Source: Microbacterium galbinum (lineage in GTDB: Bacteria > Actinomycetota > Actinomycetes > Actinomycetales > Microbacteriaceae). From it: a DNA stretch of 64,000 bases. The DNA lies in assembly GCF_023091225.1 (NCBI RefSeq), contig NZ_JAHWXM010000001.1, positions 2,439,913-2,503,912 of the forward strand, in the 5' to 3' direction. The notes beneath the pieces are model-generated. The model made no database searches. It saw only the letters and a list, made by a program, of their open reading frames with translations, and was not told where the DNA came from. Shown here piece by piece: positions 1-64,000 of this stretch; the stretch's first letter is position 1; every line of letters starts with the position of its first letter. The position numbers and the translations under genes are program-made.

Positions 1-1
1 C

Positions 2-577
2 CTCACCACGCACGCCGCGTTCGGGTGGGACGGCGGCATCCTCGTCGCCCGTCTCGTCGGCGGCTACCTGATCGCGAACCTCATCGGCTGGATCTACAGC
101 CGCCACCCCTCGCCCGACGCGATGCTCACGCAGCGCTTCATCGACACGTGCGACCGCGTCACCCACGAGCACGGCACTCCGGTGAAGCGCAGCCTGACGC
201 AGTTCCTCATCGAGCTGCGCGCGGTGATGCCCGCACTCGTGATCGGCTCGGCCCTCGCCGGAGCCGTGCAGGTGCTCATCCCGCGCGACATGCTGCTCGC
301 GATCGGCGCGAACCCGGTGCTGTCGATCGTCGCCATGATGGCGCTCGCGATGACGGTCGCGATCTGCTCGAACGTCGACGCGTTCTTCGCGCTGTCGTTC
401 GCCTCGACGTTCTCGTCGGGAGCCCTCGTCGCCTTCCTGCTCGTCGGCCCGCTCGTCGACGTGAAGATGCTCGCACTCATGCGCACGACCTTCACGGCGC
501 GCACGCTGCTCGGCATCGTCGGCGTCGTGGTCGCCTCGGCCTTCGCGATCGGGATCGGGGTGAACGTCCTTGTCTGA
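2..577 (+). CDS. UPF0718/DUF318 (YcgR-like) permease, 5' truncated by the window edge
   Basis: An open frame enters at base 2 and gives about 191 residues before a TGA. It is rich in hydrophobic helices (segments such as ALVIGSALAGAVQVLI and ALVAFLLVGPLVDVKMLALM) typical of the C-terminal half of the YraQ/YcgR permease family. The next gene starts inside its last codons and is a TIGR03943 (YcgQ-like) protein; in Bacillus these two form a pair, which supports the call. The substrate is unknown. The N-terminal half lies outside the window. Confidence 0.75.
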   Translation, partial: LTTHAAFGWDGGILVARLVGGYLIANLIGWIYSRHPSPDAMLTQRFIDTCDRVTHEHGTPVKRSLTQFLIELRAVMPALVIGSALAGAVQVLIPRDMLLAIGANPVLSIVAMMALAMTVAICSNVDAFFALSFASTFSSGALVAFLLVGPLVDVKMLALMRTTFTARTLLGIVGVVVASAFAIGIGVNVLV

Positions 578-1397
578 GAACACGACCGCTGAGAACACGA
601 CCGCTGAGCACACGCACGCCCCCTCGCGCTCTCGTCTGCGCGCCCTCGGCACGCGGTGGCTGGGCATCGGGCTCGCGACCTTCGTGTCGATCGTCACGCT
701 CGGCCTCGGTTTCACGGGCCGCCTCACCCTCTACATCAGCCCCGAGTCGGTGTGGTTCGCGTGCGCCGCGGCGGTCGTGACCCTTCTGGGTGCGATCTGG
801 TCGTGCACCCTGCCGCTGGGCGAAGAGGCCGATCACGGTCACGATCACGGCACCGCGCACGACGACTCGGATGCCGCTCCCACCCCGCGCCGCGCCCTCG
901 CCGCCGCCGGAGCGGTGACCGGTGGCATCCTCGCGACGGGCGTCGTCGCGGCGGCCCTCGTGTTGCCGCCGGCGTCGCTCTCGGTCGAACTCGCGATGTC
1001 GCGCGTCGGCGAGCAGACGGCGCTCTTCGCCGGCTCCGACGACGTCACGCTCGGCATCGCCGACACCTCCACCTTCGGGGTGGGGGACTGGGCCAGCGTC
1101 TTCGCGACGGCGACGAACACGGCGGCCTACGACGGGGCATCCGTCTCGCTGGTCGGGTTCGTCACCCCCGACGCGGTGAAGGACGGCGAGGTCAACCTCA
1201 CGCGCATGGTCATCACGCACTGCGTGATCGACGCGCAGCCGGCGACGCTGCCGGTCGACGTCGACGCGAGCGCGTACGACACCGGACAGTGGGTCGAGGT
1301 CACGGGAACGGTGAAGACGGATGCCGACGGCAAGCTGAGCATCGTCCCCACCGAGGTCGTCGCGATCGACGAGCCGGGAGACCCGTATGAGTACTGA
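570..1397 (+). CDS. TIGR03943 / UPF0703 (YcgQ-like) membrane protein
   Basis: 275 residues with a TTG start that overlaps the permease stop by 8 bases, so the two are translationally coupled. There are hydrophobic segments near residues 31-50, 60-78 and 110-132. A His/Asp-rich linker at about 88-98 (HGHDHGTAHDD) could bind metal. The C-terminal domain (about 165-265) is beta-rich and contains THCVIDA, typical of the family. YcgQ/YcgR partners are known from Bacillus and some are metal regulated; the molecular function is not established. The gene overlaps the next start by 11 bases. Confidence 0.8.
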   Translation: MSENTTAENTTAEHTHAPSRSRLRALGTRWLGIGLATFVSIVTLGLGFTGRLTLYISPESVWFACAAAVVTLLGAIWSCTLPLGEEADHGHDHGTAHDDSDAAPTPRRALAAAGAVTGGILATGVVAAALVLPPASLSVELAMSRVGEQTALFAGSDDVTLGIADTSTFGVGDWASVFATATNTAAYDGASVSLVGFVTPDAVKDGEVNLTRMVITHCVIDAQPATLPVDVDASAYDTGQWVEVTGTVKTDADGKLSIVPTEVVAIDEPGDPYEY

Positions 1398-3126
1398 CGA
1401 CGAGCGGCCCGAAGGCCCCGCCGTCCCGCGCACGCGCGCCGAGATGCGCGCCGCCCGCGAGGCCGCCGCGGCGGCGGAGGCGGCCGAGGAGGAGTCTCGG
1501 GGCGGGGCCCTTCGACAAGCTCAGGACCCCGGGGCTGCGGATGCCCCGGAGTCAGACACCCCGAAACCCCGTTCCGCTGACGCCCCGAAACCCCGTTCCG
1601 CTGACGCCCCGGAAACCTGGGTTGCTGAGCCTGTCGAAGCATCCCCGCTCGTCGAGGAGCCTCGGGGCGGGGCCCTTCGACAAGCTCAGGGACCCAGTTT
1701 CGCGGAGCCTGTGAAACCCGTGGCTCAGGAACCCGGGTCCGTCGAGGCCACCCCGAAGCGTTCGCGCCGGTTCGGGATCGCGCTCGCCGCGGTGCTCGGC
1801 ATCCTGGTGCTCGTGGGCGCCGGCCTCGGCGTCGTGAGCCTCACGCAGGGTCCGCGCATCACCGAGGTGCAGGTCGATCCGGCGCACGCGATCGACGCCT
1901 CGGGCAGCCGTCTCATCCTCACGGCCAACCAGTCGCTCGCGGCGATCGACCCCGCGCAGGTGACGGTCGAACCGTCGGTGCCGTTCACGGTGGATGCCGC
2001 GGGCCGGGGCATCGGCATCCGCTTCACCGTTCCGCTCGACGACGAGACGGAGTACACCGTCACGGTCGCCGACGCGACCGGCGCATCGGGTGGGCCGAAG
2101 AACGACCTGACGACGACGTTCACCACGCCGCCCTCGAGCATCTTCCTGCTCAACCGCAGCGACAAGGAAGACAAGATCTTCCAGACCGACCTCACCGGCG
2201 AGAACGGCGTGCCGGTGTTCGCCGCCGACAAGATCAACGACTTTCGCGCGACCTCGTCGCAGTTGGTCGTGACGGTCGAGGAGGACGACGGCTCGCACAT
2301 CCTCGTGATGGACCACGACGGCGGCAACCAGCGCGAGCTGCCCCTGCCCGGCGAGGGCTACGTCGGATCGATCCAGGTGTCGGAGCGCGGGGGACTCGTC
2401 GGCTACAGCTACTCCGACCGCGAGCTCAGCGACACCGAGGGCCGCGCGAGCGTGCTCGTGACCCAGTCGCTGAACGACAAGGACTCCGAGCCGCAGGTCA
2501 TCGAGGTCGGCGACACCGAGGCCAGCATCTTCGCGTGGCAGTTCGTGCCCGACAGCGCCGCGGTGCTGTTCATCGACTTCGACGGCGCGCTGTCGCTCGT
2601 CGACCGCTCGAGCGATGCCGGCGTGCAGTCGCTCGGTCTGGCCGCGAACATCCAGGGCATCAGCCGCGGCACCTACACCGCGATCGTCGAGCGCCTCGAC
2701 GGCACGGTCGTCGAGCTCAATCTGGCCGACGGATCGGAGCAGCCGCTCGCCGCCTCGAACCCCGACTACGGCATCGCCTCGACCATCACTCCGTTCCCCG
2801 GCGGCACGCTCCGGCACGTCGTGCAGCGCAACGAGCTCGGCATCCCGACCGGCCAGGCGGTCGTGAAGGTCGACGACGACGGCACGGCGAGCCCGCTGAT
2901 CGAGGTTCCCTCGACGGATTCGATCCTGCAGGCCTGCGCCTCGCCCAGTGGCCAATACGCCGCGGTGGTGATCGCCCCGAACATGACCGACAACCCCTAC
3001 GACGAGATGCTGCTCCCGCTGCCGAAGACGATGGAGACGCACCTGATCGACCTGCGCACGGGTGACGCCATGCCGGTGCTCACCGGCTTCGACGCCTCGT
3101 GGTGCCAGACGGCCCCGCGCTTCTGA
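1387..3126 (+). CDS. Membrane-anchored protein with Ig-like domain and beta-propeller-like ectodomain; repeat-derived N-terminal tail
   Basis: 579 residues. Residues 1-120 are a low-complexity cytoplasmic tail, about 131-150 is a transmembrane helix (IALAAVLGILVLVGAGLGVV) and the rest is external. The first external part (about 157-255) resembles a bacterial Ig-like (Big_5) domain ending TTTFTTPPSS. The remainder is made of beta-strand blades that recall WD40/TolB-like propellers. Function unknown. Residues 38-110 are translated from two intergenic-type repeats plus two copies of a 24-bp unit, a sign that repeats were inserted in frame. It follows the YcgRQ pair with an 11-base overlap. Confidence 0.7.
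   Translation: MSTDDERPEGPAVPRTRAEMRAAREAAAAAEAAEEESRGGALRQAQDPGAADAPESDTPKPRSADAPKPRSADAPETWVAEPVEASPLVEEPRGGALRQAQGPSFAEPVKPVAQEPGSVEATPKRSRRFGIALAAVLGILVLVGAGLGVVSLTQGPRITEVQVDPAHAIDASGSRLILTANQSLAAIDPAQVTVEPSVPFTVDAAGRGIGIRFTVPLDDETEYTVTVADATGASGGPKNDLTTTFTTPPSSIFLLNRSDKEDKIFQTDLTGENGVPVFAADKINDFRATSSQLVVTVEEDDGSHILVMDHDGGNQRELPLPGEGYVGSIQVSERGGLVGYSYSDRELSDTEGRASVLVTQSLNDKDSEPQVIEVGDTEASIFAWQFVPDSAAVLFIDFDGALSLVDRSSDAGVQSLGLAANIQGISRGTYTAIVERLDGTVVELNLADGSEQPLAASNPDYGIASTITPFPGGTLRHVVQRNELGIPTGQAVVKVDDDGTASPLIEVPSTDSILQACASPSGQYAAVVIAPNMTDNPYDEMLLPLPKTMETHLIDLRTGDAMPVLTGFDASWCQTAPRF
1498..1700 (+). repeat. Two dispersed-repeat copies and a 24-bp tandem inside a coding region
   Basis: Copies of the 'cccttcgacaagctcagg' element lie at about 1507-1526 and 1673-1692. 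A reverse-orientation copy ('gctgagcctgtcgaagc') lies at about 1625-1641. Between them a 24-bp unit is repeated exactly at 1559-1582 and 1583-1606. The same element is intergenic elsewhere in the window; here it is read through in frame. Confidence 0.9.
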
Positions 3127-3127
3127 C

Positions 3128-3859
3128 ATGGTCGGCGCTCTGCACCGGGCGACCCGCGACGAGCTGAGCGGTCTGCCGGTCGACGTCGCCCCGCGACTGC
3201 TGGGCGCCGAGCTGCGCACGGTCGTCGCGGTGCCCGGTGAGCCGGCCGTCGAGGTGCGGATGCGCCTCACCGAGGTCGAGGCCTACCACGGGCAGGGCAC
3301 GGGGGAGTTCGCCGATCCCGGCTCCCACGCCCGCATGGGGCGCACCGCCCGCAACGCCACGATGTGGGGCGAGCCCGGGCATCTCTACGTGTATCTGAGT
3401 CACGGCATCCACTCGTGCGTCAACGTCGTGTGCGGACCGGAGGGCGTCGCCGGCGGTGTGCTGCTGCGCGCCGGGGAGGTCGTCGGGGGAGTGGATGCCG
3501 CAGCGAGCCGCCGCGGCATCGACGCGTCGCTGACGCCCCGGGTGCTGCGGGATCTCGCGCGCGGGCCCGGGCGGTTCGGGCAGGCGGTGGGGCTGAAGCA
3601 TCCGCTCCACGACGGCATCGACGCGGTCACGGGCGCCGAGTGGCACGGAGCGCGCGCCGAGCTGTGGCTGAGCGACGAGCCGGTCGAGGTGGCGTCGGGC
3701 CCGCGGGTGGGCGTCGCCGGGATCGCCGGGACGGATGCCTTCCCCTGGCGCTTCTGGATCGCCGGCGACCCGACGGTCTCGCCGTTCCGCTGGGGCCGCG
3801 GCGCCGAGGACGCGGCGCGTGGTGGGGCCCTTCGACAGGCTCAGGGACCCAGTTCCTGA
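3128..3859 (+). CDS. DNA-3-methyladenine (alkylpurine) glycosylase, AAG/MPG family
   Basis: 243 residues beginning at the ATG one base after the previous stop. It carries the AAG family core: RLLGAEL, then RLTEVEAYHG (the Glu is the catalytic acid in the family), SHARMGRTARNATMWGEPGHLYVYLSHGIHSCVNVV, then a RGPGRFGQAVGL segment. It excises alkylated purines in base-excision repair. The last dozen residues (RGGALRQAQGPSS) and the stop are supplied by a dispersed repeat, so the native C-terminus was probably shorter. A more upstream in-frame start would overlap the previous gene and is less likely. Confidence 0.9.
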   Translation: MVGALHRATRDELSGLPVDVAPRLLGAELRTVVAVPGEPAVEVRMRLTEVEAYHGQGTGEFADPGSHARMGRTARNATMWGEPGHLYVYLSHGIHSCVNVVCGPEGVAGGVLLRAGEVVGGVDAAASRRGIDASLTPRVLRDLARGPGRFGQAVGLKHPLHDGIDAVTGAEWHGARAELWLSDEPVEVASGPRVGVAGIAGTDAFPWRFWIAGDPTVSPFRWGRGAEDAARGGALRQAQGPSS

Positions 3860-3960
3860 CGGCCGTTGCACCACTGGGGCGCTGAGCTCGTCGAAGCGTC
3901 CCTCCCCGGACGGGCGCCGCACCACTGGGTCGCTGAGCCTGTCGAAGCGTCCCGCCCCGA
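3831..3960. repeat. Cluster of 'cttcgacaggctcag' repeats
   Basis: Three copies: one in the glycosylase 3' end ('cccttcgacaggctcaggg') and two in opposite orientation ('gctgagctcgtcgaagcgtc', 'gctgagcctgtcgaagcgtc'). They fill the gap between two convergent genes and can fold with one another. Confidence 0.9.
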
Positions 3961-3973
3961 GACGCCTCACCCG

Positions 3974-4987
3974 TCAGGCGGAGTCGCGCCAGACGACCGG
4001 GGTGTCGAGCATGATGCCGGTGCGGGCGGCGGGTTCGTCGTCGCGCAGCTGTGCGAGCACGGATGCCGCGGCCGCCGCCCCGAGTCCTTCGGCGGGCTGG
4101 TCGACCGTCGAGAGCAGGGGAGTGGTGCGCATCGCCCAGGTGCTGTTGTCGAAGCCGACGATGCCGACGTCTTCGGGAACGCGGCGACCGGCCTCGCGCA
4201 GCGCCCAGATCGCGCCGGCGGCGACGGCATCCGATGCGGCGAACACGCCGTCGATGTCGGGTGCGCGCTCGAGCAGGCGGGTCATGGCCGCGGCGCCGTC
4301 GGCGTAGGAGTACAGCGGCACGGGTTCGACGAGTGCGGGGTCGAAGTCGGCGCCGAGGGCCTCGGTGAACCCGGCGAGGCGGTCGGCGCCCGAGTCGCGG
4401 TCCAGCGCCGCGGCGATCATGCCGATGCGGCGGCGTCCGGTCGCGTGCAGCCGAGACGTGATCGCGCGGGCGGCTCCGTGGTTGTCGACGCCGACCCAGG
4501 CCGCATCGACGTCGGGCGGGTGGCCGACGTAGGCGACGGGCAGGTCGAGGCGCATGACGGCCTTCGTGATGGGGTCCTGCGCGCGGGCGGAGACGATCAC
4601 CGCGCCGTCGACGAAGCCGCCGTTCAGGTACCGGGCGACGCGTTCGGTGTCGCGGTCGGAGTCGACCACGAGGCACACCATCTGGTAGTCGGCCTCGGAG
4701 AGCGTCTCGTTGGTGCCGAGCATGATCGCCCCGATGTTGGGGTCTTCGAGGAACAGCGCGTGCGGCTCGTGCACGATGAACGCGATGGCCTGCGTGCGCT
4801 GACGCACGAGGTTGCGCGCGGCGGTGTTGGGCACGTAGCCGACCTCGCGGATGGCCTCTTCGATCGCGGTGCGGGAGGAGTCCGAGACGTAGCCGCCGTT
4901 GAGCACGCGGCTGACGGTTCCGCGCGAGACGCCGGCGACGCGCGCGACGTCGTGCACGGTGCTGCGGCGGCGCGTCGAGGAGCTCAT
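3974..4987 (-). CDS. LacI-family transcriptional repressor, likely of the beta-galactosidase operon
   Basis: 337 residues. The N-terminal helix-turn-helix (TVHDVARVAGVSRGTVSRVLNGG) is classic LacI; the rest is a periplasmic-binding-protein-like effector domain (for example DGVFAASDAVAAGAIWALREAGRRVPEDVGIVGFDNS). The ATG at 4987 puts the HTH right at the N-terminus; an ATG at 5032 would add 15 residues. It diverges from the GH42 gene, and two near-identical palindromes lie between the genes, so it most likely represses that operon and itself until a galactoside binds. Confidence 0.9.
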   Translation of the reverse strand: MSSSTRRRSTVHDVARVAGVSRGTVSRVLNGGYVSDSSRTAIEEAIREVGYVPNTAARNLVRQRTQAIAFIVHEPHALFLEDPNIGAIMLGTNETLSEADYQMVCLVVDSDRDTERVARYLNGGFVDGAVIVSARAQDPITKAVMRLDLPVAYVGHPPDVDAAWVGVDNHGAARAITSRLHATGRRRIGMIAAALDRDSGADRLAGFTEALGADFDPALVEPVPLYSYADGAAAMTRLLERAPDIDGVFAASDAVAAGAIWALREAGRRVPEDVGIVGFDNSTWAMRTTPLLSTVDQPAEGLGAAAAASVLAQLRDDEPAARTGIMLDTPVVWRDSA

Positions 4988-5041
4988 GATGCTCAGCCTA
5001 GCGACTGGACTTGACGTCGAGCCGGCGGACATGTGACGATG

Positions 5042-5101
5042 TGTGCACGTTCACAGGAAATCATCCCGATCTTTTCGTGAGTCGAACTGTGCACGTGCAC
5101 A
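5042..5101. promoter_or_regulatory. Paired LacI-type operators in the lacI/GH42 divergent promoter
   Basis: Site 1 is tgtgcacgttcaca at 5042-5055 and site 2 is tgtgcacgtgcaca at 5088-5101, a perfect palindrome. They differ at one base and their centres are 46 bp apart. Site 2 ends 28 bases before the beta-galactosidase start. The spacing and symmetry fit a LacI-family repressor; binding is inferred. Confidence 0.8.
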
Positions 5102-5129
5102 CATCTCTTCCGCAAAGGAGCGAAACCGA

Positions 5130-7148
5130 ATGCCCGCCGCCGCGCCCACCCTCATCTCCTCTCTGTCCGAGGGGGAGGGTCTCGTCTTCGGATGCGACTA
5201 CAACCCGGAGCAGTGGGACCGCAGCGTCTGGCCCGAAGACATCCGCCTCATGCGCGAAGCGGGCGTCGGACTCGTCGCGATCAACATCTTCGGATGGTCG
5301 ACCATCAACCCGGGCGAGGGCCGCTGGGACTTCTCCGGCCTCGACGAGATCATCGCGCAGCTGCACGCCGCCGGCATCCGCGTCGACCTCGGCACCGGCA
5401 CGGCCTCCCCGCCCCCGTGGCTCACGACGAAGCACCCCGAGATCCTGCCCGAGGGCATCGACGGCACCGTCTTCCACCAGGGCGGCCGTCAGGCCTACTG
5501 CCCGAGCAGCCCCGTCTTCCGGGCCTATGCGGCCGAGGTCACCCGCCGCGTCGTCGAGCGCTACGGCTCGCACCCGGCCGTCACCCTCTGGCACGTCTCG
5601 AACGAGCTCGGCTGCCACAACGCGCTCTGCTACTGCGCGACCAGCACCGGTGCCTTCCGCACCTGGCTGCGCGAGCGCTACGCCGATGACATCACCGCGC
5701 TGAACACCGCCTGGGGCACCAGCTTCTGGAGCCAGCGATACGGCTCGTTCGACGAGGTGCAGGTGCCCGCGCAGGTGCTCTCGCTGCGCAACCCGGGCCA
5801 GGTGCTCGACTTCCAGCGCTTCAGCTCCGACGAGCAGCTCGCGCTCTACCGCGCCGAGGCCGAGATCATCCGCGCGCACAGCGACATCCCCGTGACGACG
5901 AACTTCATGGTCACCGCGCACATCCGCGCCCTCGACTACTGGTCGTGGACCGGGGACATGGACCTCGTCGCCAACGACCACTACCTCGACCGTCGTCTCG
6001 AGAACCCGCGCCAGGAGCTCTCGTTCGCCGCCGACCTCACCCGCGGCCTCGCCGAAGGCGACCCCTGGCTGCTCATGGAGACCTCGACCAGCGCCGTCAA
6101 CTGGCAGCCGGTCAACCTCGCCAAGGCCCCGGGCGAGCTCGCGCGCAACGTCGCCTCGCACGTGGCCCGCGGCGCCGACGGCATCTGCTTCTTCCAGTGG
6201 CGCGCCTCGACCCAGGGCGCCGAGAAGTACCACTCGGCCCTGCTGCCGCACGCCGGCACCGACAGCGACCTGTGGCGCGGAACCGTCGAACTGGGCCGCA
6301 TGCTCGAGAGCCTCGGCGAGGTCGCCGGCACCCGCGTCGTCGCCGACGCCGCGGTGCTGTTCTCATGGGAGAACTGGTGGGCCGTCGAGAACGAGGGGCG
6401 CCCGAGCGAAGAGGTGCGCTACCTCGACCAGGTGCACGCCGCGCACACCGCCCTGGCGGATGCCGGGATCGTCGCCGACATCGTGCGCCCCGGTACCGAC
6501 CTCGACGACTACCGCCTGATCGTGGTGCCGGCCCTGCACCTCGTGCGCGACGAGGAGGCGGCCGTCATCGCCCGCGCCGTCGAGCGCGGAGCGACCGTGC
6601 TCGTCACCTTCTACAGCGGCATCGTCGACGCCGAGGATCGCGTGCGCACGGGCGGCTACCCCGGCGCGTTCCGCGAGCTGCTCGGCATCCGCTCCGAGGA
6701 GTTCGCGCCGCTCGTGCCGGGGCAGAGCGTCGCGCTGAGCGACGGCTCGACGGCATCCGTCTGGAGCGAGCGGCTGCGCACGACGGATGCCGAGGCCATC
6801 GCCTCCTTCGTCGATGGGCCCTCCGCCGGTCACCCCGCGATCACGCGCCAGGCGCAGGGCGCAGGCGAGGCCTGGTACCTCGCGACCCAGCCGTCGCCCG
6901 AGGCGTACCGCGCGCTCGTCGCGCGGCTCGCCGACGCGGCGGGCATCGCCGCGGCACCCGGAGCCGGACCCGACGTCGACGTGGTGCGCCGCGTCGGAGC
7001 GGATGCCGCCTACCGCTTCATCATCAACCACGGCGCAGACCCCGTCGAGGTCGCAGCGACCGGCACCGAGCTCCTCACCGGCTCCGCCGCCACCGGCATC
7101 ATCACCGTCCCCGCCGGGGCGGTCCGCATCATCAAGGAGGATGAATGA
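5130..7148 (+). CDS. Beta-galactosidase, glycoside hydrolase family 42
   Basis: 672 residues, a usual GH42 length. The start is the ATG at 5130, preceded by AAAGGAG. The N-terminal TIM barrel carries GCDYNPEQWD, the acid/base Glu159 in HVSNELG and the nucleophile Glu317 in LLMETSTSAVNWQ. Cys124, Cys163, Cys168 and Cys170 match the zinc cluster of many GH42 enzymes. A trimerisation-like middle domain and a beta domain follow. No signal peptide is seen, so it acts on galactosides inside the cell. It is the first gene of an operon with a sugar ABC importer; the next start overlaps by four bases. Confidence 0.93.
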   Translation: MPAAAPTLISSLSEGEGLVFGCDYNPEQWDRSVWPEDIRLMREAGVGLVAINIFGWSTINPGEGRWDFSGLDEIIAQLHAAGIRVDLGTGTASPPPWLTTKHPEILPEGIDGTVFHQGGRQAYCPSSPVFRAYAAEVTRRVVERYGSHPAVTLWHVSNELGCHNALCYCATSTGAFRTWLRERYADDITALNTAWGTSFWSQRYGSFDEVQVPAQVLSLRNPGQVLDFQRFSSDEQLALYRAEAEIIRAHSDIPVTTNFMVTAHIRALDYWSWTGDMDLVANDHYLDRRLENPRQELSFAADLTRGLAEGDPWLLMETSTSAVNWQPVNLAKAPGELARNVASHVARGADGICFFQWRASTQGAEKYHSALLPHAGTDSDLWRGTVELGRMLESLGEVAGTRVVADAAVLFSWENWWAVENEGRPSEEVRYLDQVHAAHTALADAGIVADIVRPGTDLDDYRLIVVPALHLVRDEEAAVIARAVERGATVLVTFYSGIVDAEDRVRTGGYPGAFRELLGIRSEEFAPLVPGQSVALSDGSTASVWSERLRTTDAEAIASFVDGPSAGHPAITRQAQGAGEAWYLATQPSPEAYRALVARLADAAGIAAAPGAGPDVDVVRRVGADAAYRFIINHGADPVEVAATGTELLTGSAATGIITVPAGAVRIIKEDE

Positions 7149-8071
7149 CCACCACGCTCACAGCGCCGGCGAAGACCGGCGCGGCGCCGGGTCGGCGTCG
7201 ATCCCGCATCCCGCATAAGGGCGCGATCGCCTTCCTGTTCCTGCCGTTCGGCGTGCTGTTCGCGCTGTTCTACGTCGCCCCCATCGCCTACGCGTTCTGG
7301 CAGTCGCTGCTGGTCGTGCGCCGCGAGGGCACCTTCGGCAAGGCCGAGCTCGTCTTCGGCGGCTTCGCCCAGTACGTGCAGGTCTTCCAGGACTCGGCCT
7401 TCTGGAACTCGATGGGGCGGATGCTGCTCTTCGGCGTCGTGCAGGTGCCGATCATGCTCGGCCTCGCGCTGCTGTTCGCGCTGCTGCTCGACTCGCCCCT
7501 GGTCAAGGGCAAGCGCTTCTTCCGGCTCGCGTTCTTCGTGCCCTACGCGGTTCCCGGCGTGATCGCCGCGATCATGTGGGGCTCGCTGTTCTCGCCGAAC
7601 CTGTCGCCCTTCACCGCGATCACCAAGAACATCGACTTCCTCGGCGCCGATCTGGTGCTCTGGTCGATCGCCAACGTCGTCACCTGGGTCTACGTCGGCT
7701 ACAACATGCTCATCATCTACTCGTCGCTGCTGTCGATCCCGACCGAGCTGTACGAAGCGGCCCGCCTCGACGGCGCCGGGCAGTGGCGCATCGCCTGGTC
7801 GATCAAGATCCCGCTCGTGCGACCGGCGATCGTCATGACCGCGATCTTCTCGATCATCGGCACGCTGCAGCTGCTCGCCGAGCCGCAGGTCTTCCGCTCG
7901 TTCAGCTCGGCGGTCACCAGCACGTTCACTCCGAACATGACCGTGTTCGCGACGGCATCCATCCCAAACACGAACCTCGCGGCGGCCTTCTCGGTCGTGC
8001 TCGCGGTGACGACCTTCGTGCTCTCGTTCGGATTCATGAAGTACATGCAGCGCAAGGAGCAGAACGCATGA
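7145..8071 (+). CDS. Sugar ABC transporter permease, MalF/LacF type
   Basis: 308 residues with six predicted transmembrane helices and the permease EAA loop (YEAARLDGAGQWRIAWSIKIPLVRPA) that contacts the ATPase. The start overlaps the beta-galactosidase stop (ATGA). With the next two genes it forms a CUT1-type importer. No ATPase gene is present here, as is common when a shared MsmX-type ATPase is encoded elsewhere. Confidence 0.92.
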   Translation: MTTTLTAPAKTGAAPGRRRSRIPHKGAIAFLFLPFGVLFALFYVAPIAYAFWQSLLVVRREGTFGKAELVFGGFAQYVQVFQDSAFWNSMGRMLLFGVVQVPIMLGLALLFALLLDSPLVKGKRFFRLAFFVPYAVPGVIAAIMWGSLFSPNLSPFTAITKNIDFLGADLVLWSIANVVTWVYVGYNMLIIYSSLLSIPTELYEAARLDGAGQWRIAWSIKIPLVRPAIVMTAIFSIIGTLQLLAEPQVFRSFSSAVTSTFTPNMTVFATASIPNTNLAAAFSVVLAVTTFVLSFGFMKYMQRKEQNA

Positions 8072-8955
8072 CCACCGCGACGATCATCGGGGCGCGCCGC
8101 TCGACCGGACGCGCCGCACGCGAATCGGGCATCTCGCGCGGTGCCGCGATGCTCATCATGGCCGTGTTCACCGTGTACTTCCTGCTGCCGCTGTGGTGGC
8201 TGCTGGTCGCGGCGAGCAAGGACAACAGCGACATCCTCACGACGGCCCCGCTGTGGTTCGCCGACGTGAAGTTCTTCGACAACATCGTCGAGCTGTTCGC
8301 CTACCGCGACGGCGTCTACCTGAAGTGGATGCTGAACTCGGTGCTGTACGCCGCGCTCGGCGGCGCGATCGCGACGCTGCTCGCGGCGATGGCCGGGTAC
8401 GCTCTCGCCAAGTACCGCTTCCCGGGGCGCAACGCGCTCTTCGACATCGTGCTCGGCGGCGTGCTCGTCCCCGCGACCGCGCTCGCCCTGCCGCTGTTCC
8501 TCATCTTCAGCCAGGCGAACCTCACGAACACCTTCTGGTCGGTCTTCCTGCCCTCGATCGTGAGCCCCTTCGGCGTGTACCTCGCACGCATCTTCGCGGC
8601 GTCGTCGGTGCCGGACGAACTGCTCGAGGCGAGCCGTCTCGACGGTGCGGGGGAGATCCGCACGTTCTTCACCGTCAGCATCCGCCTGATGACCCCGGCG
8701 CTGGTGACGATGTTCCTCTTCCAGTTCGTCGCGATCTGGAACAACTTCTTCCTGCCGATGATCATGCTGCGCAGCGAAGAGCTCTTCCCCGTCGTCTACG
8801 GCCTCTACAACTGGAACAACCAGTTGAACCAGCTCCCCGAGCTGCGCGGCCTCGTGCTGATCGGCGCCCTGCTGTCGGTCATCCCCCTCATCGTCACGTT
8901 CCTCCTGCTCCAGCGCTTCTGGCGCAACGGTCTGGGCGCCGGCGCCCTGAAGTGA
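8068..8955 (+). CDS. Sugar ABC transporter permease, MalG/LacG type
   Basis: 295 residues, six helices, with the EAA loop LEASRLDGAGEIRTFFTVSIRLMTPAL. The ATG at 8068 overlaps the previous stop by four bases; an upstream in-frame extension would lie within the previous gene and is rejected. It is the second membrane subunit of the galactoside importer. Confidence 0.92.
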   Translation: MTTATIIGARRSTGRAARESGISRGAAMLIMAVFTVYFLLPLWWLLVAASKDNSDILTTAPLWFADVKFFDNIVELFAYRDGVYLKWMLNSVLYAALGGAIATLLAAMAGYALAKYRFPGRNALFDIVLGGVLVPATALALPLFLIFSQANLTNTFWSVFLPSIVSPFGVYLARIFAASSVPDELLEASRLDGAGEIRTFFTVSIRLMTPALVTMFLFQFVAIWNNFFLPMIMLRSEELFPVVYGLYNWNNQLNQLPELRGLVLIGALLSVIPLIVTFLLLQRFWRNGLGAGALK

Positions 8956-9011
8956 GCAGGTTGCCGGGCGGATGGCCCGTCCGGCGATGCACCACCCGAG
9001 AAAGGTCAGAA

Positions 9012-10340
9012 ATGCAGCATTCGAAGAAGAAGGCAGCCGGCGCGATCGCCATCGCGGCGCTCGTGCTCACGGGATGCTCCGCCGGTGGCGGAGACACCTC
9101 GACAGGGGGCGACGCCGCCGCCTGCACCCCGGCGGACGGTGACGTCACGCTCGAGTTCACGTCGTGGATCCCCGGGATCGAAGACGTGGTGAAGATCTGG
9201 AACGACGAGAACCCCGAGATCCAGGTGAAGGTGCAGACCGGCCCCAACGGGAACGGCGGCACGTACCAGAACTTCTTCAACCAGCTCCAGGCGGGCGACG
9301 CTCCCGACCTCGGTCAGATCGAGTACGACGCCCTGCCGAACTTCCTCGTGCAGGACGGCATCGAAGACCTCAGCGCCTGCGAAGACGTCGTGGCCGCGGA
9401 GGGCGACTTCGTCGACTGGGCCTGGGGGCAGGTGACGCTCGGCACCGAGGGCGTCTACGGCATCCCGCAGGACATCGGCCCGATGGCGCTGTTCTACCGC
9501 GCCGACCTGTTCGAGCAGAACGACATCCCGATCCCCACCACGTGGGACGAGTACCGCGAGGCCGCGGTGCAGATCCGCGCGCTGGGCGGCTACATCACCA
9601 ACTTCTCGCAGTCCGACATCAACCAGTTCGCCGGCTTCGTGTGGCAGGACGGCGGGCAGTGGTTCTCGAGCGATGACGCCGGCTGGACCGTCTCACTCGA
9701 CGGCGAGCAGTCCGTCTCGGTCGCCGACTACTGGCAGGGTCTGCTCGACGACGACCTCGTCGCCACCGTCCCGGCCTGGACCGACGAGTGGAACAACGCC
9801 TACAACTCGGGCGAGGTCTGGACCTGGAACTCCGCCGTCTGGGGCGCGAACTCCATCTCGAGCGGTGCCCCCGACACGGCCGGCAACTGGGCCGTCGCGC
9901 CGCTCCCGCAGTGGAGCGCGGGTGACTCCGTCGCCGGAAACTGGGGCGGATCGTCGACCGCGGTCCTCAAGGGAAGCGAGCACGTCTACGAGGCGACGAA
10001 GTTCGCGCTGTGGCTGAACACCTCCGAGGAGGCGCTCACCGCTCTCGCCGAGGCCGCGAACCTCTACCCGGCCACCACCGCCGGCCTGAAGCTGCCGGTC
10101 TACGCCGACGGCGTCGACTTCTACGGCGGACAGAAGATCTACGACGTGTTCGCCGAGGCGGCCACGCAGGTGTCGCCGGACTTCGTGTGGGGCCCGACCA
10201 TGACGCAGACCTACGCCGACGTCTCCGACGGTTTCAAGGGTGCGGTCAGCGGCAGTGGCACCCTCGCCGATGCGCTGAAGGACGCGCAGACCTCCACGGT
10301 CGACGCCCTGAAGTCGGCATCGATCCCGGTCACCGAGTAG
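9012..10340 (+). CDS. Sugar ABC transporter substrate-binding lipoprotein
   Basis: 442 residues. The N-terminus is a lipoprotein signal peptide (KKKAAGAIAIAALVLTGCSAGG) with the lipidated Cys in LTGC. The mature part is a cluster B solute-binding protein (family 1), with typical stretches FNQLQAGDAPDLGQIEY, GIPQDIGPMALFYRADLFEQNDIPIPTTWDEY and GNWGGSSTAVLKGSEH. It lies 56 bases after the permease genes and is followed by a terminator. It probably delivers a beta-galactoside or galacto-oligosaccharide to the permeases. Confidence 0.92.
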   Translation: MQHSKKKAAGAIAIAALVLTGCSAGGGDTSTGGDAAACTPADGDVTLEFTSWIPGIEDVVKIWNDENPEIQVKVQTGPNGNGGTYQNFFNQLQAGDAPDLGQIEYDALPNFLVQDGIEDLSACEDVVAAEGDFVDWAWGQVTLGTEGVYGIPQDIGPMALFYRADLFEQNDIPIPTTWDEYREAAVQIRALGGYITNFSQSDINQFAGFVWQDGGQWFSSDDAGWTVSLDGEQSVSVADYWQGLLDDDLVATVPAWTDEWNNAYNSGEVWTWNSAVWGANSISSGAPDTAGNWAVAPLPQWSAGDSVAGNWGGSSTAVLKGSEHVYEATKFALWLNTSEEALTALAEAANLYPATTAGLKLPVYADGVDFYGGQKIYDVFAEAATQVSPDFVWGPTMTQTYADVSDGFKGAVSGSGTLADALKDAQTSTVDALKSASIPVTE

Positions 10341-10355
10341 GTTCTCCGGTTCTCG

Positions 10356-10390
10356 AAGGCCCGCGGGTGCTCCGGCATCCGCGGGCCTTT
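10356..10390 (+). terminator. Rho-independent terminator of the galactoside operon
   Basis: An 11-bp GC-rich stem (aaggcccgcgg / ccgcgggcctt) with a 12-base loop, ending in TTT, 15 bases after the binding-protein stop. Confidence 0.8.
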
Positions 10391-10549
10391 CGGCGTTCTC
10401 GGCATCCCTTTGCGCTGTGATAGCATTGGCGATTGTCTGTGCACACTCCTGTGCGCAGTTCGCATGCTGTTCGTCCCGAGGGGTGGATGGCGTGCAGACA
10501 AGGGATCTTGGGTGGGGCCGTCCGGCCTCACGGTATAGAAGGAGTCATC

Positions 10550-10785
10550 ATGGCAGCAGTGTGCCAGGTGACCGGAGCTGTTCCCGGTTTCGGTCACAAC
10601 GTCTCGCACTCGCACCGCCGGACGAAGCGTCGCTTCGACCCGAACGTGCAGAAGAAGACCTATTTCGTTCCGTCGCTCGGTCGTAAGATCACGCTCAACG
10701 TGTCCGCCAAGGGCATCAAGGTGATCGACGTCCGCGGCATCGAGAACGTGGTCAAGGACCTCCAGGCGAAGGGTGTGAAGCTCTA

Positions 10786-10786
<1 letters not shown>
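10550..10786 (+). CDS. rpmB: 50S ribosomal protein L28
   Basis: 78 residues starting [25 protein letters not shown], a clear L28. The ATG at 10550 has AAGGAG nearby; longer in-frame starts are not needed. It has a single Cys and no CxxC pair, so it is the form that does not need zinc. It is the first gene of a three-gene ribosomal operon; its TAA overlaps the next ATG. Confidence 0.96.
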
Positions 10787-10956
<170 letters not shown>

Positions 10957-10959
10957 TCA

Positions 10960-11265
10960 ATGGCTAAGAAGAGCAAGATCGCTCGCAACGAGCAGCGCAA
11001 GGTCATCGTCGAGCGTTACGCCGAGCGTCGCGCCGAGCTGAAGAAGACCCTGGTCGACCCGAACGCCACCGACGAGGCCCGCGAGGCCGCACGCGTCGGC
11101 CTGCAGAAGCTGCCGCGCAACGCGTCGCCGGCTCGCGTGCGTTCGCGCGACGTCATCGACGGCCGCCCCCGCGGTGTCCTCACGAAGTTCGGCATCTCGC
11201 GTGTCCGCTTCCGTGACATGGCGCACCGTGGCGAGCTGCCCGGCGTGACCAAGTCCAGCTGGTAA
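10960..11265 (+). CDS. rpsN: 30S ribosomal protein S14, long zinc-independent form
   Basis: 101 residues, the long S14 type without the CxxC...CxxC zinc ribbon of the 61-residue type. It ends with the family signature [26 protein letters not shown] (read here as [15 protein letters not shown]...). It begins three bases after rpmG and is the last gene of the operon, followed by a strong terminator. Confidence 0.97.
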
Positions 11266-11304
11266 GTAGCATTTTCGGTCCCTGAGCTCGTCTCGGGGTC
11301 CGGA

Positions 11305-11336
11305 GGGGCGAGGATCTTCGGATCCTCGCCCCTTTT
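11305..11336 (+). terminator. Rho-independent terminator of rpmB-rpmG-rpsN
   Basis: A perfect 12-bp stem (ggggcgaggatc / gatcctcgcccc) closed by a TTCG tetraloop and followed by TTTT. This is the clearest terminator in the window. Confidence 0.95.
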
Positions 11337-11368
11337 GCGTGTGTGGGGGTGGTGCTGGGCGACGCGAT

Positions 11369-11437
11369 GGGCGGACTTCTCCGCGTGGGGCGGATGCTTG
11401 GAGTCGAAACCTCCGCCCTACGGTGAGTTCTCCGCCC
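11369..11437. repeat. Imperfect palindrome of the 'gggcgga' repeat family
   Basis: Gggcggacttctccg on the left and gagttctccgccc on the right enclose a second gggcgga / tccgccc pair. The architecture matches the elements at 12363-12431 and 63534-63602. It lies in the 269-base gap between rpsN and the DUF559 gene; nothing else is seen in that gap except the terminator. Confidence 0.75.
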
Positions 11438-11534
11438 GACGTGTTGCTCTCCACATCTCGCGCGAGCGGCTGCATGTCCACAGAACCCGGCCTTTGCGAC
11501 CCTCGTGACGGTGCGCGGCGGGCATCCTCGACGG

Positions 11535-12359
11535 ATGCATGCGGTGAGAGAGGTCGTTGCGCGAGGGGGCATCGCCCGAATCTCGACGCTGCGTCTGGCT
11601 GGCGTCACGGAGCATTCGTTGCGGAAGGCGATCCGTAGCGCGTCGCTGATCTCGGTGTGCCGCGGCTGGGTGGCGCGCCCGGATTGCGATCCGATGCTCA
11701 TCGCGGCGGCGAGGCGCGGTGTGGTGCTGAGCTGCATCACACTCGCGTCGCGTCGGGGGCTCTGGGTCTCGAGCGCAGACGGCGTGCACGTCGCCGCTCC
11801 TCCGGCATCAGGCCACGCGGGCGCAGTCCAGGGTGTCGTGCACTGGAGCAAGCCGCTCTTCCTCCGAGATCCGGAGGTGCTCGAGGATTCGATCGAGAAT
11901 GCGCTTGTCCTCATCGCGCGCTGTCAGCCGTATGAAGATGCGCTCGCGACCTGGGAGTCCGCGCTGCGGATGCGGATGGTCGACCCGGGCACGCTCGCCC
12001 GGGTGCGTCTGCCTCCGGCGGCGCGTCGGCTGCTCGCGGATGCGACGCCGTTCGCGGATGCTGGAACCGAGACGATCTTCCGCACTCGGCTCGCATGGTT
12101 GCGGCTTCCCATCACGCCTCAGGTGTGGTTGTTCGGTCATCGCGTGGACTTCGTGATCGGCGAGCGTCTCGTGATTCAGATCGATGGCAGTCACCACGTC
12201 GGGGTTCAACGATCGCGAGACATCGCCCATGACACCGAACTGATGCTGCGCGGCTATCACGTCATCCGGATCGGGTACGACCAGCTCATGAACCAGTGGG
12301 CATCGGTTCAGGCCCAGATCCTCGCCGCCGTGGCCCAGCGGCTCCACCTTGCGTCATGA
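11535..12359 (+). CDS. DUF559-type protein with winged-helix N-terminus and PD-(D/E)XK-like C-terminus
   Basis: 274 residues. The N-terminal part (VREVVARGGIARISTLRLAGVTEHSLRKAIRSASL) looks like the winged-helix domain of AbiEi-like proteins. The C-terminal part (DFVIGERLVIQIDGSHHVG ... DTELMLRGYHVIRIGYDQL) has the Asp, Q-x-D and aromatic-His pattern of DUF559/Vsr-like nuclease folds. Such genes are frequent in Microbacteriaceae and their role is unproven. The ATG at 11535 is preferred; a GTG at 11505 would add ten residues. Confidence 0.75.
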   Translation: MHAVREVVARGGIARISTLRLAGVTEHSLRKAIRSASLISVCRGWVARPDCDPMLIAAARRGVVLSCITLASRRGLWVSSADGVHVAAPPASGHAGAVQGVVHWSKPLFLRDPEVLEDSIENALVLIARCQPYEDALATWESALRMRMVDPGTLARVRLPPAARRLLADATPFADAGTETIFRTRLAWLRLPITPQVWLFGHRVDFVIGERLVIQIDGSHHVGVQRSRDIAHDTELMLRGYHVIRIGYDQLMNQWASVQAQILAAVAQRLHLAS

Positions 12360-12362
12360 GTC

Positions 12363-12431
12363 GGGCGGAGAACTCCCGGTTGGGCGGAGGATTAAGGGCC
12401 TATTCTCCGCCCAACCGAGAGTTCTCCGCCC
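12363..12431. repeat. Long near-perfect inverted repeat between convergent genes, probably a bidirectional terminator
   Basis: Two 26-base arms (12363-12388 and 12406-12431) are complementary at 25 positions with a 17-base loop. It starts four bases after the DUF559 stop and ends 23 bases before the stop of the convergent hydrolase. It belongs to the gggcggagaactc repeat family. Confidence 0.85.
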
Positions 12432-12454
12432 AACGGGGTGCGGAGCCCCACCCC

Positions 12455-13282
12455 TCACGCCACGGATGCCTCGGCGTGCTGCACCGCCCAGGCGAGGGCG
12501 TGGTCGGCGATCTGCTCCCAGCCGTCCTGGCTGACGAGGCGGTGGGTGCGTCCGGGGTACTCGATGTAGTCGACGATCGCGGGGCTGCCCGAAGCGCGGT
12601 ACTTCTTCTCGATCGCCCGCACGATGGCCGGCGGCACGACGTGGTCGATCTCGCCGGCGATGAGCAGCAGCGGAGCACGGTCGGCGCGGGCGTAGTCGAC
12701 GTGCGTGACGCCGCCCTTCTCGTTGAGCACCGAGGTCACGCCCTCGAAGAACACCCGGTTGTACGAGTTGACGGCGTACTCCTCCCACAGGGCGTCGGAT
12801 GCCGCGCGCGACAGGTCGTTGCCGAAGGTGAAGTGGAAGTGGCGCTTCGAGAGGGGCTTGGCGCCGTTGCGTCCGAAGGGGGTGGAGAGGATCGGGGTAC
12901 CGGTCCAGAGGGTCGAGAGGGGGAGGGCGGTGACGCCGGCGGTCTGTCCGGGAGCGACGCCCACGTAGGCGGCGCCGAGGCCGCGGTCGGCGAGCATCTG
13001 CGTGAGCACGCCGCCGAAGGAGTGGCCCATGATGATCGGCTTGACGGGGAGTGCGCGGATGATGCGCTCATAGTTGTCGGCGATCTGCTTCAGGCCGATG
13101 CCCTTGAGGGCCGAGGGGTCGCGGCGGATGTCGTCGACGGTGCGGTCGTCGATGCCGGGCCATCCGGGAACGATGACCTCGTGGCCCTGTGCGCGGAAGC
13201 GCTCGGCCCACGTGTCCCAGCTCTTCGGGGTCATCCAGAGTCCGTGGATGAGGACGATGGGGGTCTTGTCGGTGCTGTTCAT
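12455..13282 (-). CDS. Alpha/beta hydrolase
   Basis: 275 residues. LIHGLWMTPKSWD forms the oxyanion-hole region, GHSFGG holds the nucleophile Ser88, GEIDHVVPP the acid and GRTHRLVSQDGW the catalytic His. No signal peptide, so it is cytoplasmic. The substrate cannot be read from the sequence. A TetR gene is divergent from it and an operator-like palindrome lies between them. Confidence 0.88.
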   Translation of the reverse strand: MNSTDKTPIVLIHGLWMTPKSWDTWAERFRAQGHEVIVPGWPGIDDRTVDDIRRDPSALKGIGLKQIADNYERIIRALPVKPIIMGHSFGGVLTQMLADRGLGAAYVGVAPGQTAGVTALPLSTLWTGTPILSTPFGRNGAKPLSKRHFHFTFGNDLSRAASDALWEEYAVNSYNRVFFEGVTSVLNEKGGVTHVDYARADRAPLLLIAGEIDHVVPPAIVRAIEKKYRASGSPAIVDYIEYPGRTHRLVSQDGWEQIADHALAWAVQHAEASVA

Positions 13283-13334
13283 GATCTTTCTCCTGTGTTC
13301 GGTCCTGCGGGGTGGAAGTGCGTTACGCTGATAG

Positions 13335-13354
13335 TAGACCGAACGTTCTATCTA
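13335..13354. promoter_or_regulatory. TetR-type operator candidate
   Basis: Tagaccgaacgttctatcta is palindromic at 16 of 20 positions around a perfect gaacgttc core. It sits between the divergent hydrolase and TetR genes, so it probably controls both. Confidence 0.75.
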
Positions 13355-13419
13355 CCGCAAGGTATTCCCGAGAATCGAGAAATCGCCGAACGGATGCCAC
13401 GATGAGGGGAGGACCCACC

Positions 13420-14001
13420 ATGAGCACCGACACCACGAAGCGCCCGAGCCCCGCCCGCGCACGCCTGATCGAGGCCGCCACGCGCCTCTTCTACGAGGAG
13501 GGCATCCACGCGGTCGGCGTCGACCGCGTGATCGCCGAGGCCGAGGTCACGCGCGCCACGCTGTACAAGCAGTTCGGCGGCAAGGGGAACCTCGTGCTCG
13601 CCTACCTCGAGAACGAGGATCGGATGCTGCGCGACATGTTCGCCGAGGCGGGATCCGCCGTCACCGACCCCACGCGGCTCATCGACGCCGTCATCGACGG
13701 CATCGTCGCCGACATCCGCCTGCGGCACACCCGCGGCTGCCCGTTCATCAACGCCGCAGCCGAGTACCCCGACGGCGAGGGACCCGTACGCGTGATGATC
13801 GACGAGCACCGCGAGTGGTTCCGGAGCACGCTCGAACAGGTGGCCGGAGCGGCCGGTCTCGAGCGGCCGGCCGAGGTCGCGGCCTCGCTCGTGCTGCTCC
13901 GCGACGCCGCTCTGGTCGGCGGATACCTCGACGGAGACGACCGCGTATCGCCCGCTTTCGAGCGCACGGCGCAGGCCGTGATCGCGGCGCACCGGCCCTG
14001 A
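13420..14001 (+). CDS. TetR/AcrR-family transcriptional regulator
   Basis: 193 residues. The N-terminal HTH is GIHAVGVDRVIAEAEVTRATLYKQFGGKGNLVLAYL; the C-terminal ligand domain contains RHTRGCPFINAAAEYP, common in the YxaF/LmrA-like group. The ATG at 13420 follows a GGGAGGA ribosome-binding site; an ATG at 13402 is an alternative. Likely local repressor of the divergent alpha/beta hydrolase. Confidence 0.88.
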   Translation: MSTDTTKRPSPARARLIEAATRLFYEEGIHAVGVDRVIAEAEVTRATLYKQFGGKGNLVLAYLENEDRMLRDMFAEAGSAVTDPTRLIDAVIDGIVADIRLRHTRGCPFINAAAEYPDGEGPVRVMIDEHREWFRSTLEQVAGAAGLERPAEVAASLVLLRDAALVGGYLDGDDRVSPAFERTAQAVIAAHRP

Positions 14002-14167
14002 AAAGCGTCGGGACACGCCCGAAAACCTGTGACTGGAGTGACAAAAGTCGTGCAACACGCCCAATAAATGACCAAAACCCGCGAAATGACGCGGAAATGG
14101 GGGTGGTCATTGATACATTCAAGGCGGTCACTCGACCAGGGGCATCCGCCCCGATCCACACAACGAT

Positions 14168-14186
14168 GCGACGAGATCCTCGTCGC
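14168..14186 (+). promoter_or_regulatory. Hairpin next to the HU ribosome-binding site
   Basis: A perfect 8-bp stem (gcgacgag / ctcgtcgc) with a 3-base loop ends two bases before the GGAGGA that serves the HU start. The preceding 165 bases are unusually AT-rich for this genome and probably contain the promoter, but no -35/-10 pair is unambiguous. Confidence 0.5.
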
Positions 14187-14197
14187 TGGAGGATGAC

Positions 14198-14485
14198 ATG
14201 GCTGACAAGTCCATCACCAAGACCGAGCTCGTCGCGAGCATCGCCAGCGCCACCGGCCAGAGCCAGGCCACCGTCTCGGGTGTCCTCGACGCGCTGTTCT
14301 CCACGGTCTCCGACGCCGTTGCCAAGGGCAGCAAGGTCTCGATCCCGGGCTGGATCTCGTTCGAGCAGGTCGACACCGCCGCTCGCACCGGCCGCAACCC
14401 GCAGACCGGCGCCGAGATCAAGATCCCGGCCGGCAAGCGCGTCAAGGTGACCGCTGGTTCCAAGCTGAAGGCAGCCGTCAAGTAA
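14198..14485 (+). CDS. HU-family histone-like DNA-binding protein
   Basis: 95 residues (MADKSITKTELVASIAS ... GSKLKAAVK). It shows the HU helical dimer base and the beta arm around ARTGRNPQTGAEIKIPAGK, with the conserved GRNP and Pro for DNA intercalation. It bends and compacts DNA. It lacks the long Lys/Ala-rich C-terminal tail of mycobacterial HupB. Monocistronic, with a terminator 13 bases downstream. Confidence 0.95.
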   Translation: MADKSITKTELVASIASATGQSQATVSGVLDALFSTVSDAVAKGSKVSIPGWISFEQVDTAARTGRNPQTGAEIKIPAGKRVKVTAGSKLKAAVK

Positions 14486-14498
14486 GACGCTTCCTGTC

Positions 14499-14530
14499 GA
14501 AGGCCGCCGCCCCTCGGGGTGGCGGCCTTC
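14499..14530 (+). terminator. Terminator hairpin after HU
   Basis: A stem of 14 bp with one G-T pair (aaggccgccgcccc / ggggtggcggcctt) and a 2-base gap; only a short T stretch follows. Confidence 0.7.
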
Positions 14531-14605
14531 TGCGTCCCCGGCAGAGAGCCTGCGGCATCCAGCGCCACGTCAGCCGGCACGGATGCCGCGGCTTAGGCTG
14601 GAGGG

Positions 14606-16618
14606 GTGAACACCCGCGCCGCGACGACCCGATCGAGCGCGTCGGCCTACCGCCTCGCTGGCATCGGAATCCTCGCCGTCGCCGCGATCGTCGGCGTCGT
14701 CGCCGCGCTGATCGTCGGCGGGGGAGCGGCACCCCTGCTGCTACAGGATCCCGGCCCCTTCGTCATGTGGGCCACCCCGATCGTCAAGCTCACGATGAAC
14801 GTCGCGGCCGCCGCGATGCTCGGCTCGCTCGTGCTCGCCCTGTTCGCGCTCAAGAGCGGCGAGAAGCCGTTCGACACAGCCCTCAACATCGCCTCGATCG
14901 GTGCGGCGGTCTTCACGATCTCGGCGGGGTTCACCGCGTTCCTCACGTTCATGGCCGCGTTCAACCCGCAGCTCAGCATCGAGCGCGAGTTCGGCGCACA
15001 GCTCGGCCGCTACCTGCTCGAGACGGCCCTGGGTCAGTCGTGGTTGATCACGACGATCTTCGGCTCCGTGATCACGGTGCTCGCCTTCGCCTGGCGCACC
15101 TGGACGCCGACGCTCATCACGGCGCTCCTGGCCGCGGCATCCTTCCTCCCCCTCGCCACGCAGGGGCACTCGGGCGATCTCGCCGGCCACACGGTCGCGG
15201 TCAACTCGATCCTGCTGCACACGATCGGCGCGGCGGTGTGGCTCGGCGGTCTGCTGCTGATCGTGCTGCTGCGCGGACGCGACGGCGTCGACGGTGCGCA
15301 GCTCGTGCGACGCTACTCGTCGCTCGCGATCGCCGCGTTCTTCGTCGTCGCGATCTCGGGCGTCGCCCGCTCGGTCGTCGCCCTCGGCGACTGGAGCCAG
15401 CTCGCGACGCCGTACGGCGCCATCCTGCTCGCCAAGGTCGTGCTCCTGGGCGGTATGGGCCTGCTCGGCGCCTGGTACCGTGCGCGTCTGATCCCGAAGC
15501 TCGACGGCCCCCGGGCATCCGCCTGGTTCTGGATGCTGGTGCTCTGCGAGGTCGCCCTCATGGGGCTCGCCTCGGGTGCCGCCGCGGCCCTCGCCCGCAC
15601 GCCCCCGCCGACCGGTGAGGAGGCCGCGTTCGCGCAGACCCCCGCCGAGGTGCTGACCCGCTCGAACGTGCCGCCGGAGTTCACCCTCGACCGCTGGTTC
15701 ACGTCATGGGACCTCGACATCCTGTGGCTCGTCGCCGCCGGGTTCGGGCTCTTCCTCTACATCGCCGGCGTCATCCGTCTGCAGCGCCGCGGCGATCGCT
15801 GGCCGATCCACCGCACCGTCTTCTGGGTGCTCGGGATGCTGCTGCTCGTCTGGGTCACCTGCGGCCCGATCAACGCGTACCAGGAGTACCTGTTCAGCGT
15901 GCACATGCTCGGGCACATGATGCTGTCGATGGCGATCCCGCTGCTGTTGGTGTCGGGTGCCCCGGTGACGCTCGCGCTGCGCGCGATCCAGAAGCGCGAC
16001 GACGGCACGCGCGGCGGCCGCGAATGGATCCTCTGGGCGGTGCACTCGCCGTTCTCGAAGGTGGTCACGCATCCGTTCGTCGCGGCGGGCATCTTCATCC
16101 TGTCGCTGTGGGCGTTCTACTTCACCGACCTCGTGCGCTGGTCGATGTTCGAGCACCTCGGGCACGAGTGGATGGTCATCCACTTCCTCATCTCGGGCTA
16201 CCTCTTCGTGTTGACGCTCATCGGCGAGGACCCCATTCCCTACCGCCTGCCGTATCCGGGCCGGCTCATCACCCTGATCGCCATCATGGCCATGCACGCG
16301 TTCTTCGGCGTCGCGATCATGATGCAGGAGGGCCTCATGGTCGCCGACTGGTTCGGCTCGATGGGCCGCACCTGGGGACCCGACCCGATGGACGATCAGT
16401 ACATCGGCGGCGGCGTGGCCTGGTCGATCGGCGAGATCCCCACGCTCATCCTCGCCATCACCGTCGCGATCCAGTGGAGCCGCAGCGACACCAAGCTGCA
16501 GAAGCGCCGCGACCGTCACGCCGACCGCACCGGAGACGCGGAGCTCGAGGAGTACAACGCCAAGCTCGCCCGCATCGCCGAGCGCGACCGCCAGAACGCC
16601 GACGCCGGCCGCAGCTGA
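14606..16618 (+). CDS. CopD-CtaG fusion membrane protein (copper resistance D / cytochrome c oxidase assembly)
   Basis: 670 residues, GTG start with GGAGGGG just upstream. The first half (about 15-330) is a multi-helix CopD-like domain; the second half (about 365-630) is a caa3-type CtaG domain with conserved membrane histidines such as FSVHMLGHMMLS and FEHLGHEWMVIHF. This fusion is common in actinobacteria and is linked to copper handling and delivery to cytochrome oxidase. The C-terminal tail is charged and cytoplasmic. Confidence 0.9.
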   Translation: MNTRAATTRSSASAYRLAGIGILAVAAIVGVVAALIVGGGAAPLLLQDPGPFVMWATPIVKLTMNVAAAAMLGSLVLALFALKSGEKPFDTALNIASIGAAVFTISAGFTAFLTFMAAFNPQLSIEREFGAQLGRYLLETALGQSWLITTIFGSVITVLAFAWRTWTPTLITALLAAASFLPLATQGHSGDLAGHTVAVNSILLHTIGAAVWLGGLLLIVLLRGRDGVDGAQLVRRYSSLAIAAFFVVAISGVARSVVALGDWSQLATPYGAILLAKVVLLGGMGLLGAWYRARLIPKLDGPRASAWFWMLVLCEVALMGLASGAAAALARTPPPTGEEAAFAQTPAEVLTRSNVPPEFTLDRWFTSWDLDILWLVAAGFGLFLYIAGVIRLQRRGDRWPIHRTVFWVLGMLLLVWVTCGPINAYQEYLFSVHMLGHMMLSMAIPLLLVSGAPVTLALRAIQKRDDGTRGGREWILWAVHSPFSKVVTHPFVAAGIFILSLWAFYFTDLVRWSMFEHLGHEWMVIHFLISGYLFVLTLIGEDPIPYRLPYPGRLITLIAIMAMHAFFGVAIMMQEGLMVADWFGSMGRTWGPDPMDDQYIGGGVAWSIGEIPTLILAITVAIQWSRSDTKLQKRRDRHADRTGDAELEEYNAKLARIAERDRQNADAGRS

Positions 16619-16636
16619 GCCGGAGACACCCGACGA

Positions 16637-17707
16637 CTAGCCGGCTGGGGCGTCCTCGGGCGAGCCGACGCGGATCGACGCCGTGCCGTCGGCGAGGATC
16701 ACGATCGTCCCGTTGACCTGGAACGGCACGTCCTCCGACACCGTCTGGATCGACCCGTCGAACAGGGAACGGATCTCGACCTCGACGTGGGCCACGGCAT
16801 CCGTCGGCGGAATCTGCCACTGCGAACCGTCGGGCTCGACGGTCACCGTCGGCTGCGTGACGATCGACCACGCGGGCAGCGTGGCGATGCGGTTCTTGAC
16901 CTCCATGCCGAAGGGGCAGGCGGTCGGCTGCAGCACCTCCTGCGAGGTGCAGCTCGTCAGATACTCCTCGACGCGCTCCTGCACGACCGAGAGGAACTCC
17001 TCGGTGGGCGTCGTCTGCACGTCGAGCGGGGTGGTGGCCAGGGGCGTGTCGGCGAGCACGCCGATGCCCGACGACTCCGAGATGGCGGTGTCGACCGTCA
17101 CCGCGTACAGGCCCGGGGTGAAGACGAGCAGCGGCAACGGGTCGAGGGGAGCGGCATCCATCCCTGCGGCCGAGACCTGCCGTCGGTCGACCGCGAAGCC
17201 GTTGACCGAGAACTGGTCGGCGCCGCGGAGCGTGAGATCGACGACCGCGAGCGGGCTGTCGTCGAATCGCCAGCGCGGGGCGACACCCTCCCAGCCGTCC
17301 TGGGTGACCGTGAACGTCGTCGTGCCGGGGTGACCGGAGGCCGAGTAGCCGACGGTCACCGCGAAGCCGTCGTCGACGGCCTTCTCCGACTCGATGCGCA
17401 CGTCGGTGAGCGGGGCGAGCGCCGCATGGCGCAGCAGGGCCTCGGATGCCGTGGGCGAGAGTCCCGCGTCATCCAGGGTCTCGCGGTCGACGGCGACGCC
17501 CGGAACGCGCAGTGCGTCGGCGGCGCGGCCGGAGGACAGCAGATCGAGGTAGCGGGTGACGAACGCGGACGGACTGTAGTAGTCCTTGTAGAGCACGGCT
17601 CCGCCGGCGCCGAGGGCCGCGATCAGGACGATGCCGACGAGGGCGAGGATCGTGAGATCGACCCCCACGCGCGCGCGCTTGCGCGCCGAAGACTCCACCC
17701 CGTCCAT
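16637..17707 (-). CDS. Single-pass membrane protein of unknown function
   Basis: 356 residues. A short basic N-terminus (ARKRARVGVD) is followed by one transmembrane helix at about 19-41. A large external part follows, rich in beta strands and with two Cys near residues 257-270 (TSCTSQEVLQPTACPF) that may pair. I do not recognise a named family. Comparable 'hypothetical membrane' proteins sit near helicase genes in related genomes, but no function can be inferred. It is divergent from the helicase gene. Confidence 0.65.
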   Translation of the reverse strand: MDGVESSARKRARVGVDLTILALVGIVLIAALGAGGAVLYKDYYSPSAFVTRYLDLLSSGRAADALRVPGVAVDRETLDDAGLSPTASEALLRHAALAPLTDVRIESEKAVDDGFAVTVGYSASGHPGTTTFTVTQDGWEGVAPRWRFDDSPLAVVDLTLRGADQFSVNGFAVDRRQVSAAGMDAAPLDPLPLLVFTPGLYAVTVDTAISESSGIGVLADTPLATTPLDVQTTPTEEFLSVVQERVEEYLTSCTSQEVLQPTACPFGMEVKNRIATLPAWSIVTQPTVTVEPDGSQWQIPPTDAVAHVEVEIRSLFDGSIQTVSEDVPFQVNGTIVILADGTASIRVGSPEDAPAG

Positions 17708-17822
17708 GGGGTCAGTCTAGGGAAGCGTCCTGGGACGAAGCCGAGCGCCGACACCCCGCGTCGCACGGCGAGCCGTAGCATGGTGGGGCGCCCGCATCCG
17801 TCCGTCGTCCTCTGCGAGAACC

Positions 17823-19217
17823 GTGTCCCTTCCTGCCCTGTCCGAAGAACAGCACGAGCTCTTCCGACTCATCGAGGACACGAACGAGCACGTCTTCATC
17901 ACCGGGCGCGCGGGCACCGGCAAGTCGACGCTGCTGCAGTACTTCGCCTGGAACACCAAGAAGCAGATCGCGATCTGCGCGCCGACCGGCGTCGCGGCCC
18001 TGAACGTCGAGGGGCAGACGATCCACTCGCTGTTCCGGCTGCCGATCGGCCTCATCGCCGACGGCGACATCGATCAGAACGACGCGACCCGGCGCATCCT
18101 CAATGCGATCGAGACGCTCGTCATCGATGAGATCTCGATGGTCAACGCCGACCTCATGGATGCCATCGATCGTTCGCTGCGTCAGGCGCGCGGGCGTCGG
18201 GGCGAGCCGTTCGGCGGGGTGCAGGTCGTGATGTTCGGCGACCCGTACCAGCTGGCGCCCGTGCCGCCCCGCGGCGACGAGGCCCGCTACGTCAAGGACC
18301 ACTACCGCTCGTTCTGGTTCTTCGATGCGCACGTGTGGGCCGGCACCGGCGGCGGCGAAGGCTCCTCCGACCAGGACGGGCTGTTCGCCGTCGACACCCG
18401 TGCCGAGCTGCACGTGCGGGAACTCGTGCAGATCCACCGGCAGTCCGATGACGGCTTCAAGGCGATGCTGAACGCCGTGCGCTACGGGCGGGTCACCGCC
18501 GAGATCGCGGGCGTGCTCAACACGCAGGGCGCGCGCACCCCTCCCGACCCCGAGCCGGGGGAGGTGCCGATGATCACCCTCGCCACCCGCAACGACATCG
18601 TGAACGGCATCAACAGCCGCCACCTCGCCGCTCTCCCGGGCAAGGAGCAGACCGCGCGGGCGGAGGTCAGCGGTGACTTCGGCCGCGGCGAGGCGTCGCT
18701 GCCGGCGGAGTCGGAGCTCAAGCTCAAGGTCGGCGCGCAGGTCATGTTCCTGCGCAACGACACCGCCATGTCGGGGGAGCCGCCGCGGTGGGTCAACGGC
18801 ACGATCGGCACGGTGCTGCGCATTCTCGGCGGTGCGGTGCGCGTCGACATCGACGGCGAGGAGGTCGACGTCGAGCCGGCGGTCTGGGAGCGTTTCCGGT
18901 ACGCCTACGACCAGAACACCAAGAAGCTCAGCCGTGACGTGGTGGCCGAGTTCACGCAGTTCCCGCTGCGGCTGGCGTGGGCGGTCACGATCCACAAGTC
19001 GCAGGGCAAGACCTACGATCGCGCCGTGATCGACCTCGGATCCGGGGCGTTCGCCCCCGGGCAGACGTACGTCGCCCTGAGCCGCCTCACCTCGCTCGAC
19101 GGCCTGTACCTGTCGCGCGCGCTGCGCCCGAGCGACATCCGCGTCGACGAGGACGTGCGGCGGTTCATGCGCGAGGCCTGGATCGCGCGTTCGACGCCCG
19201 AGCTCCCGAAGACCTGA
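17823..19217 (+). CDS. PIF1/RecD-like superfamily 1 DNA helicase
   Basis: 464 residues, GTG start. Walker A is ITGRAGTGKSTLL (about 27-38) and Walker B is LVIDEISMV (about 99-107). FGGVQVVMFGDPYQLAPVPP is a sensor motif typical of PIF1. The C-terminal LRLAWAVTIHKSQGKTYDRAVIDLG and YVALSRLTSLDGLYLSR are the UvrD-C-like motifs. It should unwind DNA in the 5'-to-3' direction like PIF1. It is of typical bacterial length, without an accessory nuclease domain. Confidence 0.9.
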   Translation: MSLPALSEEQHELFRLIEDTNEHVFITGRAGTGKSTLLQYFAWNTKKQIAICAPTGVAALNVEGQTIHSLFRLPIGLIADGDIDQNDATRRILNAIETLVIDEISMVNADLMDAIDRSLRQARGRRGEPFGGVQVVMFGDPYQLAPVPPRGDEARYVKDHYRSFWFFDAHVWAGTGGGEGSSDQDGLFAVDTRAELHVRELVQIHRQSDDGFKAMLNAVRYGRVTAEIAGVLNTQGARTPPDPEPGEVPMITLATRNDIVNGINSRHLAALPGKEQTARAEVSGDFGRGEASLPAESELKLKVGAQVMFLRNDTAMSGEPPRWVNGTIGTVLRILGGAVRVDIDGEEVDVEPAVWERFRYAYDQNTKKLSRDVVAEFTQFPLRLAWAVTIHKSQGKTYDRAVIDLGSGAFAPGQTYVALSRLTSLDGLYLSRALRPSDIRVDEDVRRFMREAWIARSTPELPKT

Positions 19218-19302
19218 CCCTTCGTCTCGCTGCGCTCGCTCAGGGACCGGTTCCGAAAAAGACCCGGTTCCGGAGCGAGGAGCGCAGCGACGAGACGAAG
19301 GG
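19218..19302. repeat. 'cccttcgtctcg' inverted repeat between convergent genes
   Basis: Left arm cccttcgtctcgctgcgctc and right arm gagcgcagcgacgagacgaa are nearly complementary and enclose an inner ccggttccg / cggaaccgg-like pair. It begins at the helicase stop and ends just before the heme oxygenase stop, so it probably terminates both. Confidence 0.88.
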
Positions 19303-19314
19303 CGCCACAAGGAC

Positions 19315-19962
19315 CTACGCCGCGGCGCGGGCCCGGTCGAGGTCTTCGAAGAGCTCGGTGTTGAAGCGGTAGGCGAGCAGCACCTCGTCGATGACGCGCT
19401 CGCGCTCGGCCTCGTCCCACGGGGCGGCGTCGAGCTGCTCGCGGTAGACGTCCTTGAAGGCCGCCGGGTCGGCGATGTCATCGAAGAGGTAGAACCCGAT
19501 GCCGTTGGTCTCGAAGCCGAAGCGGCGGGCCATCACGCGGCCGATGAAGATGCCGCCCGAGAGGTCGCCGAGATAGCGGGTGTAGTGGTGGGCGACGAAT
19601 CCGCCCGCCCAGGTCGCGCCGACCTGGTTGATGCGCTCGACGTAGCGCTGCGTGGTGGGCAGCGGCACGATCTGCGAACGCCAGTCGGCGCCGAGCAGGA
19701 ACTCGAGGTCGGCCTCGAGCGCGGGCAGTCGCGTGAGCTTGTCGCTGATGAAGACGGTGGCCACGGGGTCCTGGCGCATGCGGTCGCCGGCACCTTCGAG
19801 CGCCTCGTAGATGAAGTAGTGCTGGGCGACGAGCGAGATGTAGTCCTCGCGGGAGCCTTCGCCCTTCAGGAGGTCGGACATGAAGCCGGCGGTCTCGCTG
19901 CGGGAGTGCGATCCGGACGAGCGCTCGCGCAGGGCGGCGGAGAAGGAGAGGATCTCGGGCAT
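19315..19962 (-). CDS. Heme oxygenase (biliverdin-producing, HmuO type)
   Basis: 215 residues, the usual bacterial length. The proximal heme ligand is His19 in SGSHSRSET, and GDLSGG (132-137) is the glycine-rich distal helix. It opens heme to biliverdin, CO and iron in the cytoplasm, allowing use of heme iron. A DtxR/IdeR-like box lies 11-29 bases before its start, so iron probably represses it. A DUF2470 gene lies just upstream on the same strand. Confidence 0.93.
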   Translation of the reverse strand: MPEILSFSAALRERSSGSHSRSETAGFMSDLLKGEGSREDYISLVAQHYFIYEALEGAGDRMRQDPVATVFISDKLTRLPALEADLEFLLGADWRSQIVPLPTTQRYVERINQVGATWAGGFVAHHYTRYLGDLSGGIFIGRVMARRFGFETNGIGFYLFDDIADPAAFKDVYREQLDAAPWDEAERERVIDEVLLAYRFNTELFEDLDRARAAA

Positions 19963-19972
19963 GCCTTCAGTG

Positions 19973-19991
19973 TAAGGGCAGCCTTACCTTT
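19973..19991 (-). promoter_or_regulatory. DtxR/IdeR iron box upstream of heme oxygenase
   Basis: Taagggcagccttaccttt on the + strand. Its complement matches the 19-bp DtxR consensus (TWAGGTWAGSCTWACCTWA) at 16 positions. Its position right before the heme oxygenase start fits iron-dependent repression. Confidence 0.82.
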
Positions 19992-20016
19992 GGCGAAACC
20001 CTGTGACGACCCCGGA

Positions 20017-20331
20017 TCAGGCGTGCGGACGGGGCTCGATGCCCAGCCGTTCGCAGGCCGCGTCGTAGAGCGCGACGATCTCCCGACGAACCTCGGGGCG
20101 CTCGGTGATCGATCCGCCCGGCCACGCCACGACGAGCTCCGTGGTCTCGCCGGCACGGGTGACCTGCCAGGTGCCGCCGTCGCCGTCGAACGCGGTCATG
20201 ACGGCATCCGTCACCTCGGCATCCGATGCCGTCGAGAACGCACGGGCGATGAGCAGGTTGTCGTCGGTGTGGTCGTCGTTCATGTGGTGCAGGACGGCGG
20301 CGGTCACGGCGTCATCGAAGATGTGGGGCAC
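20017..20331 (-). CDS. DUF2470 domain protein (HugZ C-terminal-domain-like)
   Basis: 104 residues from a GTG start. The motif AVLHHMNDDHTDDNLLIARAF is the HMNxDH signature of DUF2470, the C-terminal domain of HugZ-type heme-degrading proteins; here it stands alone. It is on the same strand as and immediately upstream of heme oxygenase, so a role in heme or iron handling is likely. The heme oxygenase has its own promoter region between them. Confidence 0.82.
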   Translation of the reverse strand: MPHIFDDAVTAAVLHHMNDDHTDDNLLIARAFSTASDAEVTDAVMTAFDGDGGTWQVTRAGETTELVVAWPGGSITERPEVRREIVALYDAACERLGIEPRPHA

Positions 20332-20429
20332 CAGATCACCATAGAACGTCGGCGGATGCCGAGGGCTCGATGTCGTCTTTCAGGCTCGGCGCTCTAGAAT
20401 CGGGAGACACATCTCCGGGGGTTTCCTAC

Positions 20430-21713
20430 ATGCAGCTTCTCTCGTCGCGCCGCTGGCGCGCCGCCGCGGCCAGTGCGGTCGTGCTCGGACTCGTCCTCAC
20501 CGGATGCACCTCCGAAGACAGCTTCACCTACGAGCCTCCGGCGCAGGTCGACGGCGCTCTGCCCGACGACATGACCGCGCAGATGCAGGAAGCCGTCGAC
20601 AACGCGATCCGCGCGTCGGGCTCGTCGGCCGCGATCGTCGGGGTCTGGGCCCCGTGGAGCGGCCAGTGGGTGACGGGCGTCGGCTCGCAGGAGCCCGGTG
20701 GTGAGACTCCGGTCGATGTCGACATGTCGTTCCGCATCGCCGATGTCACGCGCCTCATGACGTGCGATGTGCTCTACGCGCTCGCCGACGAGGGCACCGT
20801 CGACCTCGACGGCGCCGTTCCCGACTACGTGTCGGGCGTGCCCGACCTCGAGGACGTCACCCTCCTCGACCTCTGCAACGGCACCTCGGGCCTCGGATCG
20901 TCGGAGGAGAAGATCAAGGCGGAGTGGCTGAAGACCCCCGACCGCGTGTGGGCTCCGCTCGAGCTGGCCGGCTTCGGCCTCGCCGCTCCGCGCACTCCCG
21001 TGGCGACGACGTACCGCGACTCCGACGCCGGGTACCTGCTGCTCGGCCTCGCGCTCGAGCGCGCCTCCGGGATGTCGGCGTCGCAGCTGATCGCCGAGTA
21101 CGTGACCGAGCCGCTCGGCCTCGCGAACACCTCGCTCCCGCCCTCGACCTCCGCGACGCCGTCGACCGGCGAGGTGCTCCAGGGCCACTACCTGAACCCG
21201 GTCGAGGGCGGCTTCGCCTGCAGCGCCCCCGTCGACATCACGAAGATGTCGTCGAGCTCGGGGTTCACCGATTCGGGTGCCGTCTCGACGATCGCCGACC
21301 TCGGTCGCTATGCGCAGGCCGAAGCCCGTCAGGTGCTGCGCACGAAGGAGGAGCCCGACCGCTTCGCCGCGCCGCTGCCCGCGTTCGACGGTGCCGAATC
21401 CTGGTACCAGGCCACGGGCGGCGCGTTCCTGGTCGGTTCGATGGTCGGTCAGCACGGGTGGACTCCCGGTTACGCGACCGCCGCGTACTCCGATCCCGCG
21501 AGCGGATTCACCGTCGCCGTGGTGCTGAACAACTCGACCGCGGGTGCGGGTATCGCGCAGTCCCTGGCCTGGGAGCTCGCGGCCATCGGCTCGAAGGCTC
21601 CGGCCGCCGACGGGCAGACCGCTCCCGATTTCGGTCTGCCGTTCACCGCCGAGCAGTATCGCGAAGCGGTCAACGCGGCAGCACTGCCGTGCGTCGAGCC
21701 GCCCGTCGAGTGA
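20430..21713 (+). CDS. Serine-hydrolase (beta-lactamase class C fold) lipoprotein with degenerate active site
   Basis: 427 residues. A lipoprotein signal peptide ends in LVLTGC (Cys26). The fold is that of class C beta-lactamases/DD-peptidases: DMSFRIADVTRLMTCDVLYALADEGTVDLDGAV aligns with the SxxK helix and TYRDSDAGYLLLGLALE with the YxN loop, while GQHGWTPGY gives the third motif. But Ser is Asp105, Lys is Arg108 and Tyr is Asp197, so the standard catalytic residues are gone. A binding or structural role in the envelope is more likely than hydrolysis. Confidence 0.82.
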   Translation: MQLLSSRRWRAAAASAVVLGLVLTGCTSEDSFTYEPPAQVDGALPDDMTAQMQEAVDNAIRASGSSAAIVGVWAPWSGQWVTGVGSQEPGGETPVDVDMSFRIADVTRLMTCDVLYALADEGTVDLDGAVPDYVSGVPDLEDVTLLDLCNGTSGLGSSEEKIKAEWLKTPDRVWAPLELAGFGLAAPRTPVATTYRDSDAGYLLLGLALERASGMSASQLIAEYVTEPLGLANTSLPPSTSATPSTGEVLQGHYLNPVEGGFACSAPVDITKMSSSSGFTDSGAVSTIADLGRYAQAEARQVLRTKEEPDRFAAPLPAFDGAESWYQATGGAFLVGSMVGQHGWTPGYATAAYSDPASGFTVAVVLNNSTAGAGIAQSLAWELAAIGSKAPAADGQTAPDFGLPFTAEQYREAVNAAALPCVEPPVE

Positions 21714-21733
21714 TCTGAGCCCGAGAGCCGGGG

Positions 21734-21946
21734 CTACTCGCCGTCGGCTTCCGGCATCCCCGGGCCGGCGCCCGGTCGCACCTCGGCGTCGTCGCGGATG
21801 TCGATGCGCGTCGTGCCGTCGTGCTCGCTCACGTCGATGCGGGGAGCGGCATCCGCTTCGGTCGACTCGGGCGCCGACGTGAGTTGGTCGTGACGGTTCG
21901 CTTCGAAGTCCTCGCCGTCGTTCGCGGTGTCATTCTGCGTGCTCAT
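21734..21946 (-). CDS. Small acidic protein, translationally coupled to an APC permease
   Basis: 70 residues, rich in Asp/Glu, without hydrophobic segments (MSTQNDTANDGEDFEAN ... GMPEADGE). Probably disordered. Its ATG lies 17 bases inside the 3' end of the upstream permease gene on the same strand, so it is likely translated from the same mRNA. Function unknown. Confidence 0.6.
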   Translation of the reverse strand: MSTQNDTANDGEDFEANRHDQLTSAPESTEADAAPRIDVSEHDGTTRIDIRDDAEVRPGAGPGMPEADGE

Positions 21947-23300
21947 GGGTGTTCTCCTCGGTGGGGTGGTGGGTGGTCGTATCGGCGCGTCGTCGCGCGA
22001 GGCGGGTGAGCAGGAAGAGCACGGCTCCGACGGCCAGCAGGATGGCGCCGAACAGCCAGACCTCGGGGCTCTGCTGAGTGAAGAGCAGGATGCACGACAG
22101 AATGCCGAGCACGGGGACGAACGTCCACACCCGGAAGTGCGGATGGTCGACCTTGTCGCGACGCAGTACCAGCACCGAGACGTTGGCGCTGAGGAACACG
22201 ATCAGCAAGAGGAGCACGACCGTCGCGGCGAGCGTCTCGAGGTCGCCGACGAGGGTGAGGCCCATCGCGACCAGCGTGGTGACGGGGATCGCGACCCATG
22301 GCGTCTTGCGCTTCGGCAGCACACGCGAGAGCACGTCCGGCAGCAGCTTCTGCTCGGACATGCCGTAGGTCAGGCGGCTGACCATGATCATCGTGAGCAG
22401 TGCGCCGTTGGCGACGGCGATGAGGGCGATGAGGCTGAACAGCCAGGAGGGAATGCTGGCCCCGGCGGCCTCGACGACCGCGAGCAGGGGGCCGGAGGAC
22501 TCCTGCAGCTCGGAGGCCGGCAGGGCGATCGAGCTCGCGAGACCGACCAGCACGTAGACGACGCCGGCGGTGAGGAGCGAGGCGAACAGTGCGCGCGGGT
22601 ACGTGCGGCTGGGGTTCTTGACCTCTTCGATCATGTTCGCGGAGGTCTCGAAGCCGACGAAGGAGTAGTACGCGATCACGGCGCCGGCGAGCACGGCGAG
22701 TGCCGCGGGGGTGCCCTCCGGCGTCTCGACGACGCGGGAGGCATCGCCCCCGCCACCGAAGAAGAACACCGAGACGACGGCGATCACGATGACCAGACCG
22801 CTGAGCTCGATGGCGGTCATGACCAGGTTCGCTCCGAGGGATTCTCGGATGCCGCGGGCGTTGAGAAGCGCGACGACGGCGAGGAAGGCGATCGCCACGG
22901 GTGTGGTCGGCAGGTCGATGAAGGTGCCGAGGTAGTCGCCGGCGAACGCGATCGAGAGGCCGGCGGCGCTCACGACACCGGCGGCGAGCATGCTGAAGCC
23001 GACGAGGAACGAGATGACCGGACTGCGGAAAGCCCGCTCGGCGAAGACCGCGGCGCCACCGGCGCGCGGATACTTCGTGACGAGTTCGGCGTACGACCCC
23101 GCGGTGAGCAGCGCGAGCAGGAGTGCGACGAGCAGCGGTGCCCACAGCATCCCGCCGACCTTCTCGGACAGCACGCCCATGAGCGCGTAGATGCCGGCAC
23201 CGAGGACATCGCCCAGGATGAAGGCGAACAGGAGCGGACCGGTGATCGCCCGCCGCAGTCGCGTCGGGGCTTCGGCCGCCGGGGCCTTTTCGGTTGTCAT
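21930..23300 (-). CDS. APC-superfamily amino acid permease
   Basis: 456 residues, about twelve transmembrane helices. The first helix carries LLFAFILGDVLGAGIYALMG, the glycine-rich unwound segment typical of APC amino acid/polyamine transporters, and YYSFVGFETSANMIEEVKNPSRTYPRAL is the family consensus of TM6 and the following loop. The C-terminus ends in a hydrophilic tail. The substrate cannot be deduced. It shares an mRNA with the small acidic protein. Confidence 0.92.
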   Translation of the reverse strand: MTTEKAPAAEAPTRLRRAITGPLLFAFILGDVLGAGIYALMGVLSEKVGGMLWAPLLVALLLALLTAGSYAELVTKYPRAGGAAVFAERAFRSPVISFLVGFSMLAAGVVSAAGLSIAFAGDYLGTFIDLPTTPVAIAFLAVVALLNARGIRESLGANLVMTAIELSGLVIVIAVVSVFFFGGGGDASRVVETPEGTPAALAVLAGAVIAYYSFVGFETSANMIEEVKNPSRTYPRALFASLLTAGVVYVLVGLASSIALPASELQESSGPLLAVVEAAGASIPSWLFSLIALIAVANGALLTMIMVSRLTYGMSEQKLLPDVLSRVLPKRKTPWVAIPVTTLVAMGLTLVGDLETLAATVVLLLLIVFLSANVSVLVLRRDKVDHPHFRVWTFVPVLGILSCILLFTQQSPEVWLFGAILLAVGAVLFLLTRLARRRADTTTHHPTEENTHEHAE

Positions 23301-23477
23301 CCTCGGAACACTAGGGGCGCGGCATCCGTTCGGCGACGGGCTTGACAGGGTGATATTCGTTCAGCGATTTCTCAGGAATGCCGCGCGTCGCGCGACACGC
23401 CCGGGGGAGGTGCCGATAGTTTTCAGCCGGCGGTCCGGGGGGATCGCGCACCACCAGACTCGAGAAACGGGATCTCC

Positions 23478-24128
23478 ATGACCGGTACGGCACGCAAGGC
23501 GGTCGCAGAAGCGCTCGCCACCTTCCTCTTCGTTCTCAGCATCATCGGCGCGGTGAACAGCGGCAGCGCGCTGACCCCGCTCGCGATCGGCTTCGCGCTC
23601 GCCGTGCTGATCTTCGCGACCGGGCACATCTCCGGTGCCCACCTCAACCCGGCCGTCACGGTCGGTGTCTTCGTGCGCGGCGGCCTCAGCGTCGCCGACC
23701 TGATCGCCTACATCGTCGCCCAGGCCATCGGTGGCGTGCTGGCCGCGCTCGTCAGTGCCGTCTGGTGGGCGCCCGAGAAGGAGGCCATGGTCGTGCAGGT
23801 CGGCCCGGCGTTCCTCGTCGAAGCGATCTTCACGTTCTTCCTCGTCTACGTCGTGCTGAACGTGGCCACGGCCACGGGAACCGCGGGCAACTCGTTCTAC
23901 GGCCTCGCGATCGGTGGCGTGGTGTTCGTCGGTGCGACGACGGTCGGCTCGATCTCGGGCGGCGGCTTCAACCCGGCGGTCGCGCTCGGCCTCTCGGTCA
24001 GCGGTCACTTCGCCTGGAGCTCGCTGTGGCTCTACATCGTCGCCCCGATCGTCGGCGGCGCCCTCGCGGCCCTCGCGTTCCGTCTGCTCAACAGCGACGA
24101 CGTGAAGAAGATCGCCGCGGCCGAGTAA
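23478..24128 (+). CDS. MIP-family (aquaporin-fold) channel with NPAV in the second half
   Basis: 216 residues, six helices and two half-helices. The first NPA is in SGAHLNPAVTVG (57-59) and the second in SGGGFNPAVALG (165-167). In ordinary aquaporins and GlpF the second NPA is followed by the selectivity-filter Arg; here it is Val168. The pore filter must therefore differ, and a substrate other than water or glycerol is possible. Monocistronic; flanked by a palindromic repeat. Confidence 0.88.
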   Translation: MTGTARKAVAEALATFLFVLSIIGAVNSGSALTPLAIGFALAVLIFATGHISGAHLNPAVTVGVFVRGGLSVADLIAYIVAQAIGGVLAALVSAVWWAPEKEAMVVQVGPAFLVEAIFTFFLVYVVLNVATATGTAGNSFYGLAIGGVVFVGATTVGSISGGGFNPAVALGLSVSGHFAWSSLWLYIVAPIVGGALAALAFRLLNSDDVKKIAAAE

Positions 24129-24136
24129 CTCGGGGC

Positions 24137-24221
24137 GGGCCCTTCGTCTCGCTGCGCTCGCTCAGGGACCGGAAGAAACCCGGTTCCTGAGCGAGGAGCG
24201 AAGCGACGAGACGAAGGGCCC
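24137..24221. repeat. 'cccttcgtctcg' inverted repeat
   Basis: Gggcccttcgtctcgctgcg on the left pairs with cgaagcgacgagacgaaggg on the right, with an inner cagggaccgg / cggttcctg pair. It directly follows the MIP channel gene and may act as its terminator. Confidence 0.88.
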
Positions 24222-24288
24222 TACCCCTCGCGCAGCATCCGCCTCACGGGGGATGCGGCGGGCGGATGCCGCGGCATACCGTGAGGGC

Positions 24289-24957
24289 ATGCTGATCGTC
24301 GAGGAACTCCACCTGCTGCTGCTCCGGCCGGATGGCCGGGTCGAGTCGAGCGTGAGCACCAACCGCCTGTTCGGTGAGATCGCGGCCGTGATCGTCGACC
24401 TCGTGCTGCATCATCGCGTGACCGTGGGCGAGGGCAAGAACCCCGCGATCACGATCGTCTCCGCCGAGCCGACCGGGCATCCGGTTCTGGATGCCGCGCT
24501 CGCCCGTCTCGCGCCGGTGAACGGCAAGAGGCTGCAGTCGCTCGTAATGCGGTCGAAGCTCGATCCTCTCGATGAGGTCGTCGAATCCCTGGTCACGCAG
24601 GGGATTCTGGCGCGCGGCGAGCGGGGCTTCTTCGGGTGGGGCGCCGAGCGCACTCCCGAGTCCGATCCCGGTCCCGAGACGCTGCTGCGTTCGCGTCTCG
24701 CCGCGGTGATCGCGGGAACGCTCGCGCCGACCCAGGCCGATCTCGCGCTGCTCGCCATCCTGCAGGGGATGAATGCGGCGCATCCGCTGTTGCGCGACGA
24801 GGTGGGGCCGATCTCGTCGGGTCGACTCAAGAAGCGCATCGAGCAGCTCACCGAGGGCAGCCCGACGGGCGATGCCGTGTCGCGCGCGGTCACCATGGTC
24901 ATCTCGGCCGCGATGATGGCCGCGATGACCCCGGTCTTCGTCGCGACGATCACCTGA
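24289..24957 (+). CDS. GPP34 (Golgi phosphoprotein 3-like) domain protein
   Basis: 222 residues. It begins MLIVEELHLLLLRPDGRV, close to the usual 'll.EEllLLlLd..G' opening of bacterial GPP34 proteins, and has the basic helix RLKKRIEQLTEG near the C-terminus. Eukaryotic GOLPH3 binds phosphoinositides; the bacterial role is unknown. The ATG at 24289 fits the family start; an ATG at 24253 would add 12 residues. It converges on xylB with a 13-base gap. Confidence 0.82.
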   Translation: MLIVEELHLLLLRPDGRVESSVSTNRLFGEIAAVIVDLVLHHRVTVGEGKNPAITIVSAEPTGHPVLDAALARLAPVNGKRLQSLVMRSKLDPLDEVVESLVTQGILARGERGFFGWGAERTPESDPGPETLLRSRLAAVIAGTLAPTQADLALLAILQGMNAAHPLLRDEVGPISSGRLKKRIEQLTEGSPTGDAVSRAVTMVISAAMMAAMTPVFVATIT

Positions 24958-24970
24958 CCCTGCCTGCGGG

Positions 24971-26257
24971 TCAGCGCAGGACGGATGCCGCCTGCCGGGC
25001 CATGCCGACCGCGACGTACTCCGCCGCCTCCGGCACCTCGACCGGCAGACCGAACACCAGCGGCGCGATCTCCCGCACGGCACGGGACTGAGCGCCGCCG
25101 CCGACGAGCAGCACCCGATCGAGAGGGATGCCGAGCTCGCGGAGCGCGTCGAGACCGAAGCGCAGCCCGCCGAGCATCCCCTCGACCGCGGCGCGCGCCA
25201 GGTTCTCGCGCGTCGTCGAGGCGAGCGTCATGGCGTTCAGGCTCGCGGTCGCCTCGGGCAGGTTTGGCGAGCGCTCCCCCTCGAAGTACGGCACGAGTTC
25301 GAGCCCGCCCGCTCCGGGCGACGCCTCCAGCGCGAGGGTGCTCAATCCGTCATGGTCCACGTCGAGCAGGCGCGCGATCACGTCGAGCACGCGTGCGGCG
25401 TTGAGGGTGCAGACGAGGGGCAGGTAGCCGTCGGCGGCATCCGCGAAGCCCGCCACGATCCCGCTCGGATCGGCCACACCCCGGTCGGTCACCGCGAAGA
25501 TCGTTCCCGAGGTGCCGATCGACACCACCACGTCGCCCGTCCGGGCACCGACGCCCAGGGCGACGGCGGCATTGTCGCCGGCACCGGGCGCGACGCGCCG
25601 GCCCGCGGCATCCGTCACCGATTCGCGGGCGCCGAGCACCCGCGGCAGCACGGCGTCGTGGCCGAGCGCGGCGACGAGAAGTTCGCGGTCGTACTCCCCG
25701 GTGCGGGGATTCCAGTAGCCGGTGCCCGAGGCATCCGATCGGTCGGTCACCAGCTCGCCGAGGTCGGGCCGCTCGGGTCCGAAGCCGCGCAGGCGCCAGG
25801 TGAGCCAGTCGTGAGGCAGCGCGACGGCGGCGACCCGGGCGGCGTTGTCGGGTTCGTGATCGCGCAGCCAGCGCAGTTTTGTGATCGTGAACGATGCCAC
25901 CGGTACGAGGCCGGTGCGATCGGCGAGGACGGATGCCCCGAACTCGCCGATCAGATCGTCAGCCGCCTGCGCGGAACGGGTGTCGTTCCACAGCAGCGCA
26001 TCGCGGATGACGCGGCCCTCGGCGTCGAGCGCGACCATGCCGTGCTGCTGACCGCCGATGGCCCACGCCTCGATGTCGTCGAGGCCCCCGGCGTCCGCGA
26101 TCGCCTGCTGCAGCGCGTCCCACCACGCCTCGGGATCGACCGACGTGCCGTCGGGGTGAGGGGCGCGGCCGGAGCGCACGATGGCACCCGTCACGGAGTC
26201 GACGACGACCACCTTGCAGGACTGGGTCGAGGAGTCGACCCCGAGGACGAGTGCCAT
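24971..26257 (-). CDS. xylB: Xylulokinase
   Basis: 428 residues, FGGY kinase family. The N-terminus [20 protein letters not shown] is the phosphate-1 motif; [15 protein letters not shown] carries the substrate loop, [10 protein letters not shown] the FGGY signature region, and [12 protein letters not shown] and [12 protein letters not shown] the ATP-binding motifs. It phosphorylates D-xylulose. Eight bases separate it from xylA. Long in-frame extensions upstream run antisense-free into xylA and are artefacts. Confidence 0.94.
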
Positions 26258-26265
26258 CGCCGGAC

Positions 26266-27453
26266 TCAGCGGGCGCCGAGCAGGTGCTCGGTGGCGAGCT
26301 GCTGCAGACGCACGAAGCCGAATCCCTTGCCGCCGAGGTACGCGTTCGCGTCGAAGTCCTCGTAGGCCGCGCGGTCGGCGAGCAGGTCGTCGTAGCTCTC
26401 GCCCTCGTTCAGGGTGGGCGTCGAGAGCTCGGCGACCTTCGCGGCGGCGAGTGCCTCCTGCACCTCGGGGTCGGCACGGAAGGCCGCGGCGCGCTCCTTG
26501 AGCAGCAGGTAGGTACGCATGTTGGCGGCGGCGCTGTCCCAGACCCCGGTCTCGTCCTCGGTGCGCGACGGCTTGTAGTCGAAGTGGCGGGGGCCGTCGT
26601 AGGCCGGAACCCCGCCGGGGCCGCCGTTCTCGAGCAGATCGACGAGCGAGAACGCGTTGTGCAGGTCGCCGTGACCGAACACGAGGTCCTGGTCGTACTT
26701 GATGCCGCGCTGACCGTTGAGGTCGATGTGGAAGAGCTTGCCGTGGTACAGCGCCTGGGCGATGCCGGCGGTGAAGTTGAGGCCCGCCATCTGCTCGTGC
26801 CCGACCTCGGGGTTGACGCCCACGAGCTCGGGGCGCTCGAGGGAGTCGATGAACGCGATCGCGTGGCCGAGCGTCGGCAGCAGGATGTCGCCGCGGGGCT
26901 CGTTGGGCTTGGGCTCGATCGCGAAGCGGATGTCGTAGCCCTTGTCGGTGACGTAGTCGCCGAGCAGGTTGACGGCCTCGCGATAACGCTCGAGAGCCGC
27001 GCGCACGTCCTTCGCCGAGTCGTACTCGGCGCCCTCGCGGCCACCCCACATCACGAAGGTCTTGGCTCCGAGCTCGGCGGCGAGATCGAGGTTGCGCAGC
27101 ACCTTGCGCAGCGCGAAGCGGCGCACCTGGCGGTCGTTCGAGGTGAAGCCGCCGTCCTTGAAGACGGGAGCGCTGAAGAGGTTGGTGGTCACCATCGGCA
27201 CCACGACACCCGTGTCGGCGAGCGCACCCTTCAGGCGGTCGATCTGGGTCTGGCGCTCGGCATCCGTCGATCCGAAGGCGAACAGGTCGTCGTCGTGGAA
27301 GGTGAGGCCGTAGGCGCCGAGCTCCGACAGCTTCTCGACGGCGTGCACGACGTCGAGCGCCGGGCGGGTGGGGCCGCCGAACGGGTCGGTGCCGTTGTAG
27401 CCGATGGTCCAGAGTCCGAACGAGAACTTGTCGGCGCGGGTGGGGGTGGGCAT
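26266..27453 (-). CDS. xylA: Xylose isomerase
   Basis: 395 residues, class I length for actinobacteria. [13 protein letters not shown] carries the catalytic His/Asp pair; [26 protein letters not shown] and [16 protein letters not shown] hold metal ligands; [17 protein letters not shown] and [12 protein letters not shown] complete the site. It converts D-xylose to D-xylulose and needs Mg2+ or Mn2+. First gene of xylAB, divergent from a ROK regulator with a palindrome in between. Confidence 0.97.
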
Positions 27454-27516
27454 GATCGCTCCTCTGCGAGTGCTGCGGTGGTCTGCGGGGCCGGGGCGGA
27501 TGCCGCGGCGCAATAA

Positions 27517-27531
27517 GTTGTGATTCACAAC
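27517..27531. promoter_or_regulatory. ROK/XylR operator candidate between xylA and the ROK gene
   Basis: Gttgtgattcacaac is an inverted repeat with perfect 7-base arms around a central T, flanked by A/T-rich bases in a GC-rich context. It lies 64 bases before xylA and 43 before the regulator. Confidence 0.82.
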
Positions 27532-27573
27532 ATAACCGATGACGGGCCGCATCCGCACCCCTAAAGTGGGAAC

Positions 27574-28746
27574 GTGCCCCGTGACCTGACCACCCCGCGC
27601 TCCCGCGAAGCGAACCTCGCGCGGATCCTGTCGATCGTCCATCACGACGGCGCCCAGTCGCGATCGGCCCTCACCGAGGCCACCGGGCTCAACCGCTCCA
27701 CGATCGCCGCCCTCGTCTTCGAACTCGCCGCCGCGGGACTCGTCGACGAGCGCCCGCCGGAATCCTCGTCGCGCGCCGGCCGCCCCTCGCCGGTGGTCGC
27801 GCCCTCGGCATCCGTCGTCGCGATCAGCGTGCACCCCGAGGTCGACGCGGTCGAGATCGCCGCCGTCGCCCTCGACCGCCGCATCGTCGTGCGCGAGCGC
27901 ATCGTCAACACGGCCACCCCGACCGTCGCCGAGGTCGCCGCGCTCGTCGCCACCCGGTTGGCGCACTGGCAGACGGATGCTCTGCTGCACAGCACCGTGA
28001 TCGGCATCGGCGTCGCCGTGCCCGGGCTCGTGCGCACCGCCGACGGCGTCGTGCGCAACGCCCCGCACCTCGCCTGGACCGATGAACCTCTCGCCGCGCG
28101 GATCGAGGAGCTCACCGGCATCCGCACCGCCGTCGACAACGATGCGACCCTCGGGGCGCTCGCCGAGCACCTCTTCGGCGCCGGCCGCGACATCGACGAA
28201 CTCGTCTACCTCAACGGCGGCGCCTCGGGCATCGGCGGCGGGCTCGTGATCCACGGACGGGCCGCGACCGGGGCGAACGGCTACGCGGGGGAGTTCGGTC
28301 ACAACCGCCCTCGCATCGACGATGACGCCGACCGACGCACGTCAGACGGGGTGCTCGAAGAAGAGGTGAACCGGCGGCATCTGCTGGCGCTCCTCGGCCT
28401 CGACGATGCCGACGACGCCGCGCTCGCCGCAGCGCTCGACGAGGCAGCCCTCCCCGCTGCCGAGGCCGAGGTCGCTCGGCAGGCCCGGGTGCTCGGCAGC
28501 GCTCTCGCCAACGCGGTGAACGTGCTGAACCCCGCAGTCGTCGTGCTGGGCGGATTCCTCGCGCTGCTCGACGACGCCGAGCACGACACCCTCGCGGCCG
28601 AGGTCTCGCGACTCGCGATGAGCGAGAGCGCCGAGGTCGTCGAGCTGCGCACCGCGGCCCTCGGCTCGGACCGGCTGCTCGTCGGCGCGGCCGAACTCGC
28701 GTTCCGCCCGCTGTGGACCGACCCCCTCGCCGTCGTCGCGGGGTAG
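27574..28746 (+). CDS. ROK-family transcriptional regulator, XylR type
   Basis: 390 residues, GTG start. The N-terminal winged helix is [31 protein letters not shown]. The ROK sugar-kinase fold follows, with [26 protein letters not shown] and [11 protein letters not shown]. The zinc-binding CxCGxxGC segment that normally follows the GEFGHN motif is replaced by a Cys-free stretch ([15 protein letters not shown]). It is divergent from xylAB and probably represses it, with xylose as inducer. Confidence 0.9.
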
Positions 28747-28781
28747 TCGGGCCGGAGTCATGCCCGAAGCCGCGCGTACCC

Positions 28782-28855
28782 AACTCAGGACAAACTGCGG
28801 ATTCGGGCCCCAAACCGGGGCTTTCGGATGCGTTTCGCCCCGAGTGTCCTGAGTT
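28782..28855. repeat. Inverted repeat aactcaggaca / tgtcctgagtt
   Basis: Two perfect 11-base arms at 28782-28792 and 28845-28855 enclose a 52-base loop that itself holds ccccaaaccgggg. It fills the gap between the ROK gene and the next LacI gene and could act as a terminator. Confidence 0.75.
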
Positions 28856-28890
28856 AGGGACGGGATGCCGCGCCGCCTAGACTCCTCGAC

Positions 28891-29889
28891 GTGGTGGACA
28901 ACAATGGGCGGCCGGTCGGAGTGCGCGATGTCGCCGCGCTCGCCGGAGTGTCTCGGCAGACAGTCTCGCGGGTGCTGAACGAGCATCCGGATGTCGCCGA
29001 CGCCACGCGCGAGCGGGTCGAGAAGGCGATGGGCGAGCTCGGCTATCGCATGAACAACGCCGCCCGCGCCCTGGGCACGCGCCGGTCGCGCACGCTCGGG
29101 ATCCTCGCCTCCGACGCCTTGCAGTTCGGTCCCTCGCGCAGCATCGCGGCGATCGAGGCATCCGCCCGCGCCGCCGGGTACTGGGTGAGCGCGGCCTTCG
29201 CGGATGCCGATGACGCGGCATCGGTGTCGGCCGCGGTCGATCACCTCGTCGCCCAGGGGGTCGAGGGAATCCTCGTCGTCGCCCCGCACGCCCGCACGTT
29301 GCGGATGCTCGACACCGTCTCGGTCGGCGTTCCGATCGTGACCCTGCACTCGGCCGGCCACGATGCGCGCGGGGTCGGCGTCGACCAGGTCGCCGGTGCG
29401 CGGTTGGCGGTGGGGGCGCTGGCGGATGCCGGGCACACTCGCATCGCCCACCTCGCCGGACCCGCCGACTGGCTCGAGGCGGAGTCCCGTGCCGAGGGCT
29501 TCGCGGCCGAGCTCGCGGCCCGGGGGCTGAAGCCCGTGCTCACCGTGGTCGGTGACTGGACCGCGCGCGCCGGATTCGAGGCGGCGCAGGCGCTGCGCGA
29601 CGCCGAAGCCACGGCGGTGTTCGCCGCGAACGACCAGATGGCGCTCGGGCTGATCGGCGCGCTGCACGCGGCAGGTGTCGCGGTGCCGGGGGAGATCAGC
29701 GTCGTCGGCTTCGACGATCTGCCGGAGGCGGCGTACGCCTGGCCGCGGTTGACGACGGTGCGGCAGGACTTCGACGAGCTCGCACGGCGGGCGGTCGCGG
29801 CGGTGATCGCCGGGGATGCCGCGGCATCCGCGGAGTCGATCGTGCCCGAACTCGTGGTGCGTGACTCGATCGCGGCCCCGTCGGTCTGA
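28891..29889 (+). CDS. LacI-family transcriptional regulator, probably of the arabinose operon
   Basis: 332 residues, GTG start. HTH: VGVRDVAALAGVSRQTVSRVLNEHPDVADATRERV; hinge MNNAARALGTRRSRTLGI; effector domain ending SVVGFDDLPEAAYAWPRLTTVRQDFDELARRAV. It lies directly upstream of araD-kinase-araA on the same strand, and an 18-bp palindrome precedes araD. Arabinose genes under LacI-type rather than AraC control are known in actinobacteria and Gram-positives (AraR in Bacillus is a GntR/LacI hybrid). Confidence 0.88.
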   Translation: MVDNNGRPVGVRDVAALAGVSRQTVSRVLNEHPDVADATRERVEKAMGELGYRMNNAARALGTRRSRTLGILASDALQFGPSRSIAAIEASARAAGYWVSAAFADADDAASVSAAVDHLVAQGVEGILVVAPHARTLRMLDTVSVGVPIVTLHSAGHDARGVGVDQVAGARLAVGALADAGHTRIAHLAGPADWLEAESRAEGFAAELAARGLKPVLTVVGDWTARAGFEAAQALRDAEATAVFAANDQMALGLIGALHAAGVAVPGEISVVGFDDLPEAAYAWPRLTTVRQDFDELARRAVAAVIAGDAAASAESIVPELVVRDSIAAPSV

Positions 29890-29918
29890 GGCGTTTCTCG
29901 GGGACCCGGCGCGCGTGG

Positions 29919-29989
29919 CGGGAGGAGATCACGCGCAATGCAGGAGCGGATGCCGCAAGCGGTCCTCCGTTGCGTGAGATCTCCTCCCG
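29919..29989. repeat. 'gggaggag' palindromic repeat
   Basis: Cgggaggagat at the left and atctcctcccg at the right are perfectly complementary, with further partial pairing (cgcaatgcagga / tcctccgttgcg) inside. Other members occur at 46022-46090, 60704-60772, 63384-63452 and 63721-63789. Confidence 0.85.
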
Positions 29990-30053
29990 AAGGTGCGGCC
30001 GCCCGGCCGCTTGACCCCGCCACCGACCCGGCCGTAGGCTTTCCGTGACACGA

Positions 30054-30071
30054 ACTGTGACCGGTCACAGT
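30054..30071. promoter_or_regulatory. LacI operator candidate of the ara operon
   Basis: Actgtgaccggtcacagt is an 18-bp perfect palindrome with the central CCGG typical of LacI-family sites. It ends 20 bases before the araD start. Confidence 0.88.
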
Positions 30072-30091
30072 CAAACACACGACGAGGTGCC

Positions 30092-30811
30092 ATGAGCGAC
30101 GACGCCCCCCGATACGCCCCCGACATCCAGGCGGCGATCGACCGCACCCGCGCCGATGTCGCCCGCCTGCACGGCGAACTCGTGCGCAACGGCCTGGTCG
30201 TCTGGACCGGTGGCAACGTCTCGGGCCGTGTGCCCGGAGCCGACCTGTTCGTGATCAAGCCCTCGGGCGTGAGCTACGACGATCTCGCGCCCGAGAACAT
30301 GATCCTCTGCGATCTCGACGGCACCGCGATCCCCGGCGCCCCCGGCAGCGAGCGGAGCCCGTCGAGCGACACCGCGGCGCACGCGTACGTCTACCGCCAC
30401 ATGCCCGAGGTCGGCGGGGTCGTGCACACGCACTCCACGTTCGCGGTCGCCTGGGCGGCGCGCGGTGAGGAGATCCCCTGCGTCATCACGGCGATGGCCG
30501 ATGAGTTCGGCGGACCGATCCCGGTCGGCCCGTTCGCGATCATCGGCGACGACTCGATCGGTCGCGGCATCGTCGAGACGCTCCGCGGTCACCGCAGCCG
30601 TGCGGTGCTGATGCAGAACCACGGGCCGTTCACGATCGGCGTCGACGCGAAGGATGCCGTGAAGGCCGCGGTCATGGTCGAAGACGTCGCCCGCACCGTG
30701 CACTACGCCCGCGAGGCCGGCCCGGTGATCCCCCTCCCGCAGGAGGCGATCGACCGCCTGTTCGACCGGTACCAGAACGTGTACGGCCAGAGTGCGGACG
30801 CCCGCCGATGA
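30092..30811 (+). CDS. araD: L-ribulose-5-phosphate 4-epimerase
   Basis: 239 residues, class II aldolase fold. [53 protein letters not shown] (zinc-binding His pair) and [12 protein letters not shown] match AraD. It converts L-ribulose 5-phosphate to D-xylulose 5-phosphate, the last arabinose step. Its stop overlaps the kinase start (ATGA). Confidence 0.93.
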
Positions 30812-32436
30812 CCCTTCGTCGGAGCTCAGGGACCAGCGCCGAGATCATCGCGCGCAACCGCACCGCCCTCGGCATCGAGCTCGGATCGACCCGCATCAAG
30901 GCCTGCCTGATCGACGCCGACACCGCCGAGGTGCTGGCGACCGGGTCGCACACGTGGGAGAACAGCTTCGTCGACGGCCGCTGGACCTATCCGCTCGACG
31001 AGGCGTGGTCGGGGCTGCAGGAGGCGTACGCCGCACTGGTCGACGACGCGCAGGAGCGCCACGGCATCCGCCCCTCCTCGTTCGGGGCGATCGGTATATC
31101 GGCGATGATGCACGGCTATCTCGCCTTCGACGCCGACGGCACTCTCCTCGTGCCCTTCCGCACCTGGCGCAACACGAGCACGGGCGAGGCCTCGGCCGAG
31201 CTCACCGAGGTTCTGGGCGTGAACATCCCCCAGCGATGGTCGGTCGCGCACCTGCACCAGGCCTCACTCGACGGCGAATCCCACGTCGCCGACGTCGCGT
31301 CGATCACCACCCTCGCGGGCTACGTGCACGAGCGCTTGACCGGTCGTACCGTGCTCGGAGTGGGGGATGCCTCGGGCATGTTCCCGATCGATTCCGCCAC
31401 GATCGACTACGACGAGCGCCTGCTCCATGCCTACCGCGATCACACCGGTCGCGACCTGCGCCCGCTGCTCCCGGCCGTGCTCCCGGCGGGGGCGGATGCC
31501 GGCGCCCTCACCCCAGAGGGGGCCGCGCTCCTCGACCCGACCGGCGCGCTCCAGCCCGGTATTCCGCTCTGCCCGCCGGAGGGCGACGCGGGCACCGGCA
31601 TGGTGGCGACGAACTCGGTCGCCCCGCTCACCGGCAACATCAGCGCGGGCACGAGCATCTTCGCGATGGTGGTGCTCGAGAAGCCGCTGCCCACCGTGCA
31701 CGAAGAGCTCGACCTCGTCACGACGCCCGCCGGCGCGACGGTCGCGATGGTGCACTGCAACAACGGCGCGAGCGAGCTCGGCGCCTGGGCGGCGCTGTTC
31801 CACCGGTTCACGGTCGCGAGCGGGCAGTTCGTCGACGAGGATCAGGTCTTCGCCACCCTGTTCGCCGAGGCGCTGCAGGGCGATGCGGATGCCGGTGGCC
31901 TGCTCGCCTACAACCATCTCGCCGGCGAGCCGGTGGTCGGACTCGACCAGGGCCGCCCACTCTTCGTGCGCACCCCGGATGCCTCCTTCACCCTCGCGAA
32001 CGTGATGCGCGCGCAGATCTACGGCGTCTTCGGCACACTCGCCCTGGGCATGCGGATCCTCGCCGACGACGGCGTGCGGATCGAGCGGATGTTCGCCCAC
32101 GGCGGCCTGTTCCGCACGGCGGGTGTGGCCCAGCGCTTCCTCGCCGCGGCCCTCGACACCCCGGTCGACGTCGGCGATCTCGCCGCCGAGGGCGGAGCGT
32201 GGGGCATCGCGGTGCTCGCCGCGTACCTCGATCAGGCCGACCGACCGCTCGCCGCCTATCTCGACGAGGCCGTCTTCGCCGGGGCATCCGTCACCACCGC
32301 CGAACCCGACCCGACCGACGTCGCCGGGTTCGCCGCCTACCTCGACCGCTACCGCGCGGGCCTCGCCATCGAGGCCGCCGCCATCACCGCTCTGCCCACG
32401 CAGGAAAACAGCAAGAACCCGAAGGACGCCTCATGA
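30808..32436 (+). CDS. FGGY-family ribulokinase-like sugar kinase
   Basis: 542 residues. [14 protein letters not shown] is the phosphate-1 motif; [44 protein letters not shown] and [25 protein letters not shown] are FGGY features. Position between araD and araA makes it the L-ribulokinase of the pathway, although it belongs to the xylulokinase-like ATPase group common in actinobacteria, not the E. coli AraB type. The first residues after Met (TLRRSSGTS) are encoded by a stretch resembling the cccttcg...ctcaggga repeat, so the native start may be further in. Confidence 0.85.
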
Positions 32437-33956
32437 CCCGCACCCCGCTGACCACGTCGCTCGACGGCTACGATGTCTGGTTCCTCACCGGCAGCCAGCA
32501 CCTCTACGGCCCGGAGACCCTCGGCCAGGTCGCCGCGCAGTCGCAGGAGATCGCCGGCATCCTCGACGCGGCCGAAGACGTGCCGGTGCGCATCGTCTGG
32601 AAGCCCGTGCTCACCGACTCCGACGCGATCCGCCGCATCGCCCTCGAGGCGAATGCCGACGACCGCGTGATCGGCGTCGTCGCCTGGATGCACACGTTCA
32701 GCCCCGCGAAGATGTGGATCACCGGGCTCGACAGCCTGCGCAAGCCGCTCGCGCACCTGCACACCCAGCACAACGTGGCGCTGCCGTGGAGCGAGATCGA
32801 CTTCGACTTCATGAACCTCAACCAGGCCGCGCACGGCGACCGCGAGTTCGGGTACATCCAGACGCGCCTCGGCATCCCGCGCAAGACGATCGTCGGTCAC
32901 GCGAGCGACCCGCGCGTACGCGCCGAGCTCGCGACCTGGCAGCGCGCGGCGGCGGGCCTCGCGGCGGCGCGGTCGCTGAAGCTGGCCCGGTTCGGCGACA
33001 ACATGCGTTTCGTCGCGGTCACCGAGGGCGACAAGACCGAGGCCGAGCTGCGCTTCGGGGTGCAGGTCAACACCTGGGGCGTGAACGACCTGGCGGATGC
33101 CGTCGCCGCCGCCTCGGATGCCGAGATCGACGCCCTCGTCGCCGAGTACGAAGACCTCTACGCGGTGGCCCCCGAACTGCGTCGCGGGGGCGAGCGCCAC
33201 CAGTCCTTGCGCGACGGCGCGGCGATCGAGATCGGATTGCGCTCGTTCCTCGAGGAGGGTGGTTTCGGGGCGTTCACGACCTCGTTCGAAGACCTCGGTG
33301 CGCTGACGCAGCTGCCGGGTCTCGCGGTGCAGCGCCTGATGGCCGAGGGCTACGGCTTCGGCGCCGAGGGCGACTGGAAGACCGCGCTGCTCGTGCGCGT
33401 CGCAAACGTGATGGGTGCGGGTCTGCCCGGTGGCGCGAGCCTGATGGAGGACTACACCTACGACATGACCCCGGGCGAAGAGGTGATCCTCGGGGCGCAC
33501 ATGCTCGAGGTCTCGCCGTCGCTGTCGTCGCAGCAGCCGACGCTCGAGGTGCATCCGCTGGGGATCGGCGGCAAGGACGACCCGGTACGCCTCGTGTTCA
33601 CGGCTGACCCGGGCCCGGCGGTCGTGGTGGCGCTGTCCGACATGCGCGACCGGTTCCGTCTCACGGCCAACGTCGTGGAGAACGTCGAGCCGACTGCGGC
33701 GCTGCCGAAGCTCCCCGTGGGACGTGCGGTCTGGAAGCCGCAGCCCGATTTCCCGACCAGCGCCGCCGCCTGGCTCACCGCCGGAGCCGCGCACCACACC
33801 GTGATGTCGACGGCCGTGGGCATCGAGGCGTTCCGCGACTTCGCCGAGATGGCGGAGGTCGAACTGCTCGTGATCGACGACACGACCCGCCTGTCCGAGT
33901 TCCAGCAGCAGGTGCGCTGGAACCAGGCCTACCACCGCCTCGCCCAGGGCCTGTGA
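32433..33956 (+). CDS. araA: L-arabinose isomerase
   Basis: 507 residues, normal length. [15 protein letters not shown] is the diagnostic N-terminus; [36 protein letters not shown] (catalytic Glu), [22 protein letters not shown] and [14 protein letters not shown] follow. It converts L-arabinose to L-ribulose using a divalent metal. The start overlaps the kinase stop by four bases. Confidence 0.97.
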
Positions 33957-33983
33957 CCCGCCCGCACAAGTAACGTGGATCCA

Positions 33984-34904
33984 ATGACCACCACCCCGCG
34001 TTCCGGCCGCCAGTTCACGATCTTCTCCGACGGCTACGAGGCGACGATCGCGAGCGTCGGCGCCTCTCTGCGCGCGTTGACGTTCCAGGGTCGCGATCTG
34101 GTCGTTCCCTTCGACGCGGATGCCGTGCGCCCCGCCTACCGCGGAGCGACCCTCGCCCCGTGGCCGAACCGCGTCGTCGACGGCACATACTCGTTCGGCG
34201 GTGTCGACCACCAGCTCGCGCTCACCGAGCCCGCGCGCGGGCACGCCCTGCACGGGCTGCTCGCCTGGGCCGAGTGGGACGCGGTGGCGACGGCATCCGA
34301 TCGGGTGACGCTCGAGGCGACGATCCCCGCGCAGGACGGCTACCCGTTCCGCGTGACCGTACAGACCGAGTACGCGGTCGGCATCGACGGACTCACCCAG
34401 ACGGTGACCGCGACGAACGTCGACGACGTGCCCGCGCCGTGGGGCACGGGACCGCACCCGTACCTGTGGGCGGGCGACGGCGGGGTGGATGCCTGGACGC
34501 TGAGCCTGCCGGCATCCGAGGTGCTGCTCGTGACCGAGGATCGCCTGAGCCCGGTGCGCGTCGAAGCCGTCGAGCTGGTGCCCGAGTTCGACTTCCGTGA
34601 GGAGCGGCTGATCGGTGAGACGTTCATCGACCACGCGTTCACGTCTCTCGAGCGGCATCCGTCGGGCGTCGCCGCGGTGACGGTGCTCGCGACCGACGGC
34701 CACGGCGTCGCGATCACGTTCGACGAGCGCTGCCCGTGGGTGCAGGTGCACACGGCCGACACCCCGCTGCCCGAGACGAACCGGATCGGCCTCGCCGTCG
34801 AGCCGATGACGTGCCCTCCCGATGCCTTCAACTCGGGCGTCGACCTGGTGGTGCTCGAGCCCGGGCAGTCGCGCGCCGCGGCCTGGCGCATCTCCGCCAT
34901 CTGA
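33984..34904 (+). CDS. Aldose 1-epimerase family protein (galactose-mutarotase-like)
   Basis: 306 residues. LAPWPNRVVDGTYSFGGVDHQLALTEPARGHALHGLLAW carries the substrate Arg and catalytic His; GPHPYLWAG and the late NSGVDLVVLEPGQSRAAAWRI are family features. It interconverts sugar anomers. It lies 27 bases after araA, so it is likely part of the arabinose operon. The ATG at 33984 is preferred over a GTG three codons earlier. Confidence 0.88.
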   Translation: MTTTPRSGRQFTIFSDGYEATIASVGASLRALTFQGRDLVVPFDADAVRPAYRGATLAPWPNRVVDGTYSFGGVDHQLALTEPARGHALHGLLAWAEWDAVATASDRVTLEATIPAQDGYPFRVTVQTEYAVGIDGLTQTVTATNVDDVPAPWGTGPHPYLWAGDGGVDAWTLSLPASEVLLVTEDRLSPVRVEAVELVPEFDFREERLIGETFIDHAFTSLERHPSGVAAVTVLATDGHGVAITFDERCPWVQVHTADTPLPETNRIGLAVEPMTCPPDAFNSGVDLVVLEPGQSRAAAWRISAI

Positions 34905-35013
34905 TCTCGTGTCCGATGTCGGCGATTGATTCCGATGCCGATCTCGTCTTGATGATGGCGACCGATCTGGGAGCCTCGGGCTGGCGCCCGGTAGCAGACG
35001 AGGGAGCAAAGTC

Positions 35014-35628
35014 GTGGCAGCGTTCGATCCGGAGTTCAATCGTCGGCCCGAAACCTATGTGCGGCAGCGATCCTGGCCGCGGACGGTGATCTTCCTCGTC
35101 CTCGCGATCCTGGCGGCAGCGATTCTCGTGTACGTGCTCGTGAACTTCGCCGACCTGCGCGAGGATGCCGCGCAGCAGACGGGCTCTACCAGACGCACCG
35201 TCGGTCGCCGGTTGGGAACGCTGGTGGCACCGCTCTTCCTCGCTTTGGTCGTCATCGCGCTTCTCATCGCAGCGGCCCGCTGGGGGCGGGTGTGGAAGCT
35301 CGTCCGGTCCGGCAATCCTCTTCGTAGGCGTCACTACAGTTCGGCCGCGGGAGGGCGTGCTGTCTACGACTCGCTGTTGCGCGCATTCCAGACACATGAT
35401 CCCGCCTTCTTCACTCCTCTCCCCCCGCAGCCATCCCACACGAACGTGGAGATCGAGTTCTGGACGTCGAAGGAAGACCGGCTCGGCCTGGCGACGCTCG
35501 TGCTCTACGAAGGGAAGAACAACAAGGAACGCACGTTCTCCGAACCCGTCGTCTTCGAGGGCGCGGACTACGACGCGCTGGAAGCCGCGCTCAAGCGAGG
35601 CTTGACGGAAGCATCTGCTCCGCGCTGA
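35014..35628 (+). CDS. Two-helix membrane protein of unknown function
   Basis: 204 residues, GTG start. Transmembrane helices near 24-44 (VIFLVLAILAAAILVYVLV) and 70-90 (LVAPLFLALVVIALLIAAARW); the C-terminal 110 residues are soluble. No family recognised. Codon use is slightly less GC-biased than its neighbours. Confidence 0.6.
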   Translation: MAAFDPEFNRRPETYVRQRSWPRTVIFLVLAILAAAILVYVLVNFADLREDAAQQTGSTRRTVGRRLGTLVAPLFLALVVIALLIAAARWGRVWKLVRSGNPLRRRHYSSAAGGRAVYDSLLRAFQTHDPAFFTPLPPQPSHTNVEIEFWTSKEDRLGLATLVLYEGKNNKERTFSEPVVFEGADYDALEAALKRGLTEASAPR

Positions 35629-35802
35629 AAAGGCGGCGGACAGGGACGACCGGTCCGTCGATCTTGACCTCACCCGGGATCATTTCGTCCCCGTGAAAAC
35701 CCAATCTCACACTCTTCGTCGGTCGGCCGGTGTATCGTAGCGGCTCGGCGGCAGCACACCCGAACGTGCTCCGCGATCGCCTGCGACTCGATGAGGATTG
35801 TG

Positions 35803-37203
35803 ATGACCGACGCGTTTCCCCCCGACGCGGCGACTGCCCGTTCCGGCGCCGGTAATGATTCCGATGACGCGCCTTCGCTCGATCCCGCTGACTTGAACGC
35901 TCTCGTGCTTCGGGCGGCGGAGGGAGATCGTGATGCCGCGGGCGAGTACTTCGCGCAGGTGCTCCCGTCGTTGACTCACACGTCCAAACGGATCGCCGGC
36001 ATTACGCACGACGCCGACGATCTGCTCGGCGATGCGCTGCTGATGGTGCTGGCGAAGTGGTCGCAGGGCACGGGCCCGACCGAGAACGTGCCGGCGTACA
36101 TCGCGCAGACCATGCGCAATCGCATCCGTGACGACTTCCGCTCGCCGCGGTCGAAGGTCGCCCCGCTCGACAACGTCGAGGAGCCGGCGTCGAGCGCCGA
36201 TCCGCGCATCCGCGAACTCGAGATCGAGTCGGAGCTGGCGATCGTGCGCAAGGCGCTCGCCGAGTTGCCGTCTGACCAGCAGCGTGTGCTCGTCGCGACC
36301 GTGCTCGAGGGGCGCAAGCCGCGCGACCTCGAAGAGCACATGGCGCGTCCGGCATCCGCGATCTATTCGCTGTCGCGCCGGGCGAAGGGGAATCTGCGTC
36401 GCACGACCCTGCGGCTGCTGCTCGAGGAGAACGCCCGGCCTGAGTGCGTGGCGGCGGCGCAGCTGCTGCCCGATGCGGTGGGCGACACCCCCGAGGGCAC
36501 GAAAGGCGGCCGGGCGACCGACCACTACCGCACCTGCCCGTATTGCCGTCGGTCGTGGAAACGATTCGCCGGGCTCGCGACGCTCGGCGCACTGCCGCTC
36601 GCGGGAGCGGTGGCACTGGCCGGCCCGTCGGGCTCGGCCGAGGCCAGCGAGCAACCGGTCGACGGGACGGATGCCTCGGCGCCGGAGATGCCGGCGGATG
36701 CTCCCGCCGATGTCCCGGCCGACGTTCCTTCCGATGCTGGTTCCGGGTCGTTCTGGCAGGAGTGGGCGCGCACGACGGCGATGCTCGCGGCCGCCGCGAC
36801 GGCGCTCGTGCTCATGACGGTGGTCGTCGTGACCTTCGTCACGAAGACGTGGTTCTTCGCCGAGACCCCGCCGGGTTCGTTGACGGTGACGGCCGTGCAG
36901 GTAGACGATGCGACCAGCGAGTTCGACATGTCGCTCGCCATCGAGGACGAATCGTGGACGGTCGGGTTCCTCCGGATCGACCTGTCCGTCGACGTCGAGT
37001 CGGTGTCGGCTCCCTCCGGATGGGACTGTCTCGTCGAGGGCGGTGACGTGACGTGCACGACCGGTCTCGATTCTCCGGGTGGTGGGCGCTTCGACATCGG
37101 GCATGTCCCGGGCGCGCAGATCGAGTACGAGTTCCGTTTCGATGGCCGCACAGAGGGTGGGGCGATGCTCACCGGCGCCTCCACGGGCACGATCGACGAC
37201 TGA
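35803..37203 (+). CDS. ECF-type sigma factor fused to zinc-finger-like, transmembrane and C-terminal beta domain
   Basis: 466 residues. Residues 43-115 form sigma region 2 (HDADDLLGDALLMVLAKW, then RNRIRDDFR) and 143-200 region 4 (LAELPSDQQRVLVATVLEGRKPRDLEEHM ... IYSLSRRAKGNLRR). H241-x3-C245-x2-C248 resembles the zinc motif of anti-sigma domains. Hydrophobic segments lie at 255-274 (weak) and 325-347 (strong), separated by a Pro/Asp-rich linker. The C-terminal 120 residues are beta-rich with Cys409 and Cys418 in the pattern WDC...VTCT, like DUF11-type surface domains. It looks like a membrane-tethered sigma factor with built-in sensor. The ATG at 35803 is preferred over 35791. Confidence 0.8.
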   Translation: MTDAFPPDAATARSGAGNDSDDAPSLDPADLNALVLRAAEGDRDAAGEYFAQVLPSLTHTSKRIAGITHDADDLLGDALLMVLAKWSQGTGPTENVPAYIAQTMRNRIRDDFRSPRSKVAPLDNVEEPASSADPRIRELEIESELAIVRKALAELPSDQQRVLVATVLEGRKPRDLEEHMARPASAIYSLSRRAKGNLRRTTLRLLLEENARPECVAAAQLLPDAVGDTPEGTKGGRATDHYRTCPYCRRSWKRFAGLATLGALPLAGAVALAGPSGSAEASEQPVDGTDASAPEMPADAPADVPADVPSDAGSGSFWQEWARTTAMLAAAATALVLMTVVVVTFVTKTWFFAETPPGSLTVTAVQVDDATSEFDMSLAIEDESWTVGFLRIDLSVDVESVSAPSGWDCLVEGGDVTCTTGLDSPGGGRFDIGHVPGAQIEYEFRFDGRTEGGAMLTGASTGTIDD

Positions 37204-37250
37204 TTTCGTGTGCCACCGACAGATTCCGTCGCTGGACCCGTCAACTGAGT

Positions 37251-38084
37251 GTGGGGAGCCTTCTCCCCATTCGACCCTCCCCAGTGACCAACACCGGTGC
37301 CGCTGCCTTCACGGCGGATGCCCCGGCGACGGTCTCGGATGATCTCTCGGGTGTGCTCGACGATGCGACCTACAACGGCGACGCCTCGAACGGTGCGACC
37401 TACGCCGCCCCGATCCTGTCGTGGTCGCTCGCGATCCCCGTCGAGGACAGCGTCACGCTGACCTACTCGGTGACCGTGAACGCCCCCGCGACCGGTGACC
37501 TCGACCTCGCCAATACCGTCACCCCGGGTGATGGCGGCGAGTGCCTCGAGGAGGGCTCGTGCGTCACGAACACGCCGATCTCCGCGTACGAGGTCTCTAA
37601 GTCGGTCGACACGGAGACCACGGCCGCGGGTCAGAAGGTGACCTACACGATCGCCATCGGCAACACCGGTGCGGTCGCGTACACCGACGAGACGCCGGCA
37701 TCGTTCACCGACGACCTGTCGGAGGTGCTCGACGACGCGACCTACAACGGCGACGCGACGAACGGCGCGACCTACACCGCTCCGGTGCTGAGCTGGGCGG
37801 GTGCGCTCGAGGTCGGCCAGGTCGTCTCGGTCACCTACAGCGTCACGGTCAACGATCCCCTCACGGGCGACCGTGAGCTCGTGAACGCGGTGCTCCCCGG
37901 TGACGGCGGAGCGTGCGGCGACGCGTGCTCGGTCACCACGACGGTCACGCCGCCGGCCCCGCCGCTGGCGACCACGGGTCTGAACCCGTGGATCGTGGGC
38001 GGGGGCCTCGGAGTCGCGACGCTGGCGATCCTCGCCGGACTCGCACTGCTCCTGGTGCGCCGTCGTCAGAACATCACGGAGTAA
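37251..38084 (+). pseudogene. DUF11-repeat surface protein, N-terminally truncated, with LATTG sorting signal
   Basis: The frame encodes two DUF11-type repeats sharing DDLS.VLDDATYNGDA.NGATY, then PPLATTGLNPW, a transmembrane helix (WIVGGGLGVATLAILAGLALLL) and RRR: a cell-wall sorting signal of the LAxTG type used by class E sortases. It opens in the middle of a repeat (VTNTGAAAFTADAPATVSDDLS) with no signal peptide. Only weak GTG starts exist (37251 or 37284). So it appears decapitated by a deletion, or the assembly collapsed a larger repeat gene. It starts 48 bases after the sigma fusion gene. Confidence 0.7.
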
Positions 38085-38102
38085 TCGAGAAGTAAGGCAG
38101 AG

Positions 38103-38138
38103 GTGAACGGGCGGGGCCATCAGGCCTCGCCCGTTCAC
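38103..38138 (+). terminator. Terminator-like hairpin after the DUF11 gene
   Basis: A 16-bp stem with one G-T pair (gtgaacgggcggggcc / ggcctcgcccgttcac) and an ATCA loop. No T tract follows. It lies 18 bases after the DUF11 stop and 12 bases before the next gene. Confidence 0.75.
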
Positions 38139-38150
38139 CGCATCCACGAC

Positions 38151-38831
38151 ATGTCACGCATACATCTCTTAACTGTCACCCGTTTTGCGGCCGTGCTCGC
38201 GATCGCACTGCCGGTGCTGGGCCTGCTCGGCTTCGGTGGGGCTCCGGCGGCCGCCGCCGAGCAGTCGGCGCCGAACATCGCGGTCACGCTCACGAGCGAC
38301 GCCGAGGCTCTCGCCGCGGGGGAGCGGATCACCTACACTGCCGAGATCGTGAACAGGGGTGAGGCCGTTCAGGCCCGCGTGGTGCTCACCCCGCCCACCT
38401 ACGTCGCACTCGGCTCGCTCGACGGGGCCGAGGTCGACGGAAACGAGGCGACCTGGTCGCTCACCCTCGGAGCGGCCGAGACGAAGACGATCGAGATCCC
38501 CGCGCGGATCGGCGACATCCCCGAGGCCGAGCTGCGGGCGACCGCGCTGCTCAGCCTCTACGTCGGCGATGGGACGAGTCCGCTCGTGCGGACCGCCTCG
38601 GCGGACCCGATCGACGGTGTCGACGACGTGCAGACCGAGGTCGGTCCGCTGCCCGGCATCCTGCTCTCGGTGGGAATCGGCTTGGTCGTGGTGCTGATCG
38701 TGCTCGCGGTCGTGTTCATCGTGCTGCAGCGCCGTCGTCGCGCCGCAGAGGAAGCGGCCAAGCGCGACGCATGGGTCGGGTACGCGCGGCGCGAGTCGCA
38801 GCCGACGGATGCCGAGGCCGAGGAGCGCTGA
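38151..38831 (+). CDS. Secreted, membrane-anchored DUF11-type protein
   Basis: 226 residues. A signal peptide (FAAVLAIALPVLGLLGFGGAPAAAAE) is followed by one DUF11-like beta domain (about 35-160; APNIAVTLTSDAEALAAGERITYTAEIVNRG). Next come a transmembrane helix (about 173-196; ILLSVGIGLVVVLIVLAVVFIVL) and a basic cytoplasmic tail. The ATG at 38151 is chosen because a GTG at 38103 lies within the terminator stem. It likely works with the preceding DUF11 protein or its sigma regulator. Confidence 0.75.
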   Translation: MSRIHLLTVTRFAAVLAIALPVLGLLGFGGAPAAAAEQSAPNIAVTLTSDAEALAAGERITYTAEIVNRGEAVQARVVLTPPTYVALGSLDGAEVDGNEATWSLTLGAAETKTIEIPARIGDIPEAELRATALLSLYVGDGTSPLVRTASADPIDGVDDVQTEVGPLPGILLSVGIGLVVVLIVLAVVFIVLQRRRRAAEEAAKRDAWVGYARRESQPTDAEAEER

Positions 38832-38833
38832 GC

Positions 38834-38911
38834 CTCGGGGCGGCGCCCTTCGTCTCGTCGCTGCGCTCCTCGCTCAGGGACCGGGTGAGGGAGACGAAGG
38901 GCCCGCCCCCA
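38834..38911. repeat. 'cccttcgtctcg' repeat between convergent genes
   Basis: Gcccttcgtctcgtcgctgc on the left and gagacgaagggc on the right pair over about 12 bases. It separates the DUF11 gene from the convergent gene at 38916. Confidence 0.82.
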
Positions 38912-38915
38912 GTGC

Positions 38916-39455
38916 TCAGAGGGCGGCGACCCACACGGCGTCGCCGGCATCCTTCTCGTCGGTGCGCACCAGCGCCGAGACCGATGCCTCCACCTCGACT
39001 CCCTGCGCCGCGGCGAGCTCCTGGATCTTCGTGAGCACCTTCTTCCACGTGTGCGTCGCGATCAGCGAGCCGAGGGTCTCGGTGGCCCGGGCCGCGTAGA
39101 AGACGCCTCGGTCGTGCTCGTCGACGGCCCACACGGCGGTGACCGCGCGCGGTGAACCGTGGGCGATGTGCCACGTGTCGCCGTTGATACGGGTGACGGC
39201 CTTGATTCCCGCGAGGGCGGAGTCGACCGTGGCCCTCCCTCGTGGTGCATCGGCGAAGACGAGTCGTGCACCCATCGCGACCGCGTCGCCGTGCAGGCGG
39301 GTAGCGGACGACGCGCGCACGCGCTTCTCGAGGCTGACGCCCGCCGTCGTCCCGGCCTCAGCGGCCCGAGCGCGGACCCGTCGGCCGATCACCGCCCACA
39401 CGATCGGCACGACGATGACGAAGGCGAGCAGGGCGTACAACCCGATGGCTTCCAC
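38916..39455 (-). CDS. Single-pass membrane protein of unknown function
   Basis: 179 residues, GTG start. One N-terminal helix (IGLYALLAFVIVVPIVWAVI) is followed by a soluble domain with no recognised family (for example INGDTWHIAHGSPRAVTAVWAVDEHDRGVFYAAR). Orphan gene between a repeat and a GntR regulator. Confidence 0.6.
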   Translation of the reverse strand: MEAIGLYALLAFVIVVPIVWAVIGRRVRARAAEAGTTAGVSLEKRVRASSATRLHGDAVAMGARLVFADAPRGRATVDSALAGIKAVTRINGDTWHIAHGSPRAVTAVWAVDEHDRGVFYAARATETLGSLIATHTWKKVLTKIQELAAAQGVEVEASVSALVRTDEKDAGDAVWVAAL

Positions 39456-39550
39456 CGTGGGCTCCTCTGGTTCCGGGAAAGGGTGTCAGGAGAGAAGACG
39501 AGTCACCGCGCTGATTCTCACGGTGCTTCAGTGACGCCACCGGAACGAGA

Positions 39551-40303
39551 TCAGCGGATGCCGAAGATGCGCCGCATCGCCGTCTCGGCGCCGTCGCCGT
39601 CGCGGCGTGCGATCGCGGTGGCGAGTTCGCGGCTGGCCCTGCGCGCGGAGTCGACCTCGCGCGACGAGTACGAGAGCCGGCGCAGTGCCCGCAACAGCGA
39701 GAACTGGCGCTCGGTGAGCTCGGCGTGGAGGATCGAGCTGCCGGCGCGAGCCGACAGGAAGAGCAGGAGGTCGAGCGCGGCCGTCGCCGCCTCGGCGGGC
39801 GAGCCGATGGCCTCGAGCAACCCATCGATGCGGGAGACGGCGGTCTCGGCATCCGTCGTCGACAGCGACGCGACCGCCTGGCGGGCGGCGATGCCCCCGC
39901 AGTAGCCCGCCCAGCGCCGGCAGTCCTCGGCGATCTGGCGGGTCAGCGGCGTCACGCGCGTAGCTCGAGACGGGAGCACATCGATCATGCCGATCTGCTG
40001 CAGGCGCAAGATCGCTTCGCGCACCGGCGTTCGGGAGATGCCCATCTGCTCGGCCAGTTCGCGGTCGCGCAGCAGCTCGCCGTCTTCGAGCACGCCTGAC
40101 GCGATGGCCGTTCCGATCTCGAGGAACGCCTCGTCGCCGAGATAGCGACGCTCACGCCGCGGCTCGCCACCCAGGTACGCCTCTGCGCGGGGTACTCCCA
40201 GCGTTCCCGGGAGGGGGTCGGTGAGAGCCAAGTCCTTCGGCATCCGCGCCCTCTTCGATGCCTTGCGGGGCCGTACGCGGACTTCGTCCAGGATGACGCT
40301 CAT
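39551..40303 (-). CDS. GntR-family transcriptional regulator
   Basis: 250 residues. The winged helix spans about residues 60-118, with LLRDRELAEQMGISRTPVREAILRLQQIGMIDVLP. An all-helical C-terminal region (about 125-248) resembles the FCD ligand domain but lacks its full set of metal-binding His. It has an unusual 50-residue basic N-terminal extension. No obvious target operon adjoins it. Confidence 0.82.
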   Translation of the reverse strand: MSVILDEVRVRPRKASKRARMPKDLALTDPLPGTLGVPRAEAYLGGEPRRERRYLGDEAFLEIGTAIASGVLEDGELLRDRELAEQMGISRTPVREAILRLQQIGMIDVLPSRATRVTPLTRQIAEDCRRWAGYCGGIAARQAVASLSTTDAETAVSRIDGLLEAIGSPAEAATAALDLLLFLSARAGSSILHAELTERQFSLLRALRRLSYSSREVDSARRASRELATAIARRDGDGAETAMRRIFGIR

Positions 40304-40330
40304 CTCTCACCAATCGACTCACTGTGGAGG

Positions 40331-40367
40331 GTGAAGGGAGCGGCGCACCACACTCCGCCCCCTTCAC
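40331..40367. promoter_or_regulatory. Inverted repeat upstream of the GntR gene
   Basis: Gtgaaggg at 40331-40338 and cccttcac at 40360-40367 are perfectly complementary, 28-64 bases before the GntR start. It may be an operator or a leader hairpin. Confidence 0.45.
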
Positions 40368-40425
40368 GCGACACTCCCCTGGAGCCGCCGCGTAGATGAG
40401 GGAACCGACTACCCCTCAAAAGATT

Positions 40426-40461
40426 GACGAGCGAGCGTCAGGAATCTGACGCTCGCTCGTC
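40426..40461 (-). terminator. Rho-independent terminator of the gene ending at 40486
   Basis: A perfect 15-bp stem (gacgagcgagcgtca / tgacgctcgctcgtc) with a 6-base loop. On the minus strand it is followed by AATCTTTT, giving a proper T tract 25 bases after the stop. Confidence 0.9.
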
Positions 40462-40485
40462 GAATCGGCGACTGAGTGCAGGAAA

Positions 40486-41190
40486 TCAGCTCTTGATCGG
40501 CAGCACCTTGAACTTGCCGGTCGTGCCCGGAGCGGGCGGAACGACGACGGCGAACTCGCTCTTGCCCTGCGTCGGGGCGATGACGACCTCGGCGGGGATG
40601 CCCGGTGCGATCACCGCGGCGGGGATGCCGGTGAGCACGCCCGCCTTCGTCGCGCTGGTGGTGAACGCCTTGAGCGCCTTCTTATCGAGGCTCGTGACGT
40701 AGGTCTGGAACTGCAGGGCGATCGCGTCGAAGCTCTCGTCGGGGATGCTCGGGTGCGAGATCAGCACGGTGTCGACCGTCTGGTTGCCGTTCTTGACCTG
40801 CAGCCCGGTGTAGCGCTGCTTGCCGACCCAGCCGCGCGACTGGAAGTCGGTGAAGAGGTTCGCGCCCGCGTTCTTGCGCGTCGCGAAGTGCACGATCAGC
40901 AGGATGATGCCGAGCGGCACGAGGATGAGCGGGGCGAAGGAGTAGACGTACGACCACACCTCGCTGCGTCCGCTCGAGTACTCGAAGAGGTCGGGGCGGA
41001 AGAGCAGCTGCGGGATGTACTCCCACGCCCAGTCCACGGCCTGACCGGTCGAGAAGAGGTTGAACGCGAACGCCGCGGCGCCGAGCCCGAGGCTCGTCCA
41101 GCCGAGGCTCGAGACGGTGCGTTTGCCGTCGACCGCCTTCGCGAAACCTTCGGGCGTGGACAGTTGGTGTTGGACGGTAGCCAGGGTCAT
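40486..41190 (-). CDS. Two-helix membrane protein of unknown function
   Basis: 234 residues. Transmembrane helices near 29-47 (LGWTSLGLGAAAFAFNLF) and 83-104 (FAPLILVPLGIILLIVHFA). The soluble C-terminal half ends in a Pro/Gly/Lys-rich tail (PPAPGTTGKFKVLP). No family recognised. Monocistronic with its own terminator. Confidence 0.65.
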   Translation of the reverse strand: MTLATVQHQLSTPEGFAKAVDGKRTVSSLGWTSLGLGAAAFAFNLFSTGQAVDWAWEYIPQLLFRPDLFEYSSGRSEVWSYVYSFAPLILVPLGIILLIVHFATRKNAGANLFTDFQSRGWVGKQRYTGLQVKNGNQTVDTVLISHPSIPDESFDAIALQFQTYVTSLDKKALKAFTTSATKAGVLTGIPAAVIAPGIPAEVVIAPTQGKSEFAVVVPPAPGTTGKFKVLPIKS

Positions 41191-41256
41191 GCGCCCGAGC
41201 ATAGCGAAACCTGTGCGGCCGCTATGGCAGTGGACATGGGGAGTAATCCCCACCGG

Positions 41257-41293
41257 GGTGGCCGGCATCCGCATGCAAGAGATGCCGGCCACC
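41257..41293. repeat. Inverted repeat ggtggccggcatc / gatgccggccacc
   Basis: Perfect 13-base arms with an 11-base loop, in the 238-base gap between 41190 and 41429. It could terminate the gene ending at 41429 only in the wrong direction, so it is more likely a dispersed repeat or leader of the upstream gene. Confidence 0.7.
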
Positions 41294-41428
41294 TGCGGTG
41301 GACGACACCCCCATGCCGCCCACCTGTGGCCTCGATATTCCCGGATCGAGGGCGGAAGCGAAGACCGAGACTCCGCTTCCACATCTATTGACGGATGGAG
41401 TGCAGGAATCTGTCGCAGATTCCGGAAA

Positions 41429-41797
41429 TCAACCGACGGCGGATTCGAGCTGCCAGCGGATCTGCTCGAGCGCGGCGGCGTTCTTCTCGGCGTCGTGCGG
41501 GCTGAACGGGCGGTCGGGCGCGACGTCGAGCGAGATCTGCACCTCGCACCCGCGGCGCATCGGGGTCGAGGTCACGCCGACCTCCATCTCCCAGTTCCAG
41601 ATCGTGCGCTTCGTGCGGAATCGCAGATGCTGTCGCGAATCGTCGACCTGCAGATCGGTGTGCTCGCCGCCGATCACGATCTGTTCGACGGCGGCGGCCA
41701 CGGCATCCGCGTCGGCGTGCACGTGGAAGCGCGCGTGCGCGGCGGAGTCGGGCGCGGTCAGCGAACCCGGTGACCAGAGAGGGATTCCCTCGCTCAT
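41429..41797 (-). CDS. Small soluble protein of unknown function
   Basis: 122 residues without hydrophobic segments (ARFHVHADADAVAAAVEQIVIGGEHTDLQVDDS ... LEQIRWQLESAVG). The alternating strand/helix pattern hints at a SRPBCC or cupredoxin-like small domain, but I do not recognise it. Monocistronic. Confidence 0.55.
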   Translation of the reverse strand: MSEGIPLWSPGSLTAPDSAAHARFHVHADADAVAAAVEQIVIGGEHTDLQVDDSRQHLRFRTKRTIWNWEMEVGVTSTPMRRGCEVQISLDVAPDRPFSPHDAEKNAAALEQIRWQLESAVG

Positions 41798-41996
41798 GTC
41801 GTCGTTCCTTTCCCCGGTTCGAACGATGCGGGCGCGATGCCCCCTTAGGAGACGAGCGAGGGGGCGATTTCTTACGCGGGTGCTCGAAATCGAGCCGGAT
41901 GGGACGGAGTGCGACCGATCGCGAGGCCGATCTCGTCATGTGGATGAGGGGGCGTGCGTGTGAGGCGACGCCGGCGCGATGCGAGGGGGAACGGTC

Positions 41997-42206
41997 ATGG
42001 ATCAGTGGAAGTGGAATCTCGGGCAGGCGGGGATCCTGTTCGTCGGCGCGATGGTGTTCTCGCTCGTCATCGCGGCGGTCGGCGCCAGTTGGTGGGTGGC
42101 ACTCGTCGTGCCCGCGGCGTTCCTGTCATCGGGGATCATGCTCACCCGGGCGCTGCGCGAGCGCCGTCGTGAGCGTCGGGTGACCCACACGGAACGGCGC
42201 CCGTGA
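41997..42206 (+). CDS. Small two-helix membrane protein, first of three tandem look-alikes
   Basis: 69 residues. MDQWKWNLGQAGILFVGAMVFSL opens it; two helices are followed by a basic tail LRERRRERR. The ATG at 41997 follows a GAGGGGGA ribosome-binding site. Its stop overlaps the next start. The overall layout (W-W, QxxxLF, two helices, RERR tail) recurs in the next two genes. Confidence 0.6.
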   Translation: MDQWKWNLGQAGILFVGAMVFSLVIAAVGASWWVALVVPAAFLSSGIMLTRALRERRRERRVTHTERRP

Positions 42207-42457
42207 TGACGACGTTGGCGTATCTGCTGCAGGGGCTCGTGTTCCTGGTCGTCGGCGGCATGCTCCTGCTCGCCTGCGACGATCGGCACGTCATCGAGGC
42301 GATCCTCACGCTGATCCTGGTGTTCTCGATCTCGGCGCTGGGGTTCTCGCTCGCGCTGCGCGAGCGGGCGCGCGAACGCGCGACGCCGCGCCGACCGAGC
42401 AGTCGCCGGTATTGGGCGGTGGCCGCGGCATCCGATTCCGTGCGGGGCGAGGGCTGA
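42206..42457 (+). CDS. Small two-helix membrane protein, second of three
   Basis: 83 residues: MTTLAYLLQGLVFLVVGGMLLLA, second helix AILTLILVFSISALGFSLAL, tail RERARERATPRRPSSRR. TGATG overlap with the upstream gene. A GTG three bases earlier is a possible start. Function unknown. Confidence 0.6.
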   Translation: MTTLAYLLQGLVFLVVGGMLLLACDDRHVIEAILTLILVFSISALGFSLALRERARERATPRRPSSRRYWAVAAASDSVRGEG

Positions 42458-42468
42458 GGGGCGGGCGG

Positions 42469-42687
42469 ATGCCGCGCTGGCGCTGGTTCTTGGTGCAGGG
42501 CGTGCTGTTCCTCGCCGCTGGGGTGCTGTTCGGGCTCGCGCTCGTGGTCGGATCCGCGGGGGTATGGGTGGGGGTCGCCGCGCTCGTCAGTCTCGTGATC
42601 GCCTCGGTCGCCCTGTTCCTGGGGTGGCGGGAGCGGCGGCGGATGCTCGACGAGGAGGCGCGGTCACGGCGACGACGCCGGGCGTGA
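42469..42687 (+). CDS. Small two-helix membrane protein, third of three
   Basis: 72 residues: MPRWRWFLVQGVLFLAAGVLFGLALVV, helix VGVAALVSLVIASVALFLGW, tail RERRRMLDEEARSRRRRRA. It starts 11 bases after the previous stop. With its two neighbours it forms a coupled operon of diverged paralogue-like proteins. Confidence 0.6.
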   Translation: MPRWRWFLVQGVLFLAAGVLFGLALVVGSAGVWVGVAALVSLVIASVALFLGWRERRRMLDEEARSRRRRRA

Positions 42688-42704
42688 GGGGCCGGGCGGC
42701 CGCG

Positions 42705-43226
42705 TCAGGTAGCCGGGTCGAACCGGCGGCCCTCTCGCTTGGCGGGCTGCAGCATGAGCACGAGCAGGAAGAGACCGCCGACGGCCGGGAGGAACGACAG
42801 GAAGAACCACGCCCCGGCGAGGCCCGCGTCGTGCAGGCGGCGCCAGGTCAGGCCGAGCCACGGCACCACGAGCGCGAGGGCGATGACGCCGCCGATCGCG
42901 GCCCCGAGCGGGATGAGCAGTGCGGCCGTCGGGTCGTCGAGGATCGCCGCGCCCGTCGTGCCGACCGGCATCGCGGAGTCGAGGTCGGTGCCGGCCGAGA
43001 CCGTGAGCTGGCTGGTGATCGAGTGCGTGATGCCGGAGGTGAGGCCCACGGTCAGGAGGGCGTTCGGCACGAGCGTCACGAGGAAAACGAACAGCGCCAC
43101 CCACCAGAACTCGCTCTTCGAGGCCCGCCCGGTGAACGTCGCGAACTGACGGAAGAACCGGCTCACCGCCTGCGCGAACGTCGCGCGGTACAGCGGCTGG
43201 GACAGGGGAGCGGATGCTGCGGACAT
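42705..43226 (-). CDS. DUF805 family membrane protein
   Basis: 173 residues. FFRQFATFTGRASKSEFWWVALFVFL is the DUF805 opening (FTGRASRxEFWWF) and LGLTWRRLHDAGLAGAWFFLSFLPAVGGLFLLVLML the closing signature. About four helices. Role unknown. The start at 43226 removes an implausible proline-rich extension. Confidence 0.85.
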   Translation of the reverse strand: MSAASAPLSQPLYRATFAQAVSRFFRQFATFTGRASKSEFWWVALFVFLVTLVPNALLTVGLTSGITHSITSQLTVSAGTDLDSAMPVGTTGAAILDDPTAALLIPLGAAIGGVIALALVVPWLGLTWRRLHDAGLAGAWFFLSFLPAVGGLFLLVLMLQPAKREGRRFDPAT

Positions 43227-43291
43227 GGGTCTCCTCGAGGGTGGGCCGAGACCATCCTCTCGCGGAACAGGGAGATCAGGGCGGCGACGGC

Positions 43292-43594
43292 TCAGGGCTC
43301 CCGGTGTCGACGGACCACCGCGTGGATGCCGTAGCCGATCAGCGCCGGGAGGATGCAGAGCAGCGCGATCTGCAGGACCGGATCGAAGAGGGGGCGATTC
43401 CAGAGGAACACGATGCCTCCGGGCATCGCGGCGGAGAAGAAGATCATCGCGCCGAGGTTGCAGGGTCGCGCCGGGCCGCGCGCTTCCCGCTTGTGGCGAC
43501 GGAGGCGGCCGAGGGTGAGGCCATACGCCAGTGAAACGAGTGCCAGTGCGATCGCGACGGCGATGCTGATGGTCGTGGCGAGCTGGTCGGTCAT
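43292..43594 (-). CDS. Small membrane protein of unknown function
   Basis: 100 residues, three hydrophobic helices (ATTISIAVAIALALVSLAYGL, AMIFFSAAMPGGIVFLW, LQIALLCILPALIGYGIHAVV). Its start overlaps the stop of the next upstream gene by four bases (ATGA), so the two are one operon. Confidence 0.6.
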   Translation of the reverse strand: MTDQLATTISIAVAIALALVSLAYGLTLGRLRRHKREARGPARPCNLGAMIFFSAAMPGGIVFLWNRPLFDPVLQIALLCILPALIGYGIHAVVRRHREP

Positions 43595-43917
43595 CGCGCT
43601 CCCTCCGAGATCGAGCGATCCTCGTGAGGAGCGGTCGAGCGGCTGGCCCGCACATGGCCGATGATCCCCGCGACGCCGGCCCCCACGACCGCGGGCAGCG
43701 CGATCAGGAGCAGGTATTGCAGCCAGAGGGGCTCGATCGCCGGGTACTTCCACAACCAGAGAGCGCCGATCATCACCCACATCGGAACCAGCATCGCGAT
43801 GGTTCGCCTGTTGCGGTCGAGCCTGCCGCGGCATCGTGACGCGATGAGCGTCCCGGCGATGAACATCCAGAAAGCCAGCATGATCGCGTAGAGGGCAGGA
43901 ACAACGGTCTCCCACAT
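43591..43917 (-). CDS. Small membrane protein of unknown function
   Basis: 108 residues, three helices (VPALYAIMLAFWMFIAGTLIA, IAMLVPMWVMIGALWLW, YLLLIALPAVVGAGVAGIIGHV) and a charged tail. Similar in size and helix plan to its downstream partner, perhaps by duplication. The ATG at 43917 has GGGG upstream on its strand. Confidence 0.6.
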   Translation of the reverse strand: MWETVVPALYAIMLAFWMFIAGTLIASRCRGRLDRNRRTIAMLVPMWVMIGALWLWKYPAIEPLWLQYLLLIALPAVVGAGVAGIIGHVRASRSTAPHEDRSISEGAR

Positions 43918-44051
43918 GGGGATCCCCTTTCGCTCGTCGACCCTCCCCAGGATGGACAGCGAGTCGGCGACGATACGGACTGATTCTGGACGGCGCCTGA
44001 GTGGCGGCATCCGCTCATCGAGACGCGTGCGAGCGTCGGCGGCACAGAGAA

Positions 44052-44078
44052 GAGGGAGGGCGTTGGGGCGCCCTCCCT
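44052..44078 (-). terminator. Terminator hairpin after the LysR gene
   Basis: An 11-bp stem (gagggagggcg / cgccctccctc) with a short loop; on the minus strand it is followed by TTCTCT. The 336-base gap 43918-44253 contains this hairpin and the tandem repeat below, and nothing else that I can support. Confidence 0.6.
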
Positions 44079-44108
44079 CGGGATCCGGTCGTGGGGACCT
44101 GGATCGGA

Positions 44109-44146
44109 TGCCGGCGGGGAGGCCGGCTGCCGGCGGGGAGGCCGGC
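44109..44146. repeat. Two tandem copies of a 19-bp palindromic unit
   Basis: Tgccggcggggaggccggc occurs at 44109-44127 and again at 44128-44146. Each copy contains GCCGGC at both ends of a GGGGAG core. Confidence 0.85.
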
Positions 44147-44253
44147 GAAGGCAAGAAGCCCTTCACTGGTTAAGACGCCGTATATCGGTTTTCGTGACGC
44201 GACCACCGGGGTGAGTTTTCGGCGGGTCCGGGGTGAGAAGCCGATGCCGGGGA

Positions 44254-45165
44254 CTACGCCGAGACGGGCAGCGACCGGGCGGCGTCGTGCAGGCAGTCGA
44301 TGAACGCGGTGAGAACGGGGCTCCCGGCCCGGGCCTGGCGAACGGCGAGCAGCTGGGTCGTCGGTGAGCCGGCGAGCGGCACGACGGCGATCGACGGCGG
44401 CACGAGCTGGCGCACCGACTCGGGCAGGATGCTCGCACCCATGCCCGCGGCGACGAAGCCGAGCGCGGTCTCCTGGTGGGCGACCTCTTCGATCACTCGG
44501 GGCGTGCGGCCGCTCGCCCCGAGCACCTCGGCGACGCGATCGACGAAGCCCGGCATGAGCGCGCGGGGGTAGGTGATCATCGGTACACCGGTGATCTGCT
44601 CGGCCGTGACCTCGGAGAGGCCGGCCAACGGATGGTCGACGGGCAGGCAGGCGACGAGGCGCTCCTCGAAGACGACCTCGCAGGTCAGGGGAACGGATGC
44701 CGGCCCCTGCGGCGGCACCTCGTCACGCACGATGCCGACATCGAGCGTGCCCTCGCGCAGCCGGGCGAACTGCTCGCCCGAGGTGAGCGGAACGAGGCTG
44801 AGCGTGACCTTCTCGCGGCGGGCGCGGAAGAGCTGCACGACGCCGGGGAGCAGGGTGTAGTTCGCCGAGCTGACGAAGCCCGCGGTGAGGTGACCGGCGA
44901 GGCCATCGACGTAGTCGCGCATGTCGGAGCGCACCGATTCGACCTCGTCGAGGATGCGGCGGGCGCGCTCCTGCAGATGCCGGCCGGCCGGGGTGAGCGA
45001 GACGCGACGGGTGCTGCGCTCGAACAGCGCGGTGCCGACCTCCTGCTCGAGCCTGCCCACCTGCACGCTCAGCGGGGGTTGCGACATGTGCAGCCGCTGG
45101 GCCGCGCGGCCGAAGTGGAGCTCGTCGGCGACGGCCATGAAATAGCGCAGTTGACGGAGCTCCAT
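44254..45165 (-). CDS. LysR-family transcriptional regulator
   Basis: 303 residues. HTH: MELRQLRYFMAVADELHFGRAAQRLHMSQPPLSVQVGRLEQEVGTALFERSTRRVSLT; the effector domain has the usual DVGIVRDE and GASILPESV motifs. It belongs near the CatM/BenM-like group by its N-terminus. Divergent from a C26 amidotransferase, with a LysR-box between. Confidence 0.92.
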   Translation of the reverse strand: MELRQLRYFMAVADELHFGRAAQRLHMSQPPLSVQVGRLEQEVGTALFERSTRRVSLTPAGRHLQERARRILDEVESVRSDMRDYVDGLAGHLTAGFVSSANYTLLPGVVQLFRARREKVTLSLVPLTSGEQFARLREGTLDVGIVRDEVPPQGPASVPLTCEVVFEERLVACLPVDHPLAGLSEVTAEQITGVPMITYPRALMPGFVDRVAEVLGASGRTPRVIEEVAHQETALGFVAAGMGASILPESVRQLVPPSIAVVPLAGSPTTQLLAVRQARAGSPVLTAFIDCLHDAARSLPVSA

Positions 45166-45174
45166 GAGGGCACG

Positions 45175-45189
45175 ATACGTGTCTCGTAT
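45175..45189. promoter_or_regulatory. LysR box candidate
   Basis: Atacgtgtctcgtat has perfect 5-base arms around a 5-base spacer (a T-N11-A form). It lies 10 bases upstream of the LysR start. A second dyad, aataac ... gttatt, spans 45230-45255 nearer the divergent gene. Confidence 0.65.
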
Positions 45190-45303
45190 TACCGCTCCGT
45201 TACGGGAAGATTGCGAGCGAAAAGGTATCAATAACGCATTTGACCTGGGGTTATTCGCACGGTTTCCTGGTGCTGGAGGAGTACCCATGACCGAGGCATC
45301 CGC

Positions 45304-46002
45304 ATGACCGCCCCGCACGTCGCTCTCTTCCATGTGCGCACCCACCGGCCCCGCGCCGCCGCCGGGTACCAGGCCCTCCTCGACTCGCTCAACGAGGCGG
45401 CCGTCGCCGCCGTCGAGGGGCTCGGATGGACCGCCTCGCTGCACGCCGCGGCCGAAGACCCCGAGCCCGAGCTGCGGCAGGCCTCGCGCGAGGCCGATGT
45501 GGTCGTGATCCTCGGCGGCGACGACATCGAACCCGGACTCTACGGTCAGGAGGACCGTCGGCCGCGAAGGTCGCCGTACGAACGCCGCGCAGACCGGCTG
45601 CAGATCGCCGTGATCATGGATGCCGTGGGCGCCGGGCGCCCGCTGCTCGGACTGTGCCGGGGACATCAGTTGCTCAACGTCGCCCTCGGCGGGAGCCTGT
45701 TGCAGCACGTTCCCGGGCACCGGGGGCCGGGGGCGGAGCCGTTCATCGCCACGACGCTCGACTTCGCGGCCGTCGCGCCGGGGCTCGCGCCGCCCGCGCT
45801 GTGCACACACCATCAGGCCATCGACGAACTCGGCGAGGGGTTGATGGCGCTCACGCGATCCGACGACGGCGTGATCGAGGCCATCGCCCACGAGACCCTG
45901 CCCCTGCTGGGGGTGCAGTGGCATCCTGAGCATCCGCTCACCGCTGCGACGCAGTTCGGCGCGCTGCTGCGGGCGGTGCATGCGGGGGAGTTGGTGGCGT
46001 AG
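45304..46002 (+). CDS. Gamma-glutamyl-gamma-aminobutyrate hydrolase family (peptidase C26, PuuD-like)
   Basis: 232 residues, class I amidotransferase fold. GLCRGHQ carries the nucleophile Cys118, and VQWHPEH gives His207 and Glu209. VVILGGDDIEPGLYGQE is the PuuD-like substrate loop. It removes a gamma-glutamyl group from a small substrate. A six-codon mini-ORF with a good ribosome-binding site overlaps its start. The divergent LysR regulator probably controls it. Confidence 0.88.
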   Translation: MTAPHVALFHVRTHRPRAAAGYQALLDSLNEAAVAAVEGLGWTASLHAAAEDPEPELRQASREADVVVILGGDDIEPGLYGQEDRRPRRSPYERRADRLQIAVIMDAVGAGRPLLGLCRGHQLLNVALGGSLLQHVPGHRGPGAEPFIATTLDFAAVAPGLAPPALCTHHQAIDELGEGLMALTRSDDGVIEAIAHETLPLLGVQWHPEHPLTAATQFGALLRAVHAGELVA

Positions 46003-46021
46003 GAGTCCCGCCCCGTGTTAC

Positions 46022-46199
46022 GGAGGAGTTCTCGCGTAACGGAGGAGCGTTTGCGGCATCCGATCCTGCGTTGCGTGTGATCTCCTGCGGAGCGGGGCCC
46101 TTCGTCTCGCTGCGCTCGCTCAGGAGCCGGGTGTGTCGTGGGGCGCTTCGACAGGCTCAGCGACCCGGTAGGTGGCTCAGCGACCCGGTTCGGGACGGG
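46022..46199. repeat. Three repeat types in a convergent gap
   Basis: A gggaggag-family palindrome (46022-46090) is followed by a 'cccttcgtctcgctgcgctc' half element (about 46098-46126) and then by gcttcgacaggctcagcgac with a second 'gctcagcgaccc' copy (46143-46193). The stretch fills the gap between the C26 amidotransferase and the DeoR gene. Confidence 0.85.
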
Positions 46200-46200
46200 T

Positions 46201-47001
46201 CTAGACGCCGGTGCGGACGACCGTGACGCCGCGCTCTTCGATGCCGGCGGCGGTGGCGTCGCTCAGGCCCGCATCGGTGACGATCACGTCGAGGTCTTCG
46301 AGGTCGAACACCCGGTAGCGGCCGAACGAGCCGTACTTCGAGCTGCCGGCGACGAGCACCGTCTCGCTCGCGCTCTCGATCGCCGCGGTCTTCGGTGCGA
46401 TCTTCGACTCGGTCGGGGTCGTGACGCCGCGGCGCAGATCCCACGACGACGACGAGAGGAACGCGATGTCGATCGACAGTTCGTGCAGTGTGAGAGCGGC
46501 GAGGCGCCCGGTGGTCGACTGGTTGGCCTTCTCGACGCGTCCGCCGATGGCGATGATGTCGGCGGTGGGGTGGTCGAGGAACGCGGCGATGATGGCGAGG
46601 TCGTTGGTCACGACCGTGAGGTCCTGCACCGTCTCGAGGTGCGGGCGCATCGCCTGGATGGTCGTGCCGGCGTCGAGGTAGATGGTCATCGACTCGGTGA
46701 CGAGGGATGCCGCGTGGCGGGCCATCGCGTCCTTCTCGGCGACGTCCTGACGAGCCTTCTCGAACCGCGACGGCTCGGTGACCAGGCGCGAGGCGATCTT
46801 CGCCCCGCCGGGGGTCGCGAGCACGCGGCCGGCCTCTTCGAGCACGGCGATGTCGCGCCGGATCGTCATGTGGCTGACGCCGAGGATGCCGGTGAGCTGG
46901 CGGTAGCTGAGCACGCCCTCGCGGCGCAGGTGCTTGACGATCAGCTCGCGCCGCTGCTCGGGGATGAGCGGCGTGGCGGTGGCGTCGTCGGAGGGGGTCA
47001 T
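46201..47001 (-). CDS. DeoR-family transcriptional regulator of the acid-sugar locus
   Basis: 266 residues. The HTH is LSYRQLTGILGVSHMTIRRDIAVLEEAGRVLATPGGA. The sugar-phosphate-binding DeoRC domain carries IYLDAGTTIQAM, TNDLAIIAAF and VLVAGSSKYGSFGRYRVFDLEDLDVIVTDAGL. It is the last gene of the otnK-otnC-deoR operon and probably controls both arms of the locus. Confidence 0.92.
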   Translation of the reverse strand: MTPSDDATATPLIPEQRRELIVKHLRREGVLSYRQLTGILGVSHMTIRRDIAVLEEAGRVLATPGGAKIASRLVTEPSRFEKARQDVAEKDAMARHAASLVTESMTIYLDAGTTIQAMRPHLETVQDLTVVTNDLAIIAAFLDHPTADIIAIGGRVEKANQSTTGRLAALTLHELSIDIAFLSSSSWDLRRGVTTPTESKIAPKTAAIESASETVLVAGSSKYGSFGRYRVFDLEDLDVIVTDAGLSDATAAGIEERGVTVVRTGV

Positions 47002-47013
47002 GTCGTCGTCAGC

Positions 47014-47670
47014 CTAGCGAACGAGGGTGGATTCCTCGGTCCAGGGAGTGCCCCAGCGATCGGCGAGGGCGCGCACGTCTTCCGGCGGCAACAGGCGGCG
47101 GGGCTTGCCGTCGGTGAGCAGCGCGATGCGGCACGCCTCCTCCAGCTCGATCGCCGCTTCGACGGCGGCATCGAGGCCGGGTGCCGAGACGATCTGACCG
47201 TGGTTCGCGAGCAGTGCGGCGCGGAACGGGCCGGGCAGCGCGAGCATCTGCGCGGCGAGGTCGGGGTCGCCCGGCACGCGGAACGGCACCAGCGGCGTCT
47301 GGCCGACGCGCATCACGAAGTAGGGGGTGAGGGGCGGGATGGCGCTGTACTCGGACCATGGCTCGAGGCAGCTCGCGGCGACCGCGAACGGCGAGTGCAG
47401 GTGCACGACGGCGGTGTGCTCGACGTTCTTGGCGTAGAACCCGAGGTGCAGGCTCAGCTCTTTCGACGGCTTCGCGCCGCGCAGGTGCTCACCGCCACGG
47501 GTGACGACCGCGATGTCGGCGTCGGTGAGGCGGCCGAGGTCGGTGCCGGTGCCGGTCATGTACACGACGTCGTCGACGCGGATGCTGACGTTGCCGCTGC
47601 TGCCGGGGCTGATGCCGGCGGCGGCGACGCGTGCGCCGGCCGCGATGAGTGCGTCAGTGGGAGTGGTCAT
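47014..47670 (-). CDS. otnC: Class II aldolase-family decarboxylase, 3-oxo-tetronate 4-phosphate decarboxylase-like
   Basis: 218 residues. SPGSSGNVSIRVDDVVYMTGTGTDLGRLTDADIAVV and AVVHLHSPFAVAASCLE (zinc His pair) with LLANHGQIV identify the aldolase II fold. The adjacent DUF1537 kinase makes the OtnC assignment likely: decarboxylation of 3-oxo-tetronate 4-phosphate to dihydroxyacetone phosphate. Its ATG lies 17 bases inside the kinase 3' end, so the two are coupled. Confidence 0.82.
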   Translation of the reverse strand: MTTPTDALIAAGARVAAAGISPGSSGNVSIRVDDVVYMTGTGTDLGRLTDADIAVVTRGGEHLRGAKPSKELSLHLGFYAKNVEHTAVVHLHSPFAVAASCLEPWSEYSAIPPLTPYFVMRVGQTPLVPFRVPGDPDLAAQMLALPGPFRAALLANHGQIVSAPGLDAAVEAAIELEEACRIALLTDGKPRRLLPPEDVRALADRWGTPWTEESTLVR

Positions 47671-48901
47671 CGAGCGCCCTCCAGGCGGTGGTGAACATGT
47701 CGTCGGCGCCGAAGTTGCCCGACTTGAGAGCGATGGTGACGGGGCCGTGCGCGGTTTCGGCGCCGCTCCAGCACACGCCGGGGGCGATGCGCGGTCCGAT
47801 CAGCAGGCGCTGGATGCCGAGGCGCTGCACGACCGCGCCCGAGGTCTCGCCGCCGGCGACGATCACCTGGGTGACGCCGAGTTCGGCGGTGGCGCGGTCG
47901 ACGATCGCCGAAAGCACTTCTTCGATCCGGCCGGAGACGGTGTTGCCCTCGGGGCCGCGACGGATGTCGTCGAGCGACCCGACGGTGTAGACCAGCGGGA
48001 TGCTGTCGGCGTCGAGCGTCTCGAGCCACGAGACCGTGTCGGCCACGACCTGCTCGGGATCGTCTGCGATCGCCTCGATGTCGAGCTTGCGGCTGGGGAG
48101 CGTGTGAGCGGCGTGCGCGATCTGCGCGCGGGTCTTCGCCGAGGCGCTGCCGCACACGATCAAGCGGCGGCCGGGGGTGACCTCGATCTGGGAGAGGGTG
48201 CCGGGGCGCGGTCCGGTCATCCCGAGGGCGAGACCCGCCCCGCCGGTGACGACGCGCCAGTCCGAGACGGCGGTCGCGATGGTCTCGAGATCGGCGTCGG
48301 TCATCGCGTCGACGACGGTGTAGCCGGCCGGCTCGGAGCCGAGGGTGCTGCGCAGGGCCGCGGGGCCCGCCCACACGGCATCCGCCCCCACCTCGTGGAT
48401 CGGGCGCGCGGTCTGAGGGGTGAGGATGTCGCGCAGGCGCGACTGCGTCATCGGTGTGAGCGGATGCTGTCGCATGGGGGAGTGCTCGAGGAGCTCGTCG
48501 TGCACGAACAGGTGTCCGCGGTAGACGGTGCGGCCGTTGTCGGGGAACGAGGGCACGACGATCGTGCGGGTCTCGCCGAGTTCGTCGAGCACGGCGTCGA
48601 GGATCGGGCCGATGTTGCCCTCGGGTGTGGAGTCGAAGGTCGAGCAGTACTTCACGTAGTAGCGGCGGGAGCCGAGGGCCTCGAGGGCGCGCACGGCGCG
48701 GAGGGACTGGGCGACCGCGTCTCCGACCGGGGCGGTGCGGGTCTTGAGGGCGACGACGACGGCATCCGCATCGCCGAGCTCGGCCGGGTCGAGCGGGGCG
48801 TCCTCGATCGAGACGATCGCGCGGAACCCGCGCTGGCGCAGCGCGATGGCGAGGTCGGTCGCGCCGGTGAAGTCGTCTGCGACGGCGCCGATGTCGATCA
48901 C
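47654..48901 (-). CDS. otnK: DUF1537 four-carbon acid sugar kinase, OtnK-like
   Basis: 415 residues, GTG start with GGAGGAA upstream. The N-terminal substrate domain has IGAVADDFTGATDLAIALRQRGF; KYCSTFDSTPEGNIGPILDAVLDEL is the family signature. The C-terminal nucleotide-binding domain has VIVAGGETSGAVVQRLGI and WSGAETAHGPVTIALKSGNFGADDMF. Known members phosphorylate 3-oxo-tetronates, threonate or isoapionate derivatives; the adjacent otnC favours a 3-oxo-tetronate. Confidence 0.88.
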   Translation of the reverse strand: MIDIGAVADDFTGATDLAIALRQRGFRAIVSIEDAPLDPAELGDADAVVVALKTRTAPVGDAVAQSLRAVRALEALGSRRYYVKYCSTFDSTPEGNIGPILDAVLDELGETRTIVVPSFPDNGRTVYRGHLFVHDELLEHSPMRQHPLTPMTQSRLRDILTPQTARPIHEVGADAVWAGPAALRSTLGSEPAGYTVVDAMTDADLETIATAVSDWRVVTGGAGLALGMTGPRPGTLSQIEVTPGRRLIVCGSASAKTRAQIAHAAHTLPSRKLDIEAIADDPEQVVADTVSWLETLDADSIPLVYTVGSLDDIRRGPEGNTVSGRIEEVLSAIVDRATAELGVTQVIVAGGETSGAVVQRLGIQRLLIGPRIAPGVCWSGAETAHGPVTIALKSGNFGADDMFTTAWRALDDHSH

Positions 48902-48939
48902 GGTTCCTCCTCGGGAGTGGGTGCCCCCATTCCATCACG

Positions 48940-48988
48940 TGTGAACTGTTGTGAACAAATTTGAGAAATGTTTACGACTGTGAAACAG
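48940..48988. promoter_or_regulatory. Repeated TGTGAA sites in the divergent otn promoter, DeoR operator candidates
   Basis: Tgtgaa occurs at 48940, 48950 and 48979. The first two are exactly one helical turn apart, and the third sits within ctgtgaaacag (48978-48988), an inverted repeat. The stretch is AT-rich and lies between otnK and the oxidoreductase gene. Direct repeats of this kind fit DeoR-family binding. Confidence 0.7.
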
Positions 48989-49067
48989 TGTTCGAGGCCG
49001 CAGGGAGAACCCGCTCCCGCTGCACTCGTACGACCGCACGGAACGTCCCGTGCAGAGGGGACCACCG

Positions 49068-50366
49068 ATGACCCGCGCTCCTATCCGCGTCGCTCTCACC
49101 GGCGCACGCGGAGGTTTCGGCCGCACGTTCCTCTCCCAGCTGCGCTCGATCGACCGTATGACGGCCACGCAGCTCATCGACCCCGATGTCGACGGCGTGC
49201 GCACCCTCATCGCCGACCTCGGCGGACTCCCCGACGCCGAGCCGATCCCCGGCCACGATGACATCCGTTGGGACGAGATCGACGTGCTCGTCGAGGCTTC
49301 CGGTCGCGTCGAGGCGGGCTACCGCTACGCCGCCGAGGCCATCGAGCGCGGCATCCACGTCGTCATGGTCAGCAAGGAGATCGAGAGCGTCGCCGGTGTC
49401 TCGCTCTCGCGCGCCGCCCGCGCCCAGGGCGTCGGCTACCTGCCCGGCGACGGCGACCAGCCCGCCAACCTGCTGCGCCTGCTCGACTGGGTCGAGCGCG
49501 TCGGCCTCGAGGTCGTCGCCCTCGGCAAGTCCGGCGAGTACGATCTCGTCTTCGACCCCGCCACCGGAGTGCTCGAGCAGCAGGGCGAGCGGATCGAGGC
49601 ATCCGCCCTCACCGACCACCTGTTCCTCGGCGACGACATCGACAAGACGCTCGCCGCCCGGGCATCCGTCGTCGCACCGCTCAAGCGCGCCGCCGCCGCC
49701 GACTCCTGCGAGATGGCCGTCGTCTCGCTCTACGCCGGCGCCACCGCCGACACCGAGCGCATGCACTACCCCGTCGCCCGCCCCAGCGAGCTGGCCGACA
49801 TCTACGCCCGCCGGGCGGACGGCGGCATCATCGGCACCGACCGCACGGTCGACGTGTTCTCGGCATTGCGCCTGCCCGGCGAGACGAGCTTCGCCGGCGG
49901 CGTGTTCGCGATCGTCACCACCGGTGACCCCGAGACCTGGGACCTGCTCGCCGGCAAGGGTCACATCGTCTCGCGCTCGGGTCGTTACGCCTGCATCTAC
50001 TGGCCGTACCACTTCATGGGCGTCGAGACCCCGCTCACGATCGACGCTCTGGTCGAGGGCACCTCGACTTTCGCCGAGCCCCGGCACCACACGGTGCTCG
50101 CCGCCCGCGCCGCCCGCGCGCTCGCCGCGGGAGAGTCGTTCGAGGTGCGTGGTCACCACCACGAGATCGACGGCGTCGCACCCGTCATCATCGATCGGGC
50201 GGATGCCGTCACCGACGCCGATGACACCCTCGCGGCCGCGTACTACCTGCTCTCCGGCGCACGCCTCGTGCGCGACATCGCCGAGGGCGAGCTCATCCGC
50301 CTCGCCGACCTCGCGGGCGTGGCCGACGACGTGCGCACCGCCTTCGTGGAGGGCGTGCGGCTGTGA
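49068..50366 (+). CDS. NAD(P)-dependent oxidoreductase, homoserine-dehydrogenase-like with SAF domain (COG4091 type)
   Basis: 432 residues. The N-terminus IRVALTGARGGFGRTFLSQL is a Rossmann nucleotide site; IDVLVEASGRVEAGYRYAAEAIERGIHVVMVSKEIE and YLPGDGDQPANLLRLLDWVERVGLEVVALGKSGEYD resemble homoserine dehydrogenase-like enzymes of unknown substrate. The C-terminus (about 345-430; HHTVLAARAARALAAGESFEVRG ... LADLAG) is SAF-like. It is divergent from otnK, so it probably oxidises an acid sugar in this pathway. The ATG at 49068 is preferred to the GTG at 49050. Confidence 0.82.
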   Translation: MTRAPIRVALTGARGGFGRTFLSQLRSIDRMTATQLIDPDVDGVRTLIADLGGLPDAEPIPGHDDIRWDEIDVLVEASGRVEAGYRYAAEAIERGIHVVMVSKEIESVAGVSLSRAARAQGVGYLPGDGDQPANLLRLLDWVERVGLEVVALGKSGEYDLVFDPATGVLEQQGERIEASALTDHLFLGDDIDKTLAARASVVAPLKRAAAADSCEMAVVSLYAGATADTERMHYPVARPSELADIYARRADGGIIGTDRTVDVFSALRLPGETSFAGGVFAIVTTGDPETWDLLAGKGHIVSRSGRYACIYWPYHFMGVETPLTIDALVEGTSTFAEPRHHTVLAARAARALAAGESFEVRGHHHEIDGVAPVIIDRADAVTDADDTLAAAYYLLSGARLVRDIAEGELIRLADLAGVADDVRTAFVEGVRL

Positions 50367-51334
50367 GCATCGAGACAGCTCGCCGGATCCAGGACACGCG
50401 CCTCCCCGAGGGGCACGATCTGCGCATCATCGACGCCCACCACCACTTCTGGGACCTCGACGGCGACGGCCACTGGCCCTGGATCCAGGACGAGTACAAC
50501 GAGCAGTTCTTCCTCGGCGACTACAACGCCATGCGCCGCACCTTCCTGCCGCGCGAGTACCTCGCCGAGACCGCGGGCTGGACCATCCTCGGCACCGTGC
50601 ACTGCGAGGCCGAGCGCAGCCGGAGCGAACAGGTCGCGGAGGACGACTTCCTGCAGGGGCTCAGCGACGCCACCGGCGGACGCTTCCCGATCGCCGCCGT
50701 TGCTCACGTCGGATTCCTGCAGCCCGACCGCGATGAGGTGCTCGCCGGGCACGCGCAGCGCTCCATCGTGCGCGGCATCCGCTCGAAGCCCGTCATCGCC
50801 GCACGAGCCGACGAGACCGCGACCGGCCCCGGCACCCTCCACGACCCCGCGTGGGTCGAGGGCATCGCGGCGCTGGCGGCGCACGGGTTCTCGTGGGACC
50901 TGCGCGTGCCGTACTACCACCTCGCCGAAGCAGCCGACGTACTCGCGGACTTCCCCGAGTTGACCGTCGTGATCAACCACTGCGGCCTGCCGCTCGACCG
51001 CGACGCCGACGCCCTGCGCGTCTGGCGCGACGGCATGGAACGCCTCGCCGCGCTGCCCGGCACCGCCGTCAAGGTGTCGGAGCTCGGCCTGTACCGCAAC
51101 CGCTGGGACCGCTCCTCCAACGAGGAGGTCGTGCGCGACACCCTCGCGATCTTCGGCGCCGACCGCGCGTTGTTCGCCTCCAACATGCCGGTCGCGACCC
51201 TGACCGCCCCCGACTTCGACGAGGTGATGGACACGATGCTCACCGGCGCCGCCGGCCTCGACGCCGCGGGACTCGACGCCCTCTTCCACGGCACCGCCGC
51301 GCGGGTCTACCGACTCGACGTACCCGCCGTCTGA
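50363..51334 (+). CDS. TIM-barrel metal-dependent hydrolase, probable sugar lactonase (amidohydrolase 2 family)
   Basis: 323 residues, GTG start overlapping the previous stop by four bases. IIDAHHHFWDLDGDGHWPW is the metal-binding opening shared with L-fuconolactonase and similar lactonases; VVINHCGLPL carries another His and ALFASNMPVATL the region that usually has the catalytic Asp. In this context it most likely opens an aldonolactone to the acid used by the neighbouring oxidoreductase. Confidence 0.85.
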   Translation: MSIETARRIQDTRLPEGHDLRIIDAHHHFWDLDGDGHWPWIQDEYNEQFFLGDYNAMRRTFLPREYLAETAGWTILGTVHCEAERSRSEQVAEDDFLQGLSDATGGRFPIAAVAHVGFLQPDRDEVLAGHAQRSIVRGIRSKPVIAARADETATGPGTLHDPAWVEGIAALAAHGFSWDLRVPYYHLAEAADVLADFPELTVVINHCGLPLDRDADALRVWRDGMERLAALPGTAVKVSELGLYRNRWDRSSNEEVVRDTLAIFGADRALFASNMPVATLTAPDFDEVMDTMLTGAAGLDAAGLDALFHGTAARVYRLDVPAV

Positions 51335-51391
51335 CCCGTTACCGCTCACCCGAAACCCTCTGACACCCCCCTGAACCGACGAAGGACCCTC

Positions 51392-52702
51392 ATGACGACC
51401 GTCAACGACGACAAGCTCTTCCGGAAGGTGATGCTGCGCGTGCTCCCGCTCGCGATGCTCGGCTTCTTCCTCTCGTACCTCGACCGTGTGAACATCGGCT
51501 ACGCGCAGGCCACCATGAGCGCCGACCTCGGCTTCTCGAACGTGGTCTACGGTCTCGGTGCCGGACTGTTCTTCATCGGTTACTTCATCTTCGAGATCCC
51601 CTCGAACCTCATCCTCGCCAAGGTCGGCGCGCGCAAGTGGATCGCCCGCATCATGATCACCTGGGGCCTGATCTCGGGCCTCATGTTCATCGTCGACAGC
51701 GAGTGGATGTTCTACCTGCTGCGCTTCCTGCTCGGTGTCGCCGAGGCCGGCTTCATCCCCGGCATCCTCTTCTACATGGCGCACTGGTTCCCCGCCAGCC
51801 GCCGCGGACGCGCCTGGGGCATCTTCTACATCGCGCTCGCCTCGTCGGGCCTCATCGGCGGCCCCGTCTCGGGCTTCATCCTCAGCGGCATGGACGGCGT
51901 CTGGGGCCACACCGGCTGGCAGTGGCTGTTCGTGATCGAGGCGATCCCCACCGTGCTCCTCGGTGTCGTCATCCTCTTCTGCCTGCAGGAGGACTATCGC
52001 AAGGTCACCTGGCTCACCGAACCCGAGCGCGATCGCCTCGGCTCCCTCCTCTCCGCCGAACGCGTCGACGAGGCCGAGACCCCTCTGCGCAAGGTCTTCA
52101 CCAGCAAGCTGATCTGGCTGCTCACCGCCGTGTACTTCTCGTACAACTTCGCCCTGTACGGCATCAGCTTCTGGCTGCCGACCCTCATCGGCGACCTGGG
52201 CATCACCGACACCGTGCAGATCGGCTTCCTCAGCGCGCTGCCCAGCCTCGCGGCGATCATCTCGATGGTCACGTTCGGCTACCTGTCGGACCGCGCCGGC
52301 GAGCGCCGCAAGTTCATCGCCGCAGCCTTCCTGCTCAGCGCCACCGGCTTCGCGATCTGCATCATCGCGGGCACCGACCCGGTCTGGGGAATCATCGGCC
52401 TGTGCCTCGCCAACGCGGGTGCCCTGTCGATCCCGGCGATCTTCTGGAGCTTCCAGACCTCGATGCTCGCCGGCACCGCCCTCGCCGGCGGTATCGCGCT
52501 CATCAACTCGACCGGTAACCTCGCGGGCTTCGCCGCACCGTACCTGATCGGCTTCGTGAAGGACACGACCGGCGTCGCGACCGTCGCCCTGTACATCACG
52601 GGCGGCATCATGATCGTCGGCGCGATCCTCACGATGACCGTGCGGCAGCATCGCGCCGTCGCCACGGCGAAGGACCTCCCGTCGGAGCTCGTCTCGAAGT
52701 AG
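51392..52702 (+). CDS. MFS transporter, anion:cation symporter (ACS) family
   Basis: 436 residues, twelve helices. GFFLSYLDRVNIGYAQATMSADLGFSNVVYGLGAGLFFIGYFIFEIPSNLIL and RFLLGVAEAGFIPGILFYMAHWFPASRRGRAWGIFY are diagnostic of the ACS family (hexuronate, phthalate, tartrate and galactonate carriers). It should import an acid sugar by proton symport. Third gene of the rightward operon, closed by a strong terminator. Confidence 0.92.
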   Translation: MTTVNDDKLFRKVMLRVLPLAMLGFFLSYLDRVNIGYAQATMSADLGFSNVVYGLGAGLFFIGYFIFEIPSNLILAKVGARKWIARIMITWGLISGLMFIVDSEWMFYLLRFLLGVAEAGFIPGILFYMAHWFPASRRGRAWGIFYIALASSGLIGGPVSGFILSGMDGVWGHTGWQWLFVIEAIPTVLLGVVILFCLQEDYRKVTWLTEPERDRLGSLLSAERVDEAETPLRKVFTSKLIWLLTAVYFSYNFALYGISFWLPTLIGDLGITDTVQIGFLSALPSLAAIISMVTFGYLSDRAGERRKFIAAAFLLSATGFAICIIAGTDPVWGIIGLCLANAGALSIPAIFWSFQTSMLAGTALAGGIALINSTGNLAGFAAPYLIGFVKDTTGVATVALYITGGIMIVGAILTMTVRQHRAVATAKDLPSELVSK

Positions 52703-52726
52703 ACCCCCCGCTACCGAGACCGGCCG

Positions 52727-52760
52727 AGCCCCCGCAGACAGCGTGTCTGCGGGGGCTTCG
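52727..52760 (+). terminator. Rho-independent terminator after the MFS gene
   Basis: A perfect 14-bp stem (agcccccgcagaca / tgtctgcgggggct) with a GCG loop, followed by TTCGTCG. Twenty-four bases after the stop. Confidence 0.9.
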
Positions 52761-52788
52761 TCGTGGGCGGCGGCCCGGTTTCGAGGAG

Positions 52789-52976
52789 TGGGTCCCTGAG
52801 CTTGTCGAAGGGCCCCTCCCCGCGGAGCTGCGTCTCGTGGGGGACGCTTCGACAGGCTCAGCGACCCAGCGGTGCGGCTCAGCGACCCAGCGGTGCTGCT
52901 CAGCGACTCGGTGGCGCGGCTCGGTGACCCGGTCGGGGACTGGGCCCCTGAGCCTGTCGAAGGGCCCTGCCCGACG
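52789..52976. repeat. Array of 'cttcgacaggctcagcgacc' repeats
   Basis: One 'ggtccctgagcttgtcgaag' copy (52791-52810), one 'cgcttcgacaggctcagcga' copy (about 52844-52863), three partial 'gctcagcgac' copies at about 18-base spacing, and a closing 'cctgagcctgtcgaaggg' copy (52950-52967). The 327-base gap 52703-53029 contains only this array and the terminator. Confidence 0.88.
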
Positions 52977-53029
52977 AGACTTATCCCCAGGCGGGCGAAC
53001 GCGCCGTTCACGGCATCCGACAATTGCCC

Positions 53030-53347
53030 ATGGCCTGGACGTACATCCTCCGCTGCAACGACGGATGCTTCTACACCGGAAGCACGAACGGCGATCTCGA
53101 CGCACGCGTGTGGCAGCACAACCACGATGACGAGCTCGCGGCGCACTTCACTCGTGTCCGCCGACCCGTCGTGGTCGTCTACGCGGAGAAGTTCGACACC
53201 GTGGACGCCGCGTTCTTCAGGGAGAAGCAGATCCAGGGCTGGAGCCGGGCGAAGAAGATCGCGCTCATCGAGCAGCGGGGCGAAGATCTGCCGAGGCTGT
53301 CCCGTTCCTCGGGGAGGGACGCTTCGACAGGCTCAGCGACCCAGTAG
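53030..53347 (+). CDS. GIY-YIG nuclease family protein
   Basis: 105 residues. TYILRC and FYTGSTNGDLDARVWQHN are the GIY and YIG motifs with the catalytic Arg, and AFFREKQIQGWSRAKKIALIE holds the catalytic Glu and basic helix. Small UPF0213/YhbQ-like proteins of this kind have no settled role. The last ten residues (RDASTGSATQ) and the stop come from a dispersed repeat, so the protein probably ended earlier originally. Confidence 0.9.
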   Translation: MAWTYILRCNDGCFYTGSTNGDLDARVWQHNHDDELAAHFTRVRRPVVVVYAEKFDTVDAAFFREKQIQGWSRAKKIALIEQRGEDLPRLSRSSGRDASTGSATQ

Positions 53348-53402
53348 TGCGGCTCAGCGACCCAGCCTCTGCAACTGGGTCCCTGAGCTTGTCGAAGGGG
53401 CC
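53320..53402. repeat. 'cttcgacaggctcagcgacc' repeat pair covering the GIY-YIG 3' end
   Basis: A forward copy (53322-53343), a partial 'gctcagcgaccca' (53352-53364) and a reverse copy 'gggtccctgagcttgtcgaa' (53377-53396) that can pair with the first. Confidence 0.88.
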
Positions 53403-53596
53403 CGCCGCTGCACCCGAAACGCGCCGGAAACACCTTCTGCCCACGCCTGTCATCTGCGGGGTCGGACGCGTATCGAAGGCACATTCCTGTGCGGACAACA
53501 TGGGACATCGCCCCATAGCAACGGCCCCGCGGCGGCATCCACACTGAACGACAACAGGCCGGTGGTGTGCACCGTCCGCGGAAGAGACGGAGCATC

Positions 53597-54724
53597 ATGG
53601 AGTCGTTCGAGGTCGCAGTCGTCGGGATGGGAGCGCTCGGCAGCGCCGCCACCTACCACCTGGCCCGTCGTGGAGCGAAGGTGGTCGCGCTCGAGCAGTA
53701 CGAGCTCGGTCACGTGCGGGGAGCCTCGCACGACACCTCGCGCATCGTGCGGACCTCGTACGGATCCACCGCCTACGTGCGCCTCGCCCAGTCCGCGTAC
53801 CGCGACTGGGCCGATCTCGAGGCCGAGTCGGGCGAGCGCCTGCTCACCATCACCGGCGGGGTGATCCTCATCCCCTCCGACGGCCCGTACTCGGCATCCG
53901 ATTTCACCACCGCCCTCACCGAGTGCGACGTCGCGCACGAACTGCTCTCGCCCGCCGAGGTGCAGGCGCGCTGGCCGCAGTTCCGCGTGCCCGAGAACGT
54001 CGAGACGGTCTACACGGCCGACACCGGCATCGCCCATGCCTCCCGCACGGTCGCGACGCTGCAGATGCGCGCCCGCGTGCACGGCGCCGACATCCGCGAC
54101 CGCACCGCCGTCGAGCGCCTCACGCCCGACGGCGACGGCGTGATCGTGCACACGTCGAACGGCGACATCCGCGCCGGCAAGGTGATCCTCGCGACGGATG
54201 CCTGGACGAACACGCTCCTCGACCCGCTCGGTGCGACGATCCCGCTCGACATCATGCAGGAGCAGGTCAGCTACTTCCGCCCCGCCGAGCCCGAGAACTA
54301 CGATCGCTCGGTCTTCCCCGTGTGGATCTGGGAGGACGACGAGTGCTACTACGGGTTCCCGACCTACGGCGAGCCGACCATCAAGGCCGCCCGCGACGTG
54401 TCGGAGAACCGGATGACGCCCGAGAACCGGTCGTTCGTCCCCTCGCCCGAGCTCATCGAACAGCTCACCGGATTCATGCACGACGTGATCCCCGGATCCG
54501 GCCCCGAACTGCGCACGGTCACCTGCCAGTACGCGCTCACCAAGGACCGCCGGTTCGTGCTCAGCGCGCTGCCGCAGCACCCCGACATCATCGTCGGCCT
54601 CGCTGCGGGTCACGGCTTCAAGTTCACGCCGGCCCTCGGTCGGGTGCTCGCCGAGCTCGCCCTGGACGGCGAGTCGACCGACGACCTGAGCGAGTTCGCC
54701 GCGGCGGACTCGATGGTCGTCTGA
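53597..54724 (+). CDS. solA: N-methyl-L-tryptophan oxidase / sarcosine oxidase-type FAD amine oxidase
   Basis: 375 residues, monomeric sarcosine oxidase family. VAVVGMGALGSAATYHLARRGAKVVALEQ is the FAD dinucleotide fold; GASHDTSRIVRTSYGSTAYVRLAQSAYRDW is the family signature; TCQYALTKDRRFVL has the Cys that binds FAD covalently in relatives; LAAGHGFKFTPALGRVLAELAL closes the fold. It oxidises a secondary amine of an amino acid, releasing H2O2. Other family members act on N-methyl or fructosyl amino acids. The downstream peptide-type ABC importer may bring the substrate. Confidence 0.85.
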   Translation: MESFEVAVVGMGALGSAATYHLARRGAKVVALEQYELGHVRGASHDTSRIVRTSYGSTAYVRLAQSAYRDWADLEAESGERLLTITGGVILIPSDGPYSASDFTTALTECDVAHELLSPAEVQARWPQFRVPENVETVYTADTGIAHASRTVATLQMRARVHGADIRDRTAVERLTPDGDGVIVHTSNGDIRAGKVILATDAWTNTLLDPLGATIPLDIMQEQVSYFRPAEPENYDRSVFPVWIWEDDECYYGFPTYGEPTIKAARDVSENRMTPENRSFVPSPELIEQLTGFMHDVIPGSGPELRTVTCQYALTKDRRFVLSALPQHPDIIVGLAAGHGFKFTPALGRVLAELALDGESTDDLSEFAAADSMVV

Positions 54725-54952
54725 CCCGCCTGCCCGCGGCATCCCGATCGCCGCGCCCTTCTTCCGCCCCTGCTATGGAGGTTTCGCCCATCATGCGACC
54801 GTTCCCCTGGGCCGCCGCACCGTACAGACGCCCTCGCGCGCTGGGTAGCGTGACCGCCATGTCATCGACGACACCCTCCGTTCTCGGACCCCGCACGCAC
54901 GCGACAGCGGGCGCACGCGACCGCGTGATGAGCACGGGGGAGTGACACGACG

Positions 54953-55903
54953 GTGACCCGCTATATCATCCAGCGCATCCTCTCGTCGCTGTTCGTGCTC
55001 TTCATCCTCTCGATCATCGTGTTCTCGATGGTGAGGATCATCCCCGGCGACCCGCTCGCCGCGTTCGTCGACCCGGCCAACCCCGACCCCGCGAAGCTCG
55101 AGGCCCTGCGCGCCGAGCTCGGTCTCGACCAGCCGTGGATCACGCAGTACTTCTCCTGGCTGCTGGGCGTCGTGCAGGGAGACTTCGGCCGCGCGATCAC
55201 CGTGCCGGGCGAGGTGTCGACCCTCATCGCGACGCGCCTGCCGCTCAGCCTCACCCTCGCGGTGATGGCGACCGTGTTCGGCACCGTGCTCGGCATCCCG
55301 GCCGGTGTGCTGGCCGCGACCCGCTGGCGCCGCCTGCCCGACCACGTCGTGCGCGGTCTGTCGTTCGTGCTGCTGGCCACGCCGCCGTTCGTGCTCGGCA
55401 CCGTGCTCATCCTGGTGAACTCGCTCACCCTCCGACTCCCGCTCGTGGGATACGCGGGGGCGGCGAACGATCCCCTGCGGGCGATCGGAGTGCTGATCCT
55501 GCCCGCCCTGTTGATCGGCATCGTGCTCGCCGCGATCGTCGCCCGGTACACGCGCGGCACCCTGCTCGACACCCTCGGTCAGGACTTCGTGCGCACCGCC
55601 CGCGCCAAGGGCGCCTCGCCCGGACGACTGGTCGGCCGGCACGCGCTGCGCAACGCGCTCATCCCGGTGACGACCGTCATCGGCATCGAGCTCGCGGCGC
55701 TCGTCGGCGGCACCGTCGTCATCGAGGCGGTGTTCTCGCTGCCGGGGATGGGCTCACTGCTGCTGACCGGCATCCGCTCCTCCGACTATCCGATCATCCA
55801 GGCCACCGTGCTGCTGATCGGTGTCGTCTACGTGGTGATCAACTTCGTGGTCGACCTGCTGTATCCGTTGATCGATCCCCGAGTGAGGGTGCACACGCGA
55901 TGA
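54953..55903 (+). CDS. Peptide-type ABC transporter permease, DppB-like
   Basis: 316 residues, GTG start. MTRYIIQRILSSLFVLFILSIIVFSMVRIIPGDPLAAFV is the typical DppB opening and DFVRTARAKGASPGRLVGRHALRNALIPVTTVIGIELAALVGGTVVIEAVFSLPGMG the EAA loop and signature. First gene of a five-gene importer. The 228-base gap upstream holds a short open frame (MEVSPIMRPF...) without family resemblance, which I do not call as a gene. Confidence 0.93.
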   Translation: MTRYIIQRILSSLFVLFILSIIVFSMVRIIPGDPLAAFVDPANPDPAKLEALRAELGLDQPWITQYFSWLLGVVQGDFGRAITVPGEVSTLIATRLPLSLTLAVMATVFGTVLGIPAGVLAATRWRRLPDHVVRGLSFVLLATPPFVLGTVLILVNSLTLRLPLVGYAGAANDPLRAIGVLILPALLIGIVLAAIVARYTRGTLLDTLGQDFVRTARAKGASPGRLVGRHALRNALIPVTTVIGIELAALVGGTVVIEAVFSLPGMGSLLLTGIRSSDYPIIQATVLLIGVVYVVINFVVDLLYPLIDPRVRVHTR

Positions 55904-56850
55904 CCGTCACAAGAGAACTCGCCCTCGCCGAGGTCGCCGGCAAGCGCCCGGCCCGCCGCAAGTTCGGCCCCGCGTTCTGGAGCGGCGCCGGCATCCTCGG
56001 CGTCATCCTGATCCTCGCCGGCTGGATGACGGTCGCGCCGCTCTACGATCCGTTCGTCGCCTCGGGCCCTGCGCTCGCCGCGCCGAGCCTCGACCACATC
56101 CTCGGCACCGACAACCTCGGCCGTGACACGTTCACCCGCCTCGCGCTCGCCGCCCGCACCAGCCTCATCATCTCGGGGGCGGCCGCGCTGCTCGGCGCGG
56201 TGATCGGCACCTTCTTCGGTCTGGTGGCCGGGTACGTCGGCGGATGGGTGGATGCCGTCATCATGCGCGTCGTCGACGCGGTGCTCGCCCTGCCGGCGAT
56301 CCTCGTCGCCCTCGTCGTCGGCGTCGTGATCGGCAACGGGCCGTGGCCGCTGATCCTCGCTCTCGGGCTCGTGTTCGCCCCCGGTTTCGCCCGGGTGATG
56401 CGGGCTCCGGTGATCGCCCTCCGCGAGCGGGACTTCGTGCTCGCGGCGACCCTCAGCGGCGTGCGCCCGGCGCGCGTGATCGTCGAGCACCTGCTGCCCA
56501 ACGTGCTCACCCCGCTGTTCGTGCAGTTCGCCTCGGTGGCCTCGCAGGTCGTGCTGATCGAGGCGGCGCTGAGCTACCTCGGCCAGGGCGTGCAGGCGCC
56601 CGAGCCCTCGGCCGGCCGCATGATCAGCGAGTTCACCCGCTTCATGCAGCTGCAGCCGCTGCTGATCATCCTGCCCTCGCTGGTGATCATCCTGCTGTCC
56701 GCCGCGTGGAACCTCCTCGCCGACGGAATGCAGGACTACCTCGCCCCGCGGCGCGAGCCCGCCTTCTCGCTCGGGCGGCGCACGAAGCGCCGCGGCCCGG
56801 CGAACCCCGACCGCACCACCACATCCACGCAGCACACCCGAACGGAGTAG
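55900..56850 (+). CDS. Peptide-type ABC transporter permease, DppC-like
   Basis: 316 residues. LGTDNLGRDTFTRLALAARTSLIISGAAALLGAVIG is the DppC signature and RDFVLAATLSGVRPARVIVEHLLPNVLTPLFVQFA the EAA loop. ATGA overlap with the previous gene; longer in-frame starts upstream are artefacts. Confidence 0.93.
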   Translation: MTVTRELALAEVAGKRPARRKFGPAFWSGAGILGVILILAGWMTVAPLYDPFVASGPALAAPSLDHILGTDNLGRDTFTRLALAARTSLIISGAAALLGAVIGTFFGLVAGYVGGWVDAVIMRVVDAVLALPAILVALVVGVVIGNGPWPLILALGLVFAPGFARVMRAPVIALRERDFVLAATLSGVRPARVIVEHLLPNVLTPLFVQFASVASQVVLIEAALSYLGQGVQAPEPSAGRMISEFTRFMQLQPLLIILPSLVIILLSAAWNLLADGMQDYLAPRREPAFSLGRRTKRRGPANPDRTTTSTQHTRTE

Positions 56851-56854
56851 AGGT

Positions 56855-58429
56855 ATGAACAGACGACACTGGGCAGGGGTGGCGGCACTCGCCGTCGCGA
56901 CCCTGGCGATCGCCGGATGCACGTCCGGCGGCGGTACCGGCACCGGCGGAGAGGATGCCGGTGACCCGGTCGCCGGCGGAACCCTCACGTGGGGCGTGCC
57001 CGCCGAGCCCTCGGCCGGCGGCATCGACCCGATGGTGGCCTCGGCCATCGCCGCCGAGGTCATCTACTCGATGGCCTACGACACCCTCCTCACCCGAGAC
57101 GACGACGGCACCATCGAGCCGGCCCTCGCCACCGAGTGGGAGCAGACCGACGAGACGACGTGGGTCTTCCAGCTGCGCGACGACGTCACGTTCGCCGACG
57201 GCACCCCGTTCGACGCGGGTGACGTCGTCTACTCGTTCGAGACCCGCAAGGACGGCGGCACGAACGCCACCTACCTCAGCCTGATGGACAGCGTCGAGGC
57301 CACCGGCGACTACGAGGTGACGTTCCACTTCAGCGCCCCGGACGGCACGTTCCTCGACGCGGTCTCCGCGCGGCAGACCTTCCTCATCGTCAGCGAAGAG
57401 GCCTACGGCAACGCCACCGAGGAAGAGCGTCAGACCACGAGCGTCGGCACGGGCGCCTACCAGGTGACCGAGTGGAACCAGGGCGTCTCGGTGACGATGG
57501 AGAAGAACGAGAACTACTGGGGCGAGGAGCCCTACATCGACACGATCGTGTTCGAGCTGTACCCCGACGAGAACACCCTGCTCGCCGCCGTGCAGCAGGG
57601 CAGCGTGCAGGCCGCGTCGTTCATCGACGGCAGCCTCGCGCAGCAGGCCGCCTCGTCGGGCTTCACGCTCGGTGAGGCCGCGTTCCGTCAGAACCTCGCC
57701 GTCTACGTGAACCCGGAGTCGGGTCCGCTGGCCGACGTCGACGTGCGCCGCGCCTTCTCGCTCGCGCTCGACCGACAGGCGATCGTCGACACCGCCATGC
57801 TCGGCAACGCCGGCATCTCGTTCGTGCCGCCCGCCGGAGACCCCGGCGCCACCGACGCCACGAAGCTCCCGTACCACGAGCGCGACGTCGACGAGGCGAA
57901 GCGTCTGCTCGAAGAGGCCGGTCAGCCCAACCCCGAGATCACCCTCAGCTACATGGGTGACGTCGCCGCGGCGCACCACCCGGTCTACGAGATGATGCAG
58001 CAGCAGCTGGCCGAGGCGGGGATCACCCTCAACCTCAAGGCCACGCCGCTCGCCGAGATCTCGCCGATCTTCACCACCGGCGAGTCCTGGACCGACCTCG
58101 TCGCGATCCCGGGCAGCCCGCGCGCCTCGGCGGCCTACTACCTCGAGCCGGTGCTGCTCGAGGGCGGCTATTACAACCACTGGGACGGCAACCCCGACGC
58201 CGAGAAGGCCCGCGAATTGCTCGTGCAGGCGAAGTCGGCGGCCACCCCCGAGGAGTACAACGAGCTCGTGGCGGAACTCGCGACCGAGGCGGCCGACAAG
58301 GCGCTCGAGTTCGTGCCCGCCGCGGTGCCGGTGTACTTCGAGGTCTGGGACAGCAACAAGCTGCACGACTACGAGAACGACGCGTTCTACGCGCGCTCGG
58401 CTCTCGACCACGCCTGGTTGACGCAGTGA
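56855..58429 (+). CDS. Peptide-type ABC transporter substrate-binding lipoprotein (SBP family 5)
   Basis: 524 residues. Lipoprotein signal peptide ending LAIAGC. Family 5 features: YDTLLTRDDDGTIEPALATEWEQTDETTWVFQLRDDVTFADGTPFDAGDVVYSFE, VGTGAYQVTEWNQGVSVTMEKNENYWGEEPYIDTIVFE and DVDVRRAFSLALDRQAIV. It sets the importer's specificity, which cannot be read from sequence alone; family members bind peptides, nickel, opines or sugars. Confidence 0.93.
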   Translation: MNRRHWAGVAALAVATLAIAGCTSGGGTGTGGEDAGDPVAGGTLTWGVPAEPSAGGIDPMVASAIAAEVIYSMAYDTLLTRDDDGTIEPALATEWEQTDETTWVFQLRDDVTFADGTPFDAGDVVYSFETRKDGGTNATYLSLMDSVEATGDYEVTFHFSAPDGTFLDAVSARQTFLIVSEEAYGNATEEERQTTSVGTGAYQVTEWNQGVSVTMEKNENYWGEEPYIDTIVFELYPDENTLLAAVQQGSVQAASFIDGSLAQQAASSGFTLGEAAFRQNLAVYVNPESGPLADVDVRRAFSLALDRQAIVDTAMLGNAGISFVPPAGDPGATDATKLPYHERDVDEAKRLLEEAGQPNPEITLSYMGDVAAAHHPVYEMMQQQLAEAGITLNLKATPLAEISPIFTTGESWTDLVAIPGSPRASAAYYLEPVLLEGGYYNHWDGNPDAEKARELLVQAKSAATPEEYNELVAELATEAADKALEFVPAAVPVYFEVWDSNKLHDYENDAFYARSALDHAWLTQ

Positions 58430-58519
58430 CACCCCGCCCCGGCGCCTCTTCCCCCCCGGAGGCGCCGGGGCACCCCTCCCCGCTTTCTCTCCCGTATCGA
58501 TCACAGAAGCGAGTCGCGC

Positions 58520-59389
58520 ATGACCGACGCCACCGACGCCCTCCGCGTCGAAGACCTCAGCATCGCCTACGGCAGCGCCCCGCCGTCGGTCTCCGGCGTC
58601 TCGCTGCGCGTGCGCAAGGGCGAGATCGTCGGCGTGATCGGCGAATCCGGCAGTGGCAAGTCGAGCATCGCGCTCGCCATGATGGGGCTGCTGCCCGACT
58701 CGGCCCGCGTCACCGCCGCGAGCATCGACGTCGCCGGCTCCGACATGAACGACGCCACCGAGCGCGACTGGGCCCAGGTGCGCGGGGTGAAGGCATCCAT
58801 GGTCTTCCAGGAGCCGATGTCGGCGCTCAACCCCTGCATGCGCATCGGCGCCCAGATCGCCGAGGTGCTGCAGATCCACGGCAAGGCCGACAAGAAGCAG
58901 GCGCGCGCCCGGGCCCTCGAGATCCTCCGGCTCGTGCAGATGCCGGATGCCGAGAAGCGCCTGAACTACTACCCCCACCAGCTCTCCGGCGGTCAGCGCC
59001 AGCGCGTCGTCATCGCGATCGCCGTCGCCGCCGGCCCCGACCTGCTGGTCGCCGACGAACCCACCACCGCGCTCGACGTGACCGTGCAGGCGCAGATCCT
59101 CGACCTCATCAAGAGCCTCCGCGACGAGACCGGCATGGGCGTGCTGTTCATCAGCCACGACCTCGGCGTCATCGGCCAGCTCTGCGAGAGGGTCGCCGTG
59201 ATGTACCGCGGACGCGTGGTCGAGACCGGTTCGGCCCGACGCGTGCTCGAGGACCCGCGGCATCCGTACACCCGGGCGCTGCTCGAGAGCATCCCGCGGC
59301 CCTCGGTGCCCGTGCGCTCGCCGCTCGCCGTCATCCCCGCCGTGAACGACTTCGACAGCGTTCCCGCCGTGCTCGAGGAGGCATCGTGA
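58520..59389 (+). CDS. Peptide-type ABC transporter ATPase, DppD-like
   Basis: 289 residues. Walker A GESGSGKSSIAL, Q-loop VFQEPMSALNP, signature LSGGQRQRVVIAIA, Walker B LLVADEPTTALD, and H-loop ISHDLGVIGQLC. HPYTRALLESIPR is the tail of oligopeptide-type ATPases. Ninety bases separate it from the binding protein. Confidence 0.95.
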   Translation: MTDATDALRVEDLSIAYGSAPPSVSGVSLRVRKGEIVGVIGESGSGKSSIALAMMGLLPDSARVTAASIDVAGSDMNDATERDWAQVRGVKASMVFQEPMSALNPCMRIGAQIAEVLQIHGKADKKQARARALEILRLVQMPDAEKRLNYYPHQLSGGQRQRVVIAIAVAAGPDLLVADEPTTALDVTVQAQILDLIKSLRDETGMGVLFISHDLGVIGQLCERVAVMYRGRVVETGSARRVLEDPRHPYTRALLESIPRPSVPVRSPLAVIPAVNDFDSVPAVLEEAS

Positions 59390-60189
59390 CCGACGCCCTG
59401 CAGACCCCCGCAGCCCTTCCCGACGACGTGCTGCAGGTGAAGAACATCACCCAGCGATTCGGGCACGGCGACAACGTCATGACCGCCCTCGACGACGTGA
59501 GCCTCAACGTGCCCCGCGGCGAGACGCTCGGTCTCGTCGGCGAATCCGGGTCGGGCAAGAGCACGCTCGCCCGCGCCATCCTGCTCATGCGCAAGCCCAC
59601 GCTCGGCACGATCGAGTTCGACGGCGCCGACGTCACCGGTATCCGCGGTCGCGCCCTGCGCACGCACCGCCGCCGCATCCAGATGGTCTTCCAGGACCCC
59701 AACGACTCCCTCGACCCGCGTTTCACGGTCGCCCGGTCGATCGCCGAGCCGCTCGTGGCGGCGGGCATCGGCCAGAAGGAGCGCCGCCGCCGGATCGCCG
59801 ACTCGCTCGACCGCGTGGGACTGCCGATGGATTCCGCCGGACGCTACCCGCACGAGTTCTCGGGTGGACAGCGCCAGCGCATCGCGATCGCACGGGCCAT
59901 GGCCGCCGAACCCGAGTTCGTGGTGCTCGACGAGCCCACCTCGGCGCTCGACGTGTCGGTGCAGGCGCAGGTGCTCAACCTGCTCGTGCAGCTGCAGAAG
60001 GACACCGGCGTCACCTACCTCTTCATCACCCACAACCTCTCGGTCGTGCACCACATCGCCCATCGGGTGGCCGTGATGCACCAGGGGCGGGTCGTCGAGG
60101 AGGGCACCGGCGAGCAGGTCATGAACGCTCCGCAGCATCCGTACACCCAGAAGCTCCTCGAATCGATGCCGGTGCTGTACCGGAGCTGA
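59386..60189 (+). CDS. Peptide-type ABC transporter ATPase, DppF-like
   Basis: 267 residues, GTG start overlapping the previous stop by four bases. Walker A GESGSGKSTLAR, VFQDPNDSLDPR, FSGGQRQRIAIARA, VVLDEPTSALD and ITHNLSVVHHIA. HPYTQKLLESMPVL closes it. Pairs with the DppD-like subunit. Confidence 0.95.
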   Translation: MTDALQTPAALPDDVLQVKNITQRFGHGDNVMTALDDVSLNVPRGETLGLVGESGSGKSTLARAILLMRKPTLGTIEFDGADVTGIRGRALRTHRRRIQMVFQDPNDSLDPRFTVARSIAEPLVAAGIGQKERRRRIADSLDRVGLPMDSAGRYPHEFSGGQRQRIAIARAMAAEPEFVVLDEPTSALDVSVQAQVLNLLVQLQKDTGVTYLFITHNLSVVHHIAHRVAVMHQGRVVEEGTGEQVMNAPQHPYTQKLLESMPVLYRS

Positions 60190-60213
60190 GGGTCTCTTCG
60201 AAAGGGGTCGCAC

Positions 60214-60639
60214 ATGCGCGTGCAGAGACGCGGCGACAACGAGCACGACTGGGAGCTGTACCACGGCGAGGGCCGGATCGGCATCGAGTGGTACTTCCGG
60301 CAATCGACGTCGCTGCCCACGTCGGTCATGATGTACCGGCTCGAGCCGGGGGCCGAGGAGGGGCAGCACCATCACCTCGACGACGACCCCACGAGCTGCT
60401 CGCCGAACAGCTCCGACGAGATGTACATCGTCACGCGCGGAGAGGTCGTGATCACGGCGGGTTCCGATCGCCGGGTTCTGCGGGTGGGTGACGCCTTCTA
60501 CGCCCCCGAGGGCATGCGGCACGGGGTGCGCAACGAGTCGGATGCCGTCGCCGAGCTGGTGCTCGTGTTCGGGCCTCGCGGCCCGCATCCGTTCCCGCAG
60601 ACCGGGGTCGAGGCGTTCGACGCGGAGGGTGAGCGGTAG
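60214..60639 (+). CDS. Cupin domain protein
   Basis: 141 residues. His52-His53-His54, Glu69 (SSDEMYIVTRGEVVI) and His103 (PEGMRHGVRN) form a cupin metal site. Small size suggests an isomerase, epimerase or dioxygenase-type role, or substrate binding. It lies 24 bases after the ABC ATPase gene on the same strand, so it probably acts on the imported compound. Confidence 0.8.
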   Translation: MRVQRRGDNEHDWELYHGEGRIGIEWYFRQSTSLPTSVMMYRLEPGAEEGQHHHLDDDPTSCSPNSSDEMYIVTRGEVVITAGSDRRVLRVGDAFYAPEGMRHGVRNESDAVAELVLVFGPRGPHPFPQTGVEAFDAEGER

Positions 60640-60643
60640 GAGG

Positions 60644-60772
60644 AGCTGGGTCCCTGAGCTTGTCGAAGGGCCCCACCGCGCGGCATCCGTGCGGGATCCG
60701 TTCGGGAGGAGTTCGCGGCCTCGGCAGGATCGGAACGGCGGATGCTTCCTGCGGAGGCTGTGTTCTCCTCCG
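60644..60772. repeat. Two repeat families after the cupin gene
   Basis: A 'gggtccctgagcttgtcgaa' copy (about 60648-60667) and a gggaggag-family palindrome (60704-60772) that shares 'tcggcaggatcggaacggcg' with the elements at 63400 and 63740. Confidence 0.85.
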
Positions 60773-60785
60773 TTGGTGAGGGCCG

Positions 60786-61259
60786 TCAGCCGACGACGCT
60801 CCCGGCCATGAGCAGCACGACCGCGGCCATCGCGACCACCGGCACGCGCGCCCGCCAACCGGAGACGCGGGGTAGCACGAGAACGGTGAGTACCGCGTAT
60901 CCGATCGCGGCGATCGAGGCGATCACCGGGAGTCCGCCGGCCGCCAGCGGTGCGCCGTGGGAGTGCCCGGTCGGGGCGAGCTGAGTGCCCTCGCCGGTCG
61001 GGATCGACGCGATCTGCAGCACGGCCACGAGCAGCAGCCCGAGAGCGGTGTGATGCGCCGACCACCCGCTCCGGGATGCCCGCGACGCCCGCGCGCGCAG
61101 CGCGGTCAGCACGAGCGCCCCGACGATCATCAGCGCTGCCCAGAACACCGGCGCGAGCCACAGTCCGAGCCACGTGTCGATGACCCCGATGAGCGCGACG
61201 ACGCATGCCGCGACCTCCGCTGTACGTGGGTGCGCGGGGGTGGAAGCGTCCGGGGTCAC
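60786..61259 (-). CDS. Small membrane protein of unknown function
   Basis: 157 residues, GTG start, about four helices (VAACVVALIGVIDTWLGLWLA, WAALMIVGALVLTAL, ALGLLLVAVLQIASI, VIASIAAIGYAVLTVLVL). Possibly a periplasmic His loop (TGHSHGAPLA). It begins four bases after the MFS stop, so it is co-transcribed with the transporter. Confidence 0.65.
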   Translation of the reverse strand: MTPDASTPAHPRTAEVAACVVALIGVIDTWLGLWLAPVFWAALMIVGALVLTALRARASRASRSGWSAHHTALGLLLVAVLQIASIPTGEGTQLAPTGHSHGAPLAAGGLPVIASIAAIGYAVLTVLVLPRVSGWRARVPVVAMAAVVLLMAGSVVG

Positions 61260-61263
61260 GTGC

Positions 61264-62607
61264 TCACATCCCGGGCGGCGCGGGCTCGACCTCGGACCCG
61301 CGCGGTGCGACGGGTGCGGCCTTCGCGTCGGGCGCGAGCCGGCGTCGAACCGCGATCGAGAGCACGGCGGCGATCACGCACAGCGCCGCGCCGCCCCACC
61401 AGGCGTAGGTGTAGGTGCCGAGACCGTCGCGGATGAGGCCCGCCGAGAGGGCGGCGATCGCCGCGCCGATCTGATGCGAGGCGAACACCCATCCGAAGAC
61501 GATCGTGCCGCGGTCGCCGAAGATCTCGCGGCAGAGTTTGGCGGTCGGGGGCACGGTCGCCACCCAGTCGAGGCCGTAGATCACGATGAACAGCACCATG
61601 CTCGGGTGCACGGCGTCGGAGAGCAGCCAGGGCAGCAGGGCGAGGGCCGCGCCGCGGAAGGCGTAGTACGCGACGAGCAGTTTGCGCGGATCGAACTTGT
61701 CGGTGAGCCAGCCCGAGGCGATCGTGCCCGCGATATCGAACACGCCGACGACGGCGAGCAGCCCGGCGGCGGTGGTCGTCGGCATGCCGTGGTCGTGCGC
61801 CGACGGGATGAAGTGGATGCCGATGAGTCCGTTCGTCGTCGCACCGCAGATCGCGAACGCCGCTGCGAGCGCCCAGAACGACCGGTGCTTCGAGGCGAAC
61901 ACGAGGCCCTCGATCGCCCGCTTCGCCGCGCCCCCGGTCGCGCGCACCGCGGGCACGTGGGTGTCGGGGTCGGCGCCGTAGGGGAGTACCCCGCGGTCTT
62001 CGGGGTGGTCGCGCAGGACGAACCAGACGATCGGCACGGCGAGCAATGCGGCGGCGGCGATGACGAGGGATGCCGGGCGCCAGCCGCTGCTCTCGGCGAG
62101 GGCGGCGACGGGTGGGAGGAAGATCAGCTGGCCGGTCGCGGAGCCGGCGGTGAGGATGCCCATCACCAGGCCGTTGCGCTTGACGAACCACCGGTTGGCG
62201 ATCGTGGCGGCGAAGACGAGCGCCATCGATCCGGTGCCGAGTCCGATGAGGAGGCCCCAGAAGATCAGCAACTGCCAGGAGGCGGTCATCAGGATGCTGC
62301 CGCCAGCGCCGAGCGACACGAGCAGCAGCGCGATCGCGACGACCTGGCGCACGCCGAAGCGGTCCATGAGGGCGGCGGCGAACGGGGCGGTGAGGCCGTA
62401 GAGCAGCAGGTTGACGCTCACGGCGAGCGACATCACGCTCGTCGACCAGCCGAAGTCCTCGTTCAGCGGCACCATCAGGGCGCCGGGTGCGGCGCGGAAC
62501 CCGGCCGCGGCCAGCAGCGCCACGAACGCGACGGCGGCGACCCACCACGCCGGGTGGATGCGGTGTCGTCGGCGCGGGGCGGGAGCATCGGTCTCGGGAA
62601 TCGTCAT
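61264..62607 (-). CDS. MFS transporter (oxalate/formate antiporter-like)
   Basis: 447 residues, twelve helices. LNEDFGWSTSVMSLAVSVNLLLYGLTAPFAAALMDRFGVRQVVAIAL is the motif-A region, and LIGLGTGSMALVFAATIANRWFVKRNGLVMGILTAGSATGQLIFLP resembles the MFS monocarboxylate/OFA group. The ATG at 62607 is preferred over a start at 62646 that overlaps the promoter. Divergent from an HxlR regulator, which probably controls it. Confidence 0.88.
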   Translation of the reverse strand: MTIPETDAPAPRRRHRIHPAWWVAAVAFVALLAAAGFRAAPGALMVPLNEDFGWSTSVMSLAVSVNLLLYGLTAPFAAALMDRFGVRQVVAIALLLVSLGAGGSILMTASWQLLIFWGLLIGLGTGSMALVFAATIANRWFVKRNGLVMGILTAGSATGQLIFLPPVAALAESSGWRPASLVIAAAALLAVPIVWFVLRDHPEDRGVLPYGADPDTHVPAVRATGGAAKRAIEGLVFASKHRSFWALAAAFAICGATTNGLIGIHFIPSAHDHGMPTTTAAGLLAVVGVFDIAGTIASGWLTDKFDPRKLLVAYYAFRGAALALLPWLLSDAVHPSMVLFIVIYGLDWVATVPPTAKLCREIFGDRGTIVFGWVFASHQIGAAIAALSAGLIRDGLGTYTYAWWGGAALCVIAAVLSIAVRRRLAPDAKAAPVAPRGSEVEPAPPGM

Positions 62608-62612
62608 CAGTT

Positions 62613-62631
62613 TACTTTCTTGAACGAAGTA
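62613..62631. promoter_or_regulatory. HxlR-type operator candidate
   Basis: Tactttcttgaacgaagta has perfect 5-base arms (tactt / aagta) and further partial symmetry (14 of 19). It lies in an AT-rich stretch between the MFS and HxlR genes. Confidence 0.7.
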
Positions 62632-62678
62632 GTAGCCTGGACCCATGAAAGCACACGGCAGGGGCGGAGGTCGAGCAC

Positions 62679-63176
62679 ATGGCGTTGCGATCTGACTGGT
62701 CGGAGGAGTTCTGCCCGATCCGGCGGTCGCTCGACGTGATCGGCGACCCGTGGGTGATGCTGATCATCCGCGACGTGATGCAGGGACCGCGGCGTTTCGA
62801 CACCCTGCGCGACAACCTGAGTGTGTCGGAGGCGGTGCTCGCCCGGCGCCTGCGCGACCTCGTCGAGGCGGGGATGCTCACCCGCGTCGAGCAGGACGAC
62901 CCCGACGGGCGCACGCGTCAGGGCTACGCCGCCACGGATGCCGCGACCGAGCTGCTGCCGGTCCTGCAGCAGCTCGCGATCTGGGGAGAGCGGCACACGG
63001 TCACCCCGGTCGGCGGCGGCCACATGGCGCTCATCCACACGGTCTGCGGCGAGGAGACGACCCAGGGTCAGATCTGCAGCGCCTGCGGCGAGGAGTTGAC
63101 GGCCGACCGCATGATCTGGGACCGTCCCTGGCGCCCCGAGGCTCCGGCCCTCGACCCCGCCGGCCGGCTCGTCTGA
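62679..63176 (+). CDS. HxlR-family transcriptional regulator with C-terminal zinc-knuckle-like motif
   Basis: 165 residues. The winged helix spans about 10-95: FCPIRRSLDVIGDPWVMLIIRDVMQGPRRFDTLRDNLSVSEAVLARRLRDLVEAGMLTR, with a Cys at position 12 as in redox-sensing relatives. An extra C-terminal part carries His120, Cys123, Cys133 and Cys136 (VCGEETTQGQICSACGEEL), a likely metal site. It probably represses the divergent MFS gene. Confidence 0.88.
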   Translation: MALRSDWSEEFCPIRRSLDVIGDPWVMLIIRDVMQGPRRFDTLRDNLSVSEAVLARRLRDLVEAGMLTRVEQDDPDGRTRQGYAATDAATELLPVLQQLAIWGERHTVTPVGGGHMALIHTVCGEETTQGQICSACGEELTADRMIWDRPWRPEAPALDPAGRLV

Positions 63177-63271
63177 GTCGCCGTTCCCCGCACGACTTCG
63201 GAGATTCGAGACGACACGCCGGGGCGAAGCATCCGTTTCCGGGGTGTCGCGGCCGGAACCCCGAAGTTGTG

Positions 63272-63501
63272 CGTGGGGGACGCTTCGACAGGCTCAGCGA
63301 CCCAGTGGGGTGGGCTCAGCGACCCAGTGTCTGGAGCTGGGTCCCTGAGCTTGTCGAAGGGCCCACCCCCCGAGCATCCGTTCGGGAGGAGTTCTCGCGT
63401 TCGGCAGGATCGGAACGGCGGATGCTTCCTGCGGAGGGTGCGTTCTCCTTCGTTGGTGAGGGTGGGGGCCCTTCGTCTCGCTGCGCTCGCTCAGGAACCG
63501 G
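63272..63501. repeat. Composite repeat, copy 1 (about 230 bp)
   Basis: It contains in order a 'cttcgacaggctcagcgacc' element, a partial 'gctcagcgaccc', a reverse 'ggtccctgagcttgtcgaag' element, a gggaggag palindrome (63384-63452) and a 'cccttcgtctcgctgcgctc' half. Copy 2 lies at 63611-63841. Bases 63177-64000 hold no gene that I can support. Confidence 0.92.
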
Positions 63502-63533
63502 TCGACGACGGGTCGCTCGATGGCATCCGTGAT

Positions 63534-63602
63534 GGGCGGAGTTCTCGTCGTTGGGCGGAGTTCTCGGGCCGATGCTTCCGCCCGACGGGGAGTTCTCCGC
63601 CG
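63534..63602. repeat. 'gggcggagttctc' palindromic repeat
   Basis: Gggcggagttctc and a second gggcggag on the left pair with cttccgcccgacgggg and gttctccgcc on the right. Same layout as 11369-11437 and 12363-12431. It separates the two composite repeats. Confidence 0.75.
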
Positions 63603-63610
63603 GAGTCGCG

Positions 63611-63841
63611 CGTGGGGACGCTTCGACGGGCTCAGCGACCCAGTGGGGTGGGCTCAGCGACCCCGTGTCTGGAGCTGGGTCCCTGAGCTTGTCGAAGGGC
63701 CCACCCCCGGGCATCCGTTCGGGAGGAGTTCTCGCGTTCAGCAGGATCGGAACGGCGGATGCTTCCTGCGGAGGCTGTGTTCTCCTCCGTTGGTGAGGGT
63801 GGGGGCCCTTCGTCTCGCTGCGCTCTTCGCTCAGGAACCGG
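63611..63841. repeat. Composite repeat, copy 2 (about 231 bp)
   Basis: Same order of elements as copy 1 with only scattered differences (for example gacggg for gacagg near the start and a few bases in the last element). A full right half of the 'cccttcgtctcg' palindrome (gagcgcagcgacgagacgaa) follows it, absent after copy 1. Confidence 0.92.
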
Positions 63842-63946
63842 TTCCTGAGCGAGGAGCGCAGCGACGAGACGAAGGGCGCCCCAGGCACTGGGTCCCTGAG
63901 CTTGTCGAAGGGCCCCGCCCCGCGGCATCCGCGCTATGGATGCACC

Positions 63947-64000
63947 GATCGGTCATAGAAGCCGCTTTTCATGCCTCAGAACCGGCATTCATGACCGATC
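63947..64000. repeat. Inverted repeat at the window end
   Basis: Gatcggtcat at 63947-63956 and atgaccgatc at 63991-64000 are perfectly complementary around a 34-base AT-richer loop. It may be a promoter/operator or continue beyond the window. Confidence 0.65.

Follow-up and report, generated by a model that had tools for sequence, protein, structure and literature searches.

The window, that is, the whole stretch of 64,000 nucleotides of Microbacterium galbinum DNA that was analysed, carries a gene whose product is probably (we put this at roughly 60%) an ECF sigma factor that is tethered to the membrane, inhibits itself and controls both its own gene and the surface-structure genes beside it. 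The evidence is drawn from the architecture of the chain, its zinc ligands and a cysteine pair, the linkage of the gene to surface genes and a promoter-like motif. The gene and the parts of its product are as follows.

35803..37203, + strand: putative membrane-tethered ECF sigma factor, 466 aa (ATG at 35803, stop at 37203; GAGGA about 8 bases 5′ of the ATG)
35953..36144, + strand: Sigma-70 region 2, residues 51-114 (PF04542, E 8.5e-6, over the cut-off)
36241..36387, + strand: Sigma-70 region 4, residues 147-195 (PF08281, E 8.3e-5, slightly under the cut-off)
36439..36582, + strand: anti-sigma-like zinc segment, residues 213-260, with C215, H241, C245 and C248 (conserved ligands, predicted helices)
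36565..36621, + strand: first hydrophobic segment, residues 255-273, with a fixed AxA-type site behind it; unlikely to span the membrane (hydropathy, broken helix)
36748..36843, + strand: predicted membrane-spanning helix of 32 residues, 316-347 (pLDDT 51-84 by blocks)
36859..37200, + strand: predicted C-terminal Ig/cohesin-like beta-sandwich, residues 353-466, with the invariant C409/C418 pair

Its predicted sigma regions 2 and 4 identify the 466-aa protein as an ECF sigma factor. In a Pfam scan, Sigma70_r2 (PF04542) scored 25.9 bits against a cut-off of 24 and r4_2 (PF08281) fell slightly under its own (22.6 against 25.7 bits); TIGR02937 (NCBIfam) passed across residues 45-200 with 52.9 bits (cut-off 42.9). 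Matches of the sigma part to PDB profiles include CnrH, SigL and others. A sequence-only reading made earlier had described one polypeptide with both sigma regions, and this single gene agrees with it. The same architecture is common to 38 database proteins, counting the window protein's own cluster, and is found at 20 genomic loci with a significant match to the ectodomain profile. A frameshift or misassembly joining two genes, which that reading had raised, is ruled out by this recurrence.

The zinc-finger-like segment was likewise correctly recognized. The motif H241-x3-C245-x2-C248 is invariant in all 41 aligned relatives, and C215, the fourth likely zinc ligand, is a cysteine in 39 of them, at a spacing of 25-27. 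Helices are predicted at 213-220, 239-244 and 246-260. Class I zinc anti-sigma domains are described as having an Hx3Cx2C motif over the helices of a bundle (PMC7406223); the segment resembles them in carrying this motif over helices, with the upstream ligand of that class. Unlike these domains, which are usually separate proteins, it lies in the same chain as the sigma factor, and the window protein has no Pfam match to zf-HC2 at E up to 1. PF13490 is among the listed matches for the distant relatives P0040 and P0041 only.

Two hydrophobic segments are present, at 255-273 and about 330-350, with mean hydropathies of 1.86 and 2.34. The structure was modelled for P0002, a protein with two residues different from the window protein. 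The only long helix in the model is 316-347; at the first segment the predicted helix is broken at 261-263 and of low confidence. Thus, of the membrane segment or segments proposed earlier, the helix at 316-347 stands as a prediction, and the first segment probably does not span the membrane. An AxA-type site follows the first segment in 39/41 relatives (shuffles gave a mean of 15 and a maximum of 26). The flank of the second segment is more positive on the N-terminal side in 33/41, less so in one and equal in seven. The linker is short, acidic and rich in A, P and D, its acidity being noted for the window clade. The model's pTM of 0.36 means that it does not predict how the domains are arranged. 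A position of the C-terminal beta domain outside the cell is favoured by the positive-inside bias and the cysteine pair, and the predicted fold would be compatible with it. The genome of the window encodes two sortases and a single homologue of site-2 proteases.

The C-terminal beta domain with its cysteine pair, also part of the sequence-only reading, is predicted with confidence as all-beta over residues 358-464 (pLDDT 88-97 by blocks). C409 and C418 are invariant in 41/41 relatives and lie on facing strands of a predicted hairpin (407-412 and 415-420). The modelled fold is that of an Ig/cohesin-like beta-sandwich; cohesin-like modules and the adhesins FnBPA, UafA and ClfA are among the best matches in the VIA-align list, where intracellular beta-sandwiches (BBSome, AP-2 mu, ApaG, transglutaminase 2) appear as well. 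The proposal that the domain is of DUF11 type, matching DUF11 partners, is ruled out at the sequence level: Pfam gave no match to DUF11 or DUF7927 in the window's C-terminal domain, a local DUF11 model built from 68 domains matched 0/41 ectodomains, and hhalign of the ectodomain against DUF11 returned a probability of 0.5%. Scanned in isolation, the window's ectodomain has no match in Pfam at E values up to 10. Seven ectodomains were scanned alone against Pfam, three without any family and four with one weak match each; weak matches of isolated ectodomains were to UL42 (E 0.15), MBG_3 (0.037), DUF1236 (0.039) and, at locus L101, DUF5979 (E 0.0019; 19.2 against a cut-off of 25). Between two strains of one species the ectodomain has 59.5% amino acid identity and a dS of 0.75; in the same strains the two downstream genes and araB/araD have dS values of 0.02-0.05.

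A gene for a sortase-anchored (LAxTG-type) protein lies within 4 kb at 17/21 loci of the sigma family, compared with 1/22 control loci of a sister sigma family (Fisher p 2e-7, a guide only, as the loci are related). With near-duplicates removed (L014/window, L025/L091 and L096/L097), an anchored gene is near 14/18 loci (p 2e-6). In 17/17 cases the sigma gene and the anchored gene closest to it share a strand. An anchor was called from LxxTG, a hydrophobic stretch and a positive tail, with one wide pattern for both groups; a narrower pattern combined with an overlap rule, which dropped L104, leaves 16/21. Of the 21 loci, 20 match the ectodomain profile; the other, L106, holds a distant sigma factor that does not, and the count is 17/20 when L106 is left out. 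The controls comprise 20 sister-family loci selected from the genome scans and two of five Agreia loci; one control, L121, has only 590 bases on one side. No anchored gene was found within 4 kb at L093, L099, L100 and L106, of which L099 begins 360 bases away from the end of its contig. SpaA-type pilus genes occur at two loci, L100 and L102, one of them with a sortase. The passenger domains of the anchored proteins vary by locus (RCC1, beta-helix, DUF5979, DUF7507/SpaA, DUF7927), which rules out a DUF11 partnership as a rule; the constant feature of the partner genes is the predicted sortase-type anchor, not the passenger domain. Thus the suggested link of homologues to surface genes stands for anchored genes, but not for a constant DUF11 partner, and the idea of a one-protein tethered sigma unit tied to surface-protein genes gains from this linkage together with the motif described below.

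In the window itself the genes downstream of the sigma gene and the motif matches beside them are these.

37205..37287, + strand: putative leader of a lost surface gene (71% over 84 aligned columns to L015, E 1.65e-4)
37218..37242, + strand: promoter-like motif GACAGATTCCGTCGCTGGACCCGTC before the DUF7927 remnant (leave-one-out score 23.2; 0.1% control threshold 11.3)
37251..38084, + strand: 5′-truncated DUF7927 surface-protein remnant with a LATTG anchor (37965-37979); it starts inside the domain, and its GTG at 37251 is in the leader
38151..38831, + strand: membrane protein with a single DUF11-like domain and without a sortase motif (DUF11 24.5 bits; cut-off 24.6)
41390..41414, − strand: second exact motif match, before the membrane-protein ORF 40486-41382 (−), conserved in L014

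Both downstream genes had been read as DUF11-type surface or membrane proteins. The first, the DUF7927/DUF11 ORF 37251-38084, is a 5′-deleted remnant without a signal peptide, and the second scores 0.1 bit under the DUF11 cut-off. Read by eye, the product of 38151-38831 has a signal-like N-terminus and a terminal membrane segment. The truncation of the DUF7927 ORF is the same in M. galbinum L014, and the leader homology to L015 stops within a few bases of where the DUF7927 sequence starts. In the window's species, the first downstream surface gene has apparently lost its 5′ part and kept the promoter-like motif and leader. The remnant is the anchored gene counted above for the window and for L014, so the intact unit must be read from relatives.

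The promoter-like motif, GWCAGATTC-N11-YCGTY, precedes the sigma gene, the surface gene or both at 12/20 loci in a leave-one-out test that covered 420 bases upstream, included L106, omitted L099 (contig end) and took its threshold from the full matrix. If only ectodomain-bearing loci are counted, the result is 12/19. The test gave no motif at L026, L095-L098 and L104-L106 (8/20), and none before the window's own sigma gene. At L015 a match lies between the sigma gene and a giant surface gene, about 630 bases before the latter and so beyond the 420 tested. The CAGATT motif was noticed by eye in the output of upstream patterns and tested afterwards. With a variable spacer (CAGATT-Nk-CYCGT, k 5-21), 14/20 matches fall at k=11, a figure in which locus L093/L016 is counted twice and the inverted-repeat site of the window and L014 is included; CAGATT-N11-CYCGT has no match in 461 kb of control loci. 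Because the matrix derives from loci of the family itself, the 40 versus 1 motif comparison is partly circular. GAAC...CGT-type promoter patterns were rejected, matching among 36 upstream stretches only before the L096/L097 sigma genes and the L019 surface gene. Near some loci there is also a short, soluble paralogue of the sigma factor, which might be the one to recognise the motif in those places.

The motif is rare genome-wide. The 3.57-Mb genome holds five exact matches; the one at 40426-40450 of the window was dropped as a target, being within a perfect inverted repeat that is probably a terminator, and another, at C1:1405125, is conserved in G604 and lacks an evident target on the same strand. 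Across 366 genomes of the genus there are, by hand count, 79 matches (4 for the reversed pattern), 29 of them in the 11 genomes that gave a full-length match to the sigma factor and 50 in the other 355, where they occur singly or in pairs. Three or more matches were found in only five genomes, all of which have this sigma factor. Genome scans scored 4-8 candidates per genome, and the family counts are therefore lower bounds. In G002 there is only one family match among the scored candidates, and motif copies stand before both the sigma gene and the surface gene. Together, these distributions support a shared motif that ties sigma and surface genes together.

We infer the following mechanism from these features. 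A zinc-type, class I-like anti-sigma segment in the same chain would keep the N-terminal sigma domain silent, with one membrane helix holding it at the inner face and the adhesin-like beta-sandwich outside. A signal from outside would free the sigma domain, probably by regulated proteolysis, and the freed sigma factor would transcribe from GWCAGATTC-N11-YCGTY promoters, among them those of adjacent sortase-anchored or pilus genes and, in several relatives, the promoter of the sigma gene itself. In its mode of action it would thereby resemble the ECF52/53 fusions. The protein might instead be a one-component sigma factor for general envelope stress, comparable to the ECF52/53 fusions, with its regulon elsewhere and its surface neighbours simply sharing variable islands. 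The two-hydrophobic-segment anatomy recurs in 10/10 sister-family proteins inspected (four with a third segment), the family is patchy, with a full-length match in at least 11/366 genus genomes when four candidates per genome are scored, and two fifths of the tested loci are without the motif. We nevertheless consider this unlikely, because the sister family is seldom near anchored genes and the motif, rare as it is, ties the sigma factor to surface genes. Still less probable is a topology with two spans, in which the first segment crosses the membrane or is cut at the AxA-type, signal-peptidase-like site, leaving the beta domain in the cytoplasm with its cysteines as an internal redox switch. 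The near-constant AxA-type site, the acidic linker of the window clade and the intracellular proteins among the fold matches speak for it; the greater positive charge ahead of the second segment, the broken, low-confidence helix at the first and the cell-surface adhesin domains among the top fold matches speak against it.

Within the tethered-sigma reading, and compatible with it, the nature of the signal admits two suggestions. The outer domain may sense a ligand (a polysaccharide, or the surface of a host or neighbour) and switch on adhesins or pili, rather than monitor assembly as the sequence-only reading had it. This is a tentative possibility, in line with the ligand-binding surface modules among the fold matches (cohesin-like, FnBPA, ClfA, UafA), the high variability of the ectodomain between two strains, and partner proteins that differ while the ectodomain family stays single. 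A more doubtful idea is a one-protein checkpoint for surface fibres: the outer domain would meet or mimic the neighbouring anchored protein or pilin and signal, by way of the anti-sigma segment in the same chain, whether the structure should go on being made, with partners exchanged in evolution while the sigma factor, motif and variable outer domain stay.

BldN-RsbN of Streptomyces is reportedly linked to chaplins and rodlins, and the tethered sigma factor is like this pair in joining an ECF sigma factor and a membrane anti-sigma function with cell-surface proteins. Unlike it, BldN-RsbN is two proteins, RsbN being described as a separate membrane anti-sigma factor of a different class (PMC8103513). 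Close in layout is ECF52 SCO4117 of Streptomyces coelicolor, which combines a sigma domain, a zinc finger, a membrane segment and an outer domain within a single polypeptide, with proteolytic release proposed, and which was termed the first characterised ECF52 in 2018 (PMC5826349). ECF52 is described there with a proline-rich stretch, a carbohydrate-binding module and a pleiotropic developmental regulon (PMC5826349). The window sigma factor differs in its short linker, adhesin-like beta-sandwich, anchored-gene linkage and own candidate promoter motif; neither the proline-rich extension nor the carbohydrate-binding module was found in it, its ectodomain being without a Pfam family at the E limit given above. 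In a tree without a characterised ECF52 sequence, thirteen local ECF52-like proteins group together (100/100) with no member of the sigma family among them; in the same tree, whose root is weak, the full-length proteins do not separate from the short sigmas as a single clade (4 changes). The actinobacterial ECF48 and ECF53 are, by the published description, similar fusions, in which the sigma factor is joined to an anti-sigma part of the zinc type and to either one or two membrane helices (PMC8999054). IutY of Pseudomonas putida (ECF243) is also a sigma factor fused to a membrane anti-sigma part in one chain and freed by regulated proteolysis; unlike the window sigma factor, it is described as serving cell-surface signalling for the siderophore aerobactin (PMC8999054). 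In the open-licence PMC literature, judged by title and the start of the abstract, we found no report linking ECF48/ECF53 to sortase-anchored surface genes, nor, in that literature, a publication on the combination of this sigma factor with surface genes (PMC13251363 is not on it).

Fusions of the ECF52/53 type are known mainly from their architecture. The sigma family described here offers a compact candidate regulon, a 25-base candidate promoter and clear likely targets, namely sortase-anchored proteins and pili, so that signal, release and output are each testable. The family also points to a way in which one protein alone could govern adhesins and pili in actinobacteria.

The tethered sigma factor of the window is encoded by an intact ORF, and the genes around it that enter the argument are:

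35014-35628, small membrane-protein ORF between a galM-like gene (assigned by eye) and the sigma gene, without counterpart in the M. galbinum locus L014
35803-37203 (+), tethered sigma ORF, intact, product of 466 aa
37251-38084 (+), 5′-truncated DUF7927 surface gene (the remnant)
38151-38831 (+), DUF11-like gene

The sequence-only reading had placed sigma regions 2 and 4 in one polypeptide, and this is borne out: region 2 is over its Pfam cut-off and region 4 slightly under its own, and the score against NCBIfam's model for ECF sigmas, TIGR02937, is clearly sufficient. A protein search gave 39 matches, 38 of them (including the first match, the cluster to which the window's own protein belongs) with the same sigma-zinc-membrane-beta architecture at no less than 34% identity in the alignment, and one distant. 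A profile search recovered 37 of the 38, the distant protein P0040 and an additional distant protein, P0041, the last two both carrying a zf-HC2 domain. Genome searches found 20 loci with a significant match to the ectodomain profile, in Microbacterium and other genera of the same family; a 21st locus (L106), whose distant sigma lacks an ectodomain match, was retained in the neighbour count.

The family is linked to sortase-anchored genes. A gene whose product bears an LxxTG-type sorting signal is found no more than 4 kb from the sigma gene at 17/21 loci versus 1/22 in the sister sigma family (p 2e-7; 14/18 loci without near-duplicates, p 2e-6), and the nearest one is on the strand of the sigma gene in 17/17. 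Most sorting motifs are LAxTG, the motif used by class E sortases. Of the proposed link to DUF11/LAxTG genes, the anchor is the recurrent part; the partner domains vary and are not DUF11 throughout. In a domain scan that left out the partners at L091, L097 and L098, RCC1 repeats were found at L019, L025, L029, L101, L104 and L105, He_PIG plus beta-helix or other repeats at L096 and L026, DUF5979 with Big_8 at L095, DUF7507/DUF11 with SpaA_3 at L103, an SdrD_B giant at L015 and DUF7927 in the window. At L102 the sigma gene is followed by a SpaA-type set: a SpaA_3 tip-like protein, the major pilin (GramPos_pilinD1), a sortase, a LuxR-type regulator and a short soluble sigma. The order at L100 is sigma, unknown protein, LuxR-type regulator, short sigma, SpaA protein and major pilin; this locus is among the four without an anchored neighbour because its pilin is more than 4 kb away. 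Short sigmas (191-305 aa, no membrane part) recur with LuxR-type regulators at L025, L031, L032, L093, L100 and L102 (the regulator called by Pfam in L025, L100 and L102, borderline in L032, by eye in L031 and L093), and end in Hx3Cx2C in L017, L030 and L031.

Upstream regions of the family loci share CAGATT and YCGT at one fixed distance. Of the CAGATT-Nk-CYCGT occurrences in these loci, 14 have k=11 (counting locus L093/L016 twice and including the inverted-repeat site of the window and L014), compared with six spread over the remaining spacings between 5 and 21; CAGATT-N11-CYCGT is absent from 461 kb of control loci. With a leave-one-out matrix, 12/20 loci tested and 2/4 short-sigma loci have a site in front of the sigma and/or surface gene that scores above the 0.1% threshold set by 4000 control stretches. 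A GTGAGATTC variant precedes the short sigma in L025 and L032. The pattern GWCAGATTN12YCGTY has five exact matches in the window's genome, and its reverse none:

before the DUF7927 remnant (window)
before the membrane-protein ORF 40486-41382 (window)
40426-40450 (-), inside a perfect 15-bp inverted repeat, behind 40486-41382 and before a GntR-like gene (assigned by eye); probably a terminator
at the 5′ end of an RCC1 ORF in a paralogous locus
elsewhere in the genome

Across 366 genomes of the genus there are 79 matches versus 4 for the reversed pattern; at least three matches occur in five genomes only, all with the full-length sigma. One genome (G143) has a match outside the sigma locus, in front of the gene for another protein that looks secreted and ends in a membrane segment. 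Another (G002) has a single family match and the motif before both sigma and surface gene, so that the tethered sigma would be its simplest reader there. Extra copies lie directly behind the RCC1 gene in L019 (11086-11110) and L029 (11430-11454), with no clear following gene, and perhaps mark a small RNA.

The DUF11-type surface gene that had been read directly downstream is a LATTG-anchored DUF7927 sequence, but truncated: from its in-frame GTG at 37251 no signal peptide was found. Positions 37205-37287 are homologous to the leader of the L015 giant surface gene, the homology ending no more than a few bases from the DUF7927 start. L014 (by coordinates the same genome as G604, scored as the same species) carries the identical truncation, which is thus common to both strains and no assembly fault. 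Between the remnant and the next gene lies a long hairpin (38103-38138, 14/15 pairs matched, no T-run), a candidate terminator or translation control. L014 has the motif before its sigma gene (9795-9819); at that place the window lacks it and has ~0.7 kb of extra DNA carrying ORF 35014-35628. GGTGTATCGT, at 35729-35738 and ~65-75 bases before the sigma gene, is kept in the window, L014 and L015 and is possibly a housekeeping -10 element.

The window and L014 share 94-98.5% identity in their flanking DNA, with a dS of 0.02-0.04 for the two genes downstream of the sigma gene and of 0.02-0.05 when araB/araD are included. The sigma gene itself has a mosaic structure: its middle (36040-36639) is 92-99% identical, and the ectodomain (36859-37200) has 59.5% protein identity and a dS of 0.75. 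This pattern suggests recombination with divergent alleles. A comparison of eight close relatives shows much greater variation in the outer domain than in the sigma core; residues 1-60 vary as well.

Two hydrophobic segments are kept across the family. The N-side flank of the second is more positive than its C-side in 33/41 sequences, less positive in a single sequence and equally positive in seven; this would place the linker on the inner side of the membrane and the beta domain on the outer side, provided that the second segment alone spans. The first has lower hydropathy and an interrupted predicted helix. Against a simple one-span picture weigh the acidic linker seen in the window clade and a strikingly fixed, signal-peptidase-like AxA-type site after the first segment (window 36565-36660), found in 39/41 sequences (shuffles: mean 15, maximum 26). 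The sister family, which is widespread and has long outer parts, shows the two-segment anatomy in 10/10 proteins inspected and a third segment in four. On balance we consider a single span quite likely, at roughly 0.8.

The mode of working would resemble that of the ECF48/52/53 fusions. The outer part differs from ECF52: no carbohydrate-binding module was found in it, and it has no long Pro-rich stretch. In a tree, 13 local ECF52-like proteins, chosen by architecture and including no characterised ECF52, form their own clade (100/100) on a long branch, and the full-length family and short sigmas fall outside it, intermixed. Literature searches among open-licence papers yielded no report of a sigma fusion combining an adhesin-like domain, anchored-gene and pilus linkage and the motif; these are the new elements.

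We propose that the in-chain zinc segment would keep the sigma silent at the membrane until an outside signal releases it. Release by proteolysis is suggested by analogy with the proposal for ECF52 and with the case of IutY (PMC5826349, PMC8999054). The window's genome encodes one site-2 protease homologue and two sortases. The freed sigma would then transcribe the adjacent anchored surface genes and, in relatives, its own gene.
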